Assembly (NCBI GenBank): GCA_028690665.1
Contig: JAQVAV010000006.1
Coordinates: 1 to 64,000, forward strand
DNA length: 64,000 nucleotides
DNA from: Paludibacter sp.
GTDB lineage: Bacteria; Bacteroidota; Bacteroidia; Bacteroidales; Paludibacteraceae
Direction of reading: 5' to 3'
Position numbers and translations under genes: made by a program. The notes beneath the pieces were generated by a model. The model did not search any database. It saw only the letters and a program-made list of their open reading frames with translations, and had not been told where the DNA came from. This document shows positions 1-64,000 of this stretch, one piece after another; the stretch's first letter is position 1, and every line of letters begins with the position of its first letter.

Positions 1-1
1 A

Positions 2-103
2 GATCGCTTTAGGTGTCACAAGTTTGGTTTTGACGATTTAGTCATGGAACTTGCTTGTGGACTACATAATTTGAGAATTACATTGAGTTACAGTGTTATA
101 TAA
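2..103 (+). CDS. C-terminal end of an IS transposase (cut by window edge)
   Basis: The first 34 codons read in frame 2 end at TAA (101-103). The peptide contains FRCHKFGFDDLVMELACGLH, which resembles the last segment of DDE transposases of the IS5/IS1182-like type, where a conserved Glu sits close to an HNLR-type ending. The rest of the gene lies outside the window, so neither its integrity nor its IS family can be judged. No terminal inverted repeat is obvious between 104 and 156. The call rests on recognising the residue pattern and could be wrong for so short a piece. Confidence 0.5.
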   Translation, partial: DRFRCHKFGFDDLVMELACGLHNLRITLSYSVI

Positions 104-156
104 TATTAATCGAAATAAAGTCTAATATATTCATCTTTGCCGAAAATTCAGATAGT

Positions 157-600
157 ATGAAATTTCCATCATTCTTTATTATTTTATGTCTGCTTTTTAT
201 AACATCGGCCTGTAATTCATCTCAACGAAAATATGAGTTGAAAGCAGAGATATACGATGCCGAAAACGCTTTTCAGAAAATGGTTCGTGATAGTGGCAGT
301 GCAAAAGCTTTTTATTATTTTGCCGATGAAAATGCGGTGATTCTCCGGGATACTGATATACTTATAAAAGGTCGAGATGCAATATCAAATTATTATCCAT
401 TTGTTAAGAATGATAGTGTGTCTCTCCGCTGGGCTCCAGACTTTATTGATGTTTCGGATGATGGTACTATAGCCTACTCTTACGGAAAATATGTGTGGGA
501 GCGATTGCAATCAACCGGAGATACACTTGTTCATACAGGAATTTTCCATACCGTTTGGAAACGCCAAACCAATGGAAAATGGAAGTTTGTGTGGGATTAA
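157..600 (+). CDS. SnoaL/DUF4440-like lipoprotein
   Basis: 147 residues. A hydrophobic signal (residues 4-18) ends in a lipobox with Cys19 (TSAC), so the protein should be lipid-anchored after export. The remainder fits the NTF2-like cone fold of the SnoaL/DUF4440 family: an N-terminal helix (AENAFQKMVRDSG), a FYYFADENAVILRD segment, and C-terminal strands with YSYGKYVWER and HTVWKRQTNGKWKFVWD, a very typical DUF4440 ending. Such proteins bind small molecules or catalyse ketosteroid-isomerase-like reactions, but the substrate is not predictable. It converges on the hydrolase at 611 with only 10 bases between the stop codons. The family call is fairly secure and the function is unknown. Confidence 0.75.
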   Translation: MKFPSFFIILCLLFITSACNSSQRKYELKAEIYDAENAFQKMVRDSGSAKAFYYFADENAVILRDTDILIKGRDAISNYYPFVKNDSVSLRWAPDFIDVSDDGTIAYSYGKYVWERLQSTGDTLVHTGIFHTVWKRQTNGKWKFVWD

Positions 601-610
601 TAACGTTTTT

Positions 611-1399
611 TTATTCTTTGAAAAATCTCAGTACCGTTTCGTTGAAAATTTCGGGATGTTGCTGGCATACTTCATGACGGGAGTCAGGGAAAATACATAA
701 TTCGGCCTGCGGAATCGATTGAAAAATTTTTAGCGTGTGTTCAGGCCTTATGATGTCATGATCGCCGGCCATTACAAGAACTGGGCATTGAATTTGTCTT
801 AGATCTGCGAATGGTATATTGGGTTCGTAAATCATCATTCTGGTGAGGGCAATTGCGGTATCAGAACCTTGTTTTAGTTCCACAAATCGTTTCATTCCCA
901 AAATATCCTGATATGGAAGTGCGGTAGAGTCAGGGATAATATTGGCTCCTGAAATGGCAATCTTTTTTACTTTTTGGGGATATTTCATGGCCATAATAAG
1001 GCCATCGTTACCGCCGTCACTCCAGCCAAGTACATAAGCCGAATCAATTTTCAGAACCTCAAGTAGTGCAGCAAAGTCCGAAGCCATCAGATTGTACGAA
1101 ATATTGTCGGGCGAACCTCCTGATTTTCCTTGTAAACGGCTGTCTACAGCAATGACCCGGAAGTATTTTTCGAAAAATGGTATCTGGCTTCTGAAAGCAT
1201 TGATGGAACCGCTGTTTCCGTGAAGCATAAGCAGGGGTTCACCTTTACCGTAAGTTTCATAATATAATTGTATTCCGTTTACTTGTATATAATGTCCTGC
1301 TGAGGAATTATTGCCATAATCAGGTGTTGTGCTCCGGGCATTTACACTTGTCAGAATAAAAGAAGATAACAGAATTATAAATGAAAATGATTTGCTCAT
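611..1399 (-). CDS. Exported alpha/beta-hydrolase
   Basis: 262 residues with an N-terminal signal sequence (about residues 1-21, ending SVNA), so it is probably periplasmic. It has the alpha/beta-hydrolase plan: an oxyanion-hole motif LHGNSGS near residue 59, a nucleophile elbow GWSDGG with Ser127, a likely acid in AGDHD (Asp215) and a late His242 in SRHEV. This is a complete Ser-Asp-His triad. The substrate is unknown; relatives include esterases, lactonases and haloperoxidase-like enzymes. It is a single gene, convergent with the lipoprotein at 157-600 and divergent from ettA. No clear promoter was found upstream. Confidence 0.8.
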   Translation of the reverse strand: MSKSFSFIILLSSFILTSVNARSTTPDYGNNSSAGHYIQVNGIQLYYETYGKGEPLLMLHGNSGSINAFRSQIPFFEKYFRVIAVDSRLQGKSGGSPDNISYNLMASDFAALLEVLKIDSAYVLGWSDGGNDGLIMAMKYPQKVKKIAISGANIIPDSTALPYQDILGMKRFVELKQGSDTAIALTRMMIYEPNIPFADLRQIQCPVLVMAGDHDIIRPEHTLKIFQSIPQAELCIFPDSRHEVCQQHPEIFNETVLRFFKE

Positions 1400-1534
1400 A
1401 ACTGAATTTTTTTAGAATAACTTTATACAAAATAAGAGAAATTTTTCAACAAAAAGAACTTTTATAATTAAAAATAAGTATAATCAATATTTTTCCTAAA
1501 TATGTGCACTTTTTCGCAAATGGTTCATTCTTTA

Positions 1535-1542
1535 TATCTTTG
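1535..1542 (+). promoter_or_regulatory. -7 promoter element of ettA
   Basis: TATCTTTG matches the Bacteroidota -7 consensus TAnnTTTG and lies 49 bases before the ettA start. No convincing TTG is found 19-20 bases upstream, so the -33 half is weak. Confidence 0.5.
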
Positions 1543-1591
1543 CAATCCTCAGAATTTCAAATTAATCAATATTTAAATAATAAGTATCTTT

Positions 1592-3262
1592 ATGTCAGAC
1601 GATAAGAAAGTAATTTTTTCGATGGTTGGAGTAAGTAAGACATTTAGCCAACAGAAAAGAGTGTTGAATAATATTTACCTGTCGTTTTTTTATGGAGCAA
1701 AAATCGGTATTATAGGTCTCAATGGGTCGGGAAAATCAACGCTATTGAAAATTATTGCCGGTGTCGAAAAATCGTTCGACGGAGAAGTCGTCTTTTCTCC
1801 GGGATATTCCGTAGGCTATCTTGAACAGGAACCTCAATTCGACCCTGAAAAAACGGTGAAAGAAGTTGTGCAGGAAGGCGTTCAGGAAGTTATGGATTTA
1901 CTGAAAGAATATGACGAAATTAATGAAAAATTTGCAGATCCGGATGCCGATTTCGATCAACTGATTGCGCGTCAGGGCGAATTACAGGAACTGCTGGATC
2001 ATGCAGATGCATGGAATATTGATAATAAACTTGAACGTGCCATGGATGCGCTTCGTTGTCCGCCCGAAGAAGCTGTTGTGAAAAATCTTTCGGGAGGTGA
2101 GCGTCGTCGTGTGGCCTTGTGCCGTTTGCTGCTTCGTCAGCCTGATATTTTGTTGCTCGACGAACCTACCAACCATCTTGATGCCGAGTCCGTGGAATGG
2201 CTCGAACATCATTTGCAACAGTATGACGGAACCGTCATTGCCATTACACACGACCGTTATTTTTTGGATAATGTTGCCGGTTGGATACTTGAACTTGATC
2301 GTGGTGAAGGAATTCCCTGGAAAGGAAATTATTCGTCGTGGTTGGAACAGAAAACAAACCGGATGGCTCAGGAAGAAAAGCAGGCCAGCAAGCGACGGAA
2401 AACTCTGGAACGAGAACTGGAATGGGTGCGTATGGCTCCGAAAGCCCGGCATGCAAAAGGACGGGCCAGACTTGAAGCTTATGATCGCCTGTTGAACGAA
2501 GATCAGAAAGAAAAAGAAGAAAAGTTAGAGTTATTTATTCCCAACGGACCTCGTTTGGGCAATAAAGTTGTTGAAGCTATTGATGTTTCGAAAGCATTTG
2601 GCGATAAATTGCTTTTCGAAAATCTGAATTTTATGTTGCCTCCTAACGGCATTGTGGGTATTATCGGGGCTAATGGAGCCGGAAAAACTACTTTGTTCCG
2701 CATGATGATGGGACTCGAAAGTGTTGATAAAGGTACTTTTGATGTGGGTGAAACTGTAAAAATCGGTTATGTCGATCAGACACATGCCGATATTGATCCG
2801 AAAAAAACTGTTTATCAGGTAATTTCCGGAGGAACTGAATTTATCCGGGTGGGCGGAAAGGAAATTAATGCAAGAGCCTATCTGTCGCGGTTCAATTTTG
2901 CCGGAGCCGATCAGGAAAAACTTTGCGGTGTGCTTTCGGGTGGCGAGCGGAACCGTTTGCATTTGGCGCTTACTTTGAAATCGGAAGCCAACGTTTTATT
3001 GCTCGATGAACCGACGAACGATATTGATGTAAATACGCTTCGGGCACTCGAAGAGGGGCTTGACGATTTTGCCGGATGTGCGGTTGTTATTTCGCATGAC
3101 CGTTGGTTTCTCGATCGTATTTGTACCCACATTATTGCTTTTGAAGGTAATTCGGAAGTATTTGTATTCGAGGGTTCGTATTCCGAGTACGAAGAAAACA
3201 AGAAAAAACGGCTTGGCGACGAAGGGCCGAAACGTATTCGTTACAAAAAACTAATGGCTTGA
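1592..3262 (+). CDS. ettA: Energy-dependent translational throttle protein EttA (ABC-F ATPase)
   Basis: 556 residues, the usual EttA length. It has two ABC ATPase domains in one chain and no membrane segments. The first has Walker A GLNGSGKS (42-49), signature [16 protein letters not shown] and [20 protein letters not shown] basic linker follows ([19 protein letters not shown]), and then a second domain with Walker A GANGAGKT, signature [13 protein letters not shown] and [20 protein letters not shown]. EttA binds the ribosomal E site and gates entry into the elongation cycle according to ATP/ADP levels. The NDIDV variant in the second domain is characteristic of EttA. It is a single gene closed by a strong terminator at 3275-3313. 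Confidence 0.95.
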
Positions 3263-3274
3263 TTATATCAAAAT

Positions 3275-3313
3275 AAAACAGAGAGTTTCCTTTTTCCGGA
3301 GACTCTCTGTTTT
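3275..3313. terminator. Bidirectional terminator between ettA and the GH15 gene
   Basis: A 16-bp hairpin (3275-3290 with 3298-3313) with one G-T wobble and a 7-base loop, flanked by A and T runs on both sides. It lies between two convergent genes and can serve both. Confidence 0.85.
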
Positions 3314-3328
3314 GATATAAATTTCTTT

Positions 3329-5143
3329 TTATGGGCGTATAAAATGAGACAGTTCTATTTTATTTGTAAAAAGTAAAGCTGTATTGATAAGTGCCAAATG
3401 CGAATAGGCCTGAGGAAAATTTCCTAATTGCCGTTTAGTTTCAAAATCAAGATCCTCGCTAAACAAACCCAGGTGATTGGAATAACTCAATAATGTCTCA
3501 AATATAGTCCGGGCTTCCTCTTGTCTTCCTACCACAAATAATGCTCTAATCAGCCAAAAAGTACAAATTGTAAATGCCGAAGTCGGTTTGCCAAAATCAT
3601 CATAACCATTGTAGCGGTACATAAGTCCTTTATTGAAAAGGGCTGTGTACACGGCATCGACTGTTTTAATGTAGCGTTCATCTGTAGCCTCTATGAAGCC
3701 GTATTCTTCCATAAGCAGGAGCGAAGAGTCCATTTCTTCATTCGCATAGGTTTGCGTAAAACTTTGTAGTTCCTGATTCCAACCATGCGTAAATACATCT
3801 GTTTTTATATCGTTTGCAATGGCTTCCCAATGATCGGCCATATTATTTTTATTTAATATCCGGGCAATATTCACAGCTCTGTCGAGTGCTACCCACGACA
3901 TGACTTTGGAAAAGACAAAATGTTGTTCATCTCCGCGTATCTCCCAAATGCCTTTATCTGGTTGCTGCCAATCGCGGCTAACGGTACGGACGATATTCTT
4001 TACCACCTCGAAAATATCTTCAATTTCATCAAGTGTGCCGGGGAAAAAGCGATAATATTGATAAATTACATCCATTAGATAACCGAAGGAATCATTTTGT
4101 TTTTGGTGGTAGGCATCATTCCCGATTCGCACGGGTTTTGAGTTTTCGTGTCCGCTTAAATGATCCAGAATTTCTTCTGTAAGTATGCGTTCTCCGCGGA
4201 TGCCGTACATAATTTGGAAACTATCTGATTTTTTGCGGATAATACTTTTGATGAATGACATAAAGCGTCGGGCTGCTCCGTGATGTCCAACTTCTAATAA
4301 TGTGTCGATAGACATGGAAGCATCCCTTAGCCAGCAGAAGCGGTAGTCCCAGTTGCGAACTTCACCGATAGCTTCCGGCAAGCTGGTGGTGAGTGCAGCC
4401 AAAACAGCTCCGCTGGGTTGATACGACATGAGCTTCAGCACCAATACGCTACGTTCTATCATGGCGTTATAGGTGTTATATTTGCGCGTTCTGTTCATCC
4501 AGTTAATCCAGTAAACTTTGGTACGCTGATATTCCAAATCGACCCTTTCCTGACTAATTCTGATTAATTTCTGGTTGTACGAAATCAGAAAAAATCCGTT
4601 CTCTTCCAATTGTATTTCGTCTCCGCGAAGAATGGCCTCATAATCGAACGAACTATATAAATAAAATGTGTCGTAAGCATTTTCTGATGCTACAATTTTT
4701 ACAAAATCCTCTCCAATATTAAAAGTTGGAGTACTGCGGGCATAATTCATTGCCGGGCGAAAATCAGGACGAAAACGGGGTTTGCCACGGCGTACTTTTA
4801 TGTAGCGATATACTTCCGATGGCAAATAGTGCGTGTCATATTCTCCAATGCGGTATCGGGGCATAAAATCGAGTACATCGAAATGCCCTTCGTCAGAAAC
4901 AAAGGACGTGCGTAAAATATTGGTATGAGTTACATATTCCTGCGTTATTTTATAATCGGGTGTAGTGATAATACCAAAATGCCCGCCTTTGTTTTTATCA
5001 AGAATGCGGGCAAAAATTGAATATGAGTCAAAGTCAGGGAGACAGAGCCAGTCCATGCTACCCTTGTCGGATATGAGTGCTGCTGTCCGGCAATTGCCGA
5101 TGGCCCCATAGTTGAACGAGTTTTCGGTGTGGAATATTTGCAT
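3329..5143 (-). CDS. GH15 family glucoamylase/trehalase-like hydrolase
   Basis: 604 residues, cytoplasmic (no signal peptide). The N-terminal beta-rich domain (1 to about 215; GAIGNCRTAALISDKGSMDW) is the trehalase-like domain found in bacterial GH15 enzymes. The C-terminal (alpha/alpha)6 barrel carries the GH15 hallmarks NWDYRFCWLRDAS (264-276), GIWEIRGD and the late GNFPQAYSH. GH15 enzymes release glucose from alpha-1,4/1,6-glucans or cleave trehalose with inversion. Which of these applies cannot be settled from sequence. It stands alone and ends on the terminator shared with ettA. A CAAAGATA element at 5196-5203 (minus-strand TATCTTTG) is a plausible -7 box. Confidence 0.88.
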   Translation of the reverse strand: MQIFHTENSFNYGAIGNCRTAALISDKGSMDWLCLPDFDSYSIFARILDKNKGGHFGIITTPDYKITQEYVTHTNILRTSFVSDEGHFDVLDFMPRYRIGEYDTHYLPSEVYRYIKVRRGKPRFRPDFRPAMNYARSTPTFNIGEDFVKIVASENAYDTFYLYSSFDYEAILRGDEIQLEENGFFLISYNQKLIRISQERVDLEYQRTKVYWINWMNRTRKYNTYNAMIERSVLVLKLMSYQPSGAVLAALTTSLPEAIGEVRNWDYRFCWLRDASMSIDTLLEVGHHGAARRFMSFIKSIIRKKSDSFQIMYGIRGERILTEEILDHLSGHENSKPVRIGNDAYHQKQNDSFGYLMDVIYQYYRFFPGTLDEIEDIFEVVKNIVRTVSRDWQQPDKGIWEIRGDEQHFVFSKVMSWVALDRAVNIARILNKNNMADHWEAIANDIKTDVFTHGWNQELQSFTQTYANEEMDSSLLLMEEYGFIEATDERYIKTVDAVYTALFNKGLMYRYNGYDDFGKPTSAFTICTFWLIRALFVVGRQEEARTIFETLLSYSNHLGLFSEDLDFETKRQLGNFPQAYSHLALINTALLFTNKIELSHFIRP

Positions 5144-5392
5144 AAAATGTCAATTACTGATAGGTATAAAATAGCGGTTATTCACCGGAAAAATGCAAAG
5201 ATAAAAAAATAATGGGGTGAGAAAAGCTTTGTGGAGCCGGTTTATAAAAGTTTAATATGGAAATAGCAGGTACAAAATATGTCAGGATATGATTTCTGTT
5301 AAATCCTGACGACTTCAATAAACCGGGGTGTTTTTATTGTTTTATTTGAAATTCTGATTTATTAAATTTAAATGAGGTTCGTTTGCCTTTGT

Positions 5393-6328
5393 TTATCGCA
5401 TACCTCTTAGAAGTTCTCCGATTTCCATACGTTTTTTGCCTGGAGCCTGAACTGTTTTTAGCTGAATGTATCCGTCTTTCAAAGCGATTTTGGCAAATTT
5501 TTTCCCGTCGGTAATAATGTTTCCAGCTATTTCCTGATGGTCTGCTATTTCTTTGGCTGTTTCAAAAACTTTCAGCGTAATTGATTCTGTCTGCCCTGGA
5601 AACTGAACATTTAGCCATGCTGCCGGATAAGGAGATAGACCTCGTACAAAATTATAGACTTCTTCTACTGATTTTTCAAGATTTATTTCGCAGGTTTCTT
5701 TAAATAATTTAGGTGCAGGTTTCAATTGTATGTCATTGGATATAAACCTGGATTGATCTACAGCATCGGTTTTTCCCTGTATGAGCAGGTCTATGGTTTT
5801 CTTTACCATTTGTGCTCCCATGATCATAAGACGGTCATGAACAGTCTCTGCGTTATCATATTCATGAATAGGCGTTTTTTCCTGAAGGATAATTTTTCCT
5901 GTGTCAATTTCGTGGGTAAGAAAAAAAGTAGTTGCACCGGTTTCCTTTTCTCCGTTGATAATGGCCCAGTTGATAGGTGCTGCGCCGCGGTACTGGGGCA
6001 GGAGCGAAGCATGCAGATTGAATGTGCCGAACCGGGGCATGTCCCAAACAACTTCGGGTAGCATACGAAAAGCCACTACCACCTGTACATCGGCATTCCA
6101 TGCACGAAGCCGTTCCAAAAAGGTTTCTTCTTTCAATTTTTCAGGTTGTAACAACGGCAGATTTTGTTCCAATGCATATTGTTTTATAGCCGAGAATTGG
6201 ACTTTATGTCCTCTGCCGGCAGGCTTGTCCGGCATGGTAATTACTCCGACAACATCATAATTGTTTTCTACTAAAATTTTCAAACTTTCCACCGCGAAAT
6301 CGGGTGTTCCCATAAATACTATGCGCAT
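5393..6328 (-). CDS. fmt: Methionyl-tRNA formyltransferase
   Basis: 311 residues from the ATG at 6328. A longer open frame to 6439 exists, but the extra 37 residues are unrelated to the family and run into degenerate repeat DNA. The protein starts MRIVFMGTPDFAVESL and carries the formyl-donor loop HASLLPQYRGAAPI with the catalytic Asn/His region (FNLHASL), then TGATTFFLTHEIDTG and a C-terminal tRNA-binding domain ending KRMEIGELLRGMR. It formylates the initiator Met-tRNA in the cytosol. It is read in the same direction as nadK upstream, 185 bases away, but a repeat-filled gap separates them. Confidence 0.95.
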   Translation of the reverse strand: MRIVFMGTPDFAVESLKILVENNYDVVGVITMPDKPAGRGHKVQFSAIKQYALEQNLPLLQPEKLKEETFLERLRAWNADVQVVVAFRMLPEVVWDMPRFGTFNLHASLLPQYRGAAPINWAIINGEKETGATTFFLTHEIDTGKIILQEKTPIHEYDNAETVHDRLMIMGAQMVKKTIDLLIQGKTDAVDQSRFISNDIQLKPAPKLFKETCEINLEKSVEEVYNFVRGLSPYPAAWLNVQFPGQTESITLKVFETAKEIADHQEIAGNIITDGKKFAKIALKDGYIQLKTVQAPGKKRMEIGELLRGMR

Positions 6329-6354
6329 ATTTTTTTTATTTAGAATCAAGAGAC

Positions 6355-6485
6355 AATGATAGCTTGCGGACAATCCAGTGAAATGGGAGAATAATGAGAA
6401 AATATGGAAATGAGATAATAGTGCCCATAAATAGTCCATTCCTTCGTGAACTTTATAACATGATAAATATTACAAACCAATAAAC
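6355..6485 (-). repeat. Degenerate dispersed repeat, copy A
   Basis: On the minus strand this gap reads as a chain of short variable phrases (TTTATTGGTTTGTAATATTT, TATAAAGTTC, ATCTCATTT, TCTCTTGATTCTAAAT) that recur in the same order and style at 9219-9395 and 17221-17362. It is non-coding; the open frame crossing it is an artefact upstream of fmt. Confidence 0.5.
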
Positions 6486-6513
6486 TCCACAACCTTTGAA
6501 CAAAAACTGGAAT

Positions 6514-7392
6514 TTATTTTCCGTTTCGTTTGTCCACTCCCCACATAAGTTTGTTCTTTAAATTATCAAAAAAAGTGTGGTTCATTTGTTTGATAATCAA
6601 AATCGGAAAATTTGCTTTTCTGATACTGAGCTTTGTGTTTTCGTCCAGAATCATGGTTCGACCATCTAAGGCCACCTGGTAACAGTGGCTGCGACTGCGA
6701 ACTTCGAGATCGATAATCCAATTATCAGGAACTACCAGCGGCCTTACTGTTAAACTGTGCGATGCAACCGGAGAAAGCAAAAATGTTTGAGATTCGGGAG
6801 CTACCAACGGTCCTCCGACACTCATCGAATAAGCAGTAGAACCTGTTGGAGTTGCAATAAGCAAACCATCTGCTTGATAAGTGTGTATAGCTTCCCCGTT
6901 GAGATGTGTGTTGATACTTATCATAGATGAACTGTCCTGCTTCAATACCGAAACTTCGTTAAGAGCAAAAGGATATTCGAATTGGGTGTTGTCCGAAGTC
7001 TCTACCCATAACAGTGACCGCTCTTCTATTCTGTATTGTTTGTTCAATAGAGCATCAAAAGCAGGATACATACTTTCTGCCGCTACATCTGCCAAAAAAC
7101 CCAATCGGCCTGAGTTTACTCCTAAAATGGGAATTCGTTTATTCCCGACACGGGCAGCCGTATTCAGAAATGTTCCATCGCCGCCTATACTGATAGCAAT
7201 GTCTGCCGAAAAATCATTGCTGTCAATTATTCCCGCCTTGTCAATGCAGCAGTTGTCATGTTCTTTCAGGTAGTCATACAAGTCTTTTTGAAAGAGCAAC
7301 CGGACATCTTTATCTTTAAAATAGTCGAAAATTAATTTCAGATAATTGATAATAACCGGTCTGAAAATATTTCCGAAAACTGCAATTTTCAT
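6514..7392 (-). CDS. nadK: NAD kinase
   Basis: 292 residues, typical of PpnK/NadK. It contains the GGDGTFL motif (Gly70-Leu76) that binds the phosphate donor, GVNSGRLGFLAD, NEVSVLKQ, and the second conserved block LLIATPTGSTAYSMSVGGPL followed by SHSLTVRPLVVP. It phosphorylates NAD to NADP in the cytosol. The gene is transcribed divergently from pdxJ, with 263 bases between the starts. This nadK/pdxJ pairing followed by exbB-exbD-tonB is a common arrangement in the Bacteroidales. Confidence 0.96.
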   Translation of the reverse strand: MKIAVFGNIFRPVIINYLKLIFDYFKDKDVRLLFQKDLYDYLKEHDNCCIDKAGIIDSNDFSADIAISIGGDGTFLNTAARVGNKRIPILGVNSGRLGFLADVAAESMYPAFDALLNKQYRIEERSLLWVETSDNTQFEYPFALNEVSVLKQDSSSMISINTHLNGEAIHTYQADGLLIATPTGSTAYSMSVGGPLVAPESQTFLLSPVASHSLTVRPLVVPDNWIIDLEVRSRSHCYQVALDGRTMILDENTKLSIRKANFPILIIKQMNHTFFDNLKNKLMWGVDKRNGK

Positions 7393-7525
7393 CGAATGAA
7401 TCAGTTTATATTAATAAGTTTTTCTGATTATACACAGAAATTGATTGATTGAGATTTTTCTTTCTGTGTGAATTTAAAATTAATAAAAGATAGAAAAAAG
7501 CTTATAAAGGTTCGTATTTTTAAAC

Positions 7526-7533
7526 TATTTTTG
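7526..7533 (+). promoter_or_regulatory. Possible -7 element for pdxJ
   Basis: TATTTTTG fits TAnnTTTG and lies 123 bases before the pdxJ ATG at 7656, which would give a long leader. No good -33 TTG is seen. Confidence 0.3.
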
Positions 7534-7655
7534 TACCTCCTATCTTGTTATTTTGTTTTACAAAGGAACAAAATGAAAGTGGAATTCGCAAATTAAAAAG
7601 ATCTGACAAAAAGTTCTTTTTAATCTTTCAGAAAAGAAAATTTATAAACAATAAA

Positions 7656-8369
7656 ATGACAAAGCTCAGCGTAAATATTAATAAAGTAGCCACTATTCGT
7701 AATGCTCGTGGCGGTAATGTGCCGAATGTATTGCAGGTTGCCCTTGATTGCGAAAAGTTCGGTGCAGAAGGCATCACTGTACATCCCCGCCCGGATGAAC
7801 GTCATATTCGTTATCAGGATGTTCGTGATTTGAAACCTTGTTTGACAACTGAATTTAATATCGAAGGCAATCCTATTCCGGAATTTATAAATCTGGTTTG
7901 TGAAATCAAACCCACACAGGTAACTCTTGTGCCTGATGCTCACGATGCAATAACATCAAATTCTGGTTGGGATACCGTAAAAAATCAAAGTTTTTTACAG
8001 GAAGTTACTCAGGAATTTCAGGCGAATGGAATCCGGGTTTCAATTTTTGTAGGAACTGAGCCATTGTATCTCGAATACGCGGCCAAAGCCGGAGCAGACA
8101 GAGTAGAACTCTATACCGAACCTTATGCTTCGATGTATCCAATTGACAGGGATAAAGCACTGACTCCTTTTCTTGAAGCCGCCAAAGTGGCACGTAAATT
8201 AGAGTTGGGATTGAATGCCGGACACGATTTGAGTTTGGAAAATCTGGAGTTCCTGCATAAGCATATTCCATGGCTCGATGAAGTTTCTATCGGCCATGCT
8301 TTGATTTCGGAAGCATTGTATCTGGGACTTAAAGAAACCATAAAACGCTATAAAGAACAATTGGTTTGA
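7656..8369 (+). CDS. pdxJ: Pyridoxine 5'-phosphate synthase
   Basis: 237 residues from the ATG at 7656; an in-frame upstream extension to 7545 is not family-like. The start [20 protein letters not shown] and the motifs [52 protein letters not shown] and [13 protein letters not shown] are those of PdxJ, a TIM barrel. It condenses 1-deoxyxylulose 5-phosphate with 3-amino-2-oxopropyl phosphate in the DXP-dependent vitamin B6 pathway. It precedes exbB by 98 bases on the same strand, a conserved Bacteroidota neighbourhood. Confidence 0.96.
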
Positions 8370-8467
8370 ATAATGTAACTTTTAAAACGGCATGAAATTT
8401 GAAAGATGGCGTGTCGGCTTTTTACGAATTAATTATTATTAAATATAAAACTTACAACAATTAGTTT

Positions 8468-9163
8468 ATGAATTTGATGCTTATTCTTCAGGCGGCTCCA
8501 GTAACAGATGCTGCTGCTCAAACAACCACTGAGGCTGCAAAAGACATGAACCTCTGGCAAATGTTTCAGTATGGTGGACCTATCATGTATGTTTTGGTAG
8601 CTATGTTTGCTTTGGCCATGTATCTTTTAATTGAAAGAATTATGACCTTGAAACAAGCCTCGAAAGAAGATAGTTCCTTTATGAACAGGATAAAGGATTA
8701 TATCTACGATGGTAAAATTGAAGCAGCACAGAAACTCTGCCGTGAAACAAATACACCTTCTGCACGCATGGTTGAAAAAGGAATCAGCCGGCTGGGGCGT
8801 CCTATGAATGATGTCTTGGTAGCTATTGAAAATGTGGGTAACCTTGAAATTGCTAATCTTGAAAAAGGTTTGGTTATCATGGCATCTATTTCCGGTGGAG
8901 CTCCAATGGTCGGATTCTTGGGAACTGTTACAGGTATGGTTTCTACGTTTTATAATATGTCATTAAATAATTCGGGAACAATACAGCTGAGTGATTTGTC
9001 AGTCGGTATGTATCAAGCTATGGTGACTACCATCGGTGGACTTATCGTAGGTATTATTGCCTATTTTGCCTATAACTACTTGGTTTCTCGTGTTGATTCT
9101 GTTGTTCGTAAACTCGAATCAAGAACGATGGAATTCCTTGATTTGCTGAACGAACCGGCATAG
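8468..9163 (+). CDS. exbB: ExbB/TolQ/MotA-family proton channel
   Basis: 231 residues. The first transmembrane segment is at about 37-56 (GPIMYVLVAMFALAMYLLIE), followed by a cytoplasmic loop (KQASKEDSSFMNRIKDYI) and two C-terminal membrane helices (about 139-160 and 180-205; GTVTGMVSTFYNMS and TTIGGLIVGIIAYFAYN). The pattern AIENVGNLEIANLEKGL...MVGFLGTVTGM is the MotA/TolQ/ExbB domain. Together with ExbD and TonB it should use the proton gradient to energise outer-membrane transporters. The exbD gene follows after a 281-base gap filled with repeat DNA, unusual for a set normally packed tightly. Confidence 0.92.
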   Translation: MNLMLILQAAPVTDAAAQTTTEAAKDMNLWQMFQYGGPIMYVLVAMFALAMYLLIERIMTLKQASKEDSSFMNRIKDYIYDGKIEAAQKLCRETNTPSARMVEKGISRLGRPMNDVLVAIENVGNLEIANLEKGLVIMASISGGAPMVGFLGTVTGMVSTFYNMSLNNSGTIQLSDLSVGMYQAMVTTIGGLIVGIIAYFAYNYLVSRVDSVVRKLESRTMEFLDLLNEPA

Positions 9164-9218
9164 CTTAACGGATGTAACAAATGTCCAGAGAACCGGATTG
9201 TCCTATTGTGTTTTTAGG

Positions 9219-9395
9219 TTTATAGAGTTCATTGGTTCATAAAGTTGATAGTTTATAAAGTTTATGAATCGCATTGATATTATATTATCTAAATATCTTG
9301 ACTCTTGATTCTACATCACATTGGTACTTTCTAAATATCTTTGCTCTAATGTCTTAGCTCTTTGTTCTATACAGCACATTATCTAAACATCTTGG
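9219..9395 (+). repeat. Degenerate dispersed repeat, copy B
   Basis: The exbB-exbD gap contains non-coding phrase-like DNA. The stretch 9227-9249 matches the reverse complement of 17335-17357 at 22 of 23 bases, and both continue with similar words (ATCTAAATATCTTG, CTCTTGATTCTA, CTCTTTGTTCTA). Confidence 0.65.
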
Positions 9396-9444
9396 TTTTT
9401 AAACCAAACATCTTTCAATTAATTTATAATTAACTGCAAATAAA

Positions 9445-9858
9445 ATGGCATTAAAAAAACGAACAAAAGTAGAAGCCGGTTTTGCAATGTCGTCTATGAC
9501 GGATATTGTATTCCTGTTGTTACTGTTTTTTATCATGGCTTCAACCATGTCGTCGCCAAATGATATAAAATTAAATTTACCACAAAGTAAAGCCAAATCT
9601 TCAACGAAATCTGTTATTGCAAAAGTTTCGATTGATGCGGATGGAAATTACTTTGTTGCAACGGGTTCAGGTAAACCTGAACAGGTAGCGCCGGAGGCTC
9701 TCGAAGATTACATTGTAAACTTAGTGGCTCAGGACACAACTACATATATCGCATTGCATGCCGATCAGGATATTGCATATAAAGAAGTCGTTAAAGTATT
9801 GGACATTGCCAATCAACACAAATTAAAATTAGTTATTGCAACAAAAACACCTCAATAA
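9445..9858 (+). CDS. exbD: ExbD/TolR-family protein
   Basis: 137 residues: a short cytoplasmic N-terminus, one membrane helix (about 21-39, IVFLLLLFFIMASTM) preceded by Asp20 in SSMTDIVF, the counterpart of the proton-carrying Asp of ExbD, and a periplasmic domain. It works with ExbB to couple proton flow to TonB. Its last 23 bases overlap the start of the tonB-like gene, indicating translational coupling. Confidence 0.92.
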   Translation: MALKKRTKVEAGFAMSSMTDIVFLLLLFFIMASTMSSPNDIKLNLPQSKAKSSTKSVIAKVSIDADGNYFVATGSGKPEQVAPEALEDYIVNLVAQDTTTYIALHADQDIAYKEVVKVLDIANQHKLKLVIATKTPQ

Positions 9859-10657
9859 AAAGCAAGTGAAGAAATCAGAACTATATGGTACGACCGGTTC
9901 GGCAATCATTACGGGATTGTTGATACTTCTGCTGTTTCTGATTGTGATTCCCGGTAAAATGCCTGAAGACGAAGGAATCATGGTTAGTTTCGGAGATGCA
10001 GATGTAGGCACCGGAGTTACCGAAACACCTGTTTCAAAACCTGTTGAAGAAACGGTGCCCCCTCCTCAGACAACATCTAAGTCGACAAACCAGGAATATA
10101 TGACGCAGGATGATAATTCATTAGCCATTGCGGAACAAAAGAAAAAGGATAAAGAAGCTTTGGAAAAGCAACGTCAGGAAGAACTCCAACGAAAAAAAGA
10201 ACAGGAAGCTTTAGAAAATAAACGGAAAGAAGAAGAACGCATTGCTGCAGAAAAAAAACGAAAAGAGCAGGAAGCTATAGATAATGCCAATGCTATGAAC
10301 GGCCTTTTTGGCAGCGGCGGGTCGACCGGTAGCGGAACTACAACGGGTAGTTCCATGGAGGAAAATCCTGTGAGTTCTGGTAATTCTGGAGGAAATACGT
10401 GGATGTTGAATGGTGATCGTGGTCTCAATGGAGTAATCGAGAAACCAAACTATCTAAATAATGTTGAAGGTAAAATTACGGTCAATATACGAGTGGATGC
10501 AAATGGAAATGTTGCTGGAGCAGAAATTGGTTCCCCGACTACTATTGGAGACTTAGCAACACGGAATGCCGCAAAAGCAGCTGCATATAAAACAAAATTT
10601 ACTACAGGTAAAGGAATTGCTACAGGTACAATAACATATAACTTTAAGCTTAAATAA
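9836..10657 (+). CDS. tonB: TonB-like energy transducer
   Basis: 273 residues. It has a short cytoplasmic tail, one membrane anchor (about 21-42, SAIITGLLILLLFLIVIPG), then a Pro-containing linker and a long charged coiled coil (about 98-153, rich in KKKDKEALEKQRQEE-type repeats), a Ser/Gly-rich spacer, and a C-terminal domain (about 205-273; GKITVNIRVDANGNVAGAEI) of the TonB/TolA C-terminal type. It overlaps exbD, and a GTG further in is a less likely alternative start. The Lys/Glu coiled coil gives it a TolA flavour; whether it serves TonB- or Tol-type work is not decidable. Confidence 0.85.
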   Translation: MQQKHLNKKQVKKSELYGTTGSAIITGLLILLLFLIVIPGKMPEDEGIMVSFGDADVGTGVTETPVSKPVEETVPPPQTTSKSTNQEYMTQDDNSLAIAEQKKKDKEALEKQRQEELQRKKEQEALENKRKEEERIAAEKKRKEQEAIDNANAMNGLFGSGGSTGSGTTTGSSMEENPVSSGNSGGNTWMLNGDRGLNGVIEKPNYLNNVEGKITVNIRVDANGNVAGAEIGSPTTIGDLATRNAAKAAAYKTKFTTGKGIATGTITYNFKLK

Positions 10658-10675
10658 AAATTGGATCTAGATAAA

Positions 10676-11221
10676 ATGAATATTTATGTGTTTTTGGCTG
10701 ACGGTTTTGAAGAAATTGAAGCTATTGCCCCGATTGATATTTTCAGAAGAGCAGGATTGAATGTGACAACGGTATCGGTAAACGGAAAACAAGTGGTAGC
10801 AGGTGCTCATGGAATCCCTGTATTGTCAGATGCCGTTTTTGAAGATATTAGGTTTGCGAATGACAGTTTGTTGTTTTTGCCGGGAGGCTTACCCGGAACT
10901 TATAATCTGGATGCTCACAGGGGGCTTAAAGATTTATTGGCGACACAAGCAGAACAGGGTAAAGAAATAGCAGCTATTTGTGCGGCTCCTTCTATTCTTG
11001 GTAAAATGGGTGTTTTAGAAAATAAAGAAGCCATCTGCTATCCGGGGTTTGAGGCTGAATTATTGAAAGCTAAGCTGTCTGTGAATAAAATAGTAAAGTC
11101 AGATAATATCTTTACTGCAAAAGCGGCAGGAGTGGCAATACCGTTTGCTCTGAAAATTGTAGAAGAAATAAAAGGAAAAGAAATTGCGGAAAAAATCTCC
11201 AAAGGAATATTTTTCGAATAA
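10676..11221 (+). CDS. DJ-1/PfpI family protein
   Basis: 181 residues from the ATG at 10676; a TTG 15 bases upstream is in frame but less likely. It has a DJ-1/ThiJ fold with the acidic FEEIEAIAPIDIFRRAG, LPGGLPGT, and a nucleophile-elbow cysteine Cys102 in AAICAAPSILG. Members include Hsp31-like chaperones, deglycases and YajL-type oxidative-stress proteins, and the size fits the DJ-1 subfamily. It follows tonB by 18 bases and probably shares its transcript, then a strong terminator follows. Confidence 0.88.
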   Translation: MNIYVFLADGFEEIEAIAPIDIFRRAGLNVTTVSVNGKQVVAGAHGIPVLSDAVFEDIRFANDSLLFLPGGLPGTYNLDAHRGLKDLLATQAEQGKEIAAICAAPSILGKMGVLENKEAICYPGFEAELLKAKLSVNKIVKSDNIFTAKAAGVAIPFALKIVEEIKGKEIAEKISKGIFFE

Positions 11222-11229
11222 TTAAAACG

Positions 11230-11262
11230 AAAAAAGGAATATTCAAGATATTCCTTTTTTTA
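11230..11262. terminator. Bidirectional terminator between the DJ-1 gene and HU
   Basis: A perfect 13-bp stem (11230-11242 with 11248-11260) with a 5-base loop, A-rich on the left and T-rich on the right. It sits between convergent genes. Confidence 0.88.
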
Positions 11263-11285
11263 ATTTGCTATTGTCTGAGCTTATC

Positions 11286-11558
11286 TTAGTTAAGTGCGTT
11301 TGTAAGTTCAGCGCCTGCTTTAAATTTAGCCACTTTTTTAGCTTCGATAGTAATGGCCTGTTTTGTTGCAGGGTTAATACCCGGGCGGGCAGCACGTTCA
11401 GAAACTGAGAAAGTTCCGAAACCTACTAAACTAACTTTATCACCTGCGATGAGAGCATCGGAAACACTTTTTACAACTGCATCAAGAGCCTTTTTTGAGT
11501 CAGCTTTGCTTAGACCGGCTTCAGCAGCAATGGCATTGATTAATTCTGCTTTGTTCAT
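11286..11558 (-). CDS. hup: HU family DNA-binding protein
   Basis: 90 residues from the ATG at 11558, exactly the family length; 14 further codons upstream are open but not HU-like. MNKAELINAIAAEAGLSKADSKKALDAV, VSLVGFGTFSVSERAARPGINPATKQ and a terminal KFKAGAELTNALN are textbook HU. It is a nucleoid protein that bends DNA as a dimer. It is preceded by a very good promoter (11611-11640) and followed by the terminator shared with the DJ-1 gene, so it is monocistronic. Confidence 0.97.
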   Translation of the reverse strand: MNKAELINAIAAEAGLSKADSKKALDAVVKSVSDALIAGDKVSLVGFGTFSVSERAARPGINPATKQAITIEAKKVAKFKAGAELTNALN

Positions 11559-11610
11559 AAGTTTTAAAAAATAATTTAATTTGAAACAATAAATATACAT
11601 TTTGATTTTG

Positions 11611-11640
11611 CAAATGTAACTGTTTGAAAATAATTTGCAA
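11611..11640 (-). promoter_or_regulatory. Promoter of the HU gene
   Basis: On the minus strand TTG (11640-11638), 19 bases, then TACATTTG (11618-11611), a full match to the Bacteroidota housekeeping promoter. The -7 box lies 53 bases before the HU start. Confidence 0.82.
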
Positions 11641-11915
11641 GCATTTTAGTAAAAAAACTAAACAAATTTTTATTCATTTTTTTAAAAAATGCTCAAAAAC
11701 ATGTTTTTGACAAATTAATATGCCTTTCTGTGTGAAAAATTTATGTCATTCGGCGGAATTAGCCCGGTGTATTTAGTAATTATTATGTTTAGAAAAGCAA
11801 CAATATAAATTGAACAACTGTTTTATTTTCCATACATTATTATTTTTTATTGAAATTCTTTTGAAAAATTTATTGGAAAATATATCATTAAAAATATTAG
11901 AAATAAAATTAAAAA
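11641..11915. other. AT-rich gap with an 18-bp palindrome
   Basis: This completes the gap of more than 300 bases between HU and the first rhomboid gene (11559-11915). It carries a perfect 18-bp palindrome at 11693-11710 (TCAAAAACATGTTTTTGA), a possible binding site for a dimeric regulator. No gene, RNA or further promoter is recognisable. Confidence 0.5.
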
Positions 11916-12701
11916 ATGACAAATTCTCGATTTTCAGCGCTTAATTCTATGCCTCCGGTGGTAAAGAATCTTTTAGCAATAAATATTATTTTGTGGTTGG
12001 CTACGGCGATTACTCCTACTTTCTTCAAGAAGTTTGGACTTGACATTGACCTGACAGATATTCTTGGGTTGCACTACTGGGCTTCTCACAGATTCAATCC
12101 AGCCCAGCTGTTAACGTATATGTTTATGCACGGAGGATTTTTCCATTTGTTTTTTAATATGTTTGCATTGTATATGTTTGGGGCTCCATTAGAATACAGT
12201 TGGGGATCAAAGAAATTTTTATTGTATTATTTAGTTGCTGGTTTGGGAGCCGGTATAATTCAGGAGTTAGTTTGGACTGCAGAATTTCAGAGCTTGGTAA
12301 ATGCAATGGATAAAGCTATCGAAGCGAACTCGGGAGAAGGGCTGCTCGTTTATCAGAATCAGTTAAGCAAGATATTTCGATTTGGAAATCTGGCTGCTTT
12401 TGATGCTTCTTCCATTGAGGAAATGAAACAATTGCTGGTAAATTTGCCTGTGACAATAGGTGCTTCCGGCTCTATTTTCGGTTTACTTCTGGCTTTCGGA
12501 TGGTTATTTCCGCAAGTGCAGTTGTTTTTTCTGTTTATCCCTGTACCGATTCGGGCACGACTTGCCGTAACTATTTATGCCGTAGCGGAATTGTTTTTTG
12601 GGGTAGCTAATTTTAGCGGAGATAATATTGCTCATTTTGCCCATCTTGGAGGCATGTTGTTCGGAGCTGCTTTATTGTTATATTGGCGTAAAAAAAGATA
12701 A
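11916..12701 (+). CDS. Rhomboid-family intramembrane serine protease (first of a pair)
   Basis: 261 residues with six or more membrane segments. Rhomboid hallmarks are HGGFFHLFFNMFALYMFG (the L1-helix 2 region), the active-site GASGSIFGLL with its nucleophile Ser, and a histidine in AHFAHLGGMLFGA on the last helix. It cleaves membrane proteins within the bilayer. A loop of about 60 residues after helix 3 (VWTAEFQ...EEMKQLL) is a long insertion compared with GlpG. It starts with no obvious SD site and is followed after 4 bases by a second rhomboid gene. Confidence 0.93.
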   Translation: MTNSRFSALNSMPPVVKNLLAINIILWLATAITPTFFKKFGLDIDLTDILGLHYWASHRFNPAQLLTYMFMHGGFFHLFFNMFALYMFGAPLEYSWGSKKFLLYYLVAGLGAGIIQELVWTAEFQSLVNAMDKAIEANSGEGLLVYQNQLSKIFRFGNLAAFDASSIEEMKQLLVNLPVTIGASGSIFGLLLAFGWLFPQVQLFFLFIPVPIRARLAVTIYAVAELFFGVANFSGDNIAHFAHLGGMLFGAALLLYWRKKR

Positions 12702-12705
12702 ATCT

Positions 12706-13596
12706 ATGAATATCCTCGAAAATATTAAAATGGCTTATAAAAGGGGTGATGCGTTGATTCGCCTCATCTTTATTAACGTAGCTGTATTTCTAGTTGTACA
12801 GGCCCTTCTTCTTTTTTCTGCATTGATGAAATCGGATTTCGGACTTATAGTTAGTTCTTATCTGGCAGCTCCGGCAGACTTCACAGAGTTGCTTTACCGT
12901 CCATGGACTGTGATTACCTATATGTTTATGCATGAAGGAATAATGCATATTCTTTTTAATATGATTGCTCTTTATTGGTTTGGTAAAATATTTATGATGT
13001 ATTTTTCGGAAAAGCAATTAGTCGGTTTGTATTTTACAGGTGGTTTGGCCGGAGTAATAAGTTTTATTGTAGCTTATAACGTTTTCCCGTTTTTTGAAAA
13101 TGTGTTGCAGGTAGCTTCTTTAGTAGGAGCATCCGCTTCTATTATGGCGATCATTGTGGCAACTGCCGTTCAAACTCCTGATATGGAACTTCGTCTCCTG
13201 TTTATAGGAAATATAAAGCTTAAATATATTGCTGTAATTTCCGTACTTATAAGCTTTTTCGGCATAGCTTCCAACAATGCCGGAGGGGAAATTGCCCATC
13301 TTGGTGGTGCTTTGGCAGGCTATATTTTTGTTGTATCTTTGCGGAAAGGAAATGATATTACCAAATGGTTAAACGGTATATTTGATTTTATTGTGGACCT
13401 CTTTAAACCGAGAAAATCAAAGGTTAAAAGAAATAAAAAATCCACTGGCCAGAAAATGACAGATGCTGAGTTTAATATGGATAAGGCAAGTCGGATGAAA
13501 GAAATCGATCGGATTCTGGATAAAATTAAAACTTCGGGTTACGAAAGTCTTTCGGCAGAAGAAAAAAAACGTTTGTTTGACCAGGGAAAAAATTAA
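12706..13596 (+). CDS. Rhomboid-family intramembrane serine protease (second of a pair)
   Basis: 296 residues from the ATG at 12706, 4 bases after the first rhomboid's stop; an upstream in-frame extension inside that gene is rejected. It has membrane helices with MHEGIMHILFNMIALYWFGKIF, the nucleophile loop GASASIMAII and the C-terminal EIAHLGGALAGYIF histidine. A basic C-terminal cytosolic tail (about 225-296) ends in an amphipathic RMKEIDRILDKIKTSGYESLSAEEKKRLF segment, typical of Bacteroidota rhomboids. It is co-transcribed with the first copy and, 35 bases later, the EEP gene. Confidence 0.93.
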   Translation: MNILENIKMAYKRGDALIRLIFINVAVFLVVQALLLFSALMKSDFGLIVSSYLAAPADFTELLYRPWTVITYMFMHEGIMHILFNMIALYWFGKIFMMYFSEKQLVGLYFTGGLAGVISFIVAYNVFPFFENVLQVASLVGASASIMAIIVATAVQTPDMELRLLFIGNIKLKYIAVISVLISFFGIASNNAGGEIAHLGGALAGYIFVVSLRKGNDITKWLNGIFDFIVDLFKPRKSKVKRNKKSTGQKMTDAEFNMDKASRMKEIDRILDKIKTSGYESLSAEEKKRLFDQGKN

Positions 13597-13631
13597 TGCC
13601 CGATAAGAGCTAACTTTTACTATAATTTGAG

Positions 13632-14735
13632 ATGCTGGGTAAATCAATGGTGAAGGGAATTCTGATAATTTCCAATCTGATAGTGGCGATTTTGATGGCA
13701 ATCACACTTATTGGCTCTGTGATAAGTCCTGAAAAATTTATTTTACCGGCTTATACCTCTTTATTTTTTCCACTTACAATATTAGTTAATGCGGCATTTG
13801 TAGTGTTTTGGATTGTTGCACGTAAGTGGTACTTCATAATTTCCTTGGCAATTCTTTTTACTGGATCAAAAGAAATATCGGATGTATTTGCATTTAACTT
13901 TGGAGAAGTTGAAAGTGAATATACTTCAAAACCTGTACATATCTTAACCTATAATACACATCTTTTAGCCGGTATGGTAAAACATACCAAAAAGCAACCG
14001 AATGGAGTTATTCAATATATTCTTGATTCAAATGCAGATATTGTTTGTTTGCAGGAATTTGCAGTAAGTCCTAAAAAAGAATATATAACGGATGATGATA
14101 TTGATAAAATATTTCGTAAAGACTACCCATATAGATTTGTTTATTATCATAATGATAAAAAATGGGCTAATGTAGGTATTGCGATCATGTCTAAATTTCC
14201 AATTTTAAAGAAAAAGATAATTGATATCGGGTCTAATTATAATATCTCTGTTTTTGCAGATATTGTTATAGAAAAGGATACGGTACGTTTAATAAATAAT
14301 CATTTAGAGTCCAATAAACTGACTGAAACAGACAGGGAAATGCCGATTCAGCTTAAAGACAGTTTTAATACAGAGCGTTTTTCCGGAACAACAATGCACT
14401 TGTCCCGTAAACTCGAATCGGCTTATAAAATCCGGGCTCGTCAGGCAGATAAAATTGCCGGAATTATTAAAGATTCTCCTTATAAAGTGATTGTTTGCGG
14501 TGACTTTAACGATGTACCTGCATCTTATACATACACTAAGGTTAGGGGAGAATTAAAAGATGCTTTTACTGAGCAAGGATTTGGATTCGGTTGGACATTG
14601 AATATTCCTGCTTATAAATTCAGAATAGACTATATTATGTACGACCGGTCTTTTATGGCGGCTGATTACAGAGTGGGTAAGTGCAAAAGTTCAGATCACT
14701 ATCCTGTAGAATGCAATTTATATCTCGAAAAATAA
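13632..14735 (+). CDS. Membrane-anchored endonuclease/exonuclease/phosphatase-family protein
   Basis: 367 residues. Three hydrophobic segments lie at the N-terminus (about 8-30, 36-58 and 62-82) and an EEP-fold domain follows from about residue 100: ILTYNTHLL, IVCLQEF (metal-binding Glu), NNHLES, VIVCGDFNDVPAS and the terminal SSDHYPVECNL (catalytic Asp-His). EEP enzymes hydrolyse phosphodiester bonds in DNA, RNA, lipids or inositol phosphates; the membrane anchor favours an extracytoplasmic or lipid substrate. It follows the two rhomboid genes, a recurrent Bacteroidales order. The start at 13647 (MVKG) is an alternative. Confidence 0.87.
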   Translation: MLGKSMVKGILIISNLIVAILMAITLIGSVISPEKFILPAYTSLFFPLTILVNAAFVVFWIVARKWYFIISLAILFTGSKEISDVFAFNFGEVESEYTSKPVHILTYNTHLLAGMVKHTKKQPNGVIQYILDSNADIVCLQEFAVSPKKEYITDDDIDKIFRKDYPYRFVYYHNDKKWANVGIAIMSKFPILKKKIIDIGSNYNISVFADIVIEKDTVRLINNHLESNKLTETDREMPIQLKDSFNTERFSGTTMHLSRKLESAYKIRARQADKIAGIIKDSPYKVIVCGDFNDVPASYTYTKVRGELKDAFTEQGFGFGWTLNIPAYKFRIDYIMYDRSFMAADYRVGKCKSSDHYPVECNLYLEK

Positions 14736-14772
14736 TTATATGTATTAATTTTAATATTTTATTGTAGTATAT

Positions 14773-15150
14773 ATGAATACTCCTGCAAATTTGAAGTATA
14801 CCAAAGAACATGAATGGATTCGTGTTGAAGGTGATGTTGCTTATGTCGGGATTACCGATTATGCACAAAGTGAATTAGGTGAAATTGTTTTTGTTGAAGT
14901 CGAAACTATTGGTGAAACGCTCGATTCAGGTGAAGTTTTTGGAACAGTTGAGGCCGTAAAGACGGTATCTGAATTATTCCTTCCGGTTAGTGCCGAAATT
15001 TTGGAATTTAATGCTGAGCTCGAAGATAAACCAGAATTGGTGAACGAAGATCCTTATGGAACCGGCTGGATGGTGAAAATCGCTGTCAAAGATTCCTCGG
15101 AACTTGATGCACTGATGTCGCCGGAAGAATATGAAAAACTGATTGGTTGA
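14773..15150 (+). CDS. gcvH: Glycine cleavage system H protein
   Basis: 125 residues, the normal length. It begins with the conserved [20 protein letters not shown] and carries the lipoylation site at Lys63 in [18 protein letters not shown]-like context. It shuttles the aminomethyl group between the P, T and L proteins of glycine cleavage. No other gcv genes lie nearby. It precedes purE by 111 bases. Confidence 0.97.
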
Positions 15151-15195
15151 TAATATATCCGGAATACAGAATAAAACTTAAAAAAGAGTTGATGT

Positions 15196-15231
15196 AATAA
15201 CAGAAAACAATTACGAGAATTTCCTGTTATT
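15196..15231 (+). terminator. Possible terminator after gcvH
   Basis: AATAACAG (15196-15203) pairs perfectly with CTGTTATT (15224-15231), and three further inner pairs follow after one mismatch. A T-rich stretch comes next. The loop is long, so this is a weak call. Confidence 0.4.
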
Positions 15232-15261
15232 GTTTGTGTTTTGTGAATTAAAAATAGAAAT

Positions 15262-15768
15262 ATGAAACCAAAAGTAAGTATAATTATGGGCAGTACTTCC
15301 GATCTGCCTGTTATGGAGAAAGCCGCAAAATTGCTGGATGAATTTGAAATTCCTTTTGAAATCAATGCGCTTTCGGCTCACCGTACGCCTGCCGAAGTTG
15401 AAAAATTTGCTAAAAATGCACGCGAAAATGGAATTGAAGTGATTATTGCAGCTGCAGGAATGGCTGCCCACCTTCCGGGTGTAATTGCCTCTATGACCAC
15501 TGTACCTGTTATCGGAGTGCCTGTTAATGCCAGTTTGGATGGTATGGACGCTTTGCTGGCAATCGTACAGATGCCTCCGGGAATTCCGGTTGCAACGGTT
15601 GGTATTAACGGAGCGTTGAATGCGGCTATTCTTGCAGTGCAGATGATGGCGGTAGGGGACAAAAATTTGCAGGTAAAACTCGCCGATTACAAAGAAAACC
15701 TGAAGAAGAAAATTGTGGAAGCTAACGAACAGTTAGCCAAAGTAAGTTTTAAGTTTAAAACCAACTGA
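15262..15768 (+). CDS. purE: N5-carboxyaminoimidazole ribonucleotide mutase
   Basis: 168 residues, class I PurE. It has the N-terminal VSIIMGSTSDLPVMEKA phosphate loop, the catalytic SAHRTPAEVEKFAKNA with its His, AAAGMAAHLPGV and PVIGVPVNASLDGMDALLAIVQMPPGIPVATVGI. It converts N5-CAIR to CAIR in purine synthesis. The stop codon lies inside the stem of a terminator hairpin. The gene is probably independent of the following pgk. Confidence 0.97.
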   Translation: MKPKVSIIMGSTSDLPVMEKAAKLLDEFEIPFEINALSAHRTPAEVEKFAKNARENGIEVIIAAAGMAAHLPGVIASMTTVPVIGVPVNASLDGMDALLAIVQMPPGIPVATVGINGALNAAILAVQMMAVGDKNLQVKLADYKENLKKKIVEANEQLAKVSFKFKTN

Positions 15769-15783
15769 TTTAGTTGGTTTTTT
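15757..15783 (+). terminator. Terminator overlapping the purE stop codon
   Basis: A 10-bp perfect stem (15757-15766 with 15772-15781), a short loop and a T run. The purE stop TGA (15766-15768) starts in the stem. Confidence 0.8.
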
Positions 15784-15808
15784 CTGTAATATTATTACTG
15801 TTTTTTCG

Positions 15809-15816
15809 TATCTTTG
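15809..15816 (+). promoter_or_regulatory. -7 promoter element of pgk
   Basis: TATCTTTG matches TAnnTTTG, 62 bases before the pgk ATG. The -33 region lacks a clear TTG. Confidence 0.5.
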
Positions 15817-15878
15817 TGCTCGCTTTACGAACAAATATAAATCCTTTGTAACTATCAAATTATTAAATATATAACAAT

Positions 15879-17135
15879 ATGCAAACTATTGACAATTTCA
15901 ACTTTGCCGGTAAAAAGGCAATCGTTCGTGTTGACTTCAATGTCCCATTGAACAAAGAAACAGGTGCTGTAAGTGATGATACCCGTATTCGTGGTGCATT
16001 GCCAACAATCAAAAAAATTCTTGCTGATGGTGGCGCTGTAATCCTTATGTCGCACATGGGACGTCCGAAACAGAACCCTGATCCTAAATTTTCATTGAAG
16101 CAGATTCTGTCAACAGTAGAAGAACGTCTGGGACAGAAAATTCAGTTTGCCGAAGATTGTGCAAATGCAGATGCACAGGCCGCAGCTTTGAAAGCAGGTG
16201 AAGTATTGTTGCTCGAAAATCTTCGTTTCTATGAAGAAGAAGAAGGAAAGCCTCGTGGTGAATTTGCTTCTGATGAAGCTAAAAAAGAAGCCAAAAAAGC
16301 TTTAAAAGAAAAACAAAAAGAATTTGCCCAAAAATTGGCTTCTTACGCTGATGTTTACGTAAACGATGCTTTTGGTACTGCACACCGTGCTCATGCGTCG
16401 ACAGCCGTAATTGCGGACTATTTTTCTGACGAAAACAAGATGTTCGGATTTCTTATCAATAGTGAATTGAAAGCCATGGATAAAGTGTTGACCGATGCTA
16501 AAGCTCCTTTTACAGCTATCATGGGTGGCGCTAAAGTTTCCGATAAAATCATGATTATCGAAAACTTGTTGGATCGCGTTCAGAATTTGATTATCGGTGG
16601 TGGTATGACTTATACTTTCATCAAAGCGCAGGGTGGCAAAATTGGAAATTCTCTTTGCGAAGATGATAAATTGGAACTTGCTCTTGGAATTCTTGAAAAA
16701 GCCAAAATTAAAGGTGTGAATGTATATATCCCGACAGATGCTGTAAATGCTGATAAATTTGCTGCAGATGCCAATACATGCATTTCAAAAACCAATGAAA
16801 CTCCTGACGGTTGGATGGGCTTGGATATTGCTGATGAAACAATTGCTAAATTCAGTGAAGTAATTGCTAACTCAAAAACAGTTCTTTGGAACGGTCCTAT
16901 GGGTGTATTCGAAATGGATAAATTTGCAAAAGGAACTTCGGCTGTTGCGCATGCAGTTGCTAAAGCTACTGCAAATGGAGCTTTCACGCTTATCGGTGGT
17001 GGTGATTCAGTTGCAGCTATCAATAAAAACAAATTGGCTGACAAAGTAAGCTATGTTTCGACTGGTGGTGGCGCTATGCTGGAATATATGGAAGGAAAAG
17101 TTCTTCCGGGTATTGCTGCAATTCGTGGTAAATAA
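15879..17135 (+). CDS. pgk: Phosphoglycerate kinase
   Basis: 418 residues. N-domain motifs include [16 protein letters not shown] and [13 protein letters not shown]-domain motifs include [37 protein letters not shown] and the nucleotide loop [13 protein letters not shown]. It interconverts 1,3-bisphosphoglycerate and 3-phosphoglycerate in glycolysis. A Lys/Glu-rich insert (about 125-150) follows the ENLRFY region, as in other Bacteroidota enzymes. It is a single gene between a purE terminator and its own terminator. Gapdh lies far away at 47.2 kb. Confidence 0.98.
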
Positions 17136-17154
17136 TTGGAAATAAATAATATTG

Positions 17155-17190
17155 AAAGAGTGTCCGGAATGATTTTCAGACACTCTTTTT
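17155..17190 (+). terminator. Terminator of pgk
   Basis: A perfect 10-bp stem (17155-17164 with 17179-17188), a 14-base loop and a T run. Confidence 0.82.
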
Positions 17191-17220
17191 GTTTATGGAT
17201 ATTCCGACGGGAAAGATATA

Positions 17221-17362
17221 TTAGTGCCAAGAACAAAGACAAAAGAACAAAGATATGATATAATAATGTGCTAATATGCCAATTGGGACAAGTTGTGATG
17301 AATAGCTTCATCAACTCTATAAACTGATAAACTAATCAACTTTATGACCCAATGAACTTTGC
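17221..17362 (-). repeat. Degenerate dispersed repeat, copy C
   Basis: Between pgk and prfC the minus strand reads as the same phrase-like repeat as copy B: 17357-17335 matches 9227-9249 at 22 of 23 bases, followed by AGTTTATCAGTTTATAGAGTT, GCACATTATTATATC and TCTTTGTTCTTGGCAC words. Non-coding. Confidence 0.65.
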
Positions 17363-17401
17363 TGTAAAACTTATATAAACTTAGGTACAGATGAACGCTA
17401 A

Positions 17402-18976
17402 TCAGAACTCAGAAGTAAAATGGAACTGTATGTTCTCGAAATCGTTTTGAGCCATTTGGAGTACGTAACCGGAATCAGCTAAGAAAACATCCCTGCCATC
17501 TTTGTCTACAGCCATATACTGTGCTTTGCGCTTTTTGAAATTTTCAAGTTCTTCAGGATCATCACTCTCAATCCAGCATGCTTTGTGCAGGTTAATGGGT
17601 TCCCAGCGACATTGAGCGCCATATTCATGTAGCAGGCGGTACTGAATGACTTCAAACTGAAGTTGCCCCACGGTTCCTATGATTTTTCGGTTGTTGAACT
17701 GATTGATGAATAATTGTGCGACACCTTCATCCATCAATTGGTTGATACCTTTATCCAATTGTTTTGTTTTCATCGGATCCGCATTTTCAATGTATTTGAA
17801 CATTTCTGGAGAGAAACTGGGTATGCCTTTGAAATGCAGATTTTCACCCGAAGTCAGCGTGTCGCCTATTTTGAATGTGCCTGTATCTGGTAAGCCGACA
17901 ATGTCTCCGGCATAAGCTTCGTCAACGGTTTCCTTTTTTTGTGCCATAAAAGCCGTAGGAGCCGAAAATCGCATCATCTTTCCATGCCGGACATGTTTAT
18001 AATTGACGTTGCGTTCAAATTTACCGGAGCAAACCTTAACGAATGCAATACAGCTCCGGTGATTCGGATCCATGTTAGCATGAATTTTAAATATAAATCC
18101 CGAAAATGCTTCTTCGTAAGGATCTACAATCCGTTCCTGAGTTTGTACGGGTAGGGGAGAAGGTGCTATTTCGACAAAACAATCCAATAGTTCTTTCACA
18201 CCGAAAGTATTCAGTGCGCTACCGAAAAACACGGGTGCTAATTTTCCGCTGAGATATTCTTGGACATCAAACTCATTATAAACGCCATTGATTAATTCAA
18301 GATCTTCTCTGAGTTTTGATGCATCTTTTTCGCCGACGAGCTCCGCTAGTTCTTTTCCCGCAATATCAACGTTGAGGGTTTCACTTATTTTTTGTTTGTT
18401 CGGAGTATAGAGTTCGAGGTTATCTTTATATATATTGTAGACTCCTTTAAATGAAAATCCCTGATTGATCGGCCAACTTAATGGGCGTACGGCAATGTTG
18501 AGCTCGGCTTCCAACTCGTCGAGCAATTCAAAAGGATCTTTACCTTCACGGTCCATCTTGTTCACAAAAATCATTACCGGAGTATTTCGCATTCGGCAGA
18601 CATTCATGAGTTTGCGGGTTTGAGCCTCAACTCCTTTGGCCGTGTCTACAACAATAATTACGCTGTCTACAGCAGTTAGTGTTCGATAAGTGTCTTCGGC
18701 AAAATCCTGGTGGCCGGGAGTGTCAAGAATATTGATTTTGAAATGGCGGTATTCAAATCCCATTACTGATGTCGCAACCGAAATTCCACGTTGCTTTTCA
18801 ATTTCCATCCAGTCGGAAGTTGCAGTTTTTTTGATTTTATTTGATTTTACGGCTCCTGCCACATGAATTGCACCTCCAAAAAGCAACAGTTTTTCTGTAA
18901 GAGTGGTTTTCCCTGCATCAGGGTGGCTGATGATCGCAAATGTTCGTCTGCGTTTAATTTCCGATTCTAAAGACAT
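17402..18976 (-). CDS. prfC: Peptide chain release factor 3
   Basis: 524 residues. The G domain starts [23 protein letters not shown] (P-loop), with the RF3-type switch [33 protein letters not shown] and [19 protein letters not shown]. It is followed by domain 2 and a C-terminal domain with [24 protein letters not shown]. It removes RF1/RF2 from the ribosome after peptide release. A TTG-N19-TAATTTTG promoter lies 50 bases upstream, and the gene is monocistronic. Confidence 0.97.
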
Positions 18977-19330
18977 TTATTTTCAGTTGATTATTGACTA
19001 TTGTTTTCTCAATTTTTTGAGCCTGCAAAATTAGTCAAAAATGAGCAAAAGACAAAATAAACAAACGGACGAAAATATCTATTACAGGTCAGTCCGATTT
19101 TGCAGATATAATCATTTGAATGTAAATTAAATTTTGTGTATTCCTCCTGAAAAGTCAAATCCGTTTTAAAATATGGAGTTGTATTTATGAAATTTGAACA
19201 GATGCACTACTGTTTTATAGTATTTTATAGATATTTATTTCCAAACTTAACGTTATTTCCGTTTATTAGTAAGAATTAATTCAAATTTAATGTTAATTTT
19301 GTAGACTGAAAAAGTATAGATATAATTAAA
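18977..19330. other. Divergent intergenic region prfC / MBL hydrolase
   Basis: 354 bases without a gene. It holds the prfC promoter and, at 19294-19301, a plus-strand TAATTTTG that may be the -7 box of the downstream hydrolase (30 bases before its ATG; the -33 is unclear). Nothing else is recognisable. Confidence 0.6.
19026..19055 (-). promoter_or_regulatory. Promoter of prfC
   Basis: On the minus strand TTG (19055-19053), 19 bases, TAATTTTG (19033-19026), placed 50 bases before the prfC start. Confidence 0.75.
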
Positions 19331-20134
19331 ATGGATAGATTGCGCTTTCTGAGTTTAGCGAGTGGAAGTAGTGGGAATTGTTATTTTATTGGAAACGCTT
19401 CGTATGGGATACTTATTGATGCGGGAATTGGTATACGAACCATTAGAAAATGTTTAAGAAATATAGGGCTTGATTTTGAAAATATCTGGGCCGTTTTTGT
19501 TACACACGATCATGCCGATCACATAAAATCGGTTGGACTCCTTGGAGAAAAACAGCATATTCCTGTTTATGCTACGCGAAAGACGCATGAAGGAATTCAG
19601 CGAAGTTATTGTGTGACGGAGAAACTTTACGGAAGTAAGAAGTTTATTGAAAAATTTGAAACTGTTCAGATTGGTGAATTCAAGATTACCTCTTTTCCTG
19701 TTTCGCATGATGCTTCTGATAACGTAGGGTATACCGTTGAATATAAAGAAAAAAGATTTACCTTTGCTACAGACTTGGGGGTTATAGGTGAAGAAGTGTC
19801 GGAGCATTTGAAGCAGGCTGATTACATGGTGCTTGAAGCAAATTATGACGAAACAATGTTGAAAACAGGAAAATATCCTCCGCATTTGAAAGTACGAATT
19901 ATGGCTGATACCGGACATTTGAGTAATGATCAGACAGGTCATTTTTTGGCTGAGCACTATAATGAGAGAATGAAGTATGTATTTCTTTGTCATTTAAGCC
20001 GCGAAAATAATATGCCTGAAATCGCTTTTACAACCGTTGAGAATTATTTGAATGATGTTAATGTGAAGGTTGGCAGGGATATGAATCTGGTTACGTTAAG
20101 CCGTTATACTCCCTCTGAATTATACATTTTCTAA
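19331..20134 (+). CDS. YycJ/WalJ-like metallo-beta-lactamase-fold hydrolase
   Basis: 267 residues. It opens with LRFLSLASGSSGNCYFIG, the YycJ signature, followed by ILIDAGIGIRTIRKCL and the metal site THDHADH (His59-His64), with further ligands in FPVSHDASDNVGY (His), FATDLG (Asp) and LCHLSRENN (His). YycJ/WalJ proteins are cytosolic, probably nucleic-acid-processing enzymes linked to replication and cell-wall homeostasis. The exact substrate is unproven. The DPM-like transferase follows 42 bases later on the same strand. Confidence 0.85.
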   Translation: MDRLRFLSLASGSSGNCYFIGNASYGILIDAGIGIRTIRKCLRNIGLDFENIWAVFVTHDHADHIKSVGLLGEKQHIPVYATRKTHEGIQRSYCVTEKLYGSKKFIEKFETVQIGEFKITSFPVSHDASDNVGYTVEYKEKRFTFATDLGVIGEEVSEHLKQADYMVLEANYDETMLKTGKYPPHLKVRIMADTGHLSNDQTGHFLAEHYNERMKYVFLCHLSRENNMPEIAFTTVENYLNDVNVKVGRDMNLVTLSRYTPSELYIF

Positions 20135-20176
20135 GCTATATATTTTAAGGGTAATTATCAAGTAAATAAAAGGTTT

Positions 20177-20914
20177 ATGCCAGCAAATTTAGTTATCATT
20201 CCTACTTATAACGAGAAGGAAAATATCGAAAATATAATCAGGGCGGTTTTTAAACAGCCCTTATCGTTTCATGTGCTGATCATAGAAGATGGCTCGCCGG
20301 ATGGGACTGCACAAATAGTAAATAGTTTGCAGGTAGAATTTCCTGAGCGGCTTTTCATGGTGGAACGTCAGGGAAAACTTGGACTGGGAACTGCATATAT
20401 TACTGGTTTTAAATGGGCACTGGAGCATGGGTATGATTATATTTTTGAAATGGATGCTGATTTCTCGCACAATCCGAATGATTTGCCTCGTCTGTATGAT
20501 GCCTGTGCCAATATGGGGGCGGATGTAGCCATTGGCTCCAGATATATAACGGGTGTTAATGTAGTAAATTGGCCGATAGGCAGAGTACTGATGTCTTATT
20601 TCGCTTCAAAATATGTTCGTTTTGTACTCGGAGTGAAGATTACCGATACTACCGCCGGTTTTAAATGCTATCGTCGTCAGGTGCTCGAAACCATTGAATT
20701 AGACAAAATTCGTTTCAAGGGATACGCTTTTCAGGTTGAAATGAAATATACCGCTTACAAATGCGGGTTTAAACTTCAAGAAGTTCCGATTATTTTTATA
20801 AACCGTGAATTGGGAACATCGAAGATGAATGGTGGAATTTTTGGAGAAGCATTTTTGGGCGTTTTGCAGTTGAAAGTAAGTAGCTGGTTTCGCAAATATC
20901 CGCAAAAATCCTGA
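20177..20914 (+). CDS. Polyprenol-phosphate mannose synthase-like glycosyltransferase (GT2)
   Basis: 245 residues, GT-A fold with no membrane helices. [49 protein letters not shown] and the donor-metal [16 protein letters not shown] are the dolichol-phosphate mannosyltransferase pattern, followed by AIGSRYITG and [13 protein letters not shown]. It should transfer a sugar from a nucleotide donor to undecaprenyl phosphate at the membrane. pyrC starts 20 bases downstream, so YycJ-like, GT2, pyrC and apbE likely form one operon. Confidence 0.9.
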
Positions 20915-20934
20915 TCAATAAACACACTTGTCCA

Positions 20935-22281
20935 ATGAGTTTACAGCTTATAAAAAATGCAACAATTATCAATGAAGGTCGCCGGTTTATCGGATCTGTT
21001 TTGATTGAGCATGAAATTATAAAATCTGTTTTTGAGGGAACGGAAATTCCTCAGATTCAGGAAAAATATACAGAAATAGATGCAGCCGGAAAACTGTTGA
21101 TCCCGGGAGTAATTGACGATCAGGTGCATTTCCGTGAACCGGGATTGACACATAAGGCCAATATCAATTCGGAGTCGCGGGCAGCTGTTGCTGGAGGAGT
21201 TACCTCATTTATGGATATGCCCAATACAATGCCGCTTACTACTACTATTGAGGCTTTGGAAGATAAATATTCGCTTGGAGCAGAGAAATCGTTAGCGAAT
21301 TATTCTTTTTATATGGGTGCGACCAATTCTAACCTCGACGAACTTAAAAAAGTCGATGCTTCGAAAGTTTGTGGAGTGAAAGTTTTTATGGGTTCTTCGA
21401 CGGGTAATATGCTGGTTGATAATAAAGAAACGTTGAGTGGCATTTTTAGTGAAATACCAATGCTGATAGCGACTCATTGTGAGGATGAAGCCACAATTCA
21501 GGCTAATAAAGTACATTATAAATCATTGTATGGCGACGATTTGCCCGTGAAGTTTCATCCTCTCATTCGGAGCGCTGAAGCGTGTTATCGTTCGTCAGCT
21601 TTTGCTGTGGAACTTGCGGCTAAGTACAATGCGCGTTTGCATGTACTGCATATTTCTACCGAAAAGGAAATGAGCCTTTTTGATAACAAAAAAACGTTGA
21701 AAGATAAAAACATAACGGCTGAAGTATGTGTACATCATTTATGGTTCTCGGATCATGATTACGAAAAATATGGAAACCGTATAAAGTGGAATCCTGCGAT
21801 AAAAGCAGAATCGGACAGATTAGCTTTAATTGCTGCTCTAAATTCCGGTAAAATAGATGTGGTTGCTACCGATCATGCACCGCATTTGTTGCGCGAAAAA
21901 GAAGGTAATTGCCTGAAAGCAGCTTCAGGAGGCCCCTTAATTCAACATTCGCTGATGGCTATGTTGCAGCTTGCCCGAAATGGCGTGTTTACTTACGAAA
22001 AAGTGATTGAAAAAATGTGTCATGCTCCGGCAGAACTTTATCGCGTTAAAGATAGGGGGTATATTCGTCCCGGATATTTTGCAGATCTTGTGTTAGTTGA
22101 TCCGGAAAGCAGTTGGACTGTATCTCCGGAAAATATTCTGTATTTTTGCGGTTGGTCGCCATTCGAAGGGACAACTTTCAGCCATAAAGTGACCACTACT
22201 TGGGTAAATGGCCATACTGTTTATAATAATGGGATAATTGATGAAAATTATCGGGGGAAAAGACTTGCGTTTTATTTATAA
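20935..22281 (+). CDS. pyrC: Dihydroorotase
   Basis: 448 residues, amidohydrolase fold of the class I type. The metal motif sits in [17 protein letters not shown] (residue 65 is the second His position of DxHxR; here VHFR), with [39 protein letters not shown] and [15 protein letters not shown] (catalytic Asp). It cyclises carbamoyl-aspartate to dihydroorotate in pyrimidine synthesis. The order with a GT2 upstream and apbE 15 bases downstream suggests co-transcription. Confidence 0.92.
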
Positions 22282-22296
22282 AAATTTATTATTTAT

Positions 22297-23331
22297 ATGA
22301 AAATCAACAAGAAAGCTATCGGATTTTTTCTTATGGGCATAATTGTGCTGATTTATGCTTTTATTATGTATAATCCGTTTAAACATAAGCAGGTGGAATA
22401 TGTTCATAACGAAGGTCAGGCTCAGGGAACTTATTATTCTGCAACTTATCAGCAGCCGGATGGAAAAGATTTAAAAGAAGAAATTGAAAAGTTGTTTGCT
22501 GATTTCGATTTGTCATTATCGACTTACAACCCCAATTCAATTATTTCCCGGATAAACAAAAATGCAGATACGGTTACGACTGATGCAAATTTTGAAACTA
22601 TGTTTAAGTTAGCCGAAGAAGTTTCTGCTAAAACAAACGGTGCTTTCGATATCACTGTAGGCCCGTTGGTAAATGCATGGGGATTTGGTTATACTAAAAA
22701 AGATACAACAAAACTTCCCGATGTAAAAGAAATTTTACCTTACGTCGGGTTTCATAAAGTGAAACTTGAAAACCATAAAGTAATTAAATCAGATTCTCGT
22801 ATCGTATTGGATGCCAGTGCTGTTGCGCAGGGCCAGTCTGCCGATTTGGTTGCGGAATTACTTGAAAAAGAAGGTTGCGAAAATTATATGATTGATATAG
22901 GTGGCGAAATTGCCTGTAAAGGGGTAAATCCCAAAGGCAAAAAGTGGCAGATCGGAGTTGATAAACCTGTAGATGATCCGGCTAATGCCAATGGTGAATT
23001 ACAGACAATCCTGAGCTTGTCCAATGTCGGGCTTACTACTTCGGGCAATTATCGCAAATTTTATTATGAAGGAGGAAAGAAATATGCTCACACAATTGAT
23101 CCGCGTACCGGTTATCCGGTACAGCACAATTTGCTGAGCGCTACAGTTGTCGCTCCGACATCGATGCTGGCCGATGCTTATGCTACTTCCTGTATGGTTT
23201 TAGGGGTCGACAGTGCTTTGTCGCTTATCCGTTCAATTCCGGATACCGAATGTTATCTGATTTATGCTGATAGTGTGGGAAAATTTCAGGTGACATATAC
23301 CGAAGGATTTAAAAAGTATTTTGCTGAATAA
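22297..23331 (+). CDS. apbE: FAD:protein FMN transferase
   Basis: 344 residues. An N-terminal membrane anchor or signal (about 8-26, AIGFFLMGIIVLIYAFIMY) is followed by the ApbE domain: GTYYSATYQ, SLSTYNPNSIISRIN, GAFDITVGPLVNAWGFG, VLDASAVAQGQSADLVAELL, YMIDIGGEIACKG, LTTSGNYRKFY and AHTIDPRTGYPVQHNLLSATVVA. It attaches FMN covalently to threonine in extracytoplasmic flavoproteins such as NqrB/NqrC and RnfG/RnfD. No target protein lies in the window. Confidence 0.94.
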   Translation: MKINKKAIGFFLMGIIVLIYAFIMYNPFKHKQVEYVHNEGQAQGTYYSATYQQPDGKDLKEEIEKLFADFDLSLSTYNPNSIISRINKNADTVTTDANFETMFKLAEEVSAKTNGAFDITVGPLVNAWGFGYTKKDTTKLPDVKEILPYVGFHKVKLENHKVIKSDSRIVLDASAVAQGQSADLVAELLEKEGCENYMIDIGGEIACKGVNPKGKKWQIGVDKPVDDPANANGELQTILSLSNVGLTTSGNYRKFYYEGGKKYAHTIDPRTGYPVQHNLLSATVVAPTSMLADAYATSCMVLGVDSALSLIRSIPDTECYLIYADSVGKFQVTYTEGFKKYFAE

Positions 23332-23445
23332 GTTACTTTTAGCAGATGATTTTGAACGTTGATAATTTTATTTGATAAAAAATGAAAAAACTGACGTCAA
23401 AATCAAAAAAATCGATTTTTATTTTTTTATTACCAATATATTAAC

Positions 23446-23453
23446 TACTTTTG
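23446..23453 (+). promoter_or_regulatory. -7 promoter element of bamD
   Basis: TACTTTTG fits TAnnTTTG and lies 16 bases before the bamD ATG, a short leader. The upstream TTG is not clear. Confidence 0.45.
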
Positions 23454-23469
23454 CACTCCAATTTTCGTC

Positions 23470-24273
23470 ATGAAAAAGTACTTGTTATTTATTTTTATTG
23501 CTGCTCTGACTTTGAGTTCGTGTGGTGAGTATCAAAAGATCCTTAAGAGTAACGATCCTGAATTAAAATACAATAAAGCTGTTGAATATTTTGATAAGGG
23601 TGATTTTATGAGAGCCAGTACCCTATTCGACGAAATCGCTGTTTACTACAAAGGTACTGAACGGTCGGAAACTATTTTAAATTATTTGGCTAAAGCCTAC
23701 ATGGGGCAGAAGGATTATTATTCCGCTAGTGAGTACTTTAAAACTTATGCGAAAACTTACCCGAAAGGTAAATACATTGTTGAAGCCAAATACATGATAG
23801 GATATTGTTATTATTTGGATTCACCGGATGCGCGTCTTGACCAGACTGCCACTTATAATGCAATTACTGCATTGCAGGAATTTCTCGATATTTATCCCGA
23901 AAGTGATAAAGTTCCGGAGGCTGAAAAGTTGCTTGAAGAAATGACTAATAAGCTTGCGTATAAAGAATTACTTAATTCAAGATTATATTATAATCTGGGA
24001 AATTACATGGGGAATAATTATGAATCGGCGGTAATAACAGCACAAAATGCATTGAAAAATTATCCCTCGAATGAGTATCGCGAAGATTTTGAAATGATTA
24101 TTCTTCGTTCGAAATATCAGGAAGCTCTACAGAGTGTTTATGAAAAACGAATTGAGAGATACAGAAATACAATAGATGAATATTATTCTTATGTAAACGA
24201 ATTTCCGGATGGAAAAATGAGAAAACAGGCAGATAAGATATTCAATGATTGTGAAAAGGTTGTAAAAGATTAA
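23470..24273 (+). CDS. bamD: Outer membrane protein assembly factor BamD
   Basis: 267 residues. A signal sequence ends in lipobox LSSC with Cys18. Mature protein opens GEYQKILKSNDPELKYNKAVEYFDKGDFMRAS, followed by TPR-like repeats (YYKGTERSETILNYLAKAYMGQKDY, YFKTYAKTYPKGKYIVEAKYMIGYCYY). It is a periplasm-facing outer-membrane lipoprotein of the BAM complex. rpoZ follows after 13 bases and then coaBC, DUF4835 and recN, a conserved Bacteroidota order. Confidence 0.94.
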   Translation: MKKYLLFIFIAALTLSSCGEYQKILKSNDPELKYNKAVEYFDKGDFMRASTLFDEIAVYYKGTERSETILNYLAKAYMGQKDYYSASEYFKTYAKTYPKGKYIVEAKYMIGYCYYLDSPDARLDQTATYNAITALQEFLDIYPESDKVPEAEKLLEEMTNKLAYKELLNSRLYYNLGNYMGNNYESAVITAQNALKNYPSNEYREDFEMIILRSKYQEALQSVYEKRIERYRNTIDEYYSYVNEFPDGKMRKQADKIFNDCEKVVKD

Positions 24274-24286
24274 ATATAAAATAAAT

Positions 24287-24619
24287 ATGGATTACAAAAA
24301 AGTAAATGCTCCGACTTCTACCATTTCCAGAGACATGAACACTTTGAGTGAAGATGTTGGAAATGTGTACGAAACAGTTATGATTATTGCTAAACGTGCT
24401 AATCAGGTCAGTGCTGAAGTAAAAGCTGAACTTGATAAAAAATTGCAGGAGTTTGCTTCAATGAATGAGAATATAGAAGAAGTTTTTGAAAATCGTGAGC
24501 AAATTGAGATTTCGCGTTATTATGAAAAACTTCCGAAACCAGTTCTTATTGCCACACAGGAATTTATAGAAGGAAAGGTCTATTATAGAAATCCGTTGAA
24601 AGAAACAAAGCTTAAATAA
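24287..24619 (+). CDS. rpoZ: RNA polymerase omega subunit (Rpb6-like)
   Basis: 110 residues. The segment VNAPTSTISRDMNTLSEDVGNVYETVMIIAKRANQVS contains the Rpb6/omega ALxxxAxRAxQ-like helix (MIIAKRANQVSAEVK), in the divergent form usual in Bacteroidota. It helps assemble and stabilise RNA polymerase. It sits between bamD and coaBC, where it is always found in this phylum. A terminator follows. Confidence 0.9.
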   Translation: MDYKKVNAPTSTISRDMNTLSEDVGNVYETVMIIAKRANQVSAEVKAELDKKLQEFASMNENIEEVFENREQIEISRYYEKLPKPVLIATQEFIEGKVYYRNPLKETKLK

Positions 24620-24681
24620 TAAGCTTTCACAGAAATTTTGAAAACAAAGAGTGATGCAAATCTGTTTTTGCATTACTCTTT
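24607..24681 (+). terminator. Two tandem hairpins after rpoZ
   Basis: The first hairpin (24607-24614 with 24620-24627) has the rpoZ stop codon in its loop. The second (24646-24660 with 24667-24681) has a 15-bp stem with one wobble and a T-rich tail, and is the stronger terminator. Confidence 0.78.
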
Positions 24682-24776
24682 TGTTTTTTTGAAAGCCCCC
24701 GGTTCATAACATTTTTGTATTTTTGTTTTTCAATCAAAATATTTAAATAAGAAAATCACATTTTTGTATATATAGT

Positions 24777-25973
24777 ATGTTAAAAGGGAAAAAATTCATT
24801 TTAGGTGTTACCGGCAGCATTGCTGCTTATAAGTCGGCTCAGCTTATTCGTTTGTTAGTGAAGGAAGGTGCCGAAGTCAAAGTTGTAATGACTCCTTTGG
24901 CAAAAGAATTTATAACTCCGCTTACATTGGCTACATTAGCTAAAAATCCGATACTTGTCGATTTCTTTAATCCGGAAAACGGAGACTGGAATAGTCACGT
25001 AGATTTAGGCCTTTGGGCAGATGGATACATTATAGCTCCTGCTACTGCTAATACCATTGCTAAAATGGTTCAGGGGGTTGCCGACAACCTTTTGCTGACG
25101 ACTTATCTTTCGGCTCGCTGTCCTGTTTTCGTAGCTCCTGCTATGGATTTGGATATGTTTGCACATCCTTCGACACGAAAAAATATAGAAACGTTGAAGT
25201 CATACGGTAATTTGATTGTCGAGCCGGCCGTAGGTCAATTGGCTAGCGGACTTGAAGGAAAAGGCAGAATGGAAGAGCCCCAGACCATTGTGGATTATCT
25301 TGATAACTACTATGAGCCAAAGGATATGAAAGGTAAAAAAGTGCTGATTACGGCAGGCCCTACATACGAAAAAATAGATCCTGTACGTTTTGTAGGTAAT
25401 TATTCTTCCGGTAAAATGGGATTTGCTCTTGCTGAAGCATGTGCAAAGCAGGGGGCTGATGTAACACTTATAACTGGTCCGGTTAACCGTAGTCTGAGGA
25501 ATAAATCGATTGAAAGGATTAATGTTGAATCGGCAGAAGAAATGTATAAAATGGTGATGCTGAAGTTTAAGGAAATGGATGGAGCTATATTATGTGCTGC
25601 TGTGGCCGATTTTACTCCGGAAAAACAAGCTCCGAATAAATTGAAAAGGGAAAAACAGGATTTGCTACTTAAGCTGAAACCAACAAAAGATATTGCTGCC
25701 GAATTGGGTCGAATCAAACAAGGAGAACAATTCTTAGTCGGGTTTGCCTTGGAATCGGAAAATGAAGAAGCTAATGCAATCAGTAAAATGGAACGTAAAA
25801 ATCTTGATTTCATTGTCCTGAATTCTTTGCAGGATCCAGATTCTGGTTTTGGTTTCGATACAAACAAAGTTTCAATTATTCATCGTTCCGGTTTAAAAAA
25901 GGAGTACGAACTGAAATCCAAGGTGGATGTAGCTGTTGATATTGTGAATGAAATTAATACACTGATATTCTAA
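24777..25973 (+). CDS. coaBC: Phosphopantothenoylcysteine decarboxylase / phosphopantothenate-cysteine ligase
   Basis: 398 residues, bifunctional. The N-terminal flavin-dependent CoaC domain (1 to about 180) shows LGVTGSIAAYKSAQLIRLLV, SHVDLGLWADGYIIAPATANTIAKM and APAMDLDM. The C-terminal CoaB domain (about 185-398) shows KKVLITAGPTYEKIDPVRFVGN, SSGKMGFALAEA, AVADFTPE and LVGFALESE. It makes 4'-phosphopantetheine in two steps of CoA synthesis. DUF4835 follows 23 bases later. Confidence 0.97.
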   Translation: MLKGKKFILGVTGSIAAYKSAQLIRLLVKEGAEVKVVMTPLAKEFITPLTLATLAKNPILVDFFNPENGDWNSHVDLGLWADGYIIAPATANTIAKMVQGVADNLLLTTYLSARCPVFVAPAMDLDMFAHPSTRKNIETLKSYGNLIVEPAVGQLASGLEGKGRMEEPQTIVDYLDNYYEPKDMKGKKVLITAGPTYEKIDPVRFVGNYSSGKMGFALAEACAKQGADVTLITGPVNRSLRNKSIERINVESAEEMYKMVMLKFKEMDGAILCAAVADFTPEKQAPNKLKREKQDLLLKLKPTKDIAAELGRIKQGEQFLVGFALESENEEANAISKMERKNLDFIVLNSLQDPDSGFGFDTNKVSIIHRSGLKKEYELKSKVDVAVDIVNEINTLIF

Positions 25974-25996
25974 TTTTACTAACTAAACTATACCGA

Positions 25997-26887
25997 ATGT
26001 TCAGACTGAAAATTATTTTTGCTGCTTTATTATTTACATTTTATGCCAATGCACAAGAATTGAACTGTAATATACAGATTAATTCCGATCAGGTCAGTGG
26101 TACGAGTAAATCGGTTTTTAATACTCTGAAAAAATCGGTTTCCGATTTTATAAATAATCGTCGCTGGACCGACATGACATTTGCTGAAGCAGAAAAAATA
26201 GAATGTTCGATGAATATTGTTGTCAAGAAAGTAGAAGATGAAACATTCACTGCTGAAATTCAGGTACAGTCGCGTCGTCCTGTTTATAATACTTCCTACA
26301 ACACAACTCTTTTTAATTTCAAAGACAATAGTTTTACTTTTGATTATAAGGAATTTGATCAGCTTGAGATGAACGAAAATACGATAACTTCCAATCTCAC
26401 GGCTGTTTTGGCGTATTATGCCTATATTATTATCGGCTATGATCTCGATTCTTATTCTAAATTAGGAGGAACTCCTCTGTTTCAGGCTGCCGAGTCTATT
26501 GTGAATGCTGCTCAGGCTGCCAGTCTGGACGGCTGGAAAGCTTTTGAAAATTCGCATAACAGATATGCCTTGGTTAACAATTTATTAGATGAAGCATTTA
26601 AAAAATATCGTAGCTATTTTTATGAGTATCATAGGCTCGGACTTGATGAGATGGCGGTTAATCTGACAAACGGAAGGGCGAAAATAGCTTCGGGGCTATC
26701 CGTCCTTCGTGATGCTAATAGAGCCAGACCTTCTGCCATTGTCATTTCTTCGTTTATGGATGCCAAGTCGGATGAATTGATTAATATATTTTCTAAAGCT
26801 TCGGAAAAAGAAAAAAAAGAAGTTGTGGATATTTTATGTGATGTTGATCCGACTCACACAGATAATTATGAGAAGATATTGCAGTAA
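25997..26887 (+). CDS. DUF4835 family exported protein
   Basis: 296 residues. A signal peptide (about 1-19, ending YANAQE) is followed by a conserved start ELNCNIQINSDQVSGTSKSVFNTLKKSVSDFINNRRWTD, the DUF4835 hallmark. Later blocks include YNTTLFNFKDNSFTFDYKE, YAYIIIGYDLDSYSKLGGTP and an alpha-helical C-terminus. Function is unknown; it is restricted to Bacteroidota and regularly lies between coaBC and recN, as here. It is probably periplasmic. Confidence 0.9.
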   Translation: MFRLKIIFAALLFTFYANAQELNCNIQINSDQVSGTSKSVFNTLKKSVSDFINNRRWTDMTFAEAEKIECSMNIVVKKVEDETFTAEIQVQSRRPVYNTSYNTTLFNFKDNSFTFDYKEFDQLEMNENTITSNLTAVLAYYAYIIIGYDLDSYSKLGGTPLFQAAESIVNAAQAASLDGWKAFENSHNRYALVNNLLDEAFKKYRSYFYEYHRLGLDEMAVNLTNGRAKIASGLSVLRDANRARPSAIVISSFMDAKSDELINIFSKASEKEKKEVVDILCDVDPTHTDNYEKILQ

Positions 26888-26912
26888 TTCCTGAAAATTA
26901 TTTTACGGATTT

Positions 26913-28592
26913 ATGCTGAAGAATTTATATATTTCAAATTATGCGCTTATTTCAGAGTTAAATATTGGCTTTGAGAAAGGTTTTTCTTCCATTACGGGTG
27001 AGACCGGTGCCGGAAAGTCAATTATTTTAGGAGCCCTGTCGCTTATTTTGGGACAAAGAGCGGAATCTAAGGCCATAAAGACAGATACAGATAAATGTGT
27101 TATCGAGGCAACCTTTGATATCTCTGAATATAAAAAACTCCATTCGTTTTTTCAGGAGAATGATATTGATCTTGATGTTGATTGTATTATCCGTCGGGAA
27201 CTGACAAGTGCCGGAAAATCCAGAGCTTTTATTAATGATACACCTGTATCGTTGAATGTTTTGAGGGAGCTTACTTCAAAATTGATTGATATACATTCCC
27301 AGCACGATAATTTATTACTTTCCAATGAAAATTACCAGCTTGAAGTTGTTGATACCATTGCCCGCAATTCGGATCTTTTAGAAAACTATCAACAGAAATT
27401 TGTAAATTGGCAAAAGCTGAAGTTTGATTTGCAAAAGCTGGAAAAAAATGTTGAGAAATCCAGTTCTGAACTAGAGTATATCCAGTTTCAGCATAAACAA
27501 TTAGAAGATGCCCGGTTAGTTCCGGGCGAGCAGGAGGAACTTGAAACGGAACAGGAAACTTTATCTCATGCCGAAGAAATTAAATCCGAATTACTGTCCG
27601 CTGTTTATGCTTTTGAAGAAGAAAAGGCTGTTTTGCCATTAATGAAAGATATAAACAATGCCATTTCAAAAGTAAAAAACTATCTGCCGGAAGCCGAAGC
27701 ATGGCATGACAGGTTGGAATCGGCTTATATCGAGCTTAAAGATATAAAATCGGAAATTGAATCAAAAGCAGAGCGTGTTGAGTTTAATCCGGAGCGTTTA
27801 GAATATGTGGAAAATAGATTAACAGAACTTTTTACCCTCCAGAAAAAATATAAGGCAGGTTCGGTGGCGGAACTTATCGATCAGAAGGATGAATTTAAAA
27901 GCAGACTCTTACAAATTGAAAACTTTGACGATGAGCTTGCCGAACTGAAGAAAAATATTGATTTAGCTGATGAAAAAATGTCAGTTGCTGCCCGAAAACT
28001 CACGGAAAGCCGTAAAAAAGCTACAGTTACGATAGAAAAGCTACTGACGGAACAACTTACAAAGTTAGGTATGCCTAATATCCGTTTTCAGGTGAGTATT
28101 TCAGAGTCGGAAGTATTTGGTGAAACAGGAAAAGACGTGATACAGTTTATGTTTTCAGCAAATAAAAACAGAGAAATGCAACTTGTACAGTTAATTGCTT
28201 CGGGAGGAGAAATTTCAAGACTGATGCTGGCCGTTAAATCTATGATTGCTGATAAATCGGATCTGCCGACAATTATTTTTGATGAAATTGATACGGGGGT
28301 TTCCGGTGAGATTGCTCACAAAATGGGAGATATTATGAAACAGATGGGAAGGTCGATGCAGGTGATTACTATTACGCATTTACCTCAGATTGCAGCAAAA
28401 GGAGCGTATCAATATAAAGTTTATAAAGATGATTCGGGAGAACAGACGGAAACATATATTAAGTTGTTGACTCCGCCAGAACGGGAGAGGGAACTTGCTC
28501 AAATGCTTAGTGGTACTGATTTTACGGAGGCCGCTTTGCAAAATGCAAAAGAATTGTTGGGGCAAAAATCAGGAAAGGCTGAATCAAATTAA
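26913..28592 (+). CDS. recN: DNA repair protein RecN
   Basis: 559 residues. It has an N-terminal ATPase half with Walker A GETGAGKSIILGALSLILGQRAE, the RecN feature IIRRELTSAGKSRAFINDTPVSL and LIDIHSQHDN, a central coiled coil (about 150-370), and a C-terminal half with LIASGGEISRLMLAVK (signature), TIIFDEIDTGVSGEIAHKMG (Walker B) and QVITITHLPQIAAKG. It is an SMC-like protein acting in double-strand-break repair. The final gene of the bamD-rpoZ-coaBC-DUF4835-recN run, it ends in a terminator. Confidence 0.97.
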   Translation: MLKNLYISNYALISELNIGFEKGFSSITGETGAGKSIILGALSLILGQRAESKAIKTDTDKCVIEATFDISEYKKLHSFFQENDIDLDVDCIIRRELTSAGKSRAFINDTPVSLNVLRELTSKLIDIHSQHDNLLLSNENYQLEVVDTIARNSDLLENYQQKFVNWQKLKFDLQKLEKNVEKSSSELEYIQFQHKQLEDARLVPGEQEELETEQETLSHAEEIKSELLSAVYAFEEEKAVLPLMKDINNAISKVKNYLPEAEAWHDRLESAYIELKDIKSEIESKAERVEFNPERLEYVENRLTELFTLQKKYKAGSVAELIDQKDEFKSRLLQIENFDDELAELKKNIDLADEKMSVAARKLTESRKKATVTIEKLLTEQLTKLGMPNIRFQVSISESEVFGETGKDVIQFMFSANKNREMQLVQLIASGGEISRLMLAVKSMIADKSDLPTIIFDEIDTGVSGEIAHKMGDIMKQMGRSMQVITITHLPQIAAKGAYQYKVYKDDSGEQTETYIKLLTPPERERELAQMLSGTDFTEAALQNAKELLGQKSGKAESN

Positions 28593-28615
28593 AAACTGAT
28601 TCAGCCTTTTTTCTT
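28574..28615 (+). terminator. Terminator overlapping the recN stop
   Basis: A perfect 13-bp stem (28574-28586 with 28597-28609); the recN stop codon lies in the loop. A T-rich tail follows. Confidence 0.85.
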
Positions 28616-28640
28616 TCTGAATATTAATAGAGAAAAAATA

Positions 28641-28677
28641 TAGTGATATTATAATAATTTATTGGTGATACTATTGT
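28641..28677 (+). promoter_or_regulatory. 37-bp regulon box, copy 1
   Basis: This box is identical over 37 bases to copy 3 (33549-33585) and 34/37 identical to copy 2 (32904-32940). It contains two direct GTGATA units 22 bp apart (28643 and 28665) around a central AATAA-T-TTATT palindrome (28653-28663), and runs into the -33 TTG. A shared binding site for an unknown regulator is inferred. Confidence 0.8.
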
Positions 28678-28704
28678 CATTTAAAAATTAATGTCATAAC
28701 TTTG
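28674..28704 (+). promoter_or_regulatory. Promoter of the methyltransferase/peptide unit
   Basis: TTG (28674-28676), 20 bases, TAACTTTG (28697-28704): a perfect Bacteroidota promoter, 28 bases before the ATG at 28733. The regulon box overlaps its -33 element. Confidence 0.85.
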
Positions 28705-28732
28705 TCTCGTCAATTAAAATTCAGAACAAATT

Positions 28733-29356
28733 ATGGATGTTGAAGCAATAAATGAGCGTTATACAAGCTTGAGCGAAACAAGCTGCTGTTTGTCGTGTGG
28801 CGGGGCAATTAATCATGCCAATGCGCAAACCAGTGAAATTTGTGTAGACTTAGGTAGTGGACGTGGTAATGATGTAATTCGTTTAGCCGAAGAAGTGGGC
28901 GAAACGGGCTACGTTTACGGAATAGATATTTCCGAGGGAATGATTGCCAAAGCTAAGTCTAATCTTGCAAAATTTGAAGTTGAAAATGCTGAAATTATTC
29001 AGGCCGAACTCGAAAAACTACCGTTAGAAGATAATAAAGTTAATTTGATTATTTCGAACTGTACTATTAATCACGCTTCGGATAAGGCGGCTGTATGGAA
29101 TGAAGTGTACCGGATTTTGAAACCTGGAGGTCGTTTTGTGGTCAGCGATATTTATGCTACCTCGCCGATTGCCGAAGAGTATCGCAACGATCCGGTTGCT
29201 GTGGCGGAGTGTTGGGCCGGCGCTGTAACCCGTGCCGAATACCTGACAATACTTGAAGCTGCCGGATTTCGTGACATTAAAATTTTTGAAGAATCTGATC
29301 CATATCCGAAAGGTTATGCAGAAGTTGCCAGCTGGACAATTTCCGGACAAAAATAA
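28733..29356 (+). CDS. Short ArsM-like SAM-dependent methyltransferase
   Basis: 207 residues, class I methyltransferase fold. The SAM-binding motif I is DLGSGRGND (39-47), with GIDISEGMI and LEKLPLEDNKVNLI. The closest family I recognise is arsenite methyltransferase ArsM: a paired-cysteine N-terminus (Cys18, Cys19, Cys22 in SCCLSCGG), Cys110 in SNCTINH and Cys160 in ECWAGAV occupy the three places where ArsM binds As(III), and DKAAVWNEVYRILKPGGR plus TRAEYLTILEAAGF match too. It lacks the C-terminal domain of typical ArsM enzymes (about 280-380 residues). The substrate may be a trivalent metalloid or another soft thiophilic compound, or the Cys-rich peptide 43 bases downstream. Its own regulon box and promoter precede it. 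Confidence 0.78.
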   Translation: MDVEAINERYTSLSETSCCLSCGGAINHANAQTSEICVDLGSGRGNDVIRLAEEVGETGYVYGIDISEGMIAKAKSNLAKFEVENAEIIQAELEKLPLEDNKVNLIISNCTINHASDKAAVWNEVYRILKPGGRFVVSDIYATSPIAEEYRNDPVAVAECWAGAVTRAEYLTILEAAGFRDIKIFEESDPYPKGYAEVASWTISGQK

Positions 29357-29399
29357 AACCCCGATATTGGGGATTATTCACCACAAAAATAATTTTTTT

Positions 29400-29513
29400 A
29401 TGAAAAGTGTAGTGAAAAAAAGCTGTGGATGCAAATCAAATGCTAACACAGAATCGAAACAGGCACAATGCTGTGCTAAAGTTTCGTCGATTGTAGCTGG
29501 TTGTCACGACTAA
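29400..29513 (+). CDS. 37-residue Cys-rich peptide, candidate RiPP precursor
   Basis: A small open frame from ATG 29400 to TAA 29511-29513, 43 bases after the methyltransferase and before a strong terminator and the radical SAM gene. It is basic at the N-terminus (MKSVVKKS) and has five cysteines at 9, 11, 24, 25 and 35 (CGC, CC and a terminal GCHD). It belongs to no family I know. Its place between a methyltransferase and a SPASM-type radical SAM enzyme is that of a precursor peptide, whose cysteines could become thioether bridges; it could also be a small metal- or arsenic-binding peptide. There is no signal peptide. Expression is inferred, not shown. Confidence 0.6.
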   Translation: MKSVVKKSCGCKSNANTESKQAQCCAKVSSIVAGCHD

Positions 29514-29528
29514 GTTACAAAACTTATG

Positions 29529-29566
29529 ACTTTTCCTAAGCCTTGTGCTTAGGAAAAGTTATTTTT
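29529..29566 (+). terminator. Terminator/attenuator between the peptide and the radical SAM gene
   Basis: A perfect 13-bp stem (29529-29541 with 29547-29559), a 5-base loop and a T-rich tail. It would make the methyltransferase-peptide message abundant and let only part of transcription reach the radical SAM gene, a layout often seen after precursor peptides. Confidence 0.85.
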
Positions 29567-29593
29567 AGATTTTATTGAAAAAATAACTAAAAT

Positions 29594-30895
29594 ATGGCAG
29601 TTTCCAAACATAATATCATTGTTCCGATTAAAGACTCAGAAGAGTTCTTGATTGTAAATCCGTTGCAAAAAACAGCAGACATCATTTCCGAAAATGAAAA
29701 AAACATGCTGAAGAATAATTTGGATCCCACCGGTGAATTTACAGCTCAGGGTTATCTGACAGACGAAGCAAAAGAAAAACGGGCTTTTAAAATGGCTTAT
29801 CTCGATTTTACTGAGAAACGTGAGGCCGATGAAACTCAGTTGTTCTTTGTTCCGAATTATTCCTGCAATTTTGCTTGTTCCTATTGTTATCAGGAAGGAT
29901 ATGAACCAGTTAAGCAGACTTTGAACAAAGATATTATCGATGCATTTTTTGATTATATAAAAGTAGAGTTTGCCGGGAAAAGAAAATACGTAACCGTATT
30001 TGGAGGAGAACCGTTGCTACCGGGTGAAAACCAGAGAAAATTAATTGCTTATTTCCTTCAAAAAGCGAACGAATTCCGATTGGATGTTGCTTTTGTGACG
30101 AACGGATATACTTTGGCTGAATATGTGGAGTTGTTGAAAACAGCCAGTATACGCGAAGTTCAGGTTACACTCGACGGAACACAGGAAATTCATGATTCGC
30201 GTCGTTACATGAAAGGGAAACTACCAACATTCGACAAAATTGTAACTGGAGTTGATGCTTGTCTGGAAGCCGGAATCAATATCAATTTACGTATGGTGGT
30301 TGATAAAGAGAATATTGATAATCTGGCTGATTTGTCCCGTTTTGCCATTGACCGTGGCTGGACAAAATCGTCTTTGTTCAAAACGCAAATCGGGCGAAAT
30401 TATGAACTCCATTTTTGCAACAGTACGCCCGACAGACTTTTCGACAGAGCTACCTTGTATGGTCATATATACGAATTGATGAAGAAGCATCCGTATATTG
30501 CCGAGTTTTATAAACCGGCTTATTCTATTGCCAAATACATTTCGGAAAATGGTGCTTTGCCGACTCCGTTGTTCGATTCTTGTCCGGCCTGTAAAACAGA
30601 ATGGGCTTTTGATTATACCGGAACCATATATTCGTGCACAGCTACCGTTGGTAAAAAAGGGGAGGAGCTGGGAACTTTTTATCCAAAAGTCACCAAGAAC
30701 GAGAACATTATTGAAGAATGGCAAAGTCGTGATATTACCACCATTGAAAAATGCAAAACCTGCGATGTGGCTTTGGCCTGTGGTGGAGGATGCGCCTCGG
30801 TAGCTAAGAATAAAAACGGACATGTAAATACTCCGGATTGCCGACCCATAAAAGAATTACTAAGTCTCGGAGCAGCCTATTATTTAAACAGATAG
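29594..30895 (+). CDS. Radical SAM/SPASM protein, candidate peptide maturase
   Basis: 433 residues. An N-terminal region of about 85 residues (KHNIIVPIKDSEEFLIVNPLQKTAD-type start, as in peptide-modifying members) precedes the radical SAM core with Cys91, Cys95 and Cys98 (CNFACSYC), GGEP at 137-140 and VTLDG at 191-195. The C-terminal SPASM region offers eight cysteines (330, 333, 348, 387, 390, 396, 400, 416), enough for two extra Fe-S clusters. This layout is typical of sulfatase maturases and RiPP enzymes forming thioether or C-C links. The Cys-rich peptide 80 bases upstream is the obvious candidate substrate. No sulfatase gene is nearby. Confidence 0.85.
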   Translation: MAVSKHNIIVPIKDSEEFLIVNPLQKTADIISENEKNMLKNNLDPTGEFTAQGYLTDEAKEKRAFKMAYLDFTEKREADETQLFFVPNYSCNFACSYCYQEGYEPVKQTLNKDIIDAFFDYIKVEFAGKRKYVTVFGGEPLLPGENQRKLIAYFLQKANEFRLDVAFVTNGYTLAEYVELLKTASIREVQVTLDGTQEIHDSRRYMKGKLPTFDKIVTGVDACLEAGININLRMVVDKENIDNLADLSRFAIDRGWTKSSLFKTQIGRNYELHFCNSTPDRLFDRATLYGHIYELMKKHPYIAEFYKPAYSIAKYISENGALPTPLFDSCPACKTEWAFDYTGTIYSCTATVGKKGEELGTFYPKVTKNENIIEEWQSRDITTIEKCKTCDVALACGGGCASVAKNKNGHVNTPDCRPIKELLSLGAAYYLNR

Positions 30896-30906
30896 ACAAA
30901 GAAAAT

Positions 30907-30934
30907 AAAAAGGACAGGGTGCACTTGTCCTTTT
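30907..30934 (+). terminator. Terminator after the radical SAM gene
   Basis: AAAAGGACA pairs with TGTCCTTTT across a short loop, with T/A-rich flanks. It separates the radical SAM gene from the thioredoxin-reductase fusion, whose own promoter I could not identify. Confidence 0.75.
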
Positions 30935-31010
30935 ATAAAAATTTTATATATGAATAAATGAACATATATTTTAGATAAAGAATTACAAACACAAAATCAA
31001 TTATAGAAAA

Positions 31011-32279
31011 ATGAAAGAAATTAATGCAGCTGAATTTCAGCAGGAAGTATTGAACGGAGGTAAAGTCGTTCTTGACTTTTATTCAACTGAATGTCCTCCG
31101 TGTGAAGCTTTGGCTCCTAAATTTGAAGCTATGGCGGAATTGTATGGAGAAAAAATCAAATTTTTGAAAATTTTCCGTCAGGGCAACCGTGAGTTGGCTG
31201 CAGAATTAGGTGTGAGTTCTTCTCCGACTTTGATTTTTTTTGATAACGGACAGAAGATTTTAGACACAATTAGTGGAGGTATCAAAAAATCGGAAATTAT
31301 GGATCACCTGGATCGGATGTTAACTCTAGACGAAGTTGCAGTTATCAAAGCCAATCAGAAAACTACCGTTTCTGAATATGATGTTGCTATATTGGGTGGA
31401 GGCCCTGCTGGACTGACAGCCGGAATTTATCTGGGACAGGCTAAAATTAAAACTGTGTTGATTGATCCTGCACTTCCGGGCGGTTATATGGGCATTACGC
31501 ATCAGGTATCGAACTATCCGGGTTTCGAGCAACCTCAGCCGGGATTTATGCTGGCTCATTATATGAGCGAACAGGCCAAACATACGGGCATTGATTTCAA
31601 AGTAGCTGTTGATATTACTTCGGTTGATTTGGCAAAAAAAGAAATTGTAATTGATGGTTTTGAAACCATTAAAGCCAAGAAAATAATTATTGCTACCGGA
31701 ACTACTCCTAACACAATGAACGCTCCGGGTGAAAAAGAATATAAGGGAAAAGGTATTTCATATTGCGCAACCTGCGACGCTAAATATTTTACAGATAAGG
31801 AAGTTACGGTAATTGGCGGTGGAAATTCGGCTGTTGAGGAAGCATTATTCATCACTAAATTTGCCAGCAAAATCACTATGATTCATCAGTTTGATAAACT
31901 GACAGCTAATCAGACTGCTATTGATGAGCTCAATAAGAATGAAAAAATTTCGGTTATGTACGAATGTGAACCACGTAAATTTGAAAAACGCGGTGATAAA
32001 ATGGTGACTTATGTTGAAGACCTGAAAACAAAAGAGTTGAAAGAATTAGTGAACGATGGTGTATTTGTATTTATCGGATTTAAGTCAAATATATCAGTTT
32101 TAGGTGATACATTGCCCGAATTGGATGGCTGGGGATATATCAAAACCAATGAAGATCGCCAGACTAATATTCCGGATGTTTTTGCTGTGGGAGATATTGT
32201 CAGCAAAAAATACCGCCAGATTACAACTGCCGTAGCCGATGGAACGATTGCCGCAATTACTATATCCAAAGAACTTTAA
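31011..32279 (+). CDS. Thioredoxin-thioredoxin reductase fusion
   Basis: 422 residues. Residues 1 to about 105 are a thioredoxin domain with an unusual CPPC active site (Cys28-Cys31 in STECPPCEAL). After a linker (about 105-120) comes a low-molecular-weight thioredoxin reductase: FAD motif VAILGGGPAGLTAG, redox site CATC (Cys252, Cys255), NADPH motif VIGGGNSAVEEA and the C-terminal FAVGDIVSKKYRQITTAVADG. Fused forms usually carry thioredoxin at the C-terminus; here it leads. It should make a self-contained NADPH-to-disulfide electron chain. DUF1847 starts 15 bases later, so the two are co-transcribed. Confidence 0.9.
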   Translation: MKEINAAEFQQEVLNGGKVVLDFYSTECPPCEALAPKFEAMAELYGEKIKFLKIFRQGNRELAAELGVSSSPTLIFFDNGQKILDTISGGIKKSEIMDHLDRMLTLDEVAVIKANQKTTVSEYDVAILGGGPAGLTAGIYLGQAKIKTVLIDPALPGGYMGITHQVSNYPGFEQPQPGFMLAHYMSEQAKHTGIDFKVAVDITSVDLAKKEIVIDGFETIKAKKIIIATGTTPNTMNAPGEKEYKGKGISYCATCDAKYFTDKEVTVIGGGNSAVEEALFITKFASKITMIHQFDKLTANQTAIDELNKNEKISVMYECEPRKFEKRGDKMVTYVEDLKTKELKELVNDGVFVFIGFKSNISVLGDTLPELDGWGYIKTNEDRQTNIPDVFAVGDIVSKKYRQITTAVADGTIAAITISKEL

Positions 32280-32294
32280 GAGCAAAATATTGAA

Positions 32295-32768
32295 ATGAGT
32301 TTAATAGAAGAACAAAAGAATTTATATTTAAAGTCGGATTTAAAAGTCATGCGCGCTGCTGAGGATTCTTTGCTCATGGGCCAAAACAGGGTAGAGGAAT
32401 TGAAACTGTATGCTGAGAATATGGGCGTAAAACGCATTGGTATTGCCCATTGCATAGGTATGACTAAAGAAGCGCAAAAACTAAAAGAACGGCTTTCGGA
32501 TAAATTTGAAGTTTATACGGTTGACTGCAAATATGCAAAAATAAAAGCTTCCGATTTGTTGAATGATGAAGATGTGACCGGAACCTCATGCAATCCTGCA
32601 GGTCAGGCCGATTATCTGGCGCAACACGAAACAGAGCTGAATATCTCATTCGGACTTTGTGTCGGGCACGATATTATGTTTAATATGAAGTCGAAAGTTC
32701 CCACGACTACTCTTGTGGTGAAAGATAGGGAACACAAACATAACCCGTTTCAGGAATTTCTGAAATAG
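32295..32768 (+). CDS. DUF1847 protein lacking the N-terminal cysteine motif
   Basis: 157 residues. MGVKRIGIAHCIGMTKEAQK, TGTSCNPAGQADYLAQ, ISFGLCVGHDIMFN and TTTLVVKDREHKHNPF are the DUF1847 blocks. Conserved cysteines remain in AHCIG, VDCKY, TSCNP and GLCVG, while the Cys-rich metal-binding N-terminus that many members have is absent. Function is unknown; members are anaerobe proteins thought to bind metal or Fe-S. It is coupled to the Trx-TrxR fusion, which may reduce it. Confidence 0.85.
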   Translation: MSLIEEQKNLYLKSDLKVMRAAEDSLLMGQNRVEELKLYAENMGVKRIGIAHCIGMTKEAQKLKERLSDKFEVYTVDCKYAKIKASDLLNDEDVTGTSCNPAGQADYLAQHETELNISFGLCVGHDIMFNMKSKVPTTTLVVKDREHKHNPFQEFLK

Positions 32769-32797
32769 ATTGTTTTATTTGTAATTGGTTTGTAATG

Positions 32798-32837
32798 TCC
32801 GGTCGGTTGTTAAAATAATAATCGACCGGATTTTTTA
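32798..32837 (+). terminator. Terminator after DUF1847
   Basis: An 11-bp stem (32798-32808 with 32820-32830) with one G-T wobble, followed by a T run. Confidence 0.82.
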
Positions 32838-32903
32838 TTTAAATTATAAAATAAGTGTATGTGTATGATTAATATGTATTTAAAATAAGATAGAAAAAAT
32901 AAA

Positions 32904-32940
32904 TAGTGATATTAATATAATTTATTGGTGATATTATTGT
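32904..32940 (+). promoter_or_regulatory. 37-bp regulon box, copy 2
   Basis: 34 of 37 bases match copies 1 and 3. The GTGAT units begin at 32906 and 32928, again 22 bp apart. Confidence 0.8.
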
Positions 32941-32967
32941 AATTTAAATAATTCCATATTACCTTTG
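32937..32967 (+). promoter_or_regulatory. Promoter of the thioredoxin gene
   Basis: TTG (32937-32939), 20 bases, TACCTTTG (32960-32967), 59 bases before the ATG at 33027; overlaps box copy 2. Confidence 0.85.
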
Positions 32968-33026
32968 TAACAGAAACAAAAAGAAAAACAAATTAATTAA
33001 AATAAAACATTAAAAACTTGTATGAT

Positions 33027-33404
33027 ATGGCAACGACTCATTTAACTAAATCCGATTTTCTGAAAAAAGTAGCAAACTACGAAGAAAATCCAACCGAATG
33101 GAAGTATTTAGGTGATAAACCCTGTGTAATTGATTTTTATGCAAACTGGTGCGGACCTTGTAAAATGGTAGCTCCAATTTTGGAAGATCTTTCCAAGGAA
33201 TACGAAAACGATATTTATATTTACAAAATTAATACCGAAGAAGAGGAGGAATTAGCAGCTGCATTTGGTATCCGCAGTATTCCAAGTATGCTCTTCTGCC
33301 CTATGAATGAAACGCCACAAATGGCTATGGGAGCATTACCCAAACAAAGTTTAAAACAAGCGATAGAAGAAGTTTTGTTAGGGAAAACAGTTGAAATAAA
33401 ATAG
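33027..33404 (+). CDS. trxA: Thioredoxin
   Basis: 125 residues from the ATG at 33027; an in-frame TTG 9 bases upstream is rejected. Classical active site WCGPC (Cys42, Cys45) in VIDFYANWCGPCKMVAPIL, and the cis-Pro in IRSIPSMLFC. It has an extended N-terminus (THLTKSDFLKKVANYEENPTEWKYLG) common in Bacteroidota. A cytosolic protein-disulfide reductant, it is likely fed by a thioredoxin reductase such as the fusion 0.7 kb upstream. It is monocistronic, with its own regulon box, promoter and terminator. Confidence 0.93.
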   Translation: MATTHLTKSDFLKKVANYEENPTEWKYLGDKPCVIDFYANWCGPCKMVAPILEDLSKEYENDIYIYKINTEEEEELAAAFGIRSIPSMLFCPMNETPQMAMGALPKQSLKQAIEEVLLGKTVEIK

Positions 33405-33478
33405 GTATTGAAACGGATTAGAAGTAGTCTCGTAAATTAATAGCTAAACAATATTTTAATAAATATAATAGTAAGACT

Positions 33479-33517
33479 AAAGGTTATCCGAAATAAAAAC
33501 ATAGGGTAACCTTTTTT
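33479..33517 (+). terminator. Terminator of the thioredoxin gene
   Basis: AAAGGTTA (33479-33486) pairs with TAACCTTT (33507-33514), with more pairs inside after a bulge; T run follows. Confidence 0.72.
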
Positions 33518-33548
33518 ATTATAATAATCGGGTTATTCAGATTTTAAA

Positions 33549-33585
33549 TAGTGATATTATAATAATTTATTGGTGATACTATTGT
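33549..33585 (+). promoter_or_regulatory. 37-bp regulon box, copy 3
   Basis: Identical over 37 bases to copy 1. The GTGATA units begin at 33551 and 33573. Confidence 0.8.
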
Positions 33586-33612
33586 GATTTAAAAATCTTT
33601 GCTATACCTTTG
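33582..33612 (+). promoter_or_regulatory. Promoter of the CoA-disulfide-reductase-like gene
   Basis: TTG (33582-33584), 20 bases, TACCTTTG (33605-33612), 42 bases before the ATG at 33655; overlaps box copy 3. Confidence 0.85.
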
Positions 33613-33654
33613 TAGAATCATTCAAAAAACGAACAAATAAAACAATAAAAAAAT

Positions 33655-35940
33655 ATGGAAAAGATTGTAATTATTGGAGGTGTAGCCGCAGGTGCTACTG
33701 CAGCTGCAAAAGTCAGAAGGATTTCTCCTGATGCCCAAATAACTATGCTCGAAGCAGGACCGGATATTTCGTTTGCCAATTGTGGCCTGCCTTATTACAT
33801 TGGCGGTGATATTAAAAGCCGTTCGAAACTTATTTTGCAAAGTCCCGAAAGTTTTAAGGAACAATACAATGTCGATGTTTTTACACATACGCTTGTAATT
33901 GCTATCGACAGAGATGCTCATATTATTAAAACAAAAGATACTCGTGGCGGAGATTATAAGGAATATGAGTATACCAAACTGATTCTTGCTCAAGGTGGCC
34001 GTCCTATTAAACCTGCTTTACCTGGTGCTGATATGGGGCATGTATTTACGCTCTGGACACTCGAAGATATGGATAAAATTGCCCGTCATTTGGATGAGAA
34101 AAATCCTAAAACAGCCGTTGTTGTTGGTGGCGGATTTATTGGTCTCGAAATGGTGGAAGCTCTTACAAAACGTGGTTTAAAAGTGAGTGTGGTGGAAATG
34201 ATGCCTCACGTTATGGCTATTATGGAAGCCGAAACGGCCGGATTCATCGAAACTGAAATGCTTTCTTACGGAGTTGGAATTTATACAGGAACAGGAGTGA
34301 TCGAAATCAAACCGAAATCAGTAAAACTTGATAATGGAAAAGAGTTGGATGCAGATATGGTGTTGCTTTCCATTGGTGTTCGTCCAACTTTACAATTAGC
34401 CAAAGAAGCGGGTCTTGAAATGGGTGAAGCAGGTGGTTTGTTGGTTGATGAATATTTGCAAACTTCAGATGCTAATATTTACGGAGCTGGTGATATGGTT
34501 GAATTGGAAAATCGTGTAAGTGGTAAAAAAGTACGTATTCCGTTGGCCGGACCTGCTAACCGTCAGGGACGTATTGCTGCTGAAAATGCTTTGGGTGGAA
34601 AACATGTTTATAAAGGGGCTATCGGAACGTCAATCGTGCGTGTTTTCGAAGCTGTTGCCGGTACTACCGGACTTTCCTTGAAGCAGGCGCGTGCTGCCGG
34701 TATAGATGCCGATGCTATTGTCGTTCATAAAGAGCATCATACTTCTTACTATCCCGGAGCCGAACAGGTTACGGTAATGGTGATTTACGATAAAGCAACC
34801 GGAGTGATATTGGGCGGGCAAACAGCTGGATATGCCGGAGCAGACCGTCGTTTGGACGTTATCGCAACTGCGGCTGCCGCCAAACTTACAGTGAGCGACT
34901 TGGCGGATGTTGATTTTGCTTATTCTCCTCCGCTTGGAACAGCTAACGATGCCATTAATATGGCGGCTTATACGGCCGAAAACAAAATGCGGGGATTCAG
35001 TCCATCGGTAACAGTATCGGAATTGGATGCTTATGTTGATGGAAAAAATCCTGTATTTATTGATGTTCGTGACATTTTTGCATACGAAAAAACACATGTC
35101 ATGGGAGCTATGCACATTCCGTTGGAGCTTTTACCTGAAAAGTTGGATGTGATTTCTAAGAGCCGTCCTGTAATTGTTTATGATGAAACAGGAAAAAAAG
35201 GTCATCAGGCTTTACGTACCTTGGTTGGCGCAGGTTTCGAAAATGTAATCAATATTTCCGGCGGACATGCTTCTTTGCAACGTTACGAAAGAGCTATCGG
35301 CTTTAAAAATATCGATCTCGACTTGCTTCCGATAGAAAAGAAATCTCTGGAAAAAGAAGCCGAAGAGGAGGTTGAGGGAGAAACCGGCAATGCAGTTGAT
35401 GTAAATTCTCCAATTATTATTGATGTTCGTACTCCTGAAGAATTTCATGCAGGAGCTGTGCCTGATGCTGTTAATATCCCTTTGGATGAATTAATGAACC
35501 GCTACGAAGAACTTGGCAACAATGCCGATCGTGACATTACTGTTTATTGTGCTACAGGAGCCCGTTCGGCTTATGCACAGAGATTGTTGATGCAAATTGG
35601 CTATAGTAACGTGAAGAATGGTGGCGGACTGCATTCCATGATGGCTCAGGCCCGTACTGTTTCTCAACCGAAAAAGGAAAACAAAGCTTCGAATGAACCG
35701 TTGATTGTGGATGTTCGTACCCGTGGAGAATTCATGAGTGGTGCTTATCCGGGAGCTGTAAATATAGAACTTGATGAGTTAGTTCAAAAAGCTAATGAAT
35801 TGGGCGATAAATCACGAGATATAACTTTGTATTGTGCTTCCGGGGCTCGTTCGGCTTATGGTGTCAGAATGCTTCAGCAAATGGGCTTCACTAATGTGAA
35901 AAACGGTGGAGGTTTGATGCACATGATGATGCGAAGATAA
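33655..35940 (+). CDS. CoA-disulfide reductase-like flavoprotein with three rhodanese domains
   Basis: 761 residues. The first 445 or so form a FAD/NAD(P)H oxidoreductase: VIIGGVAAGATAAAKVRR, single active Cys43 in FANCGLPYYIGG (the CoADR/NADH-polysulfide reductase cysteine), VVVGGGFIGLEMVEA and IYGAGDMVE. Three rhodanese modules follow: about 455-550, where the active loop lacks cysteine (YDETGKKGHQ); about 568-665 with Cys632 (CATGARS); and about 680-761 with Cys727 (CASGARS). One rhodanese is usual in this family, three is not. It probably reduces CoA-disulfide, CoA-persulfide or polysulfide and relays sulfane sulfur. Under its own regulon box. Confidence 0.9.
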   Translation: MEKIVIIGGVAAGATAAAKVRRISPDAQITMLEAGPDISFANCGLPYYIGGDIKSRSKLILQSPESFKEQYNVDVFTHTLVIAIDRDAHIIKTKDTRGGDYKEYEYTKLILAQGGRPIKPALPGADMGHVFTLWTLEDMDKIARHLDEKNPKTAVVVGGGFIGLEMVEALTKRGLKVSVVEMMPHVMAIMEAETAGFIETEMLSYGVGIYTGTGVIEIKPKSVKLDNGKELDADMVLLSIGVRPTLQLAKEAGLEMGEAGGLLVDEYLQTSDANIYGAGDMVELENRVSGKKVRIPLAGPANRQGRIAAENALGGKHVYKGAIGTSIVRVFEAVAGTTGLSLKQARAAGIDADAIVVHKEHHTSYYPGAEQVTVMVIYDKATGVILGGQTAGYAGADRRLDVIATAAAAKLTVSDLADVDFAYSPPLGTANDAINMAAYTAENKMRGFSPSVTVSELDAYVDGKNPVFIDVRDIFAYEKTHVMGAMHIPLELLPEKLDVISKSRPVIVYDETGKKGHQALRTLVGAGFENVINISGGHASLQRYERAIGFKNIDLDLLPIEKKSLEKEAEEEVEGETGNAVDVNSPIIIDVRTPEEFHAGAVPDAVNIPLDELMNRYEELGNNADRDITVYCATGARSAYAQRLLMQIGYSNVKNGGGLHSMMAQARTVSQPKKENKASNEPLIVDVRTRGEFMSGAYPGAVNIELDELVQKANELGDKSRDITLYCASGARSAYGVRMLQQMGFTNVKNGGGLMHMMMRR

Positions 35941-36025
35941 TATCAATATATCAATGAGTTAATGTGGTTATACGCCAATTAACTCGTTGAGCTGATAAAT
36001 TTTATGAACTAATAATCTAAAATTG
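35940..36025. repeat. Degenerate dispersed repeat, partial copy D
   Basis: The gap before the membrane thioredoxin shows words similar to copies A-C (TCAATGAGTTAATG, GAGCTGATAAATTTTATGAAC). The relation is weaker than for B and C. Confidence 0.3.
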
Positions 36026-36028
36026 AAT

Positions 36029-36439
36029 ATGCAGACATTTTTAATAATTCTTGGAATAGTGCTTACGGCAATTTTGTTACTGAATATTTTTGCCCGGGCC
36101 AAAATGAAAAGTATGCCGAAAGTGGCAGATAGTGATAAAATTCTGACTTTGAACGATAAAAACTTTAATCAGCAAACCAAAGGCAAATTAGTGCTGGTCG
36201 ATTTTTGGGCCGAATGGTGTGCTCCTTGTCGTATGATGGCTCCGGTTTTGAATGAAGTTTCTAATGAGTTACCAGATGGAAAATATGTAGGTAAAGTCAA
36301 TATCGAAACTTATCAGTCCATGGCCCAACGTTTTAATGTTCGGAATATTCCTACTCTGATCCTTTTTAAAGATGGGAAAGAAATTAATCGTTTTGTGGGT
36401 GTAAAAACAAAAGATTTTCTTTTGAAAAACATGAAATAA
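36029..36439 (+). CDS. Membrane-anchored thioredoxin
   Basis: 136 residues from the ATG at 36029 (an in-frame TTG at 36023 is less likely). A membrane helix (about 3-21, TFLIILGIVLTAILLLNIF) tethers a thioredoxin domain with WCAPC (Cys64, Cys67) in LVDFWAEWCAPCRMMAPVL and cis-Pro in IPTLILFKDGKE. The topology is not decided by sequence; basic residues after the helix (RAKMKS) favour a cytosolic domain. It lies 88 bases after the CoADR-like gene and could be co-transcribed with it. Confidence 0.88.
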   Translation: MQTFLIILGIVLTAILLLNIFARAKMKSMPKVADSDKILTLNDKNFNQQTKGKLVLVDFWAEWCAPCRMMAPVLNEVSNELPDGKYVGKVNIETYQSMAQRFNVRNIPTLILFKDGKEINRFVGVKTKDFLLKNMK

Positions 36440-36495
36440 ATTAAAACCCCAAACCTCTAAAGGGGAGTAAGGGTAAGAATTATTTTGTATTGAAG

Positions 36496-36679
36496 TCGTC
36501 TTGACTTTTCGTAATAATTCTTTATTCTGATAATATTTAGATAATATAAGACTCCCGATAAATTCGGGATCACAGAATTGACCGATTTTATGCCTTGCAG
36601 ATTTCTGTAAATTCTGTATTTTTTGTCTAAAAAAGAAATATGACATTTTAAATTCTATCTGATTCAAAAGTCAAGACGA
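36496..36679. repeat. 184-bp MITE-like element with 14-bp inverted repeats
   Basis: TCGTCTTGACTTTT (36496-36509) is the exact reverse complement of 36666-36679. Between them lies a CCCGAT-AAAT-TCGGGAT hairpin (near 36552-36569) followed by TCTGT/AATTCTGT words. There is no open frame. It resembles small non-coding repeats scattered in Bacteroidota genomes. Confidence 0.6.
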
Positions 36680-36727
36680 GTTCATTAAATAACGGCCAAT
36701 TAAAAAATATTCTTTAGAGATTGGGGT

Positions 36728-37894
36728 ATGAAAAAAGTTTTAATATTAGGGGGCGGTTTTGCCGGAGTTGAGACTGCAATTGATTTGCAAAAGAGAAAAA
36801 TGTTTGATGTGACATTAGTGTCGGATCGCGATTTTCTCTTTGTTTTCCCGATTTCAATCTGGGTTCCGATTCATGAATTGAAATATGAAAATGCACAGAT
36901 TAAGCTGGCTGATATACAGAAAAAATACGGTTTTAATCTGATTATTGATAAAGTAGCATCTGTCAGTGCCGGAGAAAAGCAGGTCACACTCGAAAATCAG
37001 ACATTGACTTATGATTATTTGGTAGTGGCTTTTGGAGGTGGCAAAATGCAACCTAAGGGAGTGGAATATACTACTACTATTTGCGGACAACCGCAACAAA
37101 CACTTCAGCTTCGGGAGAAATTGGATGCTCTGGTAGCTAAAGGTTCAGGAAAGATAGCTATTGGTTTTGGTGGAAATCCGAAAGATAAGTCTGCCGTTCG
37201 TGGAGGTCCTGCTTTTGAGCTGATTTTCAATATCAATCACTATCTGAAAAAGAAAGGACTTCGTGATGATTTTGAACTTACAATGTTTGCGCCTATGGTC
37301 GAGCCGGGAGCTAAAATGGGTAAAGGTGCTTTGCAGGCTATTCATAAAATGTTTAAATCGCAAAACATAAAAAGTCGTTTTGGAAAGAAAATAACCGAGT
37401 TTATGGCCGATGGAGTGATGTTCGAAGATGGTTCTAAATTAGAGTCGGATTTGGTCATGTTTATTGCGGCTGGAGCTGGTTCTTCGTTGATGAAAAATAC
37501 CGATCTCCCGTTGTCGGAAGCCGGATTCATTAAAGTAAACGATTATAATCAGGTACAGGGGTATACCGATATTTTTGCCATTGGTGATGCTGCTGCTTAT
37601 GAAGGTCCCGACTGGACCGCAAAACAAGGACACATTGCAGAAGTAATGGGACGGAATGTTGCTCATAACATAGTTGAGTTGGAAAAAAACGGCTCGAATA
37701 TGAAAGGCTATCAGGCACATCTGAGTATTATGTGCGTTATGGATATGGGCAATGGAGCCGCTTTTGTCTATCGCGATCGGAAAAGAGAAATAATGATCCC
37801 TATGCCTATTGTTGGTCATTGGCTGAAACAGGCTTGGGGTAAATATGCCAAATGGAGCAAATTAGGACTTATTCGTCGTTTGCCGGGAATGTAA
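36728..37894 (+). CDS. Sulfide:quinone reductase-like flavoprotein
   Basis: 388 residues. FAD motif VLILGGGFAGVETAIDL, SVDFLFVFPISIW-like active loop, LTYDYLVVAFGGG, IFAIGDAAAY near 290, and a C-terminal amphipathic stretch ending WSKLGLIRRLPGM, which is typical of the SQR/NDH-2 group and may dock to the membrane. Only two cysteines stand out (TTICGQ and SIMCVMD); the full set of three redox cysteines of true SQR is not evident, so sulfide oxidation is uncertain. The neighbourhood of rhodanese and thioredoxin genes supports a sulfur role. A MITE-like gap separates it from the thioredoxin. Confidence 0.82.
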   Translation: MKKVLILGGGFAGVETAIDLQKRKMFDVTLVSDRDFLFVFPISIWVPIHELKYENAQIKLADIQKKYGFNLIIDKVASVSAGEKQVTLENQTLTYDYLVVAFGGGKMQPKGVEYTTTICGQPQQTLQLREKLDALVAKGSGKIAIGFGGNPKDKSAVRGGPAFELIFNINHYLKKKGLRDDFELTMFAPMVEPGAKMGKGALQAIHKMFKSQNIKSRFGKKITEFMADGVMFEDGSKLESDLVMFIAAGAGSSLMKNTDLPLSEAGFIKVNDYNQVQGYTDIFAIGDAAAYEGPDWTAKQGHIAEVMGRNVAHNIVELEKNGSNMKGYQAHLSIMCVMDMGNGAAFVYRDRKREIMIPMPIVGHWLKQAWGKYAKWSKLGLIRRLPGM

Positions 37895-37967
37895 ATAGTT
37901 GTTTTTGTTTGGAGAATATAAGTTTGAAATAAACAAATCAACTCAAAAAACGGATAAAAAATATAAA

Positions 37968-38420
37968 ATGAATCATTCAATAGAAAATTTCTTCACATAT
38001 TCTGAAAAATTGGCAGCCGGAGCACAACCCAATATTGACCAAATGGTTGATTTGAAAAATGATGGCTACGAAGTTGTTGTAAATATATCTCCTTACAGTA
38101 CCCGAAACGCTGTTCACAACGAGGCGGAAATTATAGAAAAACTGGGGCTGTATTACATTCATTTCCCGGTGGATTGTTCTGATTTACGTCCGATTCATTA
38201 TAAGACATTTGAAGGTATTATGAACGGACTGAAAGACAAAAAAGTGTTTGTTCATTGTGGAGGGAATATTAAATCGTCGAATTTGATTCACATGTATGAT
38301 GTGATTGTGAATGGCATAGATGAAAAAGAATCGCTCTTGACACTTTATAAAATTCAAAGTCCCGAAGATAAATGGTTTGAGTATTTCAAAACATTTGGAA
38401 TGAGAGGCAGAGTAATCTGA
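37968..38420 (+). CDS. Phosphatase-like protein with altered P-loop
   Basis: 150 residues from the ATG at 37968; an upstream in-frame extension to 37899 is rejected. It resembles the DUF442/tyrosine-phosphatase-like family: EKLAAGAQPNIDQMVDLKNDGYEVVVNISP at the start and VFVHCGGNIKSSNLIHMYDV at the P-loop. The loop has the nucleophile Cys but a CGGNIKS pattern instead of CxxxxxR, so classical phosphatase activity is doubtful. DUF442 relatives accompany sulfide-oxidation genes, which suits the SQR-like gene 73 bases upstream. Confidence 0.75.
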   Translation: MNHSIENFFTYSEKLAAGAQPNIDQMVDLKNDGYEVVVNISPYSTRNAVHNEAEIIEKLGLYYIHFPVDCSDLRPIHYKTFEGIMNGLKDKKVFVHCGGNIKSSNLIHMYDVIVNGIDEKESLLTLYKIQSPEDKWFEYFKTFGMRGRVI

Positions 38421-38515
38421 TAAAGGGTAGTGCCTCTCAAAAATTGGATAATAGAATCTTAACTATTATAATGAATAAATTTGTATGCAATTTATTTTGA
38501 AAAAAGTTACGGCGT

Positions 38516-39859
38516 TTATTGTATAGCTTCTGTAATCCGATTTTTTAATTTTTCTAGTTCCATAAATTCCTTTTCCCTTTTTGTCATTATAAATACCCGC
38601 TGAAAGTAACCATATAATTTTCGGAAATTTTTATAAATTTTTATTGACAGTTTTCCGAAAATAAATTCAAATGGAATGATAACCAACAGCCAGTACCAGT
38701 TGCTGTCTGTAAACGTTGTCAGAAGTATTGCCTGAATGAGATAAAATACGGGAGATGTTATAATTCCGGCTCCGTATTGAATGGAACTGTAGAATCCTGT
38801 AAATTCTACTTTCATTGCTTTCCTTATCCAAACAGGTAGAAAGAAAGGTAAAAAATTAAAAGTCAGCCCAATTAAAAATACTGGTAAAAAAAGTATAAGT
38901 ATCAGTGTACTCGCTATGAGGTTTAAAGTGCTCCGTCTTGTAGCTGTAAAACTTTTGAATGGCAGTCCTATCTGTGTACGTATTTTCTCAAATTGAAGAA
39001 CATTCTGATGGAGTTCTTCCGTCTTTTCCGGGTTATCCTTTTCGAGTTTTAATAATTTTTTCCCGGTTTTCAAACGTGCATAAAACAAATTGACTGTGTT
39101 TTTTTTCAGTCCCATTGTATTCAGTACGTCATAGTTGCAAAGGCGTGTAGCCGTTTCAAATGTCTTATAATACCGATCCGAGTTCAGATTTAATGTTAAA
39201 TTTTCGAGACTTTCACGAAGTTTATCTTTTAGTTTATTAATAGCTGTTGCCTGATTTTCAGAATATTCAGTCATGTAGTCGGCAACATTTATCGGCTTGC
39301 CAATATTAATAATAATATGTTGCTGTGATTTTTCCAAATGACCAAGATCAATTCCTATAGGAACAATTTTTACATTGTCCTGATTGCCGATTTTTTCCTG
39401 GGCAGAAAATGCAATTCTGAATATACCTTTTACTAATGGTCTTACTTTGCGCTCTAACTCCTGGTTTCCTTCAGGCATAATGCACATGGCATTGTCTTTT
39501 TCTAAGACTTCTGTGCTCAGGTCAAATACCTCTGCATTTTTCCCTAAATTTTCGACGCCATCCCTGATTCTGAATGCCGGCATAATTTTGGTAAAACGGA
39601 GTAACCGGGCTATTGTTTTATTCTTAAAAATATCGGCCCGGGCCAGGAAAACAGTGGCAGATTTTTTTCGGGGTAACGACAGTACAGCCAAAGCATCCAT
39701 CAGGGCATTCAAATGATTCGGGGCAAAAAGTACAGGCCCCTTATCCGGAATGTTTTCTTTTCCAAGTATAATATATTCGCTGTAAAATTGTTTAAAACTC
39801 CATATCACATATTTTCTCGCTATGCGGTATGATAGTGGTAATTCGTAAATTTTCGACAT
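38516..39859 (-). CDS. PlsC-type 1-acylglycerol-3-phosphate acyltransferase with extra membrane region
   Basis: 447 residues. The acyltransferase domain (about 25-230) has the catalytic NHLNALMDAL (NHx4D), a FLARADIFKNK motif, CIMPEGNQE and VKIVPIGID. A C-terminal half holds two hydrophobic helices (about 310-335 and 350-395) and a basic tail (TKREKEFMELEKLKNR). It acylates a lysophospholipid at the inner membrane. This long form is common in Bacteroidota. It converges on the phosphatase-like gene and follows the BASS transporter by 24 bases on the same strand. Confidence 0.87.
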   Translation of the reverse strand: MSKIYELPLSYRIARKYVIWSFKQFYSEYIILGKENIPDKGPVLFAPNHLNALMDALAVLSLPRKKSATVFLARADIFKNKTIARLLRFTKIMPAFRIRDGVENLGKNAEVFDLSTEVLEKDNAMCIMPEGNQELERKVRPLVKGIFRIAFSAQEKIGNQDNVKIVPIGIDLGHLEKSQQHIIINIGKPINVADYMTEYSENQATAINKLKDKLRESLENLTLNLNSDRYYKTFETATRLCNYDVLNTMGLKKNTVNLFYARLKTGKKLLKLEKDNPEKTEELHQNVLQFEKIRTQIGLPFKSFTATRRSTLNLIASTLILILFLPVFLIGLTFNFLPFFLPVWIRKAMKVEFTGFYSSIQYGAGIITSPVFYLIQAILLTTFTDSNWYWLLVIIPFEFIFGKLSIKIYKNFRKLYGYFQRVFIMTKREKEFMELEKLKNRITEAIQ

Positions 39860-39883
39860 TTTAATATAATAAAAAAGAAAAGT

Positions 39884-40831
39884 TTAAGGATTGCGTTTAT
39901 TCCAGTAAAATGATATGGAAAGTCCCGAAATAATGTGCCAGATTCCCCACCATGCAGTAATAAACAACATACCTCCGAGTGCCAACTCTGTCGGGAAAAT
40001 CTTGGGATTGAAGAGCAAAACTAAACCTAATCCGGAATTTTGTATGCCGGTTTCAATAGTTAAGGTTCGTCTGTCCGCGTTAGGAAGTTTAAACAGAGAT
40101 GCAAGTGAGAAGCCCGTTGTTAATGCCAATATGTTGTGTATTAATACAATAAAGAATATATAGAAGATATATTTCAAAAATAAATCAAGATTGTTCATAA
40201 AGGCCAGTACAATCATAGCAATAAAGAAGAAAATAGATAAAATTTGAATGGGCTTTTTAAGCTTTTCTGTGATTTTCGGGAGAAAATGAGCAAACAATAT
40301 TCCTGCAATCAATGGAATTCCGAGCAAAATGAAAACAGTCTCGAACATTTGACCGTTATCGATTTCTAAGGGTTTTACAATATGTCCTGCTGCATGAGTG
40401 CTGACATACTTTGAATACAAACTACCCCATATTTTGAAATTAAGAGGTGTTGTGATGGTTGCCAATAAAGTTGTGAAGGCTGTTAAGCTTACCGATAATT
40501 CTGTATTAGCCTTCGATAAGGATGACATGAAATTAGAAATATTGCCGCCTGGACATGATGCTACAAGGATCATTCCCATGGCGACTGTCGGAGTAATATA
40601 TTTATTAAGTAAAATAATTAACAAAAAAGTTACGAAAGGTAAAGCTATAATTTGAGAAGCTAAACCGACAATTGTTGATCTTGGATTTTTTAAAATATTT
40701 TTAAATTCACGGGGTTTTATGCTTAATGCAACGCCAAACATTATGAAACTCAATATAATATTTATGATATGCATTCCTGATGCAGAAAAGTTGATTCTGA
40801 TAGGGTCAAGCTGTAAAAGTTCTTCGTACAT
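39884..40831 (-). CDS. Bile acid:sodium symporter family (BASS) transporter
   Basis: 315 residues, nine to ten membrane helices. Features are FIMFGVALSIKPREFKN near the start, GLASQIIALPFVTFLL, MILVASCPGGNISNFMSSLSKANTELSVSLTAF (the BASS core with the crossing helix) and TIETGIQNSGLGLVLLF. Such proteins carry organic anions with sodium; the substrate (bile salt, pantoate, pyruvate or arsenite-type Acr3 relatives) cannot be fixed. It precedes the acyltransferase and is divergent from the cyclophilin gene. Confidence 0.9.
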   Translation of the reverse strand: MYEELLQLDPIRINFSASGMHIINIILSFIMFGVALSIKPREFKNILKNPRSTIVGLASQIIALPFVTFLLIILLNKYITPTVAMGMILVASCPGGNISNFMSSLSKANTELSVSLTAFTTLLATITTPLNFKIWGSLYSKYVSTHAAGHIVKPLEIDNGQMFETVFILLGIPLIAGILFAHFLPKITEKLKKPIQILSIFFFIAMIVLAFMNNLDLFLKYIFYIFFIVLIHNILALTTGFSLASLFKLPNADRRTLTIETGIQNSGLGLVLLFNPKIFPTELALGGMLFITAWWGIWHIISGLSISFYWNKRNP

Positions 40832-40938
40832 ATTTTTGAATTATAAGTTGGTATCACAAAAATAAAATTTTTTTATCGGATGCCTGATAAAAAGTGCCTA
40901 AATTAGGCCTTTTAATCGGTGAAAACTATAAAAAGAAT

Positions 40939-40946
40939 TATTTTTG
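40939..40946 (+). promoter_or_regulatory. Possible -7 element of the cyclophilin gene
   Basis: TATTTTTG fits TAnnTTTG, 23 bases before the ATG at 40970. No convincing -33. Confidence 0.35.
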
Positions 40947-40969
40947 TAAAAAATAAAAACATATTTGTT

Positions 40970-41770
40970 ATGAGTAAAAATTATATGCTAATACTGTTAA
41001 GTGTTCTTTGTACATCCTGTAGTTTGTTCAGAAATGATGAAGAGCCGGTAATCCGATTTGAAACCACACAAGGTAATATTGAGGTGAAATTATATTCTGA
41101 AACTTCAAAACATCGGGATAATTTCGTTAAACTTGTTGAGTCGGGTTATTATGACGGATTATTATTTCACAGGGTTATTCAGGATTTTATGATCCAGGCC
41201 GGAGATCCAGATTCCAAAACAGCAAAGCCGGGACAATCTTTAGGCTCGGGAGATGCCCCATATACAATTCCTGCCGAAATTGTTTATCCGAAGTATTATC
41301 ATAAGAGAGGAGCCTTGGGTGCCGCCCGGGAAGGCGACGATATTAATCCTCAAAGAGCCTCGTCCGGCGGACAGTTTTATATTGTAAAAGGTCATAAGTT
41401 TACAGAGGAACAACTTGATACCTTGGAAGTCAGACGCGAACGCAAGGCCGTGGCTAGGCTATTTCAGGATGAACTTACAAAACGGAAAAATCTGAAAGAA
41501 AATGATCAACCGGATGTTTTAAAAGATTCAATTTTAAAGGCGGTGAAGATTTTTGTGAAAAATCACCCGACATATTATAAATTTACTTCTCAACAACGAG
41601 AGGATTACACAACGATAGGAGGAACCCCGCATTTGGATGGAGAATATACTGTTTTTGGAGAAGTGTTAGATGGTTTCGATGTGATTAATCGCATTTCTGC
41701 TGCTAAAACAGATAAAATGGACAGACCTTTACGGGATATAAGAATAATAAAAGCAACAAGAATTCAATAA
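40970..41770 (+). CDS. Cyclophilin-type peptidyl-prolyl isomerase lipoprotein
   Basis: 266 residues from the ATG at 40970; a GTG at 40919 opens the same frame but would place basic residues before the signal. MSKNYMLILLSVLCTSCSLF is a lipoprotein signal (Cys17 probable). The cyclophilin domain shows FETTQGNIEVKLYSE, HRDNFVKLVESGYYDGLLFHRVIQDFMIQAGDPD, RGALGAAR and SSGGQFYIVKGHKFTEEQLD. An acidic/basic insert (about 150-205) splits the domain before the final GTPHLDGEYTVFGEVLDGFDVI. It folds exported proteins in the periplasm. Confidence 0.92.
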   Translation: MSKNYMLILLSVLCTSCSLFRNDEEPVIRFETTQGNIEVKLYSETSKHRDNFVKLVESGYYDGLLFHRVIQDFMIQAGDPDSKTAKPGQSLGSGDAPYTIPAEIVYPKYYHKRGALGAAREGDDINPQRASSGGQFYIVKGHKFTEEQLDTLEVRRERKAVARLFQDELTKRKNLKENDQPDVLKDSILKAVKIFVKNHPTYYKFTSQQREDYTTIGGTPHLDGEYTVFGEVLDGFDVINRISAAKTDKMDRPLRDIRIIKATRIQ

Positions 41771-41788
41771 ATTTCTGATGATATAATC

Positions 41789-41835
41789 GAGACGGCCTCC
41801 AATGCTATTTCTGCTTTGGAGGCTGTTTCAGAATT
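41789..41835. terminator. Bidirectional terminator cyclophilin / DUF5362
   Basis: A 14-bp stem (41789-41802 with 41816-41829) with two wobbles, centred on GCCTCCAA/TTGGAGGC, between convergent genes. Confidence 0.78.
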
Positions 41836-41849
41836 TATTTTGCTATAAT

Positions 41850-42341
41850 TTAGAAAGTTGTAATGGCAGTTATAATCGCTATCGGAATAGCAAGAACTGT
41901 AATTCCGATGAGAACGATCGTTGCAATCCCTATAAATTTAAAAAATTTTTTCAGATGAAGAATCCCATCTTCTAATTCCTGTTGACCTAGTGTGCTTATC
42001 GATTTCTTGATTCTGTCGCTGAATTTGAATAGATAAAAAACGGGGAAAAAATATATCACAGCAATAACGATATATATTAATCCGATGCCTCCTCCTAAAG
42101 CTCTGAAAGGAAAAAAAGAATTATACATCATATTATTTTGGTACATCATGCCACTATGAAACAAAGAGGTGGCTACCGACATAAATAATCCCGAGAGCAC
42201 TATCAGACCAATATAAACAAACCCAAGTATAGATAAAAAAGTGCTCCATTGGGTTGTTACTAATAAATTTTTTTTGATGTTTTCCGAAACCTGTAATTCA
42301 TTCAATCTGGTTTCAAAGCTTCTTGTTGCGTTTTCTTCCAT
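41850..42341 (-). CDS. DUF5362-like membrane protein
   Basis: 163 residues from the ATG at 42341; 11 more upstream codons are open but not needed. It has four hydrophobic segments: about 35-58, 79-107 (LGGGIGLIYIVIAVIYFFPVFYLF-like), and a C-terminal pair near 139-162. SDRIKKSISTLGQQELEDGILHLKKFFKFIG before the last helix is the feature I associate with DUF5362 of Bacteroidota. The role is unknown; it is an inner-membrane protein. A single gene facing away from mutA. Confidence 0.7.
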   Translation of the reverse strand: MEENATRSFETRLNELQVSENIKKNLLVTTQWSTFLSILGFVYIGLIVLSGLFMSVATSLFHSGMMYQNNMMYNSFFPFRALGGGIGLIYIVIAVIYFFPVFYLFKFSDRIKKSISTLGQQELEDGILHLKKFFKFIGIATIVLIGITVLAIPIAIITAITTF

Positions 42342-42543
42342 ACGTATTAAATTTTTAAAAATGAATATTGTCACAAATATAAAAATATTTTTACAATTTA
42401 GACTGATTTAACTTTAAATCTATTGTTACGTAAGTTCTTGATAATTTGCAGAAAGTAGGTATTTTTTGAAACACAATAGTGTCTATTAAAGAAAAATTTC
42501 AATAATTGACCAACAGAATGAATATTTAAATGAACATAATTTG

Positions 42544-42551
42544 TACCTTTG
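42544..42551 (+). promoter_or_regulatory. -7 promoter element of mutA
   Basis: TACCTTTG matches TAnnTTTG, 35 bases before the ATG; -33 TTG not clear. Confidence 0.5.
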
Positions 42552-42586
42552 CAATCGCTTAGAAATTTCGAAAATCAATATATATT

Positions 42587-44476
42587 ATGGCAGAAAAAAA
42601 ATTGAATTTATTGGCTGATTTCCCTGCTGTTAGCACACAGCAATGGATGGAAAAAATCACAGCTGATCTCAAAGGAGCAGATTTTACTAAGAAGCTCGTT
42701 TGGAAAACAAATGAAGGTTTCAATGTAATGCCTTTTTATCGAGCCGAAGACATTGAAACTCTGAAAACTACAGAGGTTGTACCGGGCAAATTTCCTTATG
42801 TTCGCGGTACAAAAACGGACAATACGTGGTTTGTTCGTCAGAATATTATTGCTAAGGATGCGAAGGCTGCAAATGCAAAAGCCCTCAATATCCTGAATAA
42901 AGGCGTTGATTCTCTTGGCTTTGAAATTGACAAAGAGAATGTAACCGCTTCTTTTATTGAAATTTTGCTTGATGGTATTGCTGCTGATTGCATTGAGCTT
43001 AATTTTACGACCTGTATTCGTCGTTCAGCAGAACTTGCAACAATTCTGACTAATTATTTTAAAGCTAAAAATTATAATTTGGCAAAATTAGACGGATCTA
43101 TTAATTGGGATGGCATAAATATAATGTTGCTCAAGGGCAGAAGTTACGAGAAAGCCGAATTAGTTGATCTGGCAAAAGCGACTTTTGATGCAGCATTGGA
43201 ATTACCCAAATACCGTGTAATAGGAGTAAACGCTGTTACTTTGAGTAATGCAGGGGCGTTTGTTGCACAAGAATTGGGATATGCTTTGGCATGGGGAAAT
43301 GAATATCTTTCTTCACTGATTGAAGCCGGTTGTGAGCCTTCTATTGTAGCTAAAAATATTAAATTCAATTTTGGGGTGAGCGGAAATTATTTTATGGAAA
43401 TTGCCAAATTCCGTGCCGCCAAATTACTTTGGGCCGAAATCGTCGATGCATATCAGGCTAAATGTGTGAAAACAAACTGTCAGCATACTGTAAATGGTAT
43501 CTGCAAATGTGCTGCAAAGATGTATGTTCATGCTCAAACTTCCACATTCAATAAAACAATTTTCGATGCAAATGTAAATATGCTTCGTACGCAAACCGAA
43601 GCTATGAGTGCTACACTGGGTGGTGTTAATTCGCTTACGGTTTTGCCTTACGATGTTACTTATAAAAACGCCGATGAATTTTCAGAACGTATTGCGCGCA
43701 ACCAGCAATTGCTACTGAAAGAAGAATCTCATTTCGATAAAGTGATTGATCCTGCTGCCGGTTCTTATTATCTCGAAACACTTACCAATAATATTGCTGA
43801 ACAAGCATGGAAACTTTTCCTTGATGTAGAAGATAAAGGAGGATATCTTGCAGCAGTGAAAGCAGGATCGGTTCAAAAAGCAGTGAAAGAAACGGCTTCG
43901 AATCGTCTGTCAGCTGTTTCAAAACGTCGTGAAGTTTTGGTTGGAACAAACCAATTCCCTAATTTCAATGAAAAAGCAGCTGCAAAGGTTGAATTTAAAA
44001 AAGCTGCAGATTGCGATTGTGCCGAAACAGATGTAGAGACTTTGTTACCTGTTCGTGAGGCCGAAGAATTTGAAGCTTTGCGTTTTGCTACAGAATCAGC
44101 TGCCAAACGTCCGAAAGCATTTATGTTGACAATGGGAAATTTAGCAATGCGTTTGGCTCGCGCTCAATTTTCCTGTAATTTCTTTGCTTGCGCCGGCTAC
44201 GAAGTGATTGACAATCTTGGTTTCAAAACCGTTGAAGAAGGTGTTGCTGCTGCTGAAAAAGTCGGAGCTGACATTATTGTTCTTTGTTCAAGCGACGATG
44301 AATATGCAGAACTTGCTCCTGCTGCCTTCAAAGCAATTGCAGGTAAAGAGATTTTTGTAGTTGCCGGAGCTCCTGCTTGTATGGACGATTTAAAAGCTAT
44401 TGGAGTGGAATACTTCATTAACGTGAGATCGAATGTACTTGAGACTCTAAAAGAATTCAATTCAAAATTATTATAA
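42587..44476 (+). CDS. mutA: Methylmalonyl-CoA mutase small (beta) subunit
   Basis: 629 residues. A TIM-barrel domain (WMEKITADLKGADFTKKLVWKTNEGFNVMPFYRAED) is followed by a C-terminal flavodoxin-like B12-fold domain. The cofactor-binding DxHxxG is replaced at its expected place (TMGNLAMRLARAQFS), as expected for the non-catalytic subunit. It pairs with MutB to interconvert succinyl-CoA and methylmalonyl-CoA, the step leading to propionate in this group. It is separated from mutB by a four-helix-bundle gene flanked by inverted repeats instead of the usual tight junction. Confidence 0.96.
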   Translation: MAEKKLNLLADFPAVSTQQWMEKITADLKGADFTKKLVWKTNEGFNVMPFYRAEDIETLKTTEVVPGKFPYVRGTKTDNTWFVRQNIIAKDAKAANAKALNILNKGVDSLGFEIDKENVTASFIEILLDGIAADCIELNFTTCIRRSAELATILTNYFKAKNYNLAKLDGSINWDGINIMLLKGRSYEKAELVDLAKATFDAALELPKYRVIGVNAVTLSNAGAFVAQELGYALAWGNEYLSSLIEAGCEPSIVAKNIKFNFGVSGNYFMEIAKFRAAKLLWAEIVDAYQAKCVKTNCQHTVNGICKCAAKMYVHAQTSTFNKTIFDANVNMLRTQTEAMSATLGGVNSLTVLPYDVTYKNADEFSERIARNQQLLLKEESHFDKVIDPAAGSYYLETLTNNIAEQAWKLFLDVEDKGGYLAAVKAGSVQKAVKETASNRLSAVSKRREVLVGTNQFPNFNEKAAAKVEFKKAADCDCAETDVETLLPVREAEEFEALRFATESAAKRPKAFMLTMGNLAMRLARAQFSCNFFACAGYEVIDNLGFKTVEEGVAAAEKVGADIIVLCSSDDEYAELAPAAFKAIAGKEIFVVAGAPACMDDLKAIGVEYFINVRSNVLETLKEFNSKLL

Positions 44477-44480
44477 GAGC

Positions 44481-44900
44481 CAAGAACCAAGAGCCAGGAA
44501 TCAAGACAAAATGCATAACTTTAAAAAGTTAGATATCTGGATTAAGTCAATGACTTTGGTAACTGAAATTTACAAGCTGACGACAACATTTCTAAATCAT
44601 GAAAAATTTGGATTGATATCACAAATACAACGTTCAGCAGTTTCAATGCCAACCAATATCGCAGAAGGATCTGCAAAATCAAGTAATAAAGATTTTGCCC
44701 GTTTTCTTGAAATTTCTATAGGCTCTTCATTTGAACTGGAAACAGAAATGTTGATTGCATTGAATCTTGGATATATTGATTCTGTAAAATATCATGAAAT
44801 TCAAAACAATATTTCTGAAATACAGAAAATGATTATTGGATTTAAAAATAAACTGGATTAAGAAAACAAGTAGTTGATAAGTCTTGGCTCTTGGTTCTTG
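44481..44900. mobile_element. 420-bp cassette: four-helix-bundle gene between 16-bp inverted repeats
   Basis: CAAGAACCAAGAGCCA at 44481-44496 is the exact reverse complement of 44885-44900. The element sits between mutA and mutB and holds one gene (44511-44861). The same words (CTCTTGATTCTA, CTTGGTTCTTG) recur in repeat copies A-C. No transposase and no clear target duplication are seen, so mobility is an inference. Confidence 0.6.
44511..44861 (+). CDS. Four-helix-bundle (23S rRNA intervening-sequence-type) protein
   Basis: 116 residues, all helical. It has the family pattern [20 protein letters not shown], then [25 protein letters not shown] and [25 protein letters not shown]. The TIGR02436/S23 group contains proteins encoded in 23S rRNA intervening sequences and is related to the Avd accessory protein of diversity-generating retroelements; it is often multicopy in Bacteroidota. 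The function is unknown. Insertion inside the mutA-mutB operon and the flanking repeats suggest it was mobilised. The protein is not homologous to MutA or MutB. Confidence 0.88.
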
Positions 44901-44920
44901 ATTCTAAACAATCTAAAAAA

Positions 44921-47044
44921 ATGAAACCAAATTTCAAAAATATAGATATTAAAAACGTTACTACAGGCAAAGCTCCTGAGGTAGCAAGTAACTGGTTGAC
45001 ACCTGAACAGATTCCGGTGAAACCATATTATACAAAAGACGATATAGCCGGCATGGAGCATTTACACTATGCTGCCGGTATTCCTCCATTCCTTCGTGGC
45101 CCTTACAGCGTAATGTACGCTATGCGCCCATGGACGATTCGCCAGTATGCGGGTTTTTCTACTGCTGAAGAATCAAATGCATTTTATCGCCGTAACTTAG
45201 CTTCGGGTCAGAAAGGACTTTCCGTTGCTTTTGACTTAGCTACTCACCGTGGATATGATGCCGATCACGAACGTGTTGTTGGTGATGTTGGTAAAGCGGG
45301 TGTGTCTATTTGCTCAGTTGAGGATATGAAAGTTTTGTTTGACGGTATTCCATTAAATAAAATGTCAGTTTCTATGACTATGAATGGCGCTGTCCTTCCT
45401 ATTATGGCATTCTATATCAATGCCGGTTTGGAGCAGGGTGCTAAATTAGAAGAAATGGCCGGAACCATTCAGAATGATATTTTGAAAGAATTTATGGTGC
45501 GTAACACTTATATCTATCCACCTAAATTCTCTATGAAAATTATTGCCGATATATTCGAATATACTTCGAAAAATATGCCTAAGTTCAACTCAATTTCGAT
45601 CTCTGGTTATCACATGCAGGAAGCAGGTGCAACTGCCGATATTGAGCTGGCTTATACTTTGGCTGATGGTTTGGAATATCTTCGTGCCGGTGTGAATGCA
45701 GGTATGGATATCGACTCTTTTGCTCCACGTTTGTCATTCTTCTGGGCTATCGGTATGAACCACTTTATGGAAATTGCCAAAATGCGTGCAGCTCGTTTGT
45801 TGTGGGCAAAAATTGTAAAACAGTTCAACCCTAAAAATCCGAAATCATTAGCTTTGCGTACACACTCGCAAACTTCAGGTTGGTCGTTGACCGAGCAGGA
45901 TCCGTTCAATAACGTTGGTCGTACCTGCATTGAAGCTATGGGAGCCGCTTTAGGTCACACTCAATCATTGCATACAAATGCTTTGGATGAAGCTATTGCA
46001 TTGCCAACAGACTTCTCTGCTCGTATTGCACGTAATACTCAGATTTACATTCAGGAAGAAACTAACATCTGTCGTGAAGTTGACCCGTGGGCAGGTTCAT
46101 ATTATATTGAAACGCTGACCAACGAAATTGCTGAAAAAGCATGGGCGTTGATCGAAGAAGTTGAAAAACTCGGAGGTATGGCTGCTGCAATCGAAACAGG
46201 AATTCCTAAAATGCGTATTGAAGAAGCTGCTGCCCGCACTCAGGCACGTATCGACTCTGGAACTCAGAAAATTATCGGTGTAAATGAATATCGTCTTGAA
46301 AAAGAAGATCCGATCGATATTCTTGAAGTGGATAATACCGCAGTTCGTGTGCAACAGATTGAACGTTTGAATCAACTTCGTGCAAATCGTGACGAAGCTG
46401 CTGTAAAAAAAGCGTTGGTTGCCATTACCGAATGTGTAAAAACAGGAAAAGGAAACTTGCTCGAACTTGCAGTTGAAGCTGCTCGTGTTCGTGCTTCTCT
46501 AGGTGAAATTTCAGATGCCTGCGAAGTAATCGTAGGACGTTATAAAGCAACAATCAGAACTATTTCAGGCGTGTATTCATCAGAAACTAAAAACGATGCA
46601 AGCTTTAAAAAAGCTTGTGAACTGACCGAGAAATTTGCTCAAAAAGAAGGTCGTCGTCCTCGTATTATGATTGCCAAAATGGGGCAGGACGGACACGACC
46701 GTGGAGCAAAAGTAGTTGCTACAGGTTATGCCGATTGCGGATTCGATGTAGATATGGGACCTTTGTTCCAGACTCCTGCCGAAGCTGCTAAACAAGCTGT
46801 AGAAAACGATGTTCACGTATTGGGAGTTTCTTCTCTTGCTGCGGGTCACAAAACATTGGTACCTCAGGTAATTGAAGAATTGAAGAAGCTCGGTCGTGAA
46901 GACATTATCGTAATTGCCGGTGGTGTAATTCCGGCTCAGGATTACGATTTCTTGTATAAAGCAGGTGTTGCAGCAATCTTTGGCCCTGGTTCTCCGGTGG
47001 CAAAAGCTGCTTGTACTATTATGGAAATCCTTTTGGAAGATTAA
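44921..47044 (+). CDS. mutB: Methylmalonyl-CoA mutase large (alpha) subunit
   Basis: 707 residues from the ATG at 44921; ten codons upstream are open but lie in the repeat. Motifs are [66 protein letters not shown] and [15 protein letters not shown]. The C-terminal cobalamin domain (about 570-707) has the base-off ligand motif DGHDRG in [16 protein letters not shown] and GVSSLAAGH. This is the catalytic adenosylcobalamin subunit. Its start lies only 20 bases after the repeat. Confidence 0.98.
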
Positions 47045-47072
47045 GAACTAGAATAACTTTCTTAATAGATTT

Positions 47073-47114
47073 AAACAAAAACGGAATTACCCTCAAGTAA
47101 TTCCGTTTTTGTTT
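47073..47114 (+). terminator. Terminator of mutB
   Basis: A perfect 18-bp stem (47073-47090 with 47097-47114) with a 6-base loop, one of the strongest in the window. Confidence 0.9.
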
Positions 47115-47164
47115 GAGAATAAGCTGTATATTCAAGATCGTATCCGACTAAGTTAAACGAAATA

Positions 47165-47201
47165 AAAAATCCTCTGTAATTTTTTGTTACAGAGGATTTT
47201 T
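47165..47201 (-). terminator. Terminator of gapA
   Basis: A perfect 15-bp stem (47165-47179 with 47187-47201) and 7-base loop between the mutB terminator and the gapA stop. Confidence 0.87.
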
Positions 47202-47221
47202 GTTATTTATATCAGTTCTGA

Positions 47222-48226
<1,005 letters not shown>

Positions 48227-48263
48227 TTATTGTTTAAAATTGAGTTTTGTTTTAAAATCGACG

Positions 48264-48293
48264 CGAAATTACTAATTTCTATCCGATTGACAA
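48264..48293 (-). promoter_or_regulatory. Promoter of gapA
   Basis: On the minus strand TTG (48293-48291), 19 bases, TAATTTCG (48271-48264; one base off TAnnTTTG), 44 bases before the start. Confidence 0.7.
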
Positions 48294-48441
48294 AATAAGA
48301 CTATCATTAATTACATTTTTTTTGTTGATTGCAATGTACAGATGGCAATTTGTAAGTTGACTCAATTTTGTATACAGATATTCAGCATGATATAGTAGGT
48401 TTGAATTGGCATAGAGACTGTAATTTTGTTCGGGTGCAAGA

Positions 48442-48867
48442 TTAATTCTGAATGCTTTCTGCGAAAGCTTTGAAATTATCGAGTATAGCCTGCCAGCCCT
48501 GTTGTTGAAGTTCGAGTGGGTTCTCATTTTCGGGCTCAAATTTTTCTGTTATGTATGTTTTTTCACCTTCCTCAACAAACCAAATTTCCACTTTTCGATT
48601 ATCATCAAGCGTGATTGCTATTTTATTTTCTAAAATCACTTCATCATAGTTACCACTGAAGTCAAATCCGAAACTTCCGTCCCGGGCTTCCATTCTGTAA
48701 GTAAACCTGCCGCCTCCGCATAAATCATTTTCGGCTCGGCGACAATACCAGTCTGCTGAGGCAAAATACCACTTTGTAATATATCTCGATTCGGTAAATA
48801 GTTCCCAACTTTCATCGAGAGGTTTGTTTATGATTGTTTTTACTGTGATTACTGTTGTATCGGTCAT
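48442..48867 (-). CDS. SRPBCC/AHSA1-type domain protein
   Basis: 141 residues, a single START-like fold: TTVITVKTIINKPLDESWELFTESRYITKWYFAS, GGGRFTYRMEARDGSFGFDFSGNY and the terminal helix NPLELQQQGWQAILDNFKAFAE. This is the AHSA1 (activator of Hsp90 ATPase homologue 1-like) form. Such proteins bind hydrophobic ligands or act in stress; function is unknown. Single gene. Confidence 0.88.
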   Translation of the reverse strand: MTDTTVITVKTIINKPLDESWELFTESRYITKWYFASADWYCRRAENDLCGGGRFTYRMEARDGSFGFDFSGNYDEVILENKIAITLDDNRKVEIWFVEEGEKTYITEKFEPENENPLELQQQGWQAILDNFKAFAESIQN

Positions 48868-48928
48868 AATTATCAGATTTTATATACGTTTATACAACAG
48901 TTTTATCCTTGTATTGTTTCAGCGTTCT

Positions 48929-49903
48929 TTATTTTCCGGAAAGACCCTCCGTTGTCATAATAACCCGTTTCATTTCGCCATTCGGTTTGTAATATAACCG
49001 GTCGATACATACTGAGCGATGAAAACTGCTTCCTCCCACGTCAGCACCACCATTGTGATAAATAAAATACCATTTACCGTTGAATTTTACGATAGCCTGA
49101 TGGTTGGTGTTTGAGTTACCTGCCAGTTCGTTTAAAATTCCTTTATATTCCCATGGTCCTGTAATTTTACGACTCATGGCATAAACAATTTTTTCAGGAA
49201 ATTCGCTGGCATAAGATAAATAGTACCAATTTTTGTTCTTATGAATCCATGGCGCTTCGGTATAACTAGGGAGGTTTTCTACAGTCATAATTGGTCCGAT
49301 GGTATCTACCATGTTTTCCTTCAATTTTATATAATAACATTGAGTATTTCCCCAAAAAAGATAAGCCTGTCCATCGTTGTCGATCCAGACTGTCGGGTCA
49401 ATATCATCCCAACTTATTTTTGTGTATCGGGTGGTTAAGTTATTCGTAATAATGGCCGAACCACGCGCATCTTTAAACGGACCAATCGGATTGTCAGAAA
49501 CAGCCACACCAATAGCTTTTCCATGTATGCTGCCATGCTCTACAGCAACGTACCAATAGAATTTGCCGTTACGTTCAATTACCTGAGATGCCCAAGCATC
49601 GCCTTTTGCCCATGTGAAATCTTTCACGCGTAAAGGTGTCGGGTGCTCAGTCCATGTTTTCATATCTTCGGTCGAAAACACGCACCAGTCATTCATTACA
49701 TATCGTTCTTGACGTGGTGGGCAAACATCATGTCCTGTATATAGGTAAAACTTTCCGTTGTAAACCATTGCCGCAGGGTCAGCAGTATATTTGTAACGAA
49801 TAACCGGATTCCCGGTTGAAATAAATGTTGTGTCCTTCGTGCGTTCCTGAGCTGAGATAATTCCGATTGTTAATGATATAAATAATAATGCGTATTTTTT
49901 CAT
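48929..49903 (-). CDS. Secreted glycoside hydrolase family 43 protein
   Basis: 324 residues with a signal peptide (1 to about 18, ending ISAQE). The five-bladed propeller of GH43 has the catalytic base Asp in YTADPAAMVYNGKFYLYTGHD, the pKa-modulating Asp in DDIDPTVWIDNDG and the acid Glu in SYTEAPWIHKNKNWYYLSY. GH43 enzymes remove arabinose or xylose from plant arabinan, arabinoxylan or xylan. There is no additional carbohydrate-binding domain and no SusC/SusD pair next to it, so it is an orphan. Confidence 0.9.
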   Translation of the reverse strand: MKKYALLFISLTIGIISAQERTKDTTFISTGNPVIRYKYTADPAAMVYNGKFYLYTGHDVCPPRQERYVMNDWCVFSTEDMKTWTEHPTPLRVKDFTWAKGDAWASQVIERNGKFYWYVAVEHGSIHGKAIGVAVSDNPIGPFKDARGSAIITNNLTTRYTKISWDDIDPTVWIDNDGQAYLFWGNTQCYYIKLKENMVDTIGPIMTVENLPSYTEAPWIHKNKNWYYLSYASEFPEKIVYAMSRKITGPWEYKGILNELAGNSNTNHQAIVKFNGKWYFIYHNGGADVGGSSFHRSVCIDRLYYKPNGEMKRVIMTTEGLSGK

Positions 49904-49985
49904 GTGATTTTAGAATAGACTAGTCTTATAATGTTTTTTGTATAGCATTTCAGCCAGTAGAAAATATAATTATTGATATAATTTT

Positions 49986-50663
49986 CTAAATCATTTTTTC
50001 AAAAGTCAACCATAGCTTATCATCTTGAGGAACAGGAGCTGTAAGTTGTATTAGTTCTTTTGATACCGGATGAATAAATTCTATATTACGCGCATGCAGG
50101 CTAATACCACCGTTAGGATTAGACCGGGCAAATCCATATTTAAGATCTCCTTTTATAGGGCAGCCCATTTTAGCCAGCTGGCAACGTATTTGATGATGCC
50201 TTCCGGTTTCCAAATGTATTTCCAACAAAAAATAAGTGTCGGAGTGAGCGATCAACTTATAAGTCAAAGCAGCCTTTTTTGAATCAGGTACAGGTTTATC
50301 GTGAGCAATTGATTTGTTTTGTTTTTCATTGCGGACTAAATAGTGTTCCAAGCGACCTTCCTGTTCCTTTGGTGGATTTTTGACCAAGGCCCAGTACGTT
50401 TTTTTTACTTGTTGGGTTTTAAACATTTCGTTTAATCTGCTCAGCGCTTTACTAGTTCGTGCAAAGATAACCACCCCGCTCACAGGCCGGTCAAGCCTGT
50501 GTGTAACACCCAAAAAAACATCCCCGGGTTTATTGTGTTTTTTTTTAAGATATTTTTTTATTGTTTCTGAAAGCGGCTCATCGCCGGTTTTGTCTCCCTG
50601 CACAATTTCCGAACAGGTTTTGTTTACCGCAATAATATGGTTGTCTTCGTAAAGTATTGTCAT
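49986..50663 (-). CDS. RluA-family pseudouridine synthase
   Basis: 225 residues without an S4 domain. VNKTCSEIVQGD, the catalytic HRLDRPVSGVVIFAR with Asp, KTYWALV, LLEIHLETGRHHQIRCQLAKMGCPIKGD and LHARNIEFIHPV are diagnostic. It isomerises uridine in rRNA or tRNA; the target site is not predictable. It lies downstream of WbuC, 49 bases away on the same strand. Confidence 0.92.
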   Translation of the reverse strand: MTILYEDNHIIAVNKTCSEIVQGDKTGDEPLSETIKKYLKKKHNKPGDVFLGVTHRLDRPVSGVVIFARTSKALSRLNEMFKTQQVKKTYWALVKNPPKEQEGRLEHYLVRNEKQNKSIAHDKPVPDSKKAALTYKLIAHSDTYFLLEIHLETGRHHQIRCQLAKMGCPIKGDLKYGFARSNPNGGISLHARNIEFIHPVSKELIQLTAPVPQDDKLWLTFEKMI

Positions 50664-50712
50664 TCTGTTTTTTGATTTCAGAGAAATATCTACTGAAACT
50701 TCATAAAATTAA

Positions 50713-51108
50713 TTATTCTAATATATCTTTATTATCAATTGGGACAAAGGGACCTTCTTTCACCTCAAAAATAATGGTTCCTTTTTCATGTACATCAATA
50801 TTATGCCAGATTCCTGCCGGAATAGTTATTCCATATTTACCCTCTCCTGGATCAAGCTCAATGCATTGTGTAATTTCTTTGCTTTCGTTATACAAATTAA
50901 GGCGGAGACTACCTCTGATTACAATAAAAGTTTCTTCCTTAGCCGGATGTCTGTGCACGGGGATCTCCGTTCCCGGTTCGAGTGCGTTTAATAATCGCTG
51001 TACAGCATCTTCGTGTGTTTTGTGAAGATTATAGTTCTTTCGTAATCTAGAATTGTTTTCAGCCTGCTCACTTACTAAGTTAAGCAGTTTTTCATCGATA
51101 AGTTTCAT
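50713..51108 (-). CDS. WbuC family cupin
   Basis: 131 residues. DAVQRLLNALEPGTEIPVHRHPAKEETFIVIRG with the metal-binding HRHxxxxE, GEGKYGITIPAGIWHNIDV and FEVKEGPF form the WbuC cupin, usually in O-antigen clusters with unknown catalysis. Its stop is followed by RluA and its start is 2 bases from the end of the cytidylyltransferase fusion, so these are coupled. Confidence 0.86.
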   Translation of the reverse strand: MKLIDEKLLNLVSEQAENNSRLRKNYNLHKTHEDAVQRLLNALEPGTEIPVHRHPAKEETFIVIRGSLRLNLYNESKEITQCIELDPGEGKYGITIPAGIWHNIDVHEKGTIIFEVKEGPFVPIDNKDILE

Positions 51109-51110
51109 AA

Positions 51111-52247
51111 TTAATTTCGTCGTATTCTGATTTGAATGGCATTTTTTATAGGCTTCTCACTAAAGAATATCAAATATCCGCCTCCTCCGGCACCACTAAC
51201 TTTCCATCCTGAGGCAGTATCTTTATATGTGTTAATCTGCTCTATAATGTCGGCATTCACCATATTGGGAAACATGATTGTTTGGACATTAAAACTTTCG
51301 GTAATATACTGACCTGTAAGCTTAGTGTTTTTATCTAAAATGGCCTGCCAGCAGTTTGTTGCTGCAATAGCAAGGGCTTTAGCTCCTGCTTTATTAATCA
51401 GGGTATTTGCCAATACATTATAATCTTCATGTCGCGGATATAACGGCACTAACCATATACGCTCTTCAAGCCAGCTTAAAATGTCATTGTCTGTACATCT
51501 ACCAATTTGTGAAGGCCAATAATCATTTTCGTAGTAAAGTCGGTTGAGGCCGGGCAAAGTAATCCCGAGAGCATCCTGAGAGCCACTGATGTATTTTGTT
51601 CCTGGTGGATTTTCGAAGCAGAACAGTGTTTTCGCTAATTTTTCTTTATCCCCTTCCGGAATATCTGTCTGCCAAAGTTCAATAGCCTTTTTGCGACTGC
51701 TGGTCGACATTCCGCTACGGTCGTTGAATTCATAATCAGGCTCAATGCAAAGGGTAAGCACCGGCCCATTTCCAAACTTACTGACATAAGGCTGGTCGAG
51801 CCAGCCACCGGCAAGGTCGATACGGTAAGGTATCCTGCATTCCTGACGTAAAGCAGTGGTTGAACGTGCTGGAAGATTCCCGTGGGGGATGCGTTTACTG
51901 ACAATATACTCTATGCCCAGCTCCTTGCATAAAGCTTCTTTTGCTGCCGTATGTCCATCCGCGTTAACGAAGAATATGTCTGGTTTTAGTGTTTTTAGTT
52001 CACTTACAAAATCGAGGAGTCCGCTACCGCTGTTAATCCATGCATCTTTTACCGTTTTAAGCGCTTTTACCATGTATAAGCGTTCGGCATCAGAATTGAT
52101 TGTTTTGCGAGCTTTTAGTTCATGGATTGTTTTATCCGAACCGATACCGACATACAAATCTCCATAAGAAGCAGCTTCTTCAAAAAATGCAACATGTCCG
52201 CTGTGTAACATGTCATAACAGCCACTGACAAAAACTTTTTTGGACAT
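51111..52247 (-). CDS. Cytidylyltransferase-GHMP kinase fusion
   Basis: 378 residues. Domain one (1 to about 132) is a cytidylyl/adenylyltransferase with FVSGCYDMLHSGHVAFFEEA (HxGH motif) and ARSTTALR (the ISSTxLR-like motif). Domain two (about 135-378) is GHMP-like: RIPYRIDLAGGWLDQPYV, a variant phosphate loop PPGTKYISGSQDALGI in place of PxxxGLGSS, and KVSGAGGGGYLIFF. It should phosphorylate and activate a sugar to an NDP-sugar for surface polysaccharide; which sugar is unknown. It sits between WbuC (2 bases) and the MraY-like gene (49 bases). Confidence 0.82.
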   Translation of the reverse strand: MSKKVFVSGCYDMLHSGHVAFFEEAASYGDLYVGIGSDKTIHELKARKTINSDAERLYMVKALKTVKDAWINSGSGLLDFVSELKTLKPDIFFVNADGHTAAKEALCKELGIEYIVSKRIPHGNLPARSTTALRQECRIPYRIDLAGGWLDQPYVSKFGNGPVLTLCIEPDYEFNDRSGMSTSSRKKAIELWQTDIPEGDKEKLAKTLFCFENPPGTKYISGSQDALGITLPGLNRLYYENDYWPSQIGRCTDNDILSWLEERIWLVPLYPRHEDYNVLANTLINKAGAKALAIAATNCWQAILDKNTKLTGQYITESFNVQTIMFPNMVNADIIEQINTYKDTASGWKVSGAGGGGYLIFFSEKPIKNAIQIRIRRN

Positions 52248-52296
52248 AAGTATAAAAACAAAAAGTTATAGAAGGATTCAAAGTTAAGAATTATCT

Positions 52297-53247
52297 TCAT
52301 TTGGAGAAATGAAGATGAAAATATTTTTTTTGTAAAATAATGTAAACAGTTGATAATACGGATATACTAATGATTATATATACCCATTTATAATTTATAA
52401 AATACAGAAATCCTAATGAAATTAGCAATTGAACTATTCCGTAAATCGTTGAAACAACTAAGTGAGGGATATGCAGTTCATTGGCCATGATTTGATATAA
52501 ATGTTTTCTGTGGGGTTCAAAAATATTTTCTTTCAGTATAATGCGATGAATAATAGTAAGAATTGAATCCACTCCGTAAATAGCCAGTAAAATAATATAG
52601 CTGAAATCTCCGGTCAGAATAATCAGTTTTCCTATCATGTAAATCAGAATAAATGCAATAGACACCGATCCGACATCCCCGGCAAAACATTTTGCTTTTT
52701 TTCTGAAATTAAAAATATTAAATACAATTATAGCTAAAAGGATAATTATCAAAAAATTATTGTCTGTAAATGAAACAACTTTTGTGTTTACATATATCAA
52801 TGAAAGAATTACAATAAAACTATATCCTCCGGTCATTCCATTGATTCCATCCATAAAATTAAATGCGTTGATAATTCCGATGCACAATATAAGTGCTAAA
52901 ATCCAAATATACCAGTTCTGGTAAAATAAATTCCATTGAATAAATATTAAAATGATAGAAATAAAATGAATGCTTAATCTCAGTTTAGGACTTTGTGGTT
53001 TCAAATCGTCCAAAAAACTTATAGCGCTGATAAGTGTTAAACCGGTGAAAAAATAAGGGGATGAGAAATGAGAATAGATAAAAAGAATCAAAGTAGCGAT
53101 GTAAAAAATAATACCACCACCACGTAGAGTTATTTTAGTGTGAGAACTACGCTCGTTTGGTTTGTCGATAATGTTATAGCGATTTGCTATTTTGAAATAA
53201 GCCAATTCTGTACCTAATAGCAGAATAAAAATTATTATATATTGCAT
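52297..53247 (-). CDS. MraY/WbpL-like undecaprenyl-phosphate sugar-1-phosphate transferase
   Basis: 316 residues, ten to eleven membrane helices. The N-terminus has NIIDKPNERSSHTKITLRGGG, followed by SFLDDLKP (Asp-Asp metal site), NAFNFMDGINGMTGGYSF and the loop RIILKENIFEPHRKHLYQIM. It starts a surface glycan by putting a sugar-1-phosphate on undecaprenyl phosphate. The last full gene of the cluster in the direction of transcription, with a broken second copy of its 5' end at 55089-55201. Confidence 0.92.
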   Translation of the reverse strand: MQYIIIFILLLGTELAYFKIANRYNIIDKPNERSSHTKITLRGGGIIFYIATLILFIYSHFSSPYFFTGLTLISAISFLDDLKPQSPKLRLSIHFISIILIFIQWNLFYQNWYIWILALILCIGIINAFNFMDGINGMTGGYSFIVILSLIYVNTKVVSFTDNNFLIIILLAIIVFNIFNFRKKAKCFAGDVGSVSIAFILIYMIGKLIILTGDFSYIILLAIYGVDSILTIIHRIILKENIFEPHRKHLYQIMANELHIPHLVVSTIYGIVQLLISLGFLYFINYKWVYIIISISVLSTVYIILQKKYFHLHFSK

Positions 53248-53304
53248 TGATTCAATAGGTTATAAGTTAAATTAAATATTTTATACCTTTTGGCATGATA
53301 CCAA

Positions 53305-53529
53305 CTAGTTGAAAAAGATATGAGTTTTTGTATTGTGCACTTTACCTGTTAAGTGTACAATTGTATCAACCGGAGGAATTTCTTCTAATTTATTCCAAGA
53401 AAAAGTTTGCTTAATTCCAGTATTTTCTTTCTTAATAATATCAATGCCGTAGATTTTATCTCTTGCTTTCCAGACATTCACAAAATTACTACCTACAAAT
53501 TCGTTTATTCTTGTGATGAGAATATTCAT
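53305..53529 (-). pseudogene. Broken NAD-dependent epimerase (N-terminal fragment 1)
   Basis: 74 residues resembling the start of an NAD-dependent epimerase. The Rossmann motif is damaged: GxxGFVG reads TRINEFVG, with two key glycines replaced. It keeps EEIPPVDTIVHLTGKVHNTK before it stops. The full family is near 300 residues. It is a remnant of an older epimerase gene before the MraY-like gene, as in the intact pair at 55286-56182. Confidence 0.75.
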
Positions 53530-53557
53530 GTATTTCTATTATTGAAAATCTAAAGTA

Positions 53558-54769
53558 TTATAAACTGTTACTTACTAAAAAATCTGTGATATATAAATGT
53601 TTAACTCCATCTATTGAATCTTTCCAAAATTCATCCATTGTAACTACATATTTAGGATATTGGTCATTAATAGCTAATAAATTACCAAATTCGCGTTTTA
53701 TTGTTTGCTCGCTTTCTAATTTATATGCTACTTGTACATATATTCTTTCATTTTGTTTTTCTGCAACAAAATCAATTTCAACATTATCTAATTTTCCAAC
53801 ATATATGTTGTAGCCGCGCCGTTTTAGTTCAAGAAATACGATGTTTTCCAGTATCTCTGAAATCATTCGATCTCTATAACCCATTAAAGCGTAAATAATT
53901 GACACATCGCTAATGTAAAACTTTTCCTGAGTTTTGAGAATTTCTTTTCCTTTAATATCATATCGAGATACTCGAAACAAAATAAATGCACCTTCCAATG
54001 CTTTTAGATAATTATAAATAGTATTGATATCAACCTTGCGATGTTGGCTTTTAAAATAATCAGTTATATTTTTTCCTGAAAACGTTTTACCAATATTCTC
54101 AAAGGCATATTTTATGACACGTTCCAATAATTCTACCTCTCTGATTTTATATCGCTGTATGGTATCTCTTAAAATTATTGAAGAATATATATCATAAACC
54201 ACCTTATAGGCATTTTCTACTGTATAATTATTTGTGTGAATAACAGGAAAACCACCAAACCGTAAATAGTGTACAAATAAATTTGCTGAATCATTATCAT
54301 TAAAATAATGATTTCTAAATTCTAAAAATTCGAGATAAGAAAGTGTATAAACCGGAATCTCAACATATCTTCCCGCTAAATACGTAGCCAGATCAGAAGA
54401 GAGTAAATGTGAATTTGAACCTGTTATATAAATATCAACATTAAAATCTACCATAAATGAATTGATAGCTTTTTCCCACATGGCTACTTCCTGGATTTCA
54501 TCTAATAGCAAGTAATATTTTTGCTTGTCTATAATTTTATTTTTTACATACTCGTAAAGATTTCTGGCTTGTGTTAATTCAGAATAATTAAAACTTTCAA
54601 AATTGATATTTATTATTTGTTGTTCTGTAACCTTTCTTTTTATTAATTCCTCTTTTATTAATTGTAAAACAACCGATTTCCCGGAACGTCTTATTCCCGT
54701 AATTACCTTTATTTGAGGTTTATCAATAAAGGGAACTATCTTATTTATGTATGTAGGACGTAAAATCAT
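53558..54769 (-). CDS. AAA ATPase with DUF4143 domain
   Basis: 403 residues. N-terminal AAA_14 domain with Walker A ITGIRRSGKSVVLQL (about 24-38), Walker B YYLLLDEIQEV, sensor ITGSNSHLLSSDLATYLAGRYVEI, then a winged-helix-like DUF4143 C-terminal half (YFKSQHRKVDINTIYNYLKALEGAFI) with nuclease-like EIDFVAEK. Very common and mobile in Bacteroidota; function unknown. Lying between two epimerase remnants, it is probably an insertion. A CAAAGATA (54790-54797, minus-strand TATCTTTG) lies just upstream. Confidence 0.88.
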   Translation of the reverse strand: MILRPTYINKIVPFIDKPQIKVITGIRRSGKSVVLQLIKEELIKRKVTEQQIININFESFNYSELTQARNLYEYVKNKIIDKQKYYLLLDEIQEVAMWEKAINSFMVDFNVDIYITGSNSHLLSSDLATYLAGRYVEIPVYTLSYLEFLEFRNHYFNDNDSANLFVHYLRFGGFPVIHTNNYTVENAYKVVYDIYSSIILRDTIQRYKIREVELLERVIKYAFENIGKTFSGKNITDYFKSQHRKVDINTIYNYLKALEGAFILFRVSRYDIKGKEILKTQEKFYISDVSIIYALMGYRDRMISEILENIVFLELKRRGYNIYVGKLDNVEIDFVAEKQNERIYVQVAYKLESEQTIKREFGNLLAINDQYPKYVVTMDEFWKDSIDGVKHLYITDFLVSNSL

Positions 54770-54850
54770 TATTGTATTTGTTGTTGTTACAAAGATAAAA
54801 CAATTTTTACTTTTTGTGGTTATAACCGTAAAATGTTTTTAATCTTACAG

Positions 54851-54973
54851 CTAATTAAGGCTATATCCATAAATACAAAATGAGCAATATCTGTTATAAA
54901 GCCAAGTATGAGATTGTGTTTTTGTTATTAAAGCACCTACAAAGCCAGTTATTCCTGTGATAAAGATGTTCAT
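54851..54973 (-). pseudogene. Epimerase N-terminal fragment 2
   Basis: An ATG at 54973 opens 40 codons starting MNIFITGITGFVGALI, an intact epimerase Rossmann motif, followed by unrelated residues and a stop. A scrap of another NAD-dependent epimerase gene. Confidence 0.7.
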
Positions 54974-55088
54974 TGTATAAATGATTTTATTTTTTCTTCA
55001 ATTTCAATTATAATGCAATTCTTAAATTAAATCTTGGAATTACATACCTAAAATTTATTTTTCCCTGTTTATTAAATATATAAATATT

Positions 55089-55201
55089 TTAGTATGAGAA
55101 CTTCGCTCGTTTGGTTTGTCGATAATGTTGAATTTATCGGCTATGCGGAAATATGTGAGTTGTAAAATAAATAAAATTAAGAATATTAGAATGTAGATCA
55201 T
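55089..55201 (-). pseudogene. MraY-like transferase N-terminal fragment
   Basis: Starting at ATG 55201, MIYILIFLILFILQLTYF and then NIIDKPNERSSHTKI match the start of the intact gene at 53247. Similarity ends abruptly near 55089, where TLRGGG should follow. Confidence 0.85.
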
Positions 55202-55240
55202 TTTTTTTGAAAGCTTTCAATGGTTTTCTTTAATCCTTCG
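55198..55240 (-). pseudogene. Epimerase C-terminal fragment
   Basis: The minus frame reads PEGLKKTIESFQKK and then TGA, overlapping the ATG of the MraY fragment (ATGA). This is a typical epimerase tail; a frameshift precedes it (LYNP in the next frame). Confidence 0.55.
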
Positions 55241-55285
55241 GGTTATACAGAGCATTTTTGTTCTGAGCGAAATACTACAAGTAAT

Positions 55286-56182
55286 TTATTCTATTTTAAA
55301 ATTTTCAAGAACACTTATTGGAACCCATCCCAAATTTTCTTTAGCTTTTTTATTACTGAATGTAAGCGACTTTGTAATTTTCTTTAGTTTAAGGCTATTT
55401 ATTGGTGCGTTTTTCCCTAATAAATTTCCGGCCAATGCAAATGCTTTTGCTATCCATAAAGGTATATTCAGCGGTTTCTTCTTATTTAATTGTTTTGAGA
55501 TTAAATTACTTAGCTCATAAAAAGATGGTTGTTCATCATCACAAACATTAAAAGTTCCACCTTTATTTTCCATCATTAAAACCAGATTTGCAATATCTTG
55601 TATCATTAAAACACTTTTTTTTGCTTTACCTCCTGCAATATTAAAATAGAAACCGGAATGAATTCCTTTTATCATATCGCCTAAATTTCCAGGAGGATTT
55701 GGTCCTGCAATGAGTGAAGGACGCAGAATTGACAGAATGACATTATATTGTTTACACCAATCTATTAAATAGTTTTCTGCCTGTATTTTACTTAAGGCGT
55801 ATGGTGTGTTGCCATCTAAGGAATGTTCTTCCGTTATGTTATCTCCAAAATCACATCCGTAAACCGCTACTGTACTAATAAAAATAAATGATTTAGGAAT
55901 ACCTGATTTTTCCAATCCTTTACAGAGATTGATAGTTCCTTGATAGTTTATATCGAAAAAAACTTGTTTATCTTCTTCTGTTTTAGGTATAGAATGGGCT
56001 TTTCCGGCAGCATGAAGCACAACTTGATATTTTTCTTTTATTACAGGTATTGTGGAACTTAAATTGCACTTAATATCTGCATTATTAATGTCAAGCGTTG
56101 CCGTACTATAATGATTAGCCAATAATGGAATGATATTTCTTCCTAAAAAGCCATTAGAACCAGTAAATAATAGTTTTTTCAT
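55286..56182 (-). CDS. NAD-dependent sugar epimerase/dehydratase
   Basis: 298 residues from the ATG at 56182; an 18-codon extension into the previous gene is rejected. KKLLFTGSNGFLGRNI (Rossmann GxxGFLG), VLHAAGKAHS, the catalytic Ser-Tyr-Lys region STVAVYGCDFG and TPYALSKIQAENYL, and RPSLIAGPNPPGN are typical of the extended SDR family. It probably makes a sugar precursor for the surface glycan. It starts 2 bases after the GT2 stop, so it is coupled to it. Broken copies of relatives lie downstream. Confidence 0.9.
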   Translation of the reverse strand: MKKLLFTGSNGFLGRNIIPLLANHYSTATLDINNADIKCNLSSTIPVIKEKYQVVLHAAGKAHSIPKTEEDKQVFFDINYQGTINLCKGLEKSGIPKSFIFISTVAVYGCDFGDNITEEHSLDGNTPYALSKIQAENYLIDWCKQYNVILSILRPSLIAGPNPPGNLGDMIKGIHSGFYFNIAGGKAKKSVLMIQDIANLVLMMENKGGTFNVCDDEQPSFYELSNLISKQLNKKKPLNIPLWIAKAFALAGNLLGKNAPINSLKLKKITKSLTFSNKKAKENLGWVPISVLENFKIE

Positions 56183-56184
56183 GA

Positions 56185-56934
56185 CTAATTGATTTTTTTT
56201 ATATACATGGATAAATATCTGATTATATAAATACAAGATTTAAATAATGAAAATCCTTCGTATTTATAATAAATAAGCCAATTGTACTTCATCATTTTAA
56301 ACTTATTGGCAGATATGGAATTAGTTCTTTCCCGATATAGTCCAACTGTTTCGTTTAGATTTAAAGCATAATTAGTCCTTTTGAGAATTTCTAACCATAA
56401 TAACCAGTCTTGCCTGTTTTTTAATGATTGCATATAAATTTTGCCTATTGCATTTGTGTCATAAACAGCAGTCAGGCAACCAATATAATTGTTTAGCAAC
56501 ATATCTTCATAGCTAACTTGTTTTGGTAACATTCTTTTGCCTTTAATATTATTTTCTTCATCGATGATATTGAAGTTTGAATATGACAGAGCAATACCGT
56601 TTTTTAGCATAAATGGAATTTGTTTTTCCAACTTATCCGGAGTCCATTGGTCGTCCGAGTCACAGAAAGCAATAAATCTTCCTTGGGCATTTCTAATGGA
56701 ATTATTTCTGGCAATACCTGCTCCTGAATTTTGGTCAAGTTTAAATATCTTGATCCGATTATCTTTTTGCTCATATTGCTGTAATATTTTCAATGTGTTG
56801 TCTGTTGAACAATCATCTGTAATTAGTAATTCCCAATTTTGATAGGTTTGAGTTATGATTGATTCAATTGTTTCAGAAACAAAGTCAGCACTGTTATATG
56901 TTGGAGTTATAATGGAAACTAATTCTTCATTCAT
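56185..56934 (-). CDS. Family 2 glycosyltransferase
   Basis: 249 residues, GT-A fold: SIITPTYNSADFVSETIESIITQTYQNWELLITDDCSTDN, SGAGIARNNSIRNAQGRFIAFCDSDDQWTPDKLEKQ (the DxD motif is DSDD). It adds one sugar of the O-antigen or capsule repeat at the cytosolic face. It has no long membrane helix, though the C-terminal YEGFSLFKSCIYIIRYLSMYI is amphipathic. Part of the minus-strand cluster. Confidence 0.92.
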   Translation of the reverse strand: MNEELVSIITPTYNSADFVSETIESIITQTYQNWELLITDDCSTDNTLKILQQYEQKDNRIKIFKLDQNSGAGIARNNSIRNAQGRFIAFCDSDDQWTPDKLEKQIPFMLKNGIALSYSNFNIIDEENNIKGKRMLPKQVSYEDMLLNNYIGCLTAVYDTNAIGKIYMQSLKNRQDWLLWLEILKRTNYALNLNETVGLYRERTNSISANKFKMMKYNWLIYYKYEGFSLFKSCIYIIRYLSMYIKKIN

Positions 56935-56973
56935 TTGTAAGGTAAAATTGTACTATTACTTAATATTTTATTT

Positions 56974-58233
56974 TTATTGAAGCGGCATTATATATAATCC
57001 TCTTTTCCCGGTTCTCGAAGAATCATAACATACGAATTTTTTGTCTGGTGAGACTCTTGGATGGAGGTCACACGCTATGTGTTGCTGAAAATCTTTAGTT
57101 TGAAATTTTTTAGGTGAATAGACAGATGCTATTAACTGAGGCATATCAGTTTTTATGTCAACTTCATAAAGTTTAGCCATTCTGAATTTGTCAGGATAAG
57201 TATCCGTAACAAATTTAGAATCAGAAATGATTGATTGATGGCCATCTGAGTTTAGTTTATTGGTACATATTTTTTTATAATTTCCTTTTATGATGTCAAA
57301 TAAAGCGTGACAATCTACTCCATCAATATTACAATATGCTATAACTTGATTCTTTTCATTCCATATATAATGAGAAACCATTCCTCCGGTAGGCAGTGCT
57401 TTGAACGTAGTATTTTCCATATCGTAAATAACTAATCTGGATGTCCTTTTTTGAGTATCGTCACCAATCCATCTGTGTAAAAACGAAATGTATTTTCCGT
57501 CTGTCGAAAATTCGGTATGCGTCACGTAATGCTTGAACTTTTCTTTTATGGAAAGATCATTTAAATCATTTGCTAAATCATTTAAAGTTACTAATAGCTG
57601 TCGATTATTGTTTCGCAAATCAATGAGATAAATTCCTGTTTCTTCAGGAGCCGTTTCGTTTAAAAAAGAATAAGCGTCATTATATCCGGCATAACCGTAG
57701 CCTGGCATAAATTTTTGAAGTCTTTCATAACTGAAAGATGTTGCATAGTTTCCATTTTTTGAAACCGTATCTATCGGGTAGTTAATTGTTATTTCTTTTA
57801 ACGTATTTATGTTTACAATGACAGAACATAATTCATTTTTTATTGAAGTGTTGTATATTAATCGTTCTGAATCAATCCATTGTAAACGACACCCTTTATG
57901 ATAATTCCAAGAAAAAGATTCTCCAATTTTGACAAATTCTCCAAATTTTTCATGCTTCCAGTGAAAATATCCAACATCTAATTTTTCATCTTTTGCAGGT
58001 ATTCTTAATGGAATTGAAGTGTGATTTGCAAGCACTTTTTTCATGTCATTTGAAAAAGGCGATTTATCATGAAATCCGAAAAAGTAGTTCTCTTTAAATT
58101 CTATAGGATTTTTGAAAAATTCCTTTTGTCTGGGCAGTAAGTCGAAAAAACTTTGATAAGAGTTTCTGATAGTCTGTTTTAGCCAAGGTGTCGATTTGAC
58201 AATATTATATATTATTTTTTCAATTTTGTTCAT
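56974..58233 (-). CDS. Beta-propeller protein of the polysaccharide cluster
   Basis: 419 residues without signal peptide. Repeats of the type FSTDGKYISFLHRW and HPRVSPDKKFVCYDSSRTGKRGLYIM indicate a WD40/TolB-like propeller. Conserved-looking histidines in TGGMVSHYIW, DCHALFDI, SDGHQSI and CDLHPRVSPD recall oligogalacturonate lyase-type (PL22) propellers that bind metal with histidines. Similar proteins occur in Bacteroidota glycan clusters, but I know of no assigned function. It could be a glycan-modifying enzyme or a scaffold. Confidence 0.6.
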   Translation of the reverse strand: MNKIEKIIYNIVKSTPWLKQTIRNSYQSFFDLLPRQKEFFKNPIEFKENYFFGFHDKSPFSNDMKKVLANHTSIPLRIPAKDEKLDVGYFHWKHEKFGEFVKIGESFSWNYHKGCRLQWIDSERLIYNTSIKNELCSVIVNINTLKEITINYPIDTVSKNGNYATSFSYERLQKFMPGYGYAGYNDAYSFLNETAPEETGIYLIDLRNNNRQLLVTLNDLANDLNDLSIKEKFKHYVTHTEFSTDGKYISFLHRWIGDDTQKRTSRLVIYDMENTTFKALPTGGMVSHYIWNEKNQVIAYCNIDGVDCHALFDIIKGNYKKICTNKLNSDGHQSIISDSKFVTDTYPDKFRMAKLYEVDIKTDMPQLIASVYSPKKFQTKDFQQHIACDLHPRVSPDKKFVCYDSSRTGKRGLYIMPLQ

Positions 58234-58272
58234 AAATTTTCAATACTATGTTGTTTCGTTTGTTGGCTAATT

Positions 58273-59403
58273 TTATTGGTTATAAATTTTTTGAGTTGCC
58301 AATGATATATTTTTCCAGCTATAGTAGTTTTCTATATTATTCCATGTTTCTTCAGTAACAGTAAATTTATTATTTTGTAAATCATCAATAGAGTTCATTA
58401 TCGAATTTTTTAGTTCAATAGAACTGATATCTTTCATTATCCAACCCGTATTTCCAAATTCAAATGGTTCAATAAGTCCTTCTATTGGTGAAACTATAAT
58501 AGGTTTTTTTTCATACAAAACGGTTAAAAGAACACCGCTTTGCGAGATTTTTTTATATGGTAGCAGAACTACGTCAGATAATTGAATATAACCTATAAAT
58601 TCTTCATTAGACATGAAATCTTCGTAGGCAAATAATTTGATATTGTTTGCTTCCATATTAATATTTGTATCAGGTATTTTTCCCAGCCCTGCAATTACTA
58701 ATTGTGCCCGTTTTTTATATTCATCCGGAAGCAATTGCCAACCTTCTAGTAGAATGTCAATTCCTTTGTAATTATTTATTTTTCCAACAAAAAGATACGT
58801 TAATAAATTGTTGTTTAGATTTTTTCTGATTAATTGTTTTTTATCATTAACATCATTTTGTTTTACGCAATGATTTAATAATCCGTGAGGTATTACATAT
58901 ATTTTATCAGGATTAATTTCAAATTCACTAGTTAGAGTCTTTTTTGTTGGTTTTGTATGTACAATAATAACATCAACAGTATTATAGATTTTTTTAAAGA
59001 TAGCATAAAATCGTTTTCCTGTGTCATGTGGCAGTATATTGTGTGCTGTATAAACTATTTTAGTACCTCGGCAGAAAAAAGCAATAGTTTTTAATAATAA
59101 CCAGTCAAATTGATAAACTTTGACATACTGAATGTGTATAACGTTGGGTTTATACCTTAGAATATTATAAAATAAAATAATCTGAGTTTGTAAATATGAA
59201 ATTATTTTTCTTATTCCAGATTTAGTATTGTATGAATAAATAAGTTTTGTTTTGATGTTTTTATTTAATATCCCATCAAATAATATATTGCCGAATAAGG
59301 TCACTTCTGCATTTTCAAAATTCATATTATTCAATAAACTTTCGTCATAAAAACGCATGTTAAAGTAAGAGTTAGGATCAATAAAGAAGATCGTTTTTTT
59401 CAT
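58273..59403 (-). CDS. Family 4 glycosyltransferase
   Basis: 376 residues, GT-B fold. N-terminal domain with VIHIQYVKVYQFDWLL and TKIVYTAHNILPHDTGKRFY; C-terminal donor domain with YLFVGKINNYKGIDILLEGW, SNEEFIGYIQLSDVVLLPYKKISQSGVLL and the late YSWKNISLATQKIYN. It transfers a sugar in repeat-unit assembly. Acceptor and donor are unknown. Confidence 0.9.
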   Translation of the reverse strand: MKKTIFFIDPNSYFNMRFYDESLLNNMNFENAEVTLFGNILFDGILNKNIKTKLIYSYNTKSGIRKIISYLQTQIILFYNILRYKPNVIHIQYVKVYQFDWLLLKTIAFFCRGTKIVYTAHNILPHDTGKRFYAIFKKIYNTVDVIIVHTKPTKKTLTSEFEINPDKIYVIPHGLLNHCVKQNDVNDKKQLIRKNLNNNLLTYLFVGKINNYKGIDILLEGWQLLPDEYKKRAQLVIAGLGKIPDTNINMEANNIKLFAYEDFMSNEEFIGYIQLSDVVLLPYKKISQSGVLLTVLYEKKPIIVSPIEGLIEPFEFGNTGWIMKDISSIELKNSIMNSIDDLQNNKFTVTEETWNNIENYYSWKNISLATQKIYNQ

Positions 59404-59414
59404 ATTTATTAAAG

Positions 59415-60581
59415 TTATAGTGATTCTTTTATTGCATTTAAATATCCATGTCCATATTTCAGATCAGGTTCCACGTAGTTGCCTTCAGCCCATTCATTCC
59501 AAGATCTCAAAAAGAGAATTCGGTGTTCAGGGTTCTTTTTTTCAATAAGCTTTTTGGCGTTAAGAATGCTTTCTTTAAAAAAATCAGGTGTACTATCTAT
59601 ATAAATACCTTTTGCATTTCCGGTTCTTGCACTTCTGTCCCATTGTGGAAGTAGCGTTGGATAAACATTTTCCCAAGCGTCTTCATCAACATAAAAATGT
59701 TTCATAATATCTCGATATTTATATTTGTCTATAGAAGGATTTATATTTAGTTTTCTTGTGAGAACGGAAAAAAGATTCATAAATCTTCCGTGTGCAATCA
59801 TTTCTGCTCTTCTTTTTCCCATAGAATTTATGGCATCAAACCCCATGTTTAACACTTGCTTAAATACGTTTTCTGTATTATGAATGTTGGGTAACATTCT
59901 GGAAGTTTTGCCTGTGTTATCTATTTTTATGCTTGAAGTTGCTTCAGCAATTGCAACAAAATGAATTCCAGGTAATCCATTTTTTGAGGCTAGGTCTCTC
60001 CATATATTGATGAATTTAGATATTTCAGCCGGATTTTCGTAAGGATTAAAAATTATAAATATCGGTTTATCATCTACTTTTATATACCTTTCATCATTGA
60101 ATGCTTCAAGAACATAATAAAAATGTTTTGTATAATCATCTTTTCCTAAGTATTTTTGTTCAATGAGGAGTTGGCTCTTTTCAAAACCTTTTCGTTTTTC
60201 CCAAGTATTATTAGACCATGAATGGTTTGCCCAACAAAGACAAAAAGGAAAATCCGGCTTCTTTGATGTTAAAACTTCATTGAATGGACGTTCCAATATT
60301 TGTTTTCCATCACCGAACCAATAATGCCAATAGCAAAAGCCTTCAATGCCAGCTTCTTTCGCCATTTGTGCCTGAGCTTCTCTTATTTCGGGCATTCTTA
60401 AATCATAATAACCAAGATCTGCCGGGACTCTAGGCTGATAATGACCTTTGAATAACGGTTTTGCCTTTCCTACATTAGTCCATTCAGTGAACCCTTTTCC
60501 CCACCATTCATCATTTTCTGGAATTGGATGGAACTGAGGCAAGTAAAATGCTATGATTCTTGTAGATTTATTTGTTGACAT
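59415..60581 (-). CDS. WbsX-like (GH99-like) glycan protein
   Basis: 388 residues. RIIAFYLPQFHPIPENDEWWGKGFTEWTNVGKAKPLFKG, GIEGFCYWHYWFGDG, PFCLCWANHSW, IHFVAIAEA and a terminal SWNEWAEGNYVEPDLKYG are diagnostic of the WbsX family, whose fold resembles GH99 endo-mannosidases. WbsX proteins are found in O-antigen clusters and are assumed to transfer or trim a sugar; the reaction is not proven. Confidence 0.92.
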   Translation of the reverse strand: MSTNKSTRIIAFYLPQFHPIPENDEWWGKGFTEWTNVGKAKPLFKGHYQPRVPADLGYYDLRMPEIREAQAQMAKEAGIEGFCYWHYWFGDGKQILERPFNEVLTSKKPDFPFCLCWANHSWSNNTWEKRKGFEKSQLLIEQKYLGKDDYTKHFYYVLEAFNDERYIKVDDKPIFIIFNPYENPAEISKFINIWRDLASKNGLPGIHFVAIAEATSSIKIDNTGKTSRMLPNIHNTENVFKQVLNMGFDAINSMGKRRAEMIAHGRFMNLFSVLTRKLNINPSIDKYKYRDIMKHFYVDEDAWENVYPTLLPQWDRSARTGNAKGIYIDSTPDFFKESILNAKKLIEKKNPEHRILFLRSWNEWAEGNYVEPDLKYGHGYLNAIKESL

Positions 60582-60649
60582 TGTTTGTATATAATTGATA
60601 TGATTAGGTCTTATAGATATAGTTGTGAGAATTAAATTAAATATAAACT

Positions 60650-61930
60650 TTATAATACACCCTTATTTGACGAGTATAATATGCGTTTCATAAAGATGTA
60701 CATCAGTACAAAAACAGCTATTTTTATATTTCCGCCAATGGTTTTATTCATAAAATAAAATATTGCTTGGGCACTAATGTTAAACCAAAAATATATTAGA
60801 AATATATCGTACACTTTAATCCCACCAATATTTTTTTTTGTTTTCCTATAAATCCCAGTAGATAGAATAATGATCAATAAAATTGTTATAATAGGGCCAA
60901 AATCTAGTGTAAGATCACCAATAAGAGTATAAAAGATATGAACAGGAATTTGCATTTTGTATCCCCAATTTTCTTGTCTTATAATTGGATTATTGGAATA
61001 ATCTAAGCCTAAAATCATACGTATAAGTGGGAATGAATTGTCTCCATATGAATATGCTTTTGTGTTAAAAATGTATTCGTTAAAATTTAAAGCTGATTGT
61101 CCTCCATATGAAATTACTGATTCGATTGCTGAATTGTCATCTTGCATCCCAGTAGAAAAACGGGCGTATGTAATAGCCATGATTGTTAATACAGTAAATG
61201 CACCAAAAAATATGATTATCATTATGATTATCCTTTTATTTAGTTTTGTGTATAAATTCTTAAATAAAATATAATTTGATGATAATAGTAAGATAAATAC
61301 AACTAACCCATTGCGTCCAGCGTATGATATTGTATTAATTAAAGGATGGAGTAATGATATTAATAAAAAAAACAAAATCAGTTTTGATTTTCTTTCTAAT
61401 GTTAAGTAATAAAAAAACAAGAATGGCAGTACATCAGAAAAAGCACTTGCAATTATATGTAAATAATTTGTACCTAAAGTCATTTTATCTGCATTGTCAT
61501 TGATTGTGTCATTGTATATATAGCTAAAATTATCTGTGTTTGTTAATGATGTGATAACTCCTGATAAAGAAGAAAAAGATAGAATAAAATCAAGAAAAAT
61601 TATTAATAACAAACTTATTATAAGAAAGTTTAATCTATTTATATTGGGGGAAATTATTGATGTGTATTGCTTGTTGCCAAACGATACAATCGGAAAACTT
61701 ATAAAAATATAGCATATAAACAAATATAAGAACGGAAAAAATGTTATATTTTTATAATCAATCATTGAGTTTGGATTTTTATACTCAAGGATACTACATA
61801 TAGAAGATATTAAGTAAATTAAAAAAATAAATTTACCCAGTAAAGAGTTCTTGTGTTTTTTTAGAATGAAAAAAAAAGCAAGAAGATATAATACGAAATT
61901 AATAAATACAAAGATGCTATTATCTCTCAT
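60650..61930 (-). CDS. Wzy-like O-antigen polymerase
   Basis: 426 residues with about ten to twelve membrane helices and a large loop (about 255-325) between later helices with GDNSFPLIRMILGLDYSNNP, matching the oligosaccharide repeat unit polymerase plan. Sequence conservation in Wzy is low, so the call rests on topology and context. It polymerises repeat units on the periplasmic side. Its ATG lies 11 bases inside the pyruvyl transferase end, so the genes are coupled. Confidence 0.75.
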   Translation of the reverse strand: MRDNSIFVFINFVLYLLAFFFILKKHKNSLLGKFIFLIYLISSICSILEYKNPNSMIDYKNITFFPFLYLFICYIFISFPIVSFGNKQYTSIISPNINRLNFLIISLLLIIFLDFILSFSSLSGVITSLTNTDNFSYIYNDTINDNADKMTLGTNYLHIIASAFSDVLPFLFFYYLTLERKSKLILFFLLISLLHPLINTISYAGRNGLVVFILLLSSNYILFKNLYTKLNKRIIIMIIIFFGAFTVLTIMAITYARFSTGMQDDNSAIESVISYGGQSALNFNEYIFNTKAYSYGDNSFPLIRMILGLDYSNNPIIRQENWGYKMQIPVHIFYTLIGDLTLDFGPIITILLIIILSTGIYRKTKKNIGGIKVYDIFLIYFWFNISAQAIFYFMNKTIGGNIKIAVFVLMYIFMKRILYSSNKGVL

Positions 61931-63161
61931 TTTTTAATATAACTTGGAGTTCTTTTAAACAATTATGCGCAATTTTATAGGCAGTCTCTTTTCCAAATTC
62001 AGTTGTTTGAATAGATATTTTATCTAAAATGAATTGAAAATTAGAAATAATCTTCGATTCGTTATATTGAGAATTTTTCATCTCTGTAATGTCAATCAGC
62101 CAGTTATCTAAGTGTAAAATATCTAATAATCCTTCAATTTTATGTTCGTATGATAAGGCTATAAATGGAACATTATTGTTGATTGCAAATACAATTGAAT
62201 GATATCTTGCTCCGACTACAAGCTTCGATTCTTTAATAATTGCTTGTTGAATGTCTGAACTATATATTTCTGGTATAAGAACTATATTGTCATGAGACGA
62301 TTTAAGCTCGTTTTTCAAATGTTCAAAATATCTTTCGTCACTATTATTACAATTAAATAGTTGAGGCAATAAAACTATCTTTGAATTAGGAAATTTATCA
62401 TTTAATATTTTGAATATTGCAATGTAAAAACTGTCAATTAATTTTTGATTAATTTTCATATACCCCGGATGCCAAGTAAGTGAATTCGGTACAAATACAA
62501 TGTATTCTTTTGAATTTATTAATTTGTTAATAGACTCCGGTATAGTAGAGTTGGGAACATCTAAAAATGCAGTATCTATAGTTTCTGTATATGGAATTTC
62601 GTATTTATCGGCAATTTCCATAGTTTTTTTATCTCTTATTGTAATAAAGTCAAAACTTCTTAGAAGTTTTAAACTTTTATTTCTGAAAACTTTATTGTAT
62701 ATGGTTTTATCCGGGAATGGGCCAAAAGAACGCCCGTAATATGCAATGTTTTTTTTTAGGTTTAAGGCGATATTTAACCATAATATATGTTGCCAATTTT
62801 GAAATTGTCCCATGCAAATACCACCAGGTGCATTAATAACATAATCACTAGAAGCAACATATTTTTTATATTCCCTAACATTAGGATGAAAATAATATAA
62901 AATCCATTCACATTTGATTGACATAAGGAATCTGACTAACCTTGTAAATCCTCGATGCAGATTTATAATGTGGTATTTAATATTTTTGTTGTTAACAATC
63001 ATTTCTTGAACACTTTCTTTGTTTGCACCGGCAAATAAAATAGTTATTTCAGTATCAGGAAATAATTTTGACAATGCGCGAATAAGACTTCTATGAGCAG
63101 CTTCATCGCCTCTGTTATTGCAAGGCTGATTTATAATTAAGATATTTTTTATTTTATCCAT
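61920..63161 (-). CDS. Polysaccharide pyruvyl transferase family protein
   Basis: 413 residues. ILIINQPCNNRGDEAAHRSLIRAL at the start and NAPGGICMGQ, AYYGRSFGPF, TIRDKKTMEIADKY, VFVPNSLTWHPG and VGARYHSIVFAINNNVPFIALSYEHKIEGLL belong to the CsaB/WcaK-type family, GT-B fold. It transfers pyruvate from PEP as a ketal onto a glycan sugar. It overlaps the Wzy gene by 11 bases and follows the nitroreductase-like gene by 9. Confidence 0.88.
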   Translation of the reverse strand: MDKIKNILIINQPCNNRGDEAAHRSLIRALSKLFPDTEITILFAGANKESVQEMIVNNKNIKYHIINLHRGFTRLVRFLMSIKCEWILYYFHPNVREYKKYVASSDYVINAPGGICMGQFQNWQHILWLNIALNLKKNIAYYGRSFGPFPDKTIYNKVFRNKSLKLLRSFDFITIRDKKTMEIADKYEIPYTETIDTAFLDVPNSTIPESINKLINSKEYIVFVPNSLTWHPGYMKINQKLIDSFYIAIFKILNDKFPNSKIVLLPQLFNCNNSDERYFEHLKNELKSSHDNIVLIPEIYSSDIQQAIIKESKLVVGARYHSIVFAINNNVPFIALSYEHKIEGLLDILHLDNWLIDITEMKNSQYNESKIISNFQFILDKISIQTTEFGKETAYKIAHNCLKELQVILKNER

Positions 63162-63170
63162 GTTTAATAT

Positions 63171-64000
63171 TTAATGAAATTGATTAGTTAATGATATTGG
63201 TTTACGAGAGGATTCTGCTACATTAAATTCATCTTTTAAATTCCCTATTCCTATTAATACAATTAATGATTCATTGGATGGTATATCAAACTTCTTTTTA
63301 ATATTATTTAGTTTATAGTCATAAAATCCACATGAAAGAGGTATTGTACCTAATCCTAACGAATGCAGTGCATTGATGAGGTTCATAGCGTAGAGACCTC
63401 CATCTATGTATGCTTGATGAATTTCATAAGATAAAAATGCATTCATGTCAGCAGTTACAAGTATGGAACATTTTATTTCATTTTCAAATCCTTTACAACC
63501 TCCTTGTTCTTTCGCTAAATCAATACTTTTGTCATTCCAAAATGTATGTGTGTGCCAAGCTTGCCTATTACAAGCAGAAGGTGTTAATTGTGCTAGATTT
63601 AAAGCCTTCTCAATTAAACTTTGTGACGGACTTTTAGAATCAAAATATCGAATTGAATGTCTACTTTTTAAAAGAGATTCGAATGTTGTATTGCAATTTT
63701 TTAATATCTCTTTTTTATATGCTTTTTTTATTCCTGTCGAGTGAAATAGTTCCGATTCTTTATAATTTGTTTTATCTAACAATAAATTATAAAGTATTTC
63801 AATTTCTCTAATTTCAACATTGTTTGCTTTTGTATACTCAATATATTGATGTATTGTGGAAATGGGATGTAAAAGGAATTCTTTGTCTGTAGCATAATAT
63901 TTATCTGTATACTCACTTAATCTCAGAATTAGAGCTTTTACCTTTTTTTGTCCAAATCCTTTTCGTGGATTCTTCATAGACATACCTTTTTCAATGACAT
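63171..64000 (-). CDS. Nitroreductase-like protein (5' end outside window)
   Basis: At least 276 residues and open at the window edge. The first internal ATG is at 63983, but the frame continues upstream as VIEKGMSMKNPRKGFGQKK, the normal interior of this family, so the real start lies beyond 64000. The C-terminal part is a nitroreductase: SRHSIRYFDSKSP, LAQLTPSACNRQAWHTHTF, IDGGLYAMNLINALHSLGLGTIPL and LIVLIGIGN. This long nitroreductase version accompanies pyruvyl transferases in surface-glycan clusters. Flavin chemistry is likely and the substrate unknown. Confidence 0.85.
   Translation of the reverse strand, partial: VIEKGMSMKNPRKGFGQKKVKALILRLSEYTDKYYATDKEFLLHPISTIHQYIEYTKANNVEIREIEILYNLLLDKTNYKESELFHSTGIKKAYKKEILKNCNTTFESLLKSRHSIRYFDSKSPSQSLIEKALNLAQLTPSACNRQAWHTHTFWNDKSIDLAKEQGGCKGFENEIKCSILVTADMNAFLSYEIHQAYIDGGLYAMNLINALHSLGLGTIPLSCGFYDYKLNNIKKKFDIPSNESLIVLIGIGNLKDEFNVAESSRKPISLTNQFH

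Follow-up and report, generated by a model that had tools for sequence, protein, structure and literature searches.

SPASM-type RiPP maturases make antibiotics and also the cofactors PQQ and mycofactocin. SCIFF precursors are defined by six cysteines in forty-five residues, in their C-terminal part, and CteB, the partner of the SCIFF precursor CteA, is a thioether-forming RiPP maturase. A small cysteine-containing peptide encoded with a radical SAM/SPASM enzyme is the usual layout of ranthipeptide and sactipeptide systems according to a passage of PMC10352776, and an excerpt of PMC9413430 describes PapB as linking Cys to Asp or Glu and accepting Cys-Xn-Asp with n = 0 to 6. Radical SAM enzymes also pair with ArsM, and such pairs make organoarsenicals (arsinothricin and arsenosugars), as set out in part of PMC8552651. 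Excerpts of two further sources state that AS3MT activity depends on thioredoxin, thioredoxin reductase, and NADPH (PMC12608789) and that ArsM relatives with selenocysteine exist (PMC13188914).

The locus described here lies in the window, by which we mean the whole 64,000-nucleotide stretch of Paludibacter sp. DNA that was analyzed. On its forward strand, a short ArsM-derived class I methyltransferase (MT), a 37-residue precursor-like peptide, a radical SAM/SPASM enzyme (rSAM), and a thioredoxin-thioredoxin reductase fusion (Trx-TrxR) follow one another. Like CteB, which acts on a short peptide with C-terminal cysteines (SCIFF, TIGR03974), the rSAM is a radical SAM/SPASM enzyme with an N-terminal domain; unlike in that system, its score of 88.5 bits falls far short of the 425-bit cut-off, the peptide has three universal cysteines, and the cassette adds the ArsM-like MT and Trx-TrxR. 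The PapA/PapB ranthipeptides (NF047865) share with our locus a Cys and an Asp in the core (C35-x-D37 here), but the rSAM reaches only 123.2 bits of the required 340, and the peptide has no repeated CX3D motifs. The best NCBIfam matches over nearly the whole rSAM are CefB (NF038107, Cys-every-fifth) and TIGR04463 (rSAM_vs_C_rich), whose cut-offs of 600 and 525 bits lie well above the observed 141.5 and 132.3, and the peptide has no periodic cysteines. The rSAM scores far under the curated cut-off of every family matched. The MT resembles ArsM and AS3MT (NF008823; CmArsM structures 4fr0-4kw7) in its SAM domain, its equivalents of C72, C174, and C224, and its closest folds, but it falls below the NF008823 cut-off (195.7 against 263 bits), lacks the C-terminal domain, and is tied to a peptide rather than to ACR3. 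The arsinothricin cluster ArsQML likewise has an ArsM and a radical SAM enzyme side by side; in contrast to the present locus, its ArsL acts on As(III), probably with one Fe-S cluster, there is no peptide beside it, and no relation to SPASM enzymes is shown (PMC8552651). The reading that we favor, to which we give about an even chance, is that the peptide is a thiol peptide modified by the rSAM and kept inside the cell, where the ArsM-derived MT uses it as a carrier or co-substrate.

Sequence features of the cassette

The MT (207 residues; positions 28733 to 29356, forward strand) is assigned by its NF008823 match, its alignment to 4kw7, and a fold search in which ranks 1 to 13 are ArsM or AS3MT structures. 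An earlier account of this DNA made from the letters alone (the sequence-only reading) had described an ArsM-like enzyme without the ArsM C-terminal domain, and both the cysteines it listed and the domain loss hold up; the coordinates and residue positions that it gave are likewise exact. The window version contains Cys18, 19, 22, 110, and 160, plus Cys37. With three partial matches left out (L038, L081, and L109), Cys19, 22, 37, 110, and 160 are kept in 76/76 sequences and Cys18 in 75/76; in the MT model, the residues around Cys18 to 21 have a pLDDT of <50. C22, C110, and C160 align with C72, C174, and C224 of CmArsM in 4kw7; the MT keeps all three cysteines with which CmArsM binds As(III).

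The rSAM (433 residues; positions 29594 to 30895, forward strand) matches PF04055 and, below cut-off, the NCBIfam RiPP maturases listed above. It contains a CX3CX2C motif at residues 91, 95, and 98 and eight cysteines in its C-terminal part (330, 333, 348, 387, 390, 396, 400, and 416), and the CX3CX2C and SPASM cysteines are conserved across the 50 sequences compared, with C333 retained in at least 90% of them. CteB (5wgg/5why) is the best PDB match of the AlphaFold2 model (pLDDT 86.9) and also the best in sequence. The rSAM is a SPASM enzyme of the RiPP-maturase type, in line with the sequence-only reading. Residues from about 8 to 76 form an N-terminal domain (b-b-b-a-a-a) with no Pfam match that we infer to be RRE-like, a call made from 460 to 477 alignment columns and secondary structure because the printed fold matches carry no aligned ranges. 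Distant rSAMs (L131 to L136) are 28 to 32% identical, and no GCHD peptide was found by pattern in their fetched flanks. Two of them are followed by other Cys peptides.

Between these genes lies the peptide (MKSVVKKSCGCKSNANTESKQAQCCAKVSSIVAGCHD; positions 29400 to 29513, forward strand), with cysteines at positions 9, 11, 24, 25, and 35. In an alignment of 35 sequences, a conserved N-terminal segment, MK[SN][LV][VI]KK (positions 29400 to 29420, forward strand), is followed by a variable linker and a conserved 16-residue C-terminal core, AQCCAKxSxxxxGCHD (positions 29463 to 29510, forward strand). The N-terminal segment is a putative leader or recognition segment. Eleven columns are invariant, among them A22, C24, C25, A26, K27, S29, G34, C35, H36, and D37, so that three cysteines are universal where the window version has five. 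The core and stop (CC-x8-GCHD-stop) are present in 78/80 rSAM loci and are missing from two loci in which the rSAM has no local peptide (L070 and L078). At one locus (L089), the peptide start falls outside the contig. The core is encoded by 83 distinct DNA versions that translate into 30 amino-acid versions, and its variation falls mostly in third positions (mean entropy of 0.22, 0.33, and 1.31 bits at codon positions 1, 2, and 3). Because of this codon pattern and the conservation across loci, a chance open reading frame is ruled out, and the peptide is a real, translated gene. A longer, 86-codon frame starting at 29253 is also rejected because all 35 alignment rows begin at the ATG at 29400.

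The sequence-only reading had drawn a C-x-C...CC...GCHD pattern from this one peptide. Its CC and GCHD part is general, while the N-terminal C-x-C is a clade feature: among peptides with a recognized start, two cysteines precede the core in 27/80, one in 1/80, and none in 52/80. Cysteines occur in the MT tail only in 44 cases, in the peptide linker only in 28, in both in 1, and in neither in 8 (81 in total). Most of this near exclusion comes from a single switch at the level of one clade. The MT tail changes nine times along the tree and the peptide motif twice; an independent-pairs test cannot reach significance, and an exchange of cysteines between tail and linker, not significant as independent events, is treated as a lead. 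The view that the peptide belongs to no named family stands: the window peptide falls into no NCBIfam or Pfam family, none of 35 members of its group matches an NCBIfam family below E = 0.08 (SCIFF model included), and a literature search found no named family or publication describing it. The core hardly varies from one Bacteroidota family to another. Its place between a shortened ArsM-like gene and a peptide-modifying radical enzyme in many Bacteroidota suggests a family of modified peptides that has yet to be described.

A terminator-like hairpin of 16 pairs, found by a hairpin scan and a possible attenuator, separates the peptide from the rSAM gene (positions 29526 to 29562, forward strand). 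The strong terminator proposed for this position is therefore present in the window but is not a general feature, as only 20/54 peptide-rSAM gaps of at least 45 nt, this window included, contain a hairpin by a scripted rule. Gaps of 23 nt or shorter make up 23/77 of those measured. An 8-kb scan gave 11 such sites against a shuffled mean of 5.4, and Rfam matched no known RNA element in the window.

Sulfur and arsenic genes around the cassette

Downstream of the rSAM and on the same strand, the window encodes the Trx-TrxR fusion (422 residues; positions 31011 to 32279; PF00085 in the 1-103 region, Pyr_redox_2, and TIGR01292 at 297 bits), a DUF1847 protein (32295 to 32768; PF08901, E = 4.7e-35), a thioredoxin (33018 to 33404; TIGR01068 at 109.5 bits, above cut-off), a CoA-disulfide-reductase-like protein with three rhodanese domains (33655 to 35940; TIGR03385 and three PF00581 stretches), another thioredoxin-like protein that starts with a hydrophobic segment (36023 to 36439; recognized from its sequence and WCAPC motif), and a sulfide:quinone-reductase (SQR)-like flavoprotein (36728 to 37894; Pyr_redox_2 and a sub-cut-off match to NF049943, type III SQR, E = 8e-25). 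The cassette neighbors are thiol and sulfur-redox genes. Trx-TrxR, which follows the rSAM in 75 of the 78 loci with room for it, is the only near-universal one; the 80 loci also include DUF302 (34 loci), DUF1847 (29 to 30), CoA-disulfide-reductase-like (27), rhodanese (25), SQR-like (14), TauE (8), and YeeE (2) neighbors, and the sulfur genes other than Trx-TrxR are found in a minority.

These neighbors, in the window and across the loci, favor the alternative that survives best, in which the peptide would carry a persulfide or selenide for S- or Se-methylation by the MT, and Trx-TrxR, rhodanese, CoA-disulfide reductase, and SQR-like enzymes would belong to the pathway. The 25 loci with a rhodanese region compare with 0.8 expected in the loci's 779 kb at the density of the organism's own genome (4 proteins per 4.05 Mb), although the expectation comes from a Pfam model and the count from tblastn on loci that are themselves related. 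The selenocysteine-containing ArsM relatives are also consistent with such a pathway. Considering that most of the sulfur genes are confined to a minority of loci and that nothing links the MT active site to sulfur, we regard it as possible but doubtful.

An arsenic-specific alternative holds that the MT methylates As(III) and that the Cys peptide, with or without modification, either carries arsenic or is itself a product that contains it. The ancestry of the MT and its three conserved As(III) cysteines argue for this, as do the organoarsenical-forming ArsM and radical SAM pairs, although ArsL and ArsS act directly on arsenic and the rSAM here is of the SPASM RiPP type. Linkage to arsenite efflux was judged on one exporter, ACR3. 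In 149 related genomes, ArsM-like matches gave 83 rows, 40 at ≥44% identity in 39 genomes, which form the separate short-MT clade, and 43 lower. We counted 38 short-MT genomes (G019, with a fragment at a contig edge, was left out, and G012 is split over two contigs) and 41 of the 43 other matches, leaving out the two weakest. ACR3 lies within 10 kb of 0/38 short MTs compared to 29/41 other ArsM-like matches (29/43 with the two weakest), with some short-MT contigs being shorter than this range (17 of the first 30 named loci are on contigs reaching 20 kb). Three true ACR3 queries likewise found no ACR3 match in the 80 loci. Anywhere in the genome, ACR3 above cut-off is present in 33/38 short-MT genomes versus 49/111 others, an association that favors arsenic but is gone within genus (25/28 versus 16/20; p = 0.43). 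Given the ACR3 distances, the cassette does not form part of an ars operon. Replacement of full-length ArsM by the short MT is ruled out as well, since short-MT genomes often hold other ArsM-like genes (19/38 versus 22/111 others, p = 0.0006; within genus, 15/28 versus 6/20, p = 0.14). The arsenic role suggested by the sequence-only reading is weakened by the ACR3 counts and retains the MT ancestry and cysteines as its basis; we consider it unlikely. The peptide family probably acts intracellularly, next to genes for sulfur handling, rather than in ordinary arsenic resistance.

Distribution and linkage of the cassette genes

Among the same 149 genomes, the peptide is present in 39, the rSAM in 39, and both in 37, and 38 of the 39 peptide-bearing genomes have the short MT. 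Of the 41 relatives having the rSAM or the peptide, 37 have the two together, and three of the remaining four are contig-edge cases: the rSAM is cut at a contig end in the rSAM-only G017 and G044, and G021, counted as peptide only, has the MT, the peptide, and the beginning of an rSAM at a contig edge. In the fourth, G126 (99% complete, 60 contigs), a generic class I methyltransferase stands beside the peptide; this genome lacks the short MT and has no rSAM match at E 1e-6, so either can be absent. In a phylum sample of 395 Bacteroidota genomes, clear peptide and rSAM matches fall in the same 6 genomes after two weak peptide matches were dropped (G192, E 0.003; G202, E 0.008). The G192 match sits within a longer frame and has no terminal Asp, and that in G202 covers positions 5 to 31 only. 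The occurrence given here is that within Bacteroidota, from a genome scan that retained the best 80 of 206 relatives. None of 72,556 plasmid records matches the peptide, which rules out a plasmid-borne system; rSAM matches in those records are at most about 29% identical and MT matches <60%.

The MT and peptide are the tightest pair of the cassette. The peptide stays at the MT in two loci in which the rSAM is 2.5 and 1.4 kb off (L052 and L056, respectively), and in G542 and G543 an MT-peptide pair is apart from the rSAM of the same genome. Pairwise identities of the rSAM, MT, and Trx-TrxR correlate (r = 0.82 to 0.88 over 66 loci), for which shared ancestry alone would suffice. The sequence-only reading had staked its proposal on conservation of the peptide beside homologs of both enzymes, and this is what the loci and genomes above contain: a short encoded precursor kept alongside an enzyme of the maturase type. 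These data show that the peptide is conserved and linked to the MT, rSAM, and Trx-TrxR, and we read the first three as a probable RiPP-type cassette.

The four separated cases and G126, where the peptide has no adjacent rSAM, would agree with a Cys/His peptide that handles metal or redox chemistry without being modified, the rSAM having another substrate. The co-occurrence of the two genes, broken mainly at contig edges, and the N-terminal segment typical of a leader make this quite improbable. Least probable of all is a secreted RiPP (antimicrobial or signal) tailored by the methyltransferase, which would fit the usual ranthipeptide/sactipeptide layout (part of PMC10352776) and the substitute class I methyltransferase of G126 but not a core far less variable than in typical antimicrobials, the absence of any transporter, exporter, protease, or immunity gene among recurrent neighbor clusters annotated by Pfam, or three invariant ArsM cysteines that a tailoring enzyme would not need.

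A possible role for the peptide

Our preferred reading of an intracellular thiol peptide can be divided into steps of different strength. The peptide is likely the substrate of the rSAM, whose N-terminal domain would bind the conserved N-terminal segment. The rSAM would then modify cysteines of the core, most likely as a thioether; C35-x-D37 would suit a Cys-Asp link, and a thioether of the CteB/PapB kind is a tentative assignment that falls somewhat short of an even chance. The product would not be exported; it would remain inside the cell and serve the short MT as a small thiol carrier or co-substrate, with the three conserved MT cysteines binding the same soft atom as the peptide. That the two act on one soft atom is plausible at slightly under even likelihood, and the choice of sulfur or selenium over arsenic is about evenly balanced. 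The adjacent Trx-TrxR fusion would keep the thiols reduced.

A more speculative extension, which we consider unlikely as a whole, is that the mature peptide is an rSAM-built ribosomal cofactor, a tri-thiol (CC + C) that would present sulfane sulfur, selenium, or trivalent arsenic to the ArsM-descended MT, with NADPH-Trx-TrxR as the reductant. The Cys-rich motif, in the MT tail in most lineages and in the peptide linker in the Paludibacter clade, would then be the same ligand moved between partners. Because the enzyme, minimal substrate, and partner are all defined, the proposal is directly testable. A near-invariant, phylum-wide core tied to an ArsM-descended MT and Trx-TrxR would join the fields of RiPP maturation and ArsM, whose only overlap until now has been in small-molecule organoarsenicals, and would suggest a peptide cofactor for soft-element methylation.

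The peptide gene and its setting

In the window, a row of genes on the forward strand begins with a short methyltransferase (MT; 207 aa), followed by a 37-aa Cys-containing peptide, a terminator-like hairpin, a radical SAM/SPASM enzyme (rSAM; 433 aa), and a thioredoxin-thioredoxin reductase (Trx-TrxR) fusion of 422 aa. The MT and peptide genes are separated by 43 nt, the peptide and rSAM genes by 80 nt, and the rSAM and Trx-TrxR genes by 115 nt. Farther along the same strand, DUF1847 and a thioredoxin precede a CoA-disulfide-reductase-like protein with three fused rhodanese domains (positions 33655 to 35940); after it come another thioredoxin-like protein and a flavoprotein that is sulfide:quinone-reductase-like (SQR-like).

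The sequence-only reading had proposed looking for peptides with a C-x-C...CC...GCHD pattern beside homologs of both enzymes. We scanned the contigs of 84,980 species for relatives of the rSAM, found 206, and took the best 80 forward. The peptide C terminus (the core), CC-x8-GCHD-stop, was present in 78 of these 80 loci, and an MT homolog lay upstream in 74. The first half of the pattern fared less well: Cys9 and Cys11 are linker positions, and the pair was found in only 27 of 80 peptides with a recognized start.

The 37-aa peptide is a real gene. An alignment of 35 rows has 11 invariant columns (M1, A22, C24, C25, A26, K27, S29, G34, C35, H36, and D37), and the core occurs in 30 amino acid versions from 83 distinct DNA versions, with entropy rising from 0.22 bits at the first codon position to 0.33 at the second and 1.31 at the third. 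An N-terminal segment (MKSLVKK-like) and the 16-residue C terminus are kept around a variable linker, a layout that, judged by sequence, resembles a leader plus core. The window peptide had no family match in NCBIfam or Pfam at an E value of 0.01; three of the 35 members each gave one weak NCBIfam match (E values of 0.08 to 0.13).

Linkage of peptide, methyltransferase, and radical SAM enzyme

The peptide co-occurs with the MT and rSAM. Among 149 related genomes, the rSAM (E value of 1e-60) was found in 39, the peptide in 39, and both in 37 (Fisher P = 4e-30, uncorrected for kinship). The rSAM is truncated by contig ends in the two rSAM-only genomes (G017 and G044), and in G021 the MT, the peptide, and the first 120 rSAM residues sit at a contig edge. 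Of the 39 genomes with the peptide, 38 also carried the short MT (at least 44% identity), which was present elsewhere only as a fragment, in G019. In a phylum sample of 395 genomes, clear matches to the peptide (E value of 1.4e-10 or better) and rSAM (at least 54% identity) fell in the same six genomes, leaving out two weak peptide matches and five genomes with rSAM matches of only 28 to 32%. Four of the six loci lacking an upstream MT (L076, L084, L089, and L101) have 0.8 kb or less of sequence upstream of the rSAM; the other two (L070 and L078) have room there and no MT homolog.

The tightest part of the cassette is the MT-peptide pair, since it is kept where the rSAM is displaced (loci L052 and L056; genomes G542 and G543). 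The chief fact against an obligatory trio is G126, a 99% complete genome with no rSAM at an E value of 1e-6 and no short MT, though even there the peptide adjoins a methyltransferase, of generic class I. Also beside the peptide gene at this locus (L147, contig 3) are genes for a small Cys-rich protein and a peroxiredoxin, along with a Fur-like gene. At L149 and L150, where the MT-peptide pair is separate from the rSAM, the adjoining genes encode a DUF1847 protein and another that matches the Fe-S carrier MrpORP (NF041136) over the carrier's C-terminal part.

The common theme of the cassette neighbors is thiol and sulfur chemistry. Across the best 80 of the 206 relatives, 78 loci have room after the rSAM, and in 75 of these the next gene is the Trx-TrxR fusion; minority neighbors include DUF302 (34 loci), DUF1847 (29 to 30), a divergently transcribed zinc-ribbon protein (30), DUF6132 (28), CoA-disulfide reductase (27), a rhodanese region (25), SQR-like proteins (14), Crp (12), TauE (8), and OsmC (7). 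No peptide exporter, protease, or immunity gene was found among the annotated recurrent neighbor clusters. The small zinc-ribbon protein (IS1595 type, PF12760; e.g., L098:2933-3364, reverse strand), absent beside the window's own cassette, may be a transposase fragment domesticated as a regulator.

Relation of the methyltransferase to ArsM

The MT is ArsM derived: ArsM or AS3MT structures hold ranks 1 to 13 in a fold search. Its proposed ArsM cysteine positions were borne out: C22, C110, and C160, all kept in 76 of 76 sequences, align with CmArsM C72, C174, and C224, which bind As(III) (PMC12608789), in an alignment that covers the 377-residue chain up to residue 249. The MT scores 195.7 bits in NF008823 and misses the cut-off of 263, and short MTs form a group apart from the ArsM-like genes (33 to 40% identical) in the same genomes.

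Judged by linkage to the arsenite efflux gene ACR3, the cassette is not an ars operon: in the 149 genomes, ACR3 lay within 10 kb of 0 of 38 short MTs versus 29 of 41 other ArsM-like matches (P = 2e-12; adding the two weakest matches gives 29 of 43). Some short-MT contigs do not extend far enough for the full 10 kb; among the first 30 named contigs, 17 reach 20 kb. Three true ACR3 queries likewise had no match in the 80 cassette loci (the best 80 of the 206 rSAM relatives). At the genome level, ACR3 is commoner with a short MT (33 of 38 versus 49 of 111; P = 3e-6), but inside the genus it is not (25 of 28 versus 16 of 20; P = 0.43).

Forty-five MTs in 81 loci carry a C-terminal CxC/CCC-type tail, and a comparable motif sits in the peptide linker in the Paludibacter clade. 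The tail occurs alone in 44 loci, the linker motif alone in 28, both in 1 (L048), and neither in 8; L050, inside the Paludibacter clade, has the tail and lacks the linker motif. This pattern is a lead toward a ligand site shared by MT and peptide; because the rSAM tree holds nine tail changes and two linker changes, the exclusion is mainly one switch, from which coupling is not demonstrable. The tails, missing in most of the Paludibacter clade, look metallothionein-like (e.g., GGCCCSR and GCGCSCGC; L064 and L086).

The radical SAM enzyme and a proposed role for the peptide

Across 50 sequences, the rSAM never varies at its CX3CX2C cysteines (91, 95, and 98) or at seven of its eight C-terminal cysteines; the remaining one, C333, is present in at least 90%. 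The top-ranked NCBIfam models are RiPP maturases (CefB, TIGR04463, Clo7bot, and PapB), all far under their cut-offs. An AlphaFold2 model (pLDDT of 86.9) matched CteB best (5wgg; E value of 5e-17, TM of 0.68, 477 alignment columns), followed by anaerobic sulfatase maturase, SuiB, and ChlB. Residues 8 to 76, modeled as three strands and three helices, are read as a putative precursor-recognition domain (RRE); searched alone, the N-terminal domain had no match in Pfam. Distant rSAM homologs (about 29%) at L131 and L132 are followed by other Cys-containing small proteins (52 to 61 aa) that look like precursors of other maturase families.

The enzyme class is already known; the precursor family and its pairing with an ArsM-derived MT and Trx-TrxR are undescribed in the literature searched. 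No description of the peptide was found in the open-access literature searched, and a 2023 Bacteroidales RiPP survey, with two Paludibacteraceae genomes tabulated, reports no rSAM areas of interest in that family (PMC10352776).

We infer that the rSAM would modify the peptide, a RiPP-type precursor. As to the chemistry, PapB tolerates Cys-Xn-Asp with n of 0 to 6 (PMC9413430), and by analogy we would guess at a Cys-Asp thioether at C35-H-D37. The modified peptide would then stay inside the cell and be used by its presumed partner, the MT, together with Trx-TrxR, where, whichever element is handled, it may serve as a thiol carrier or co-substrate.
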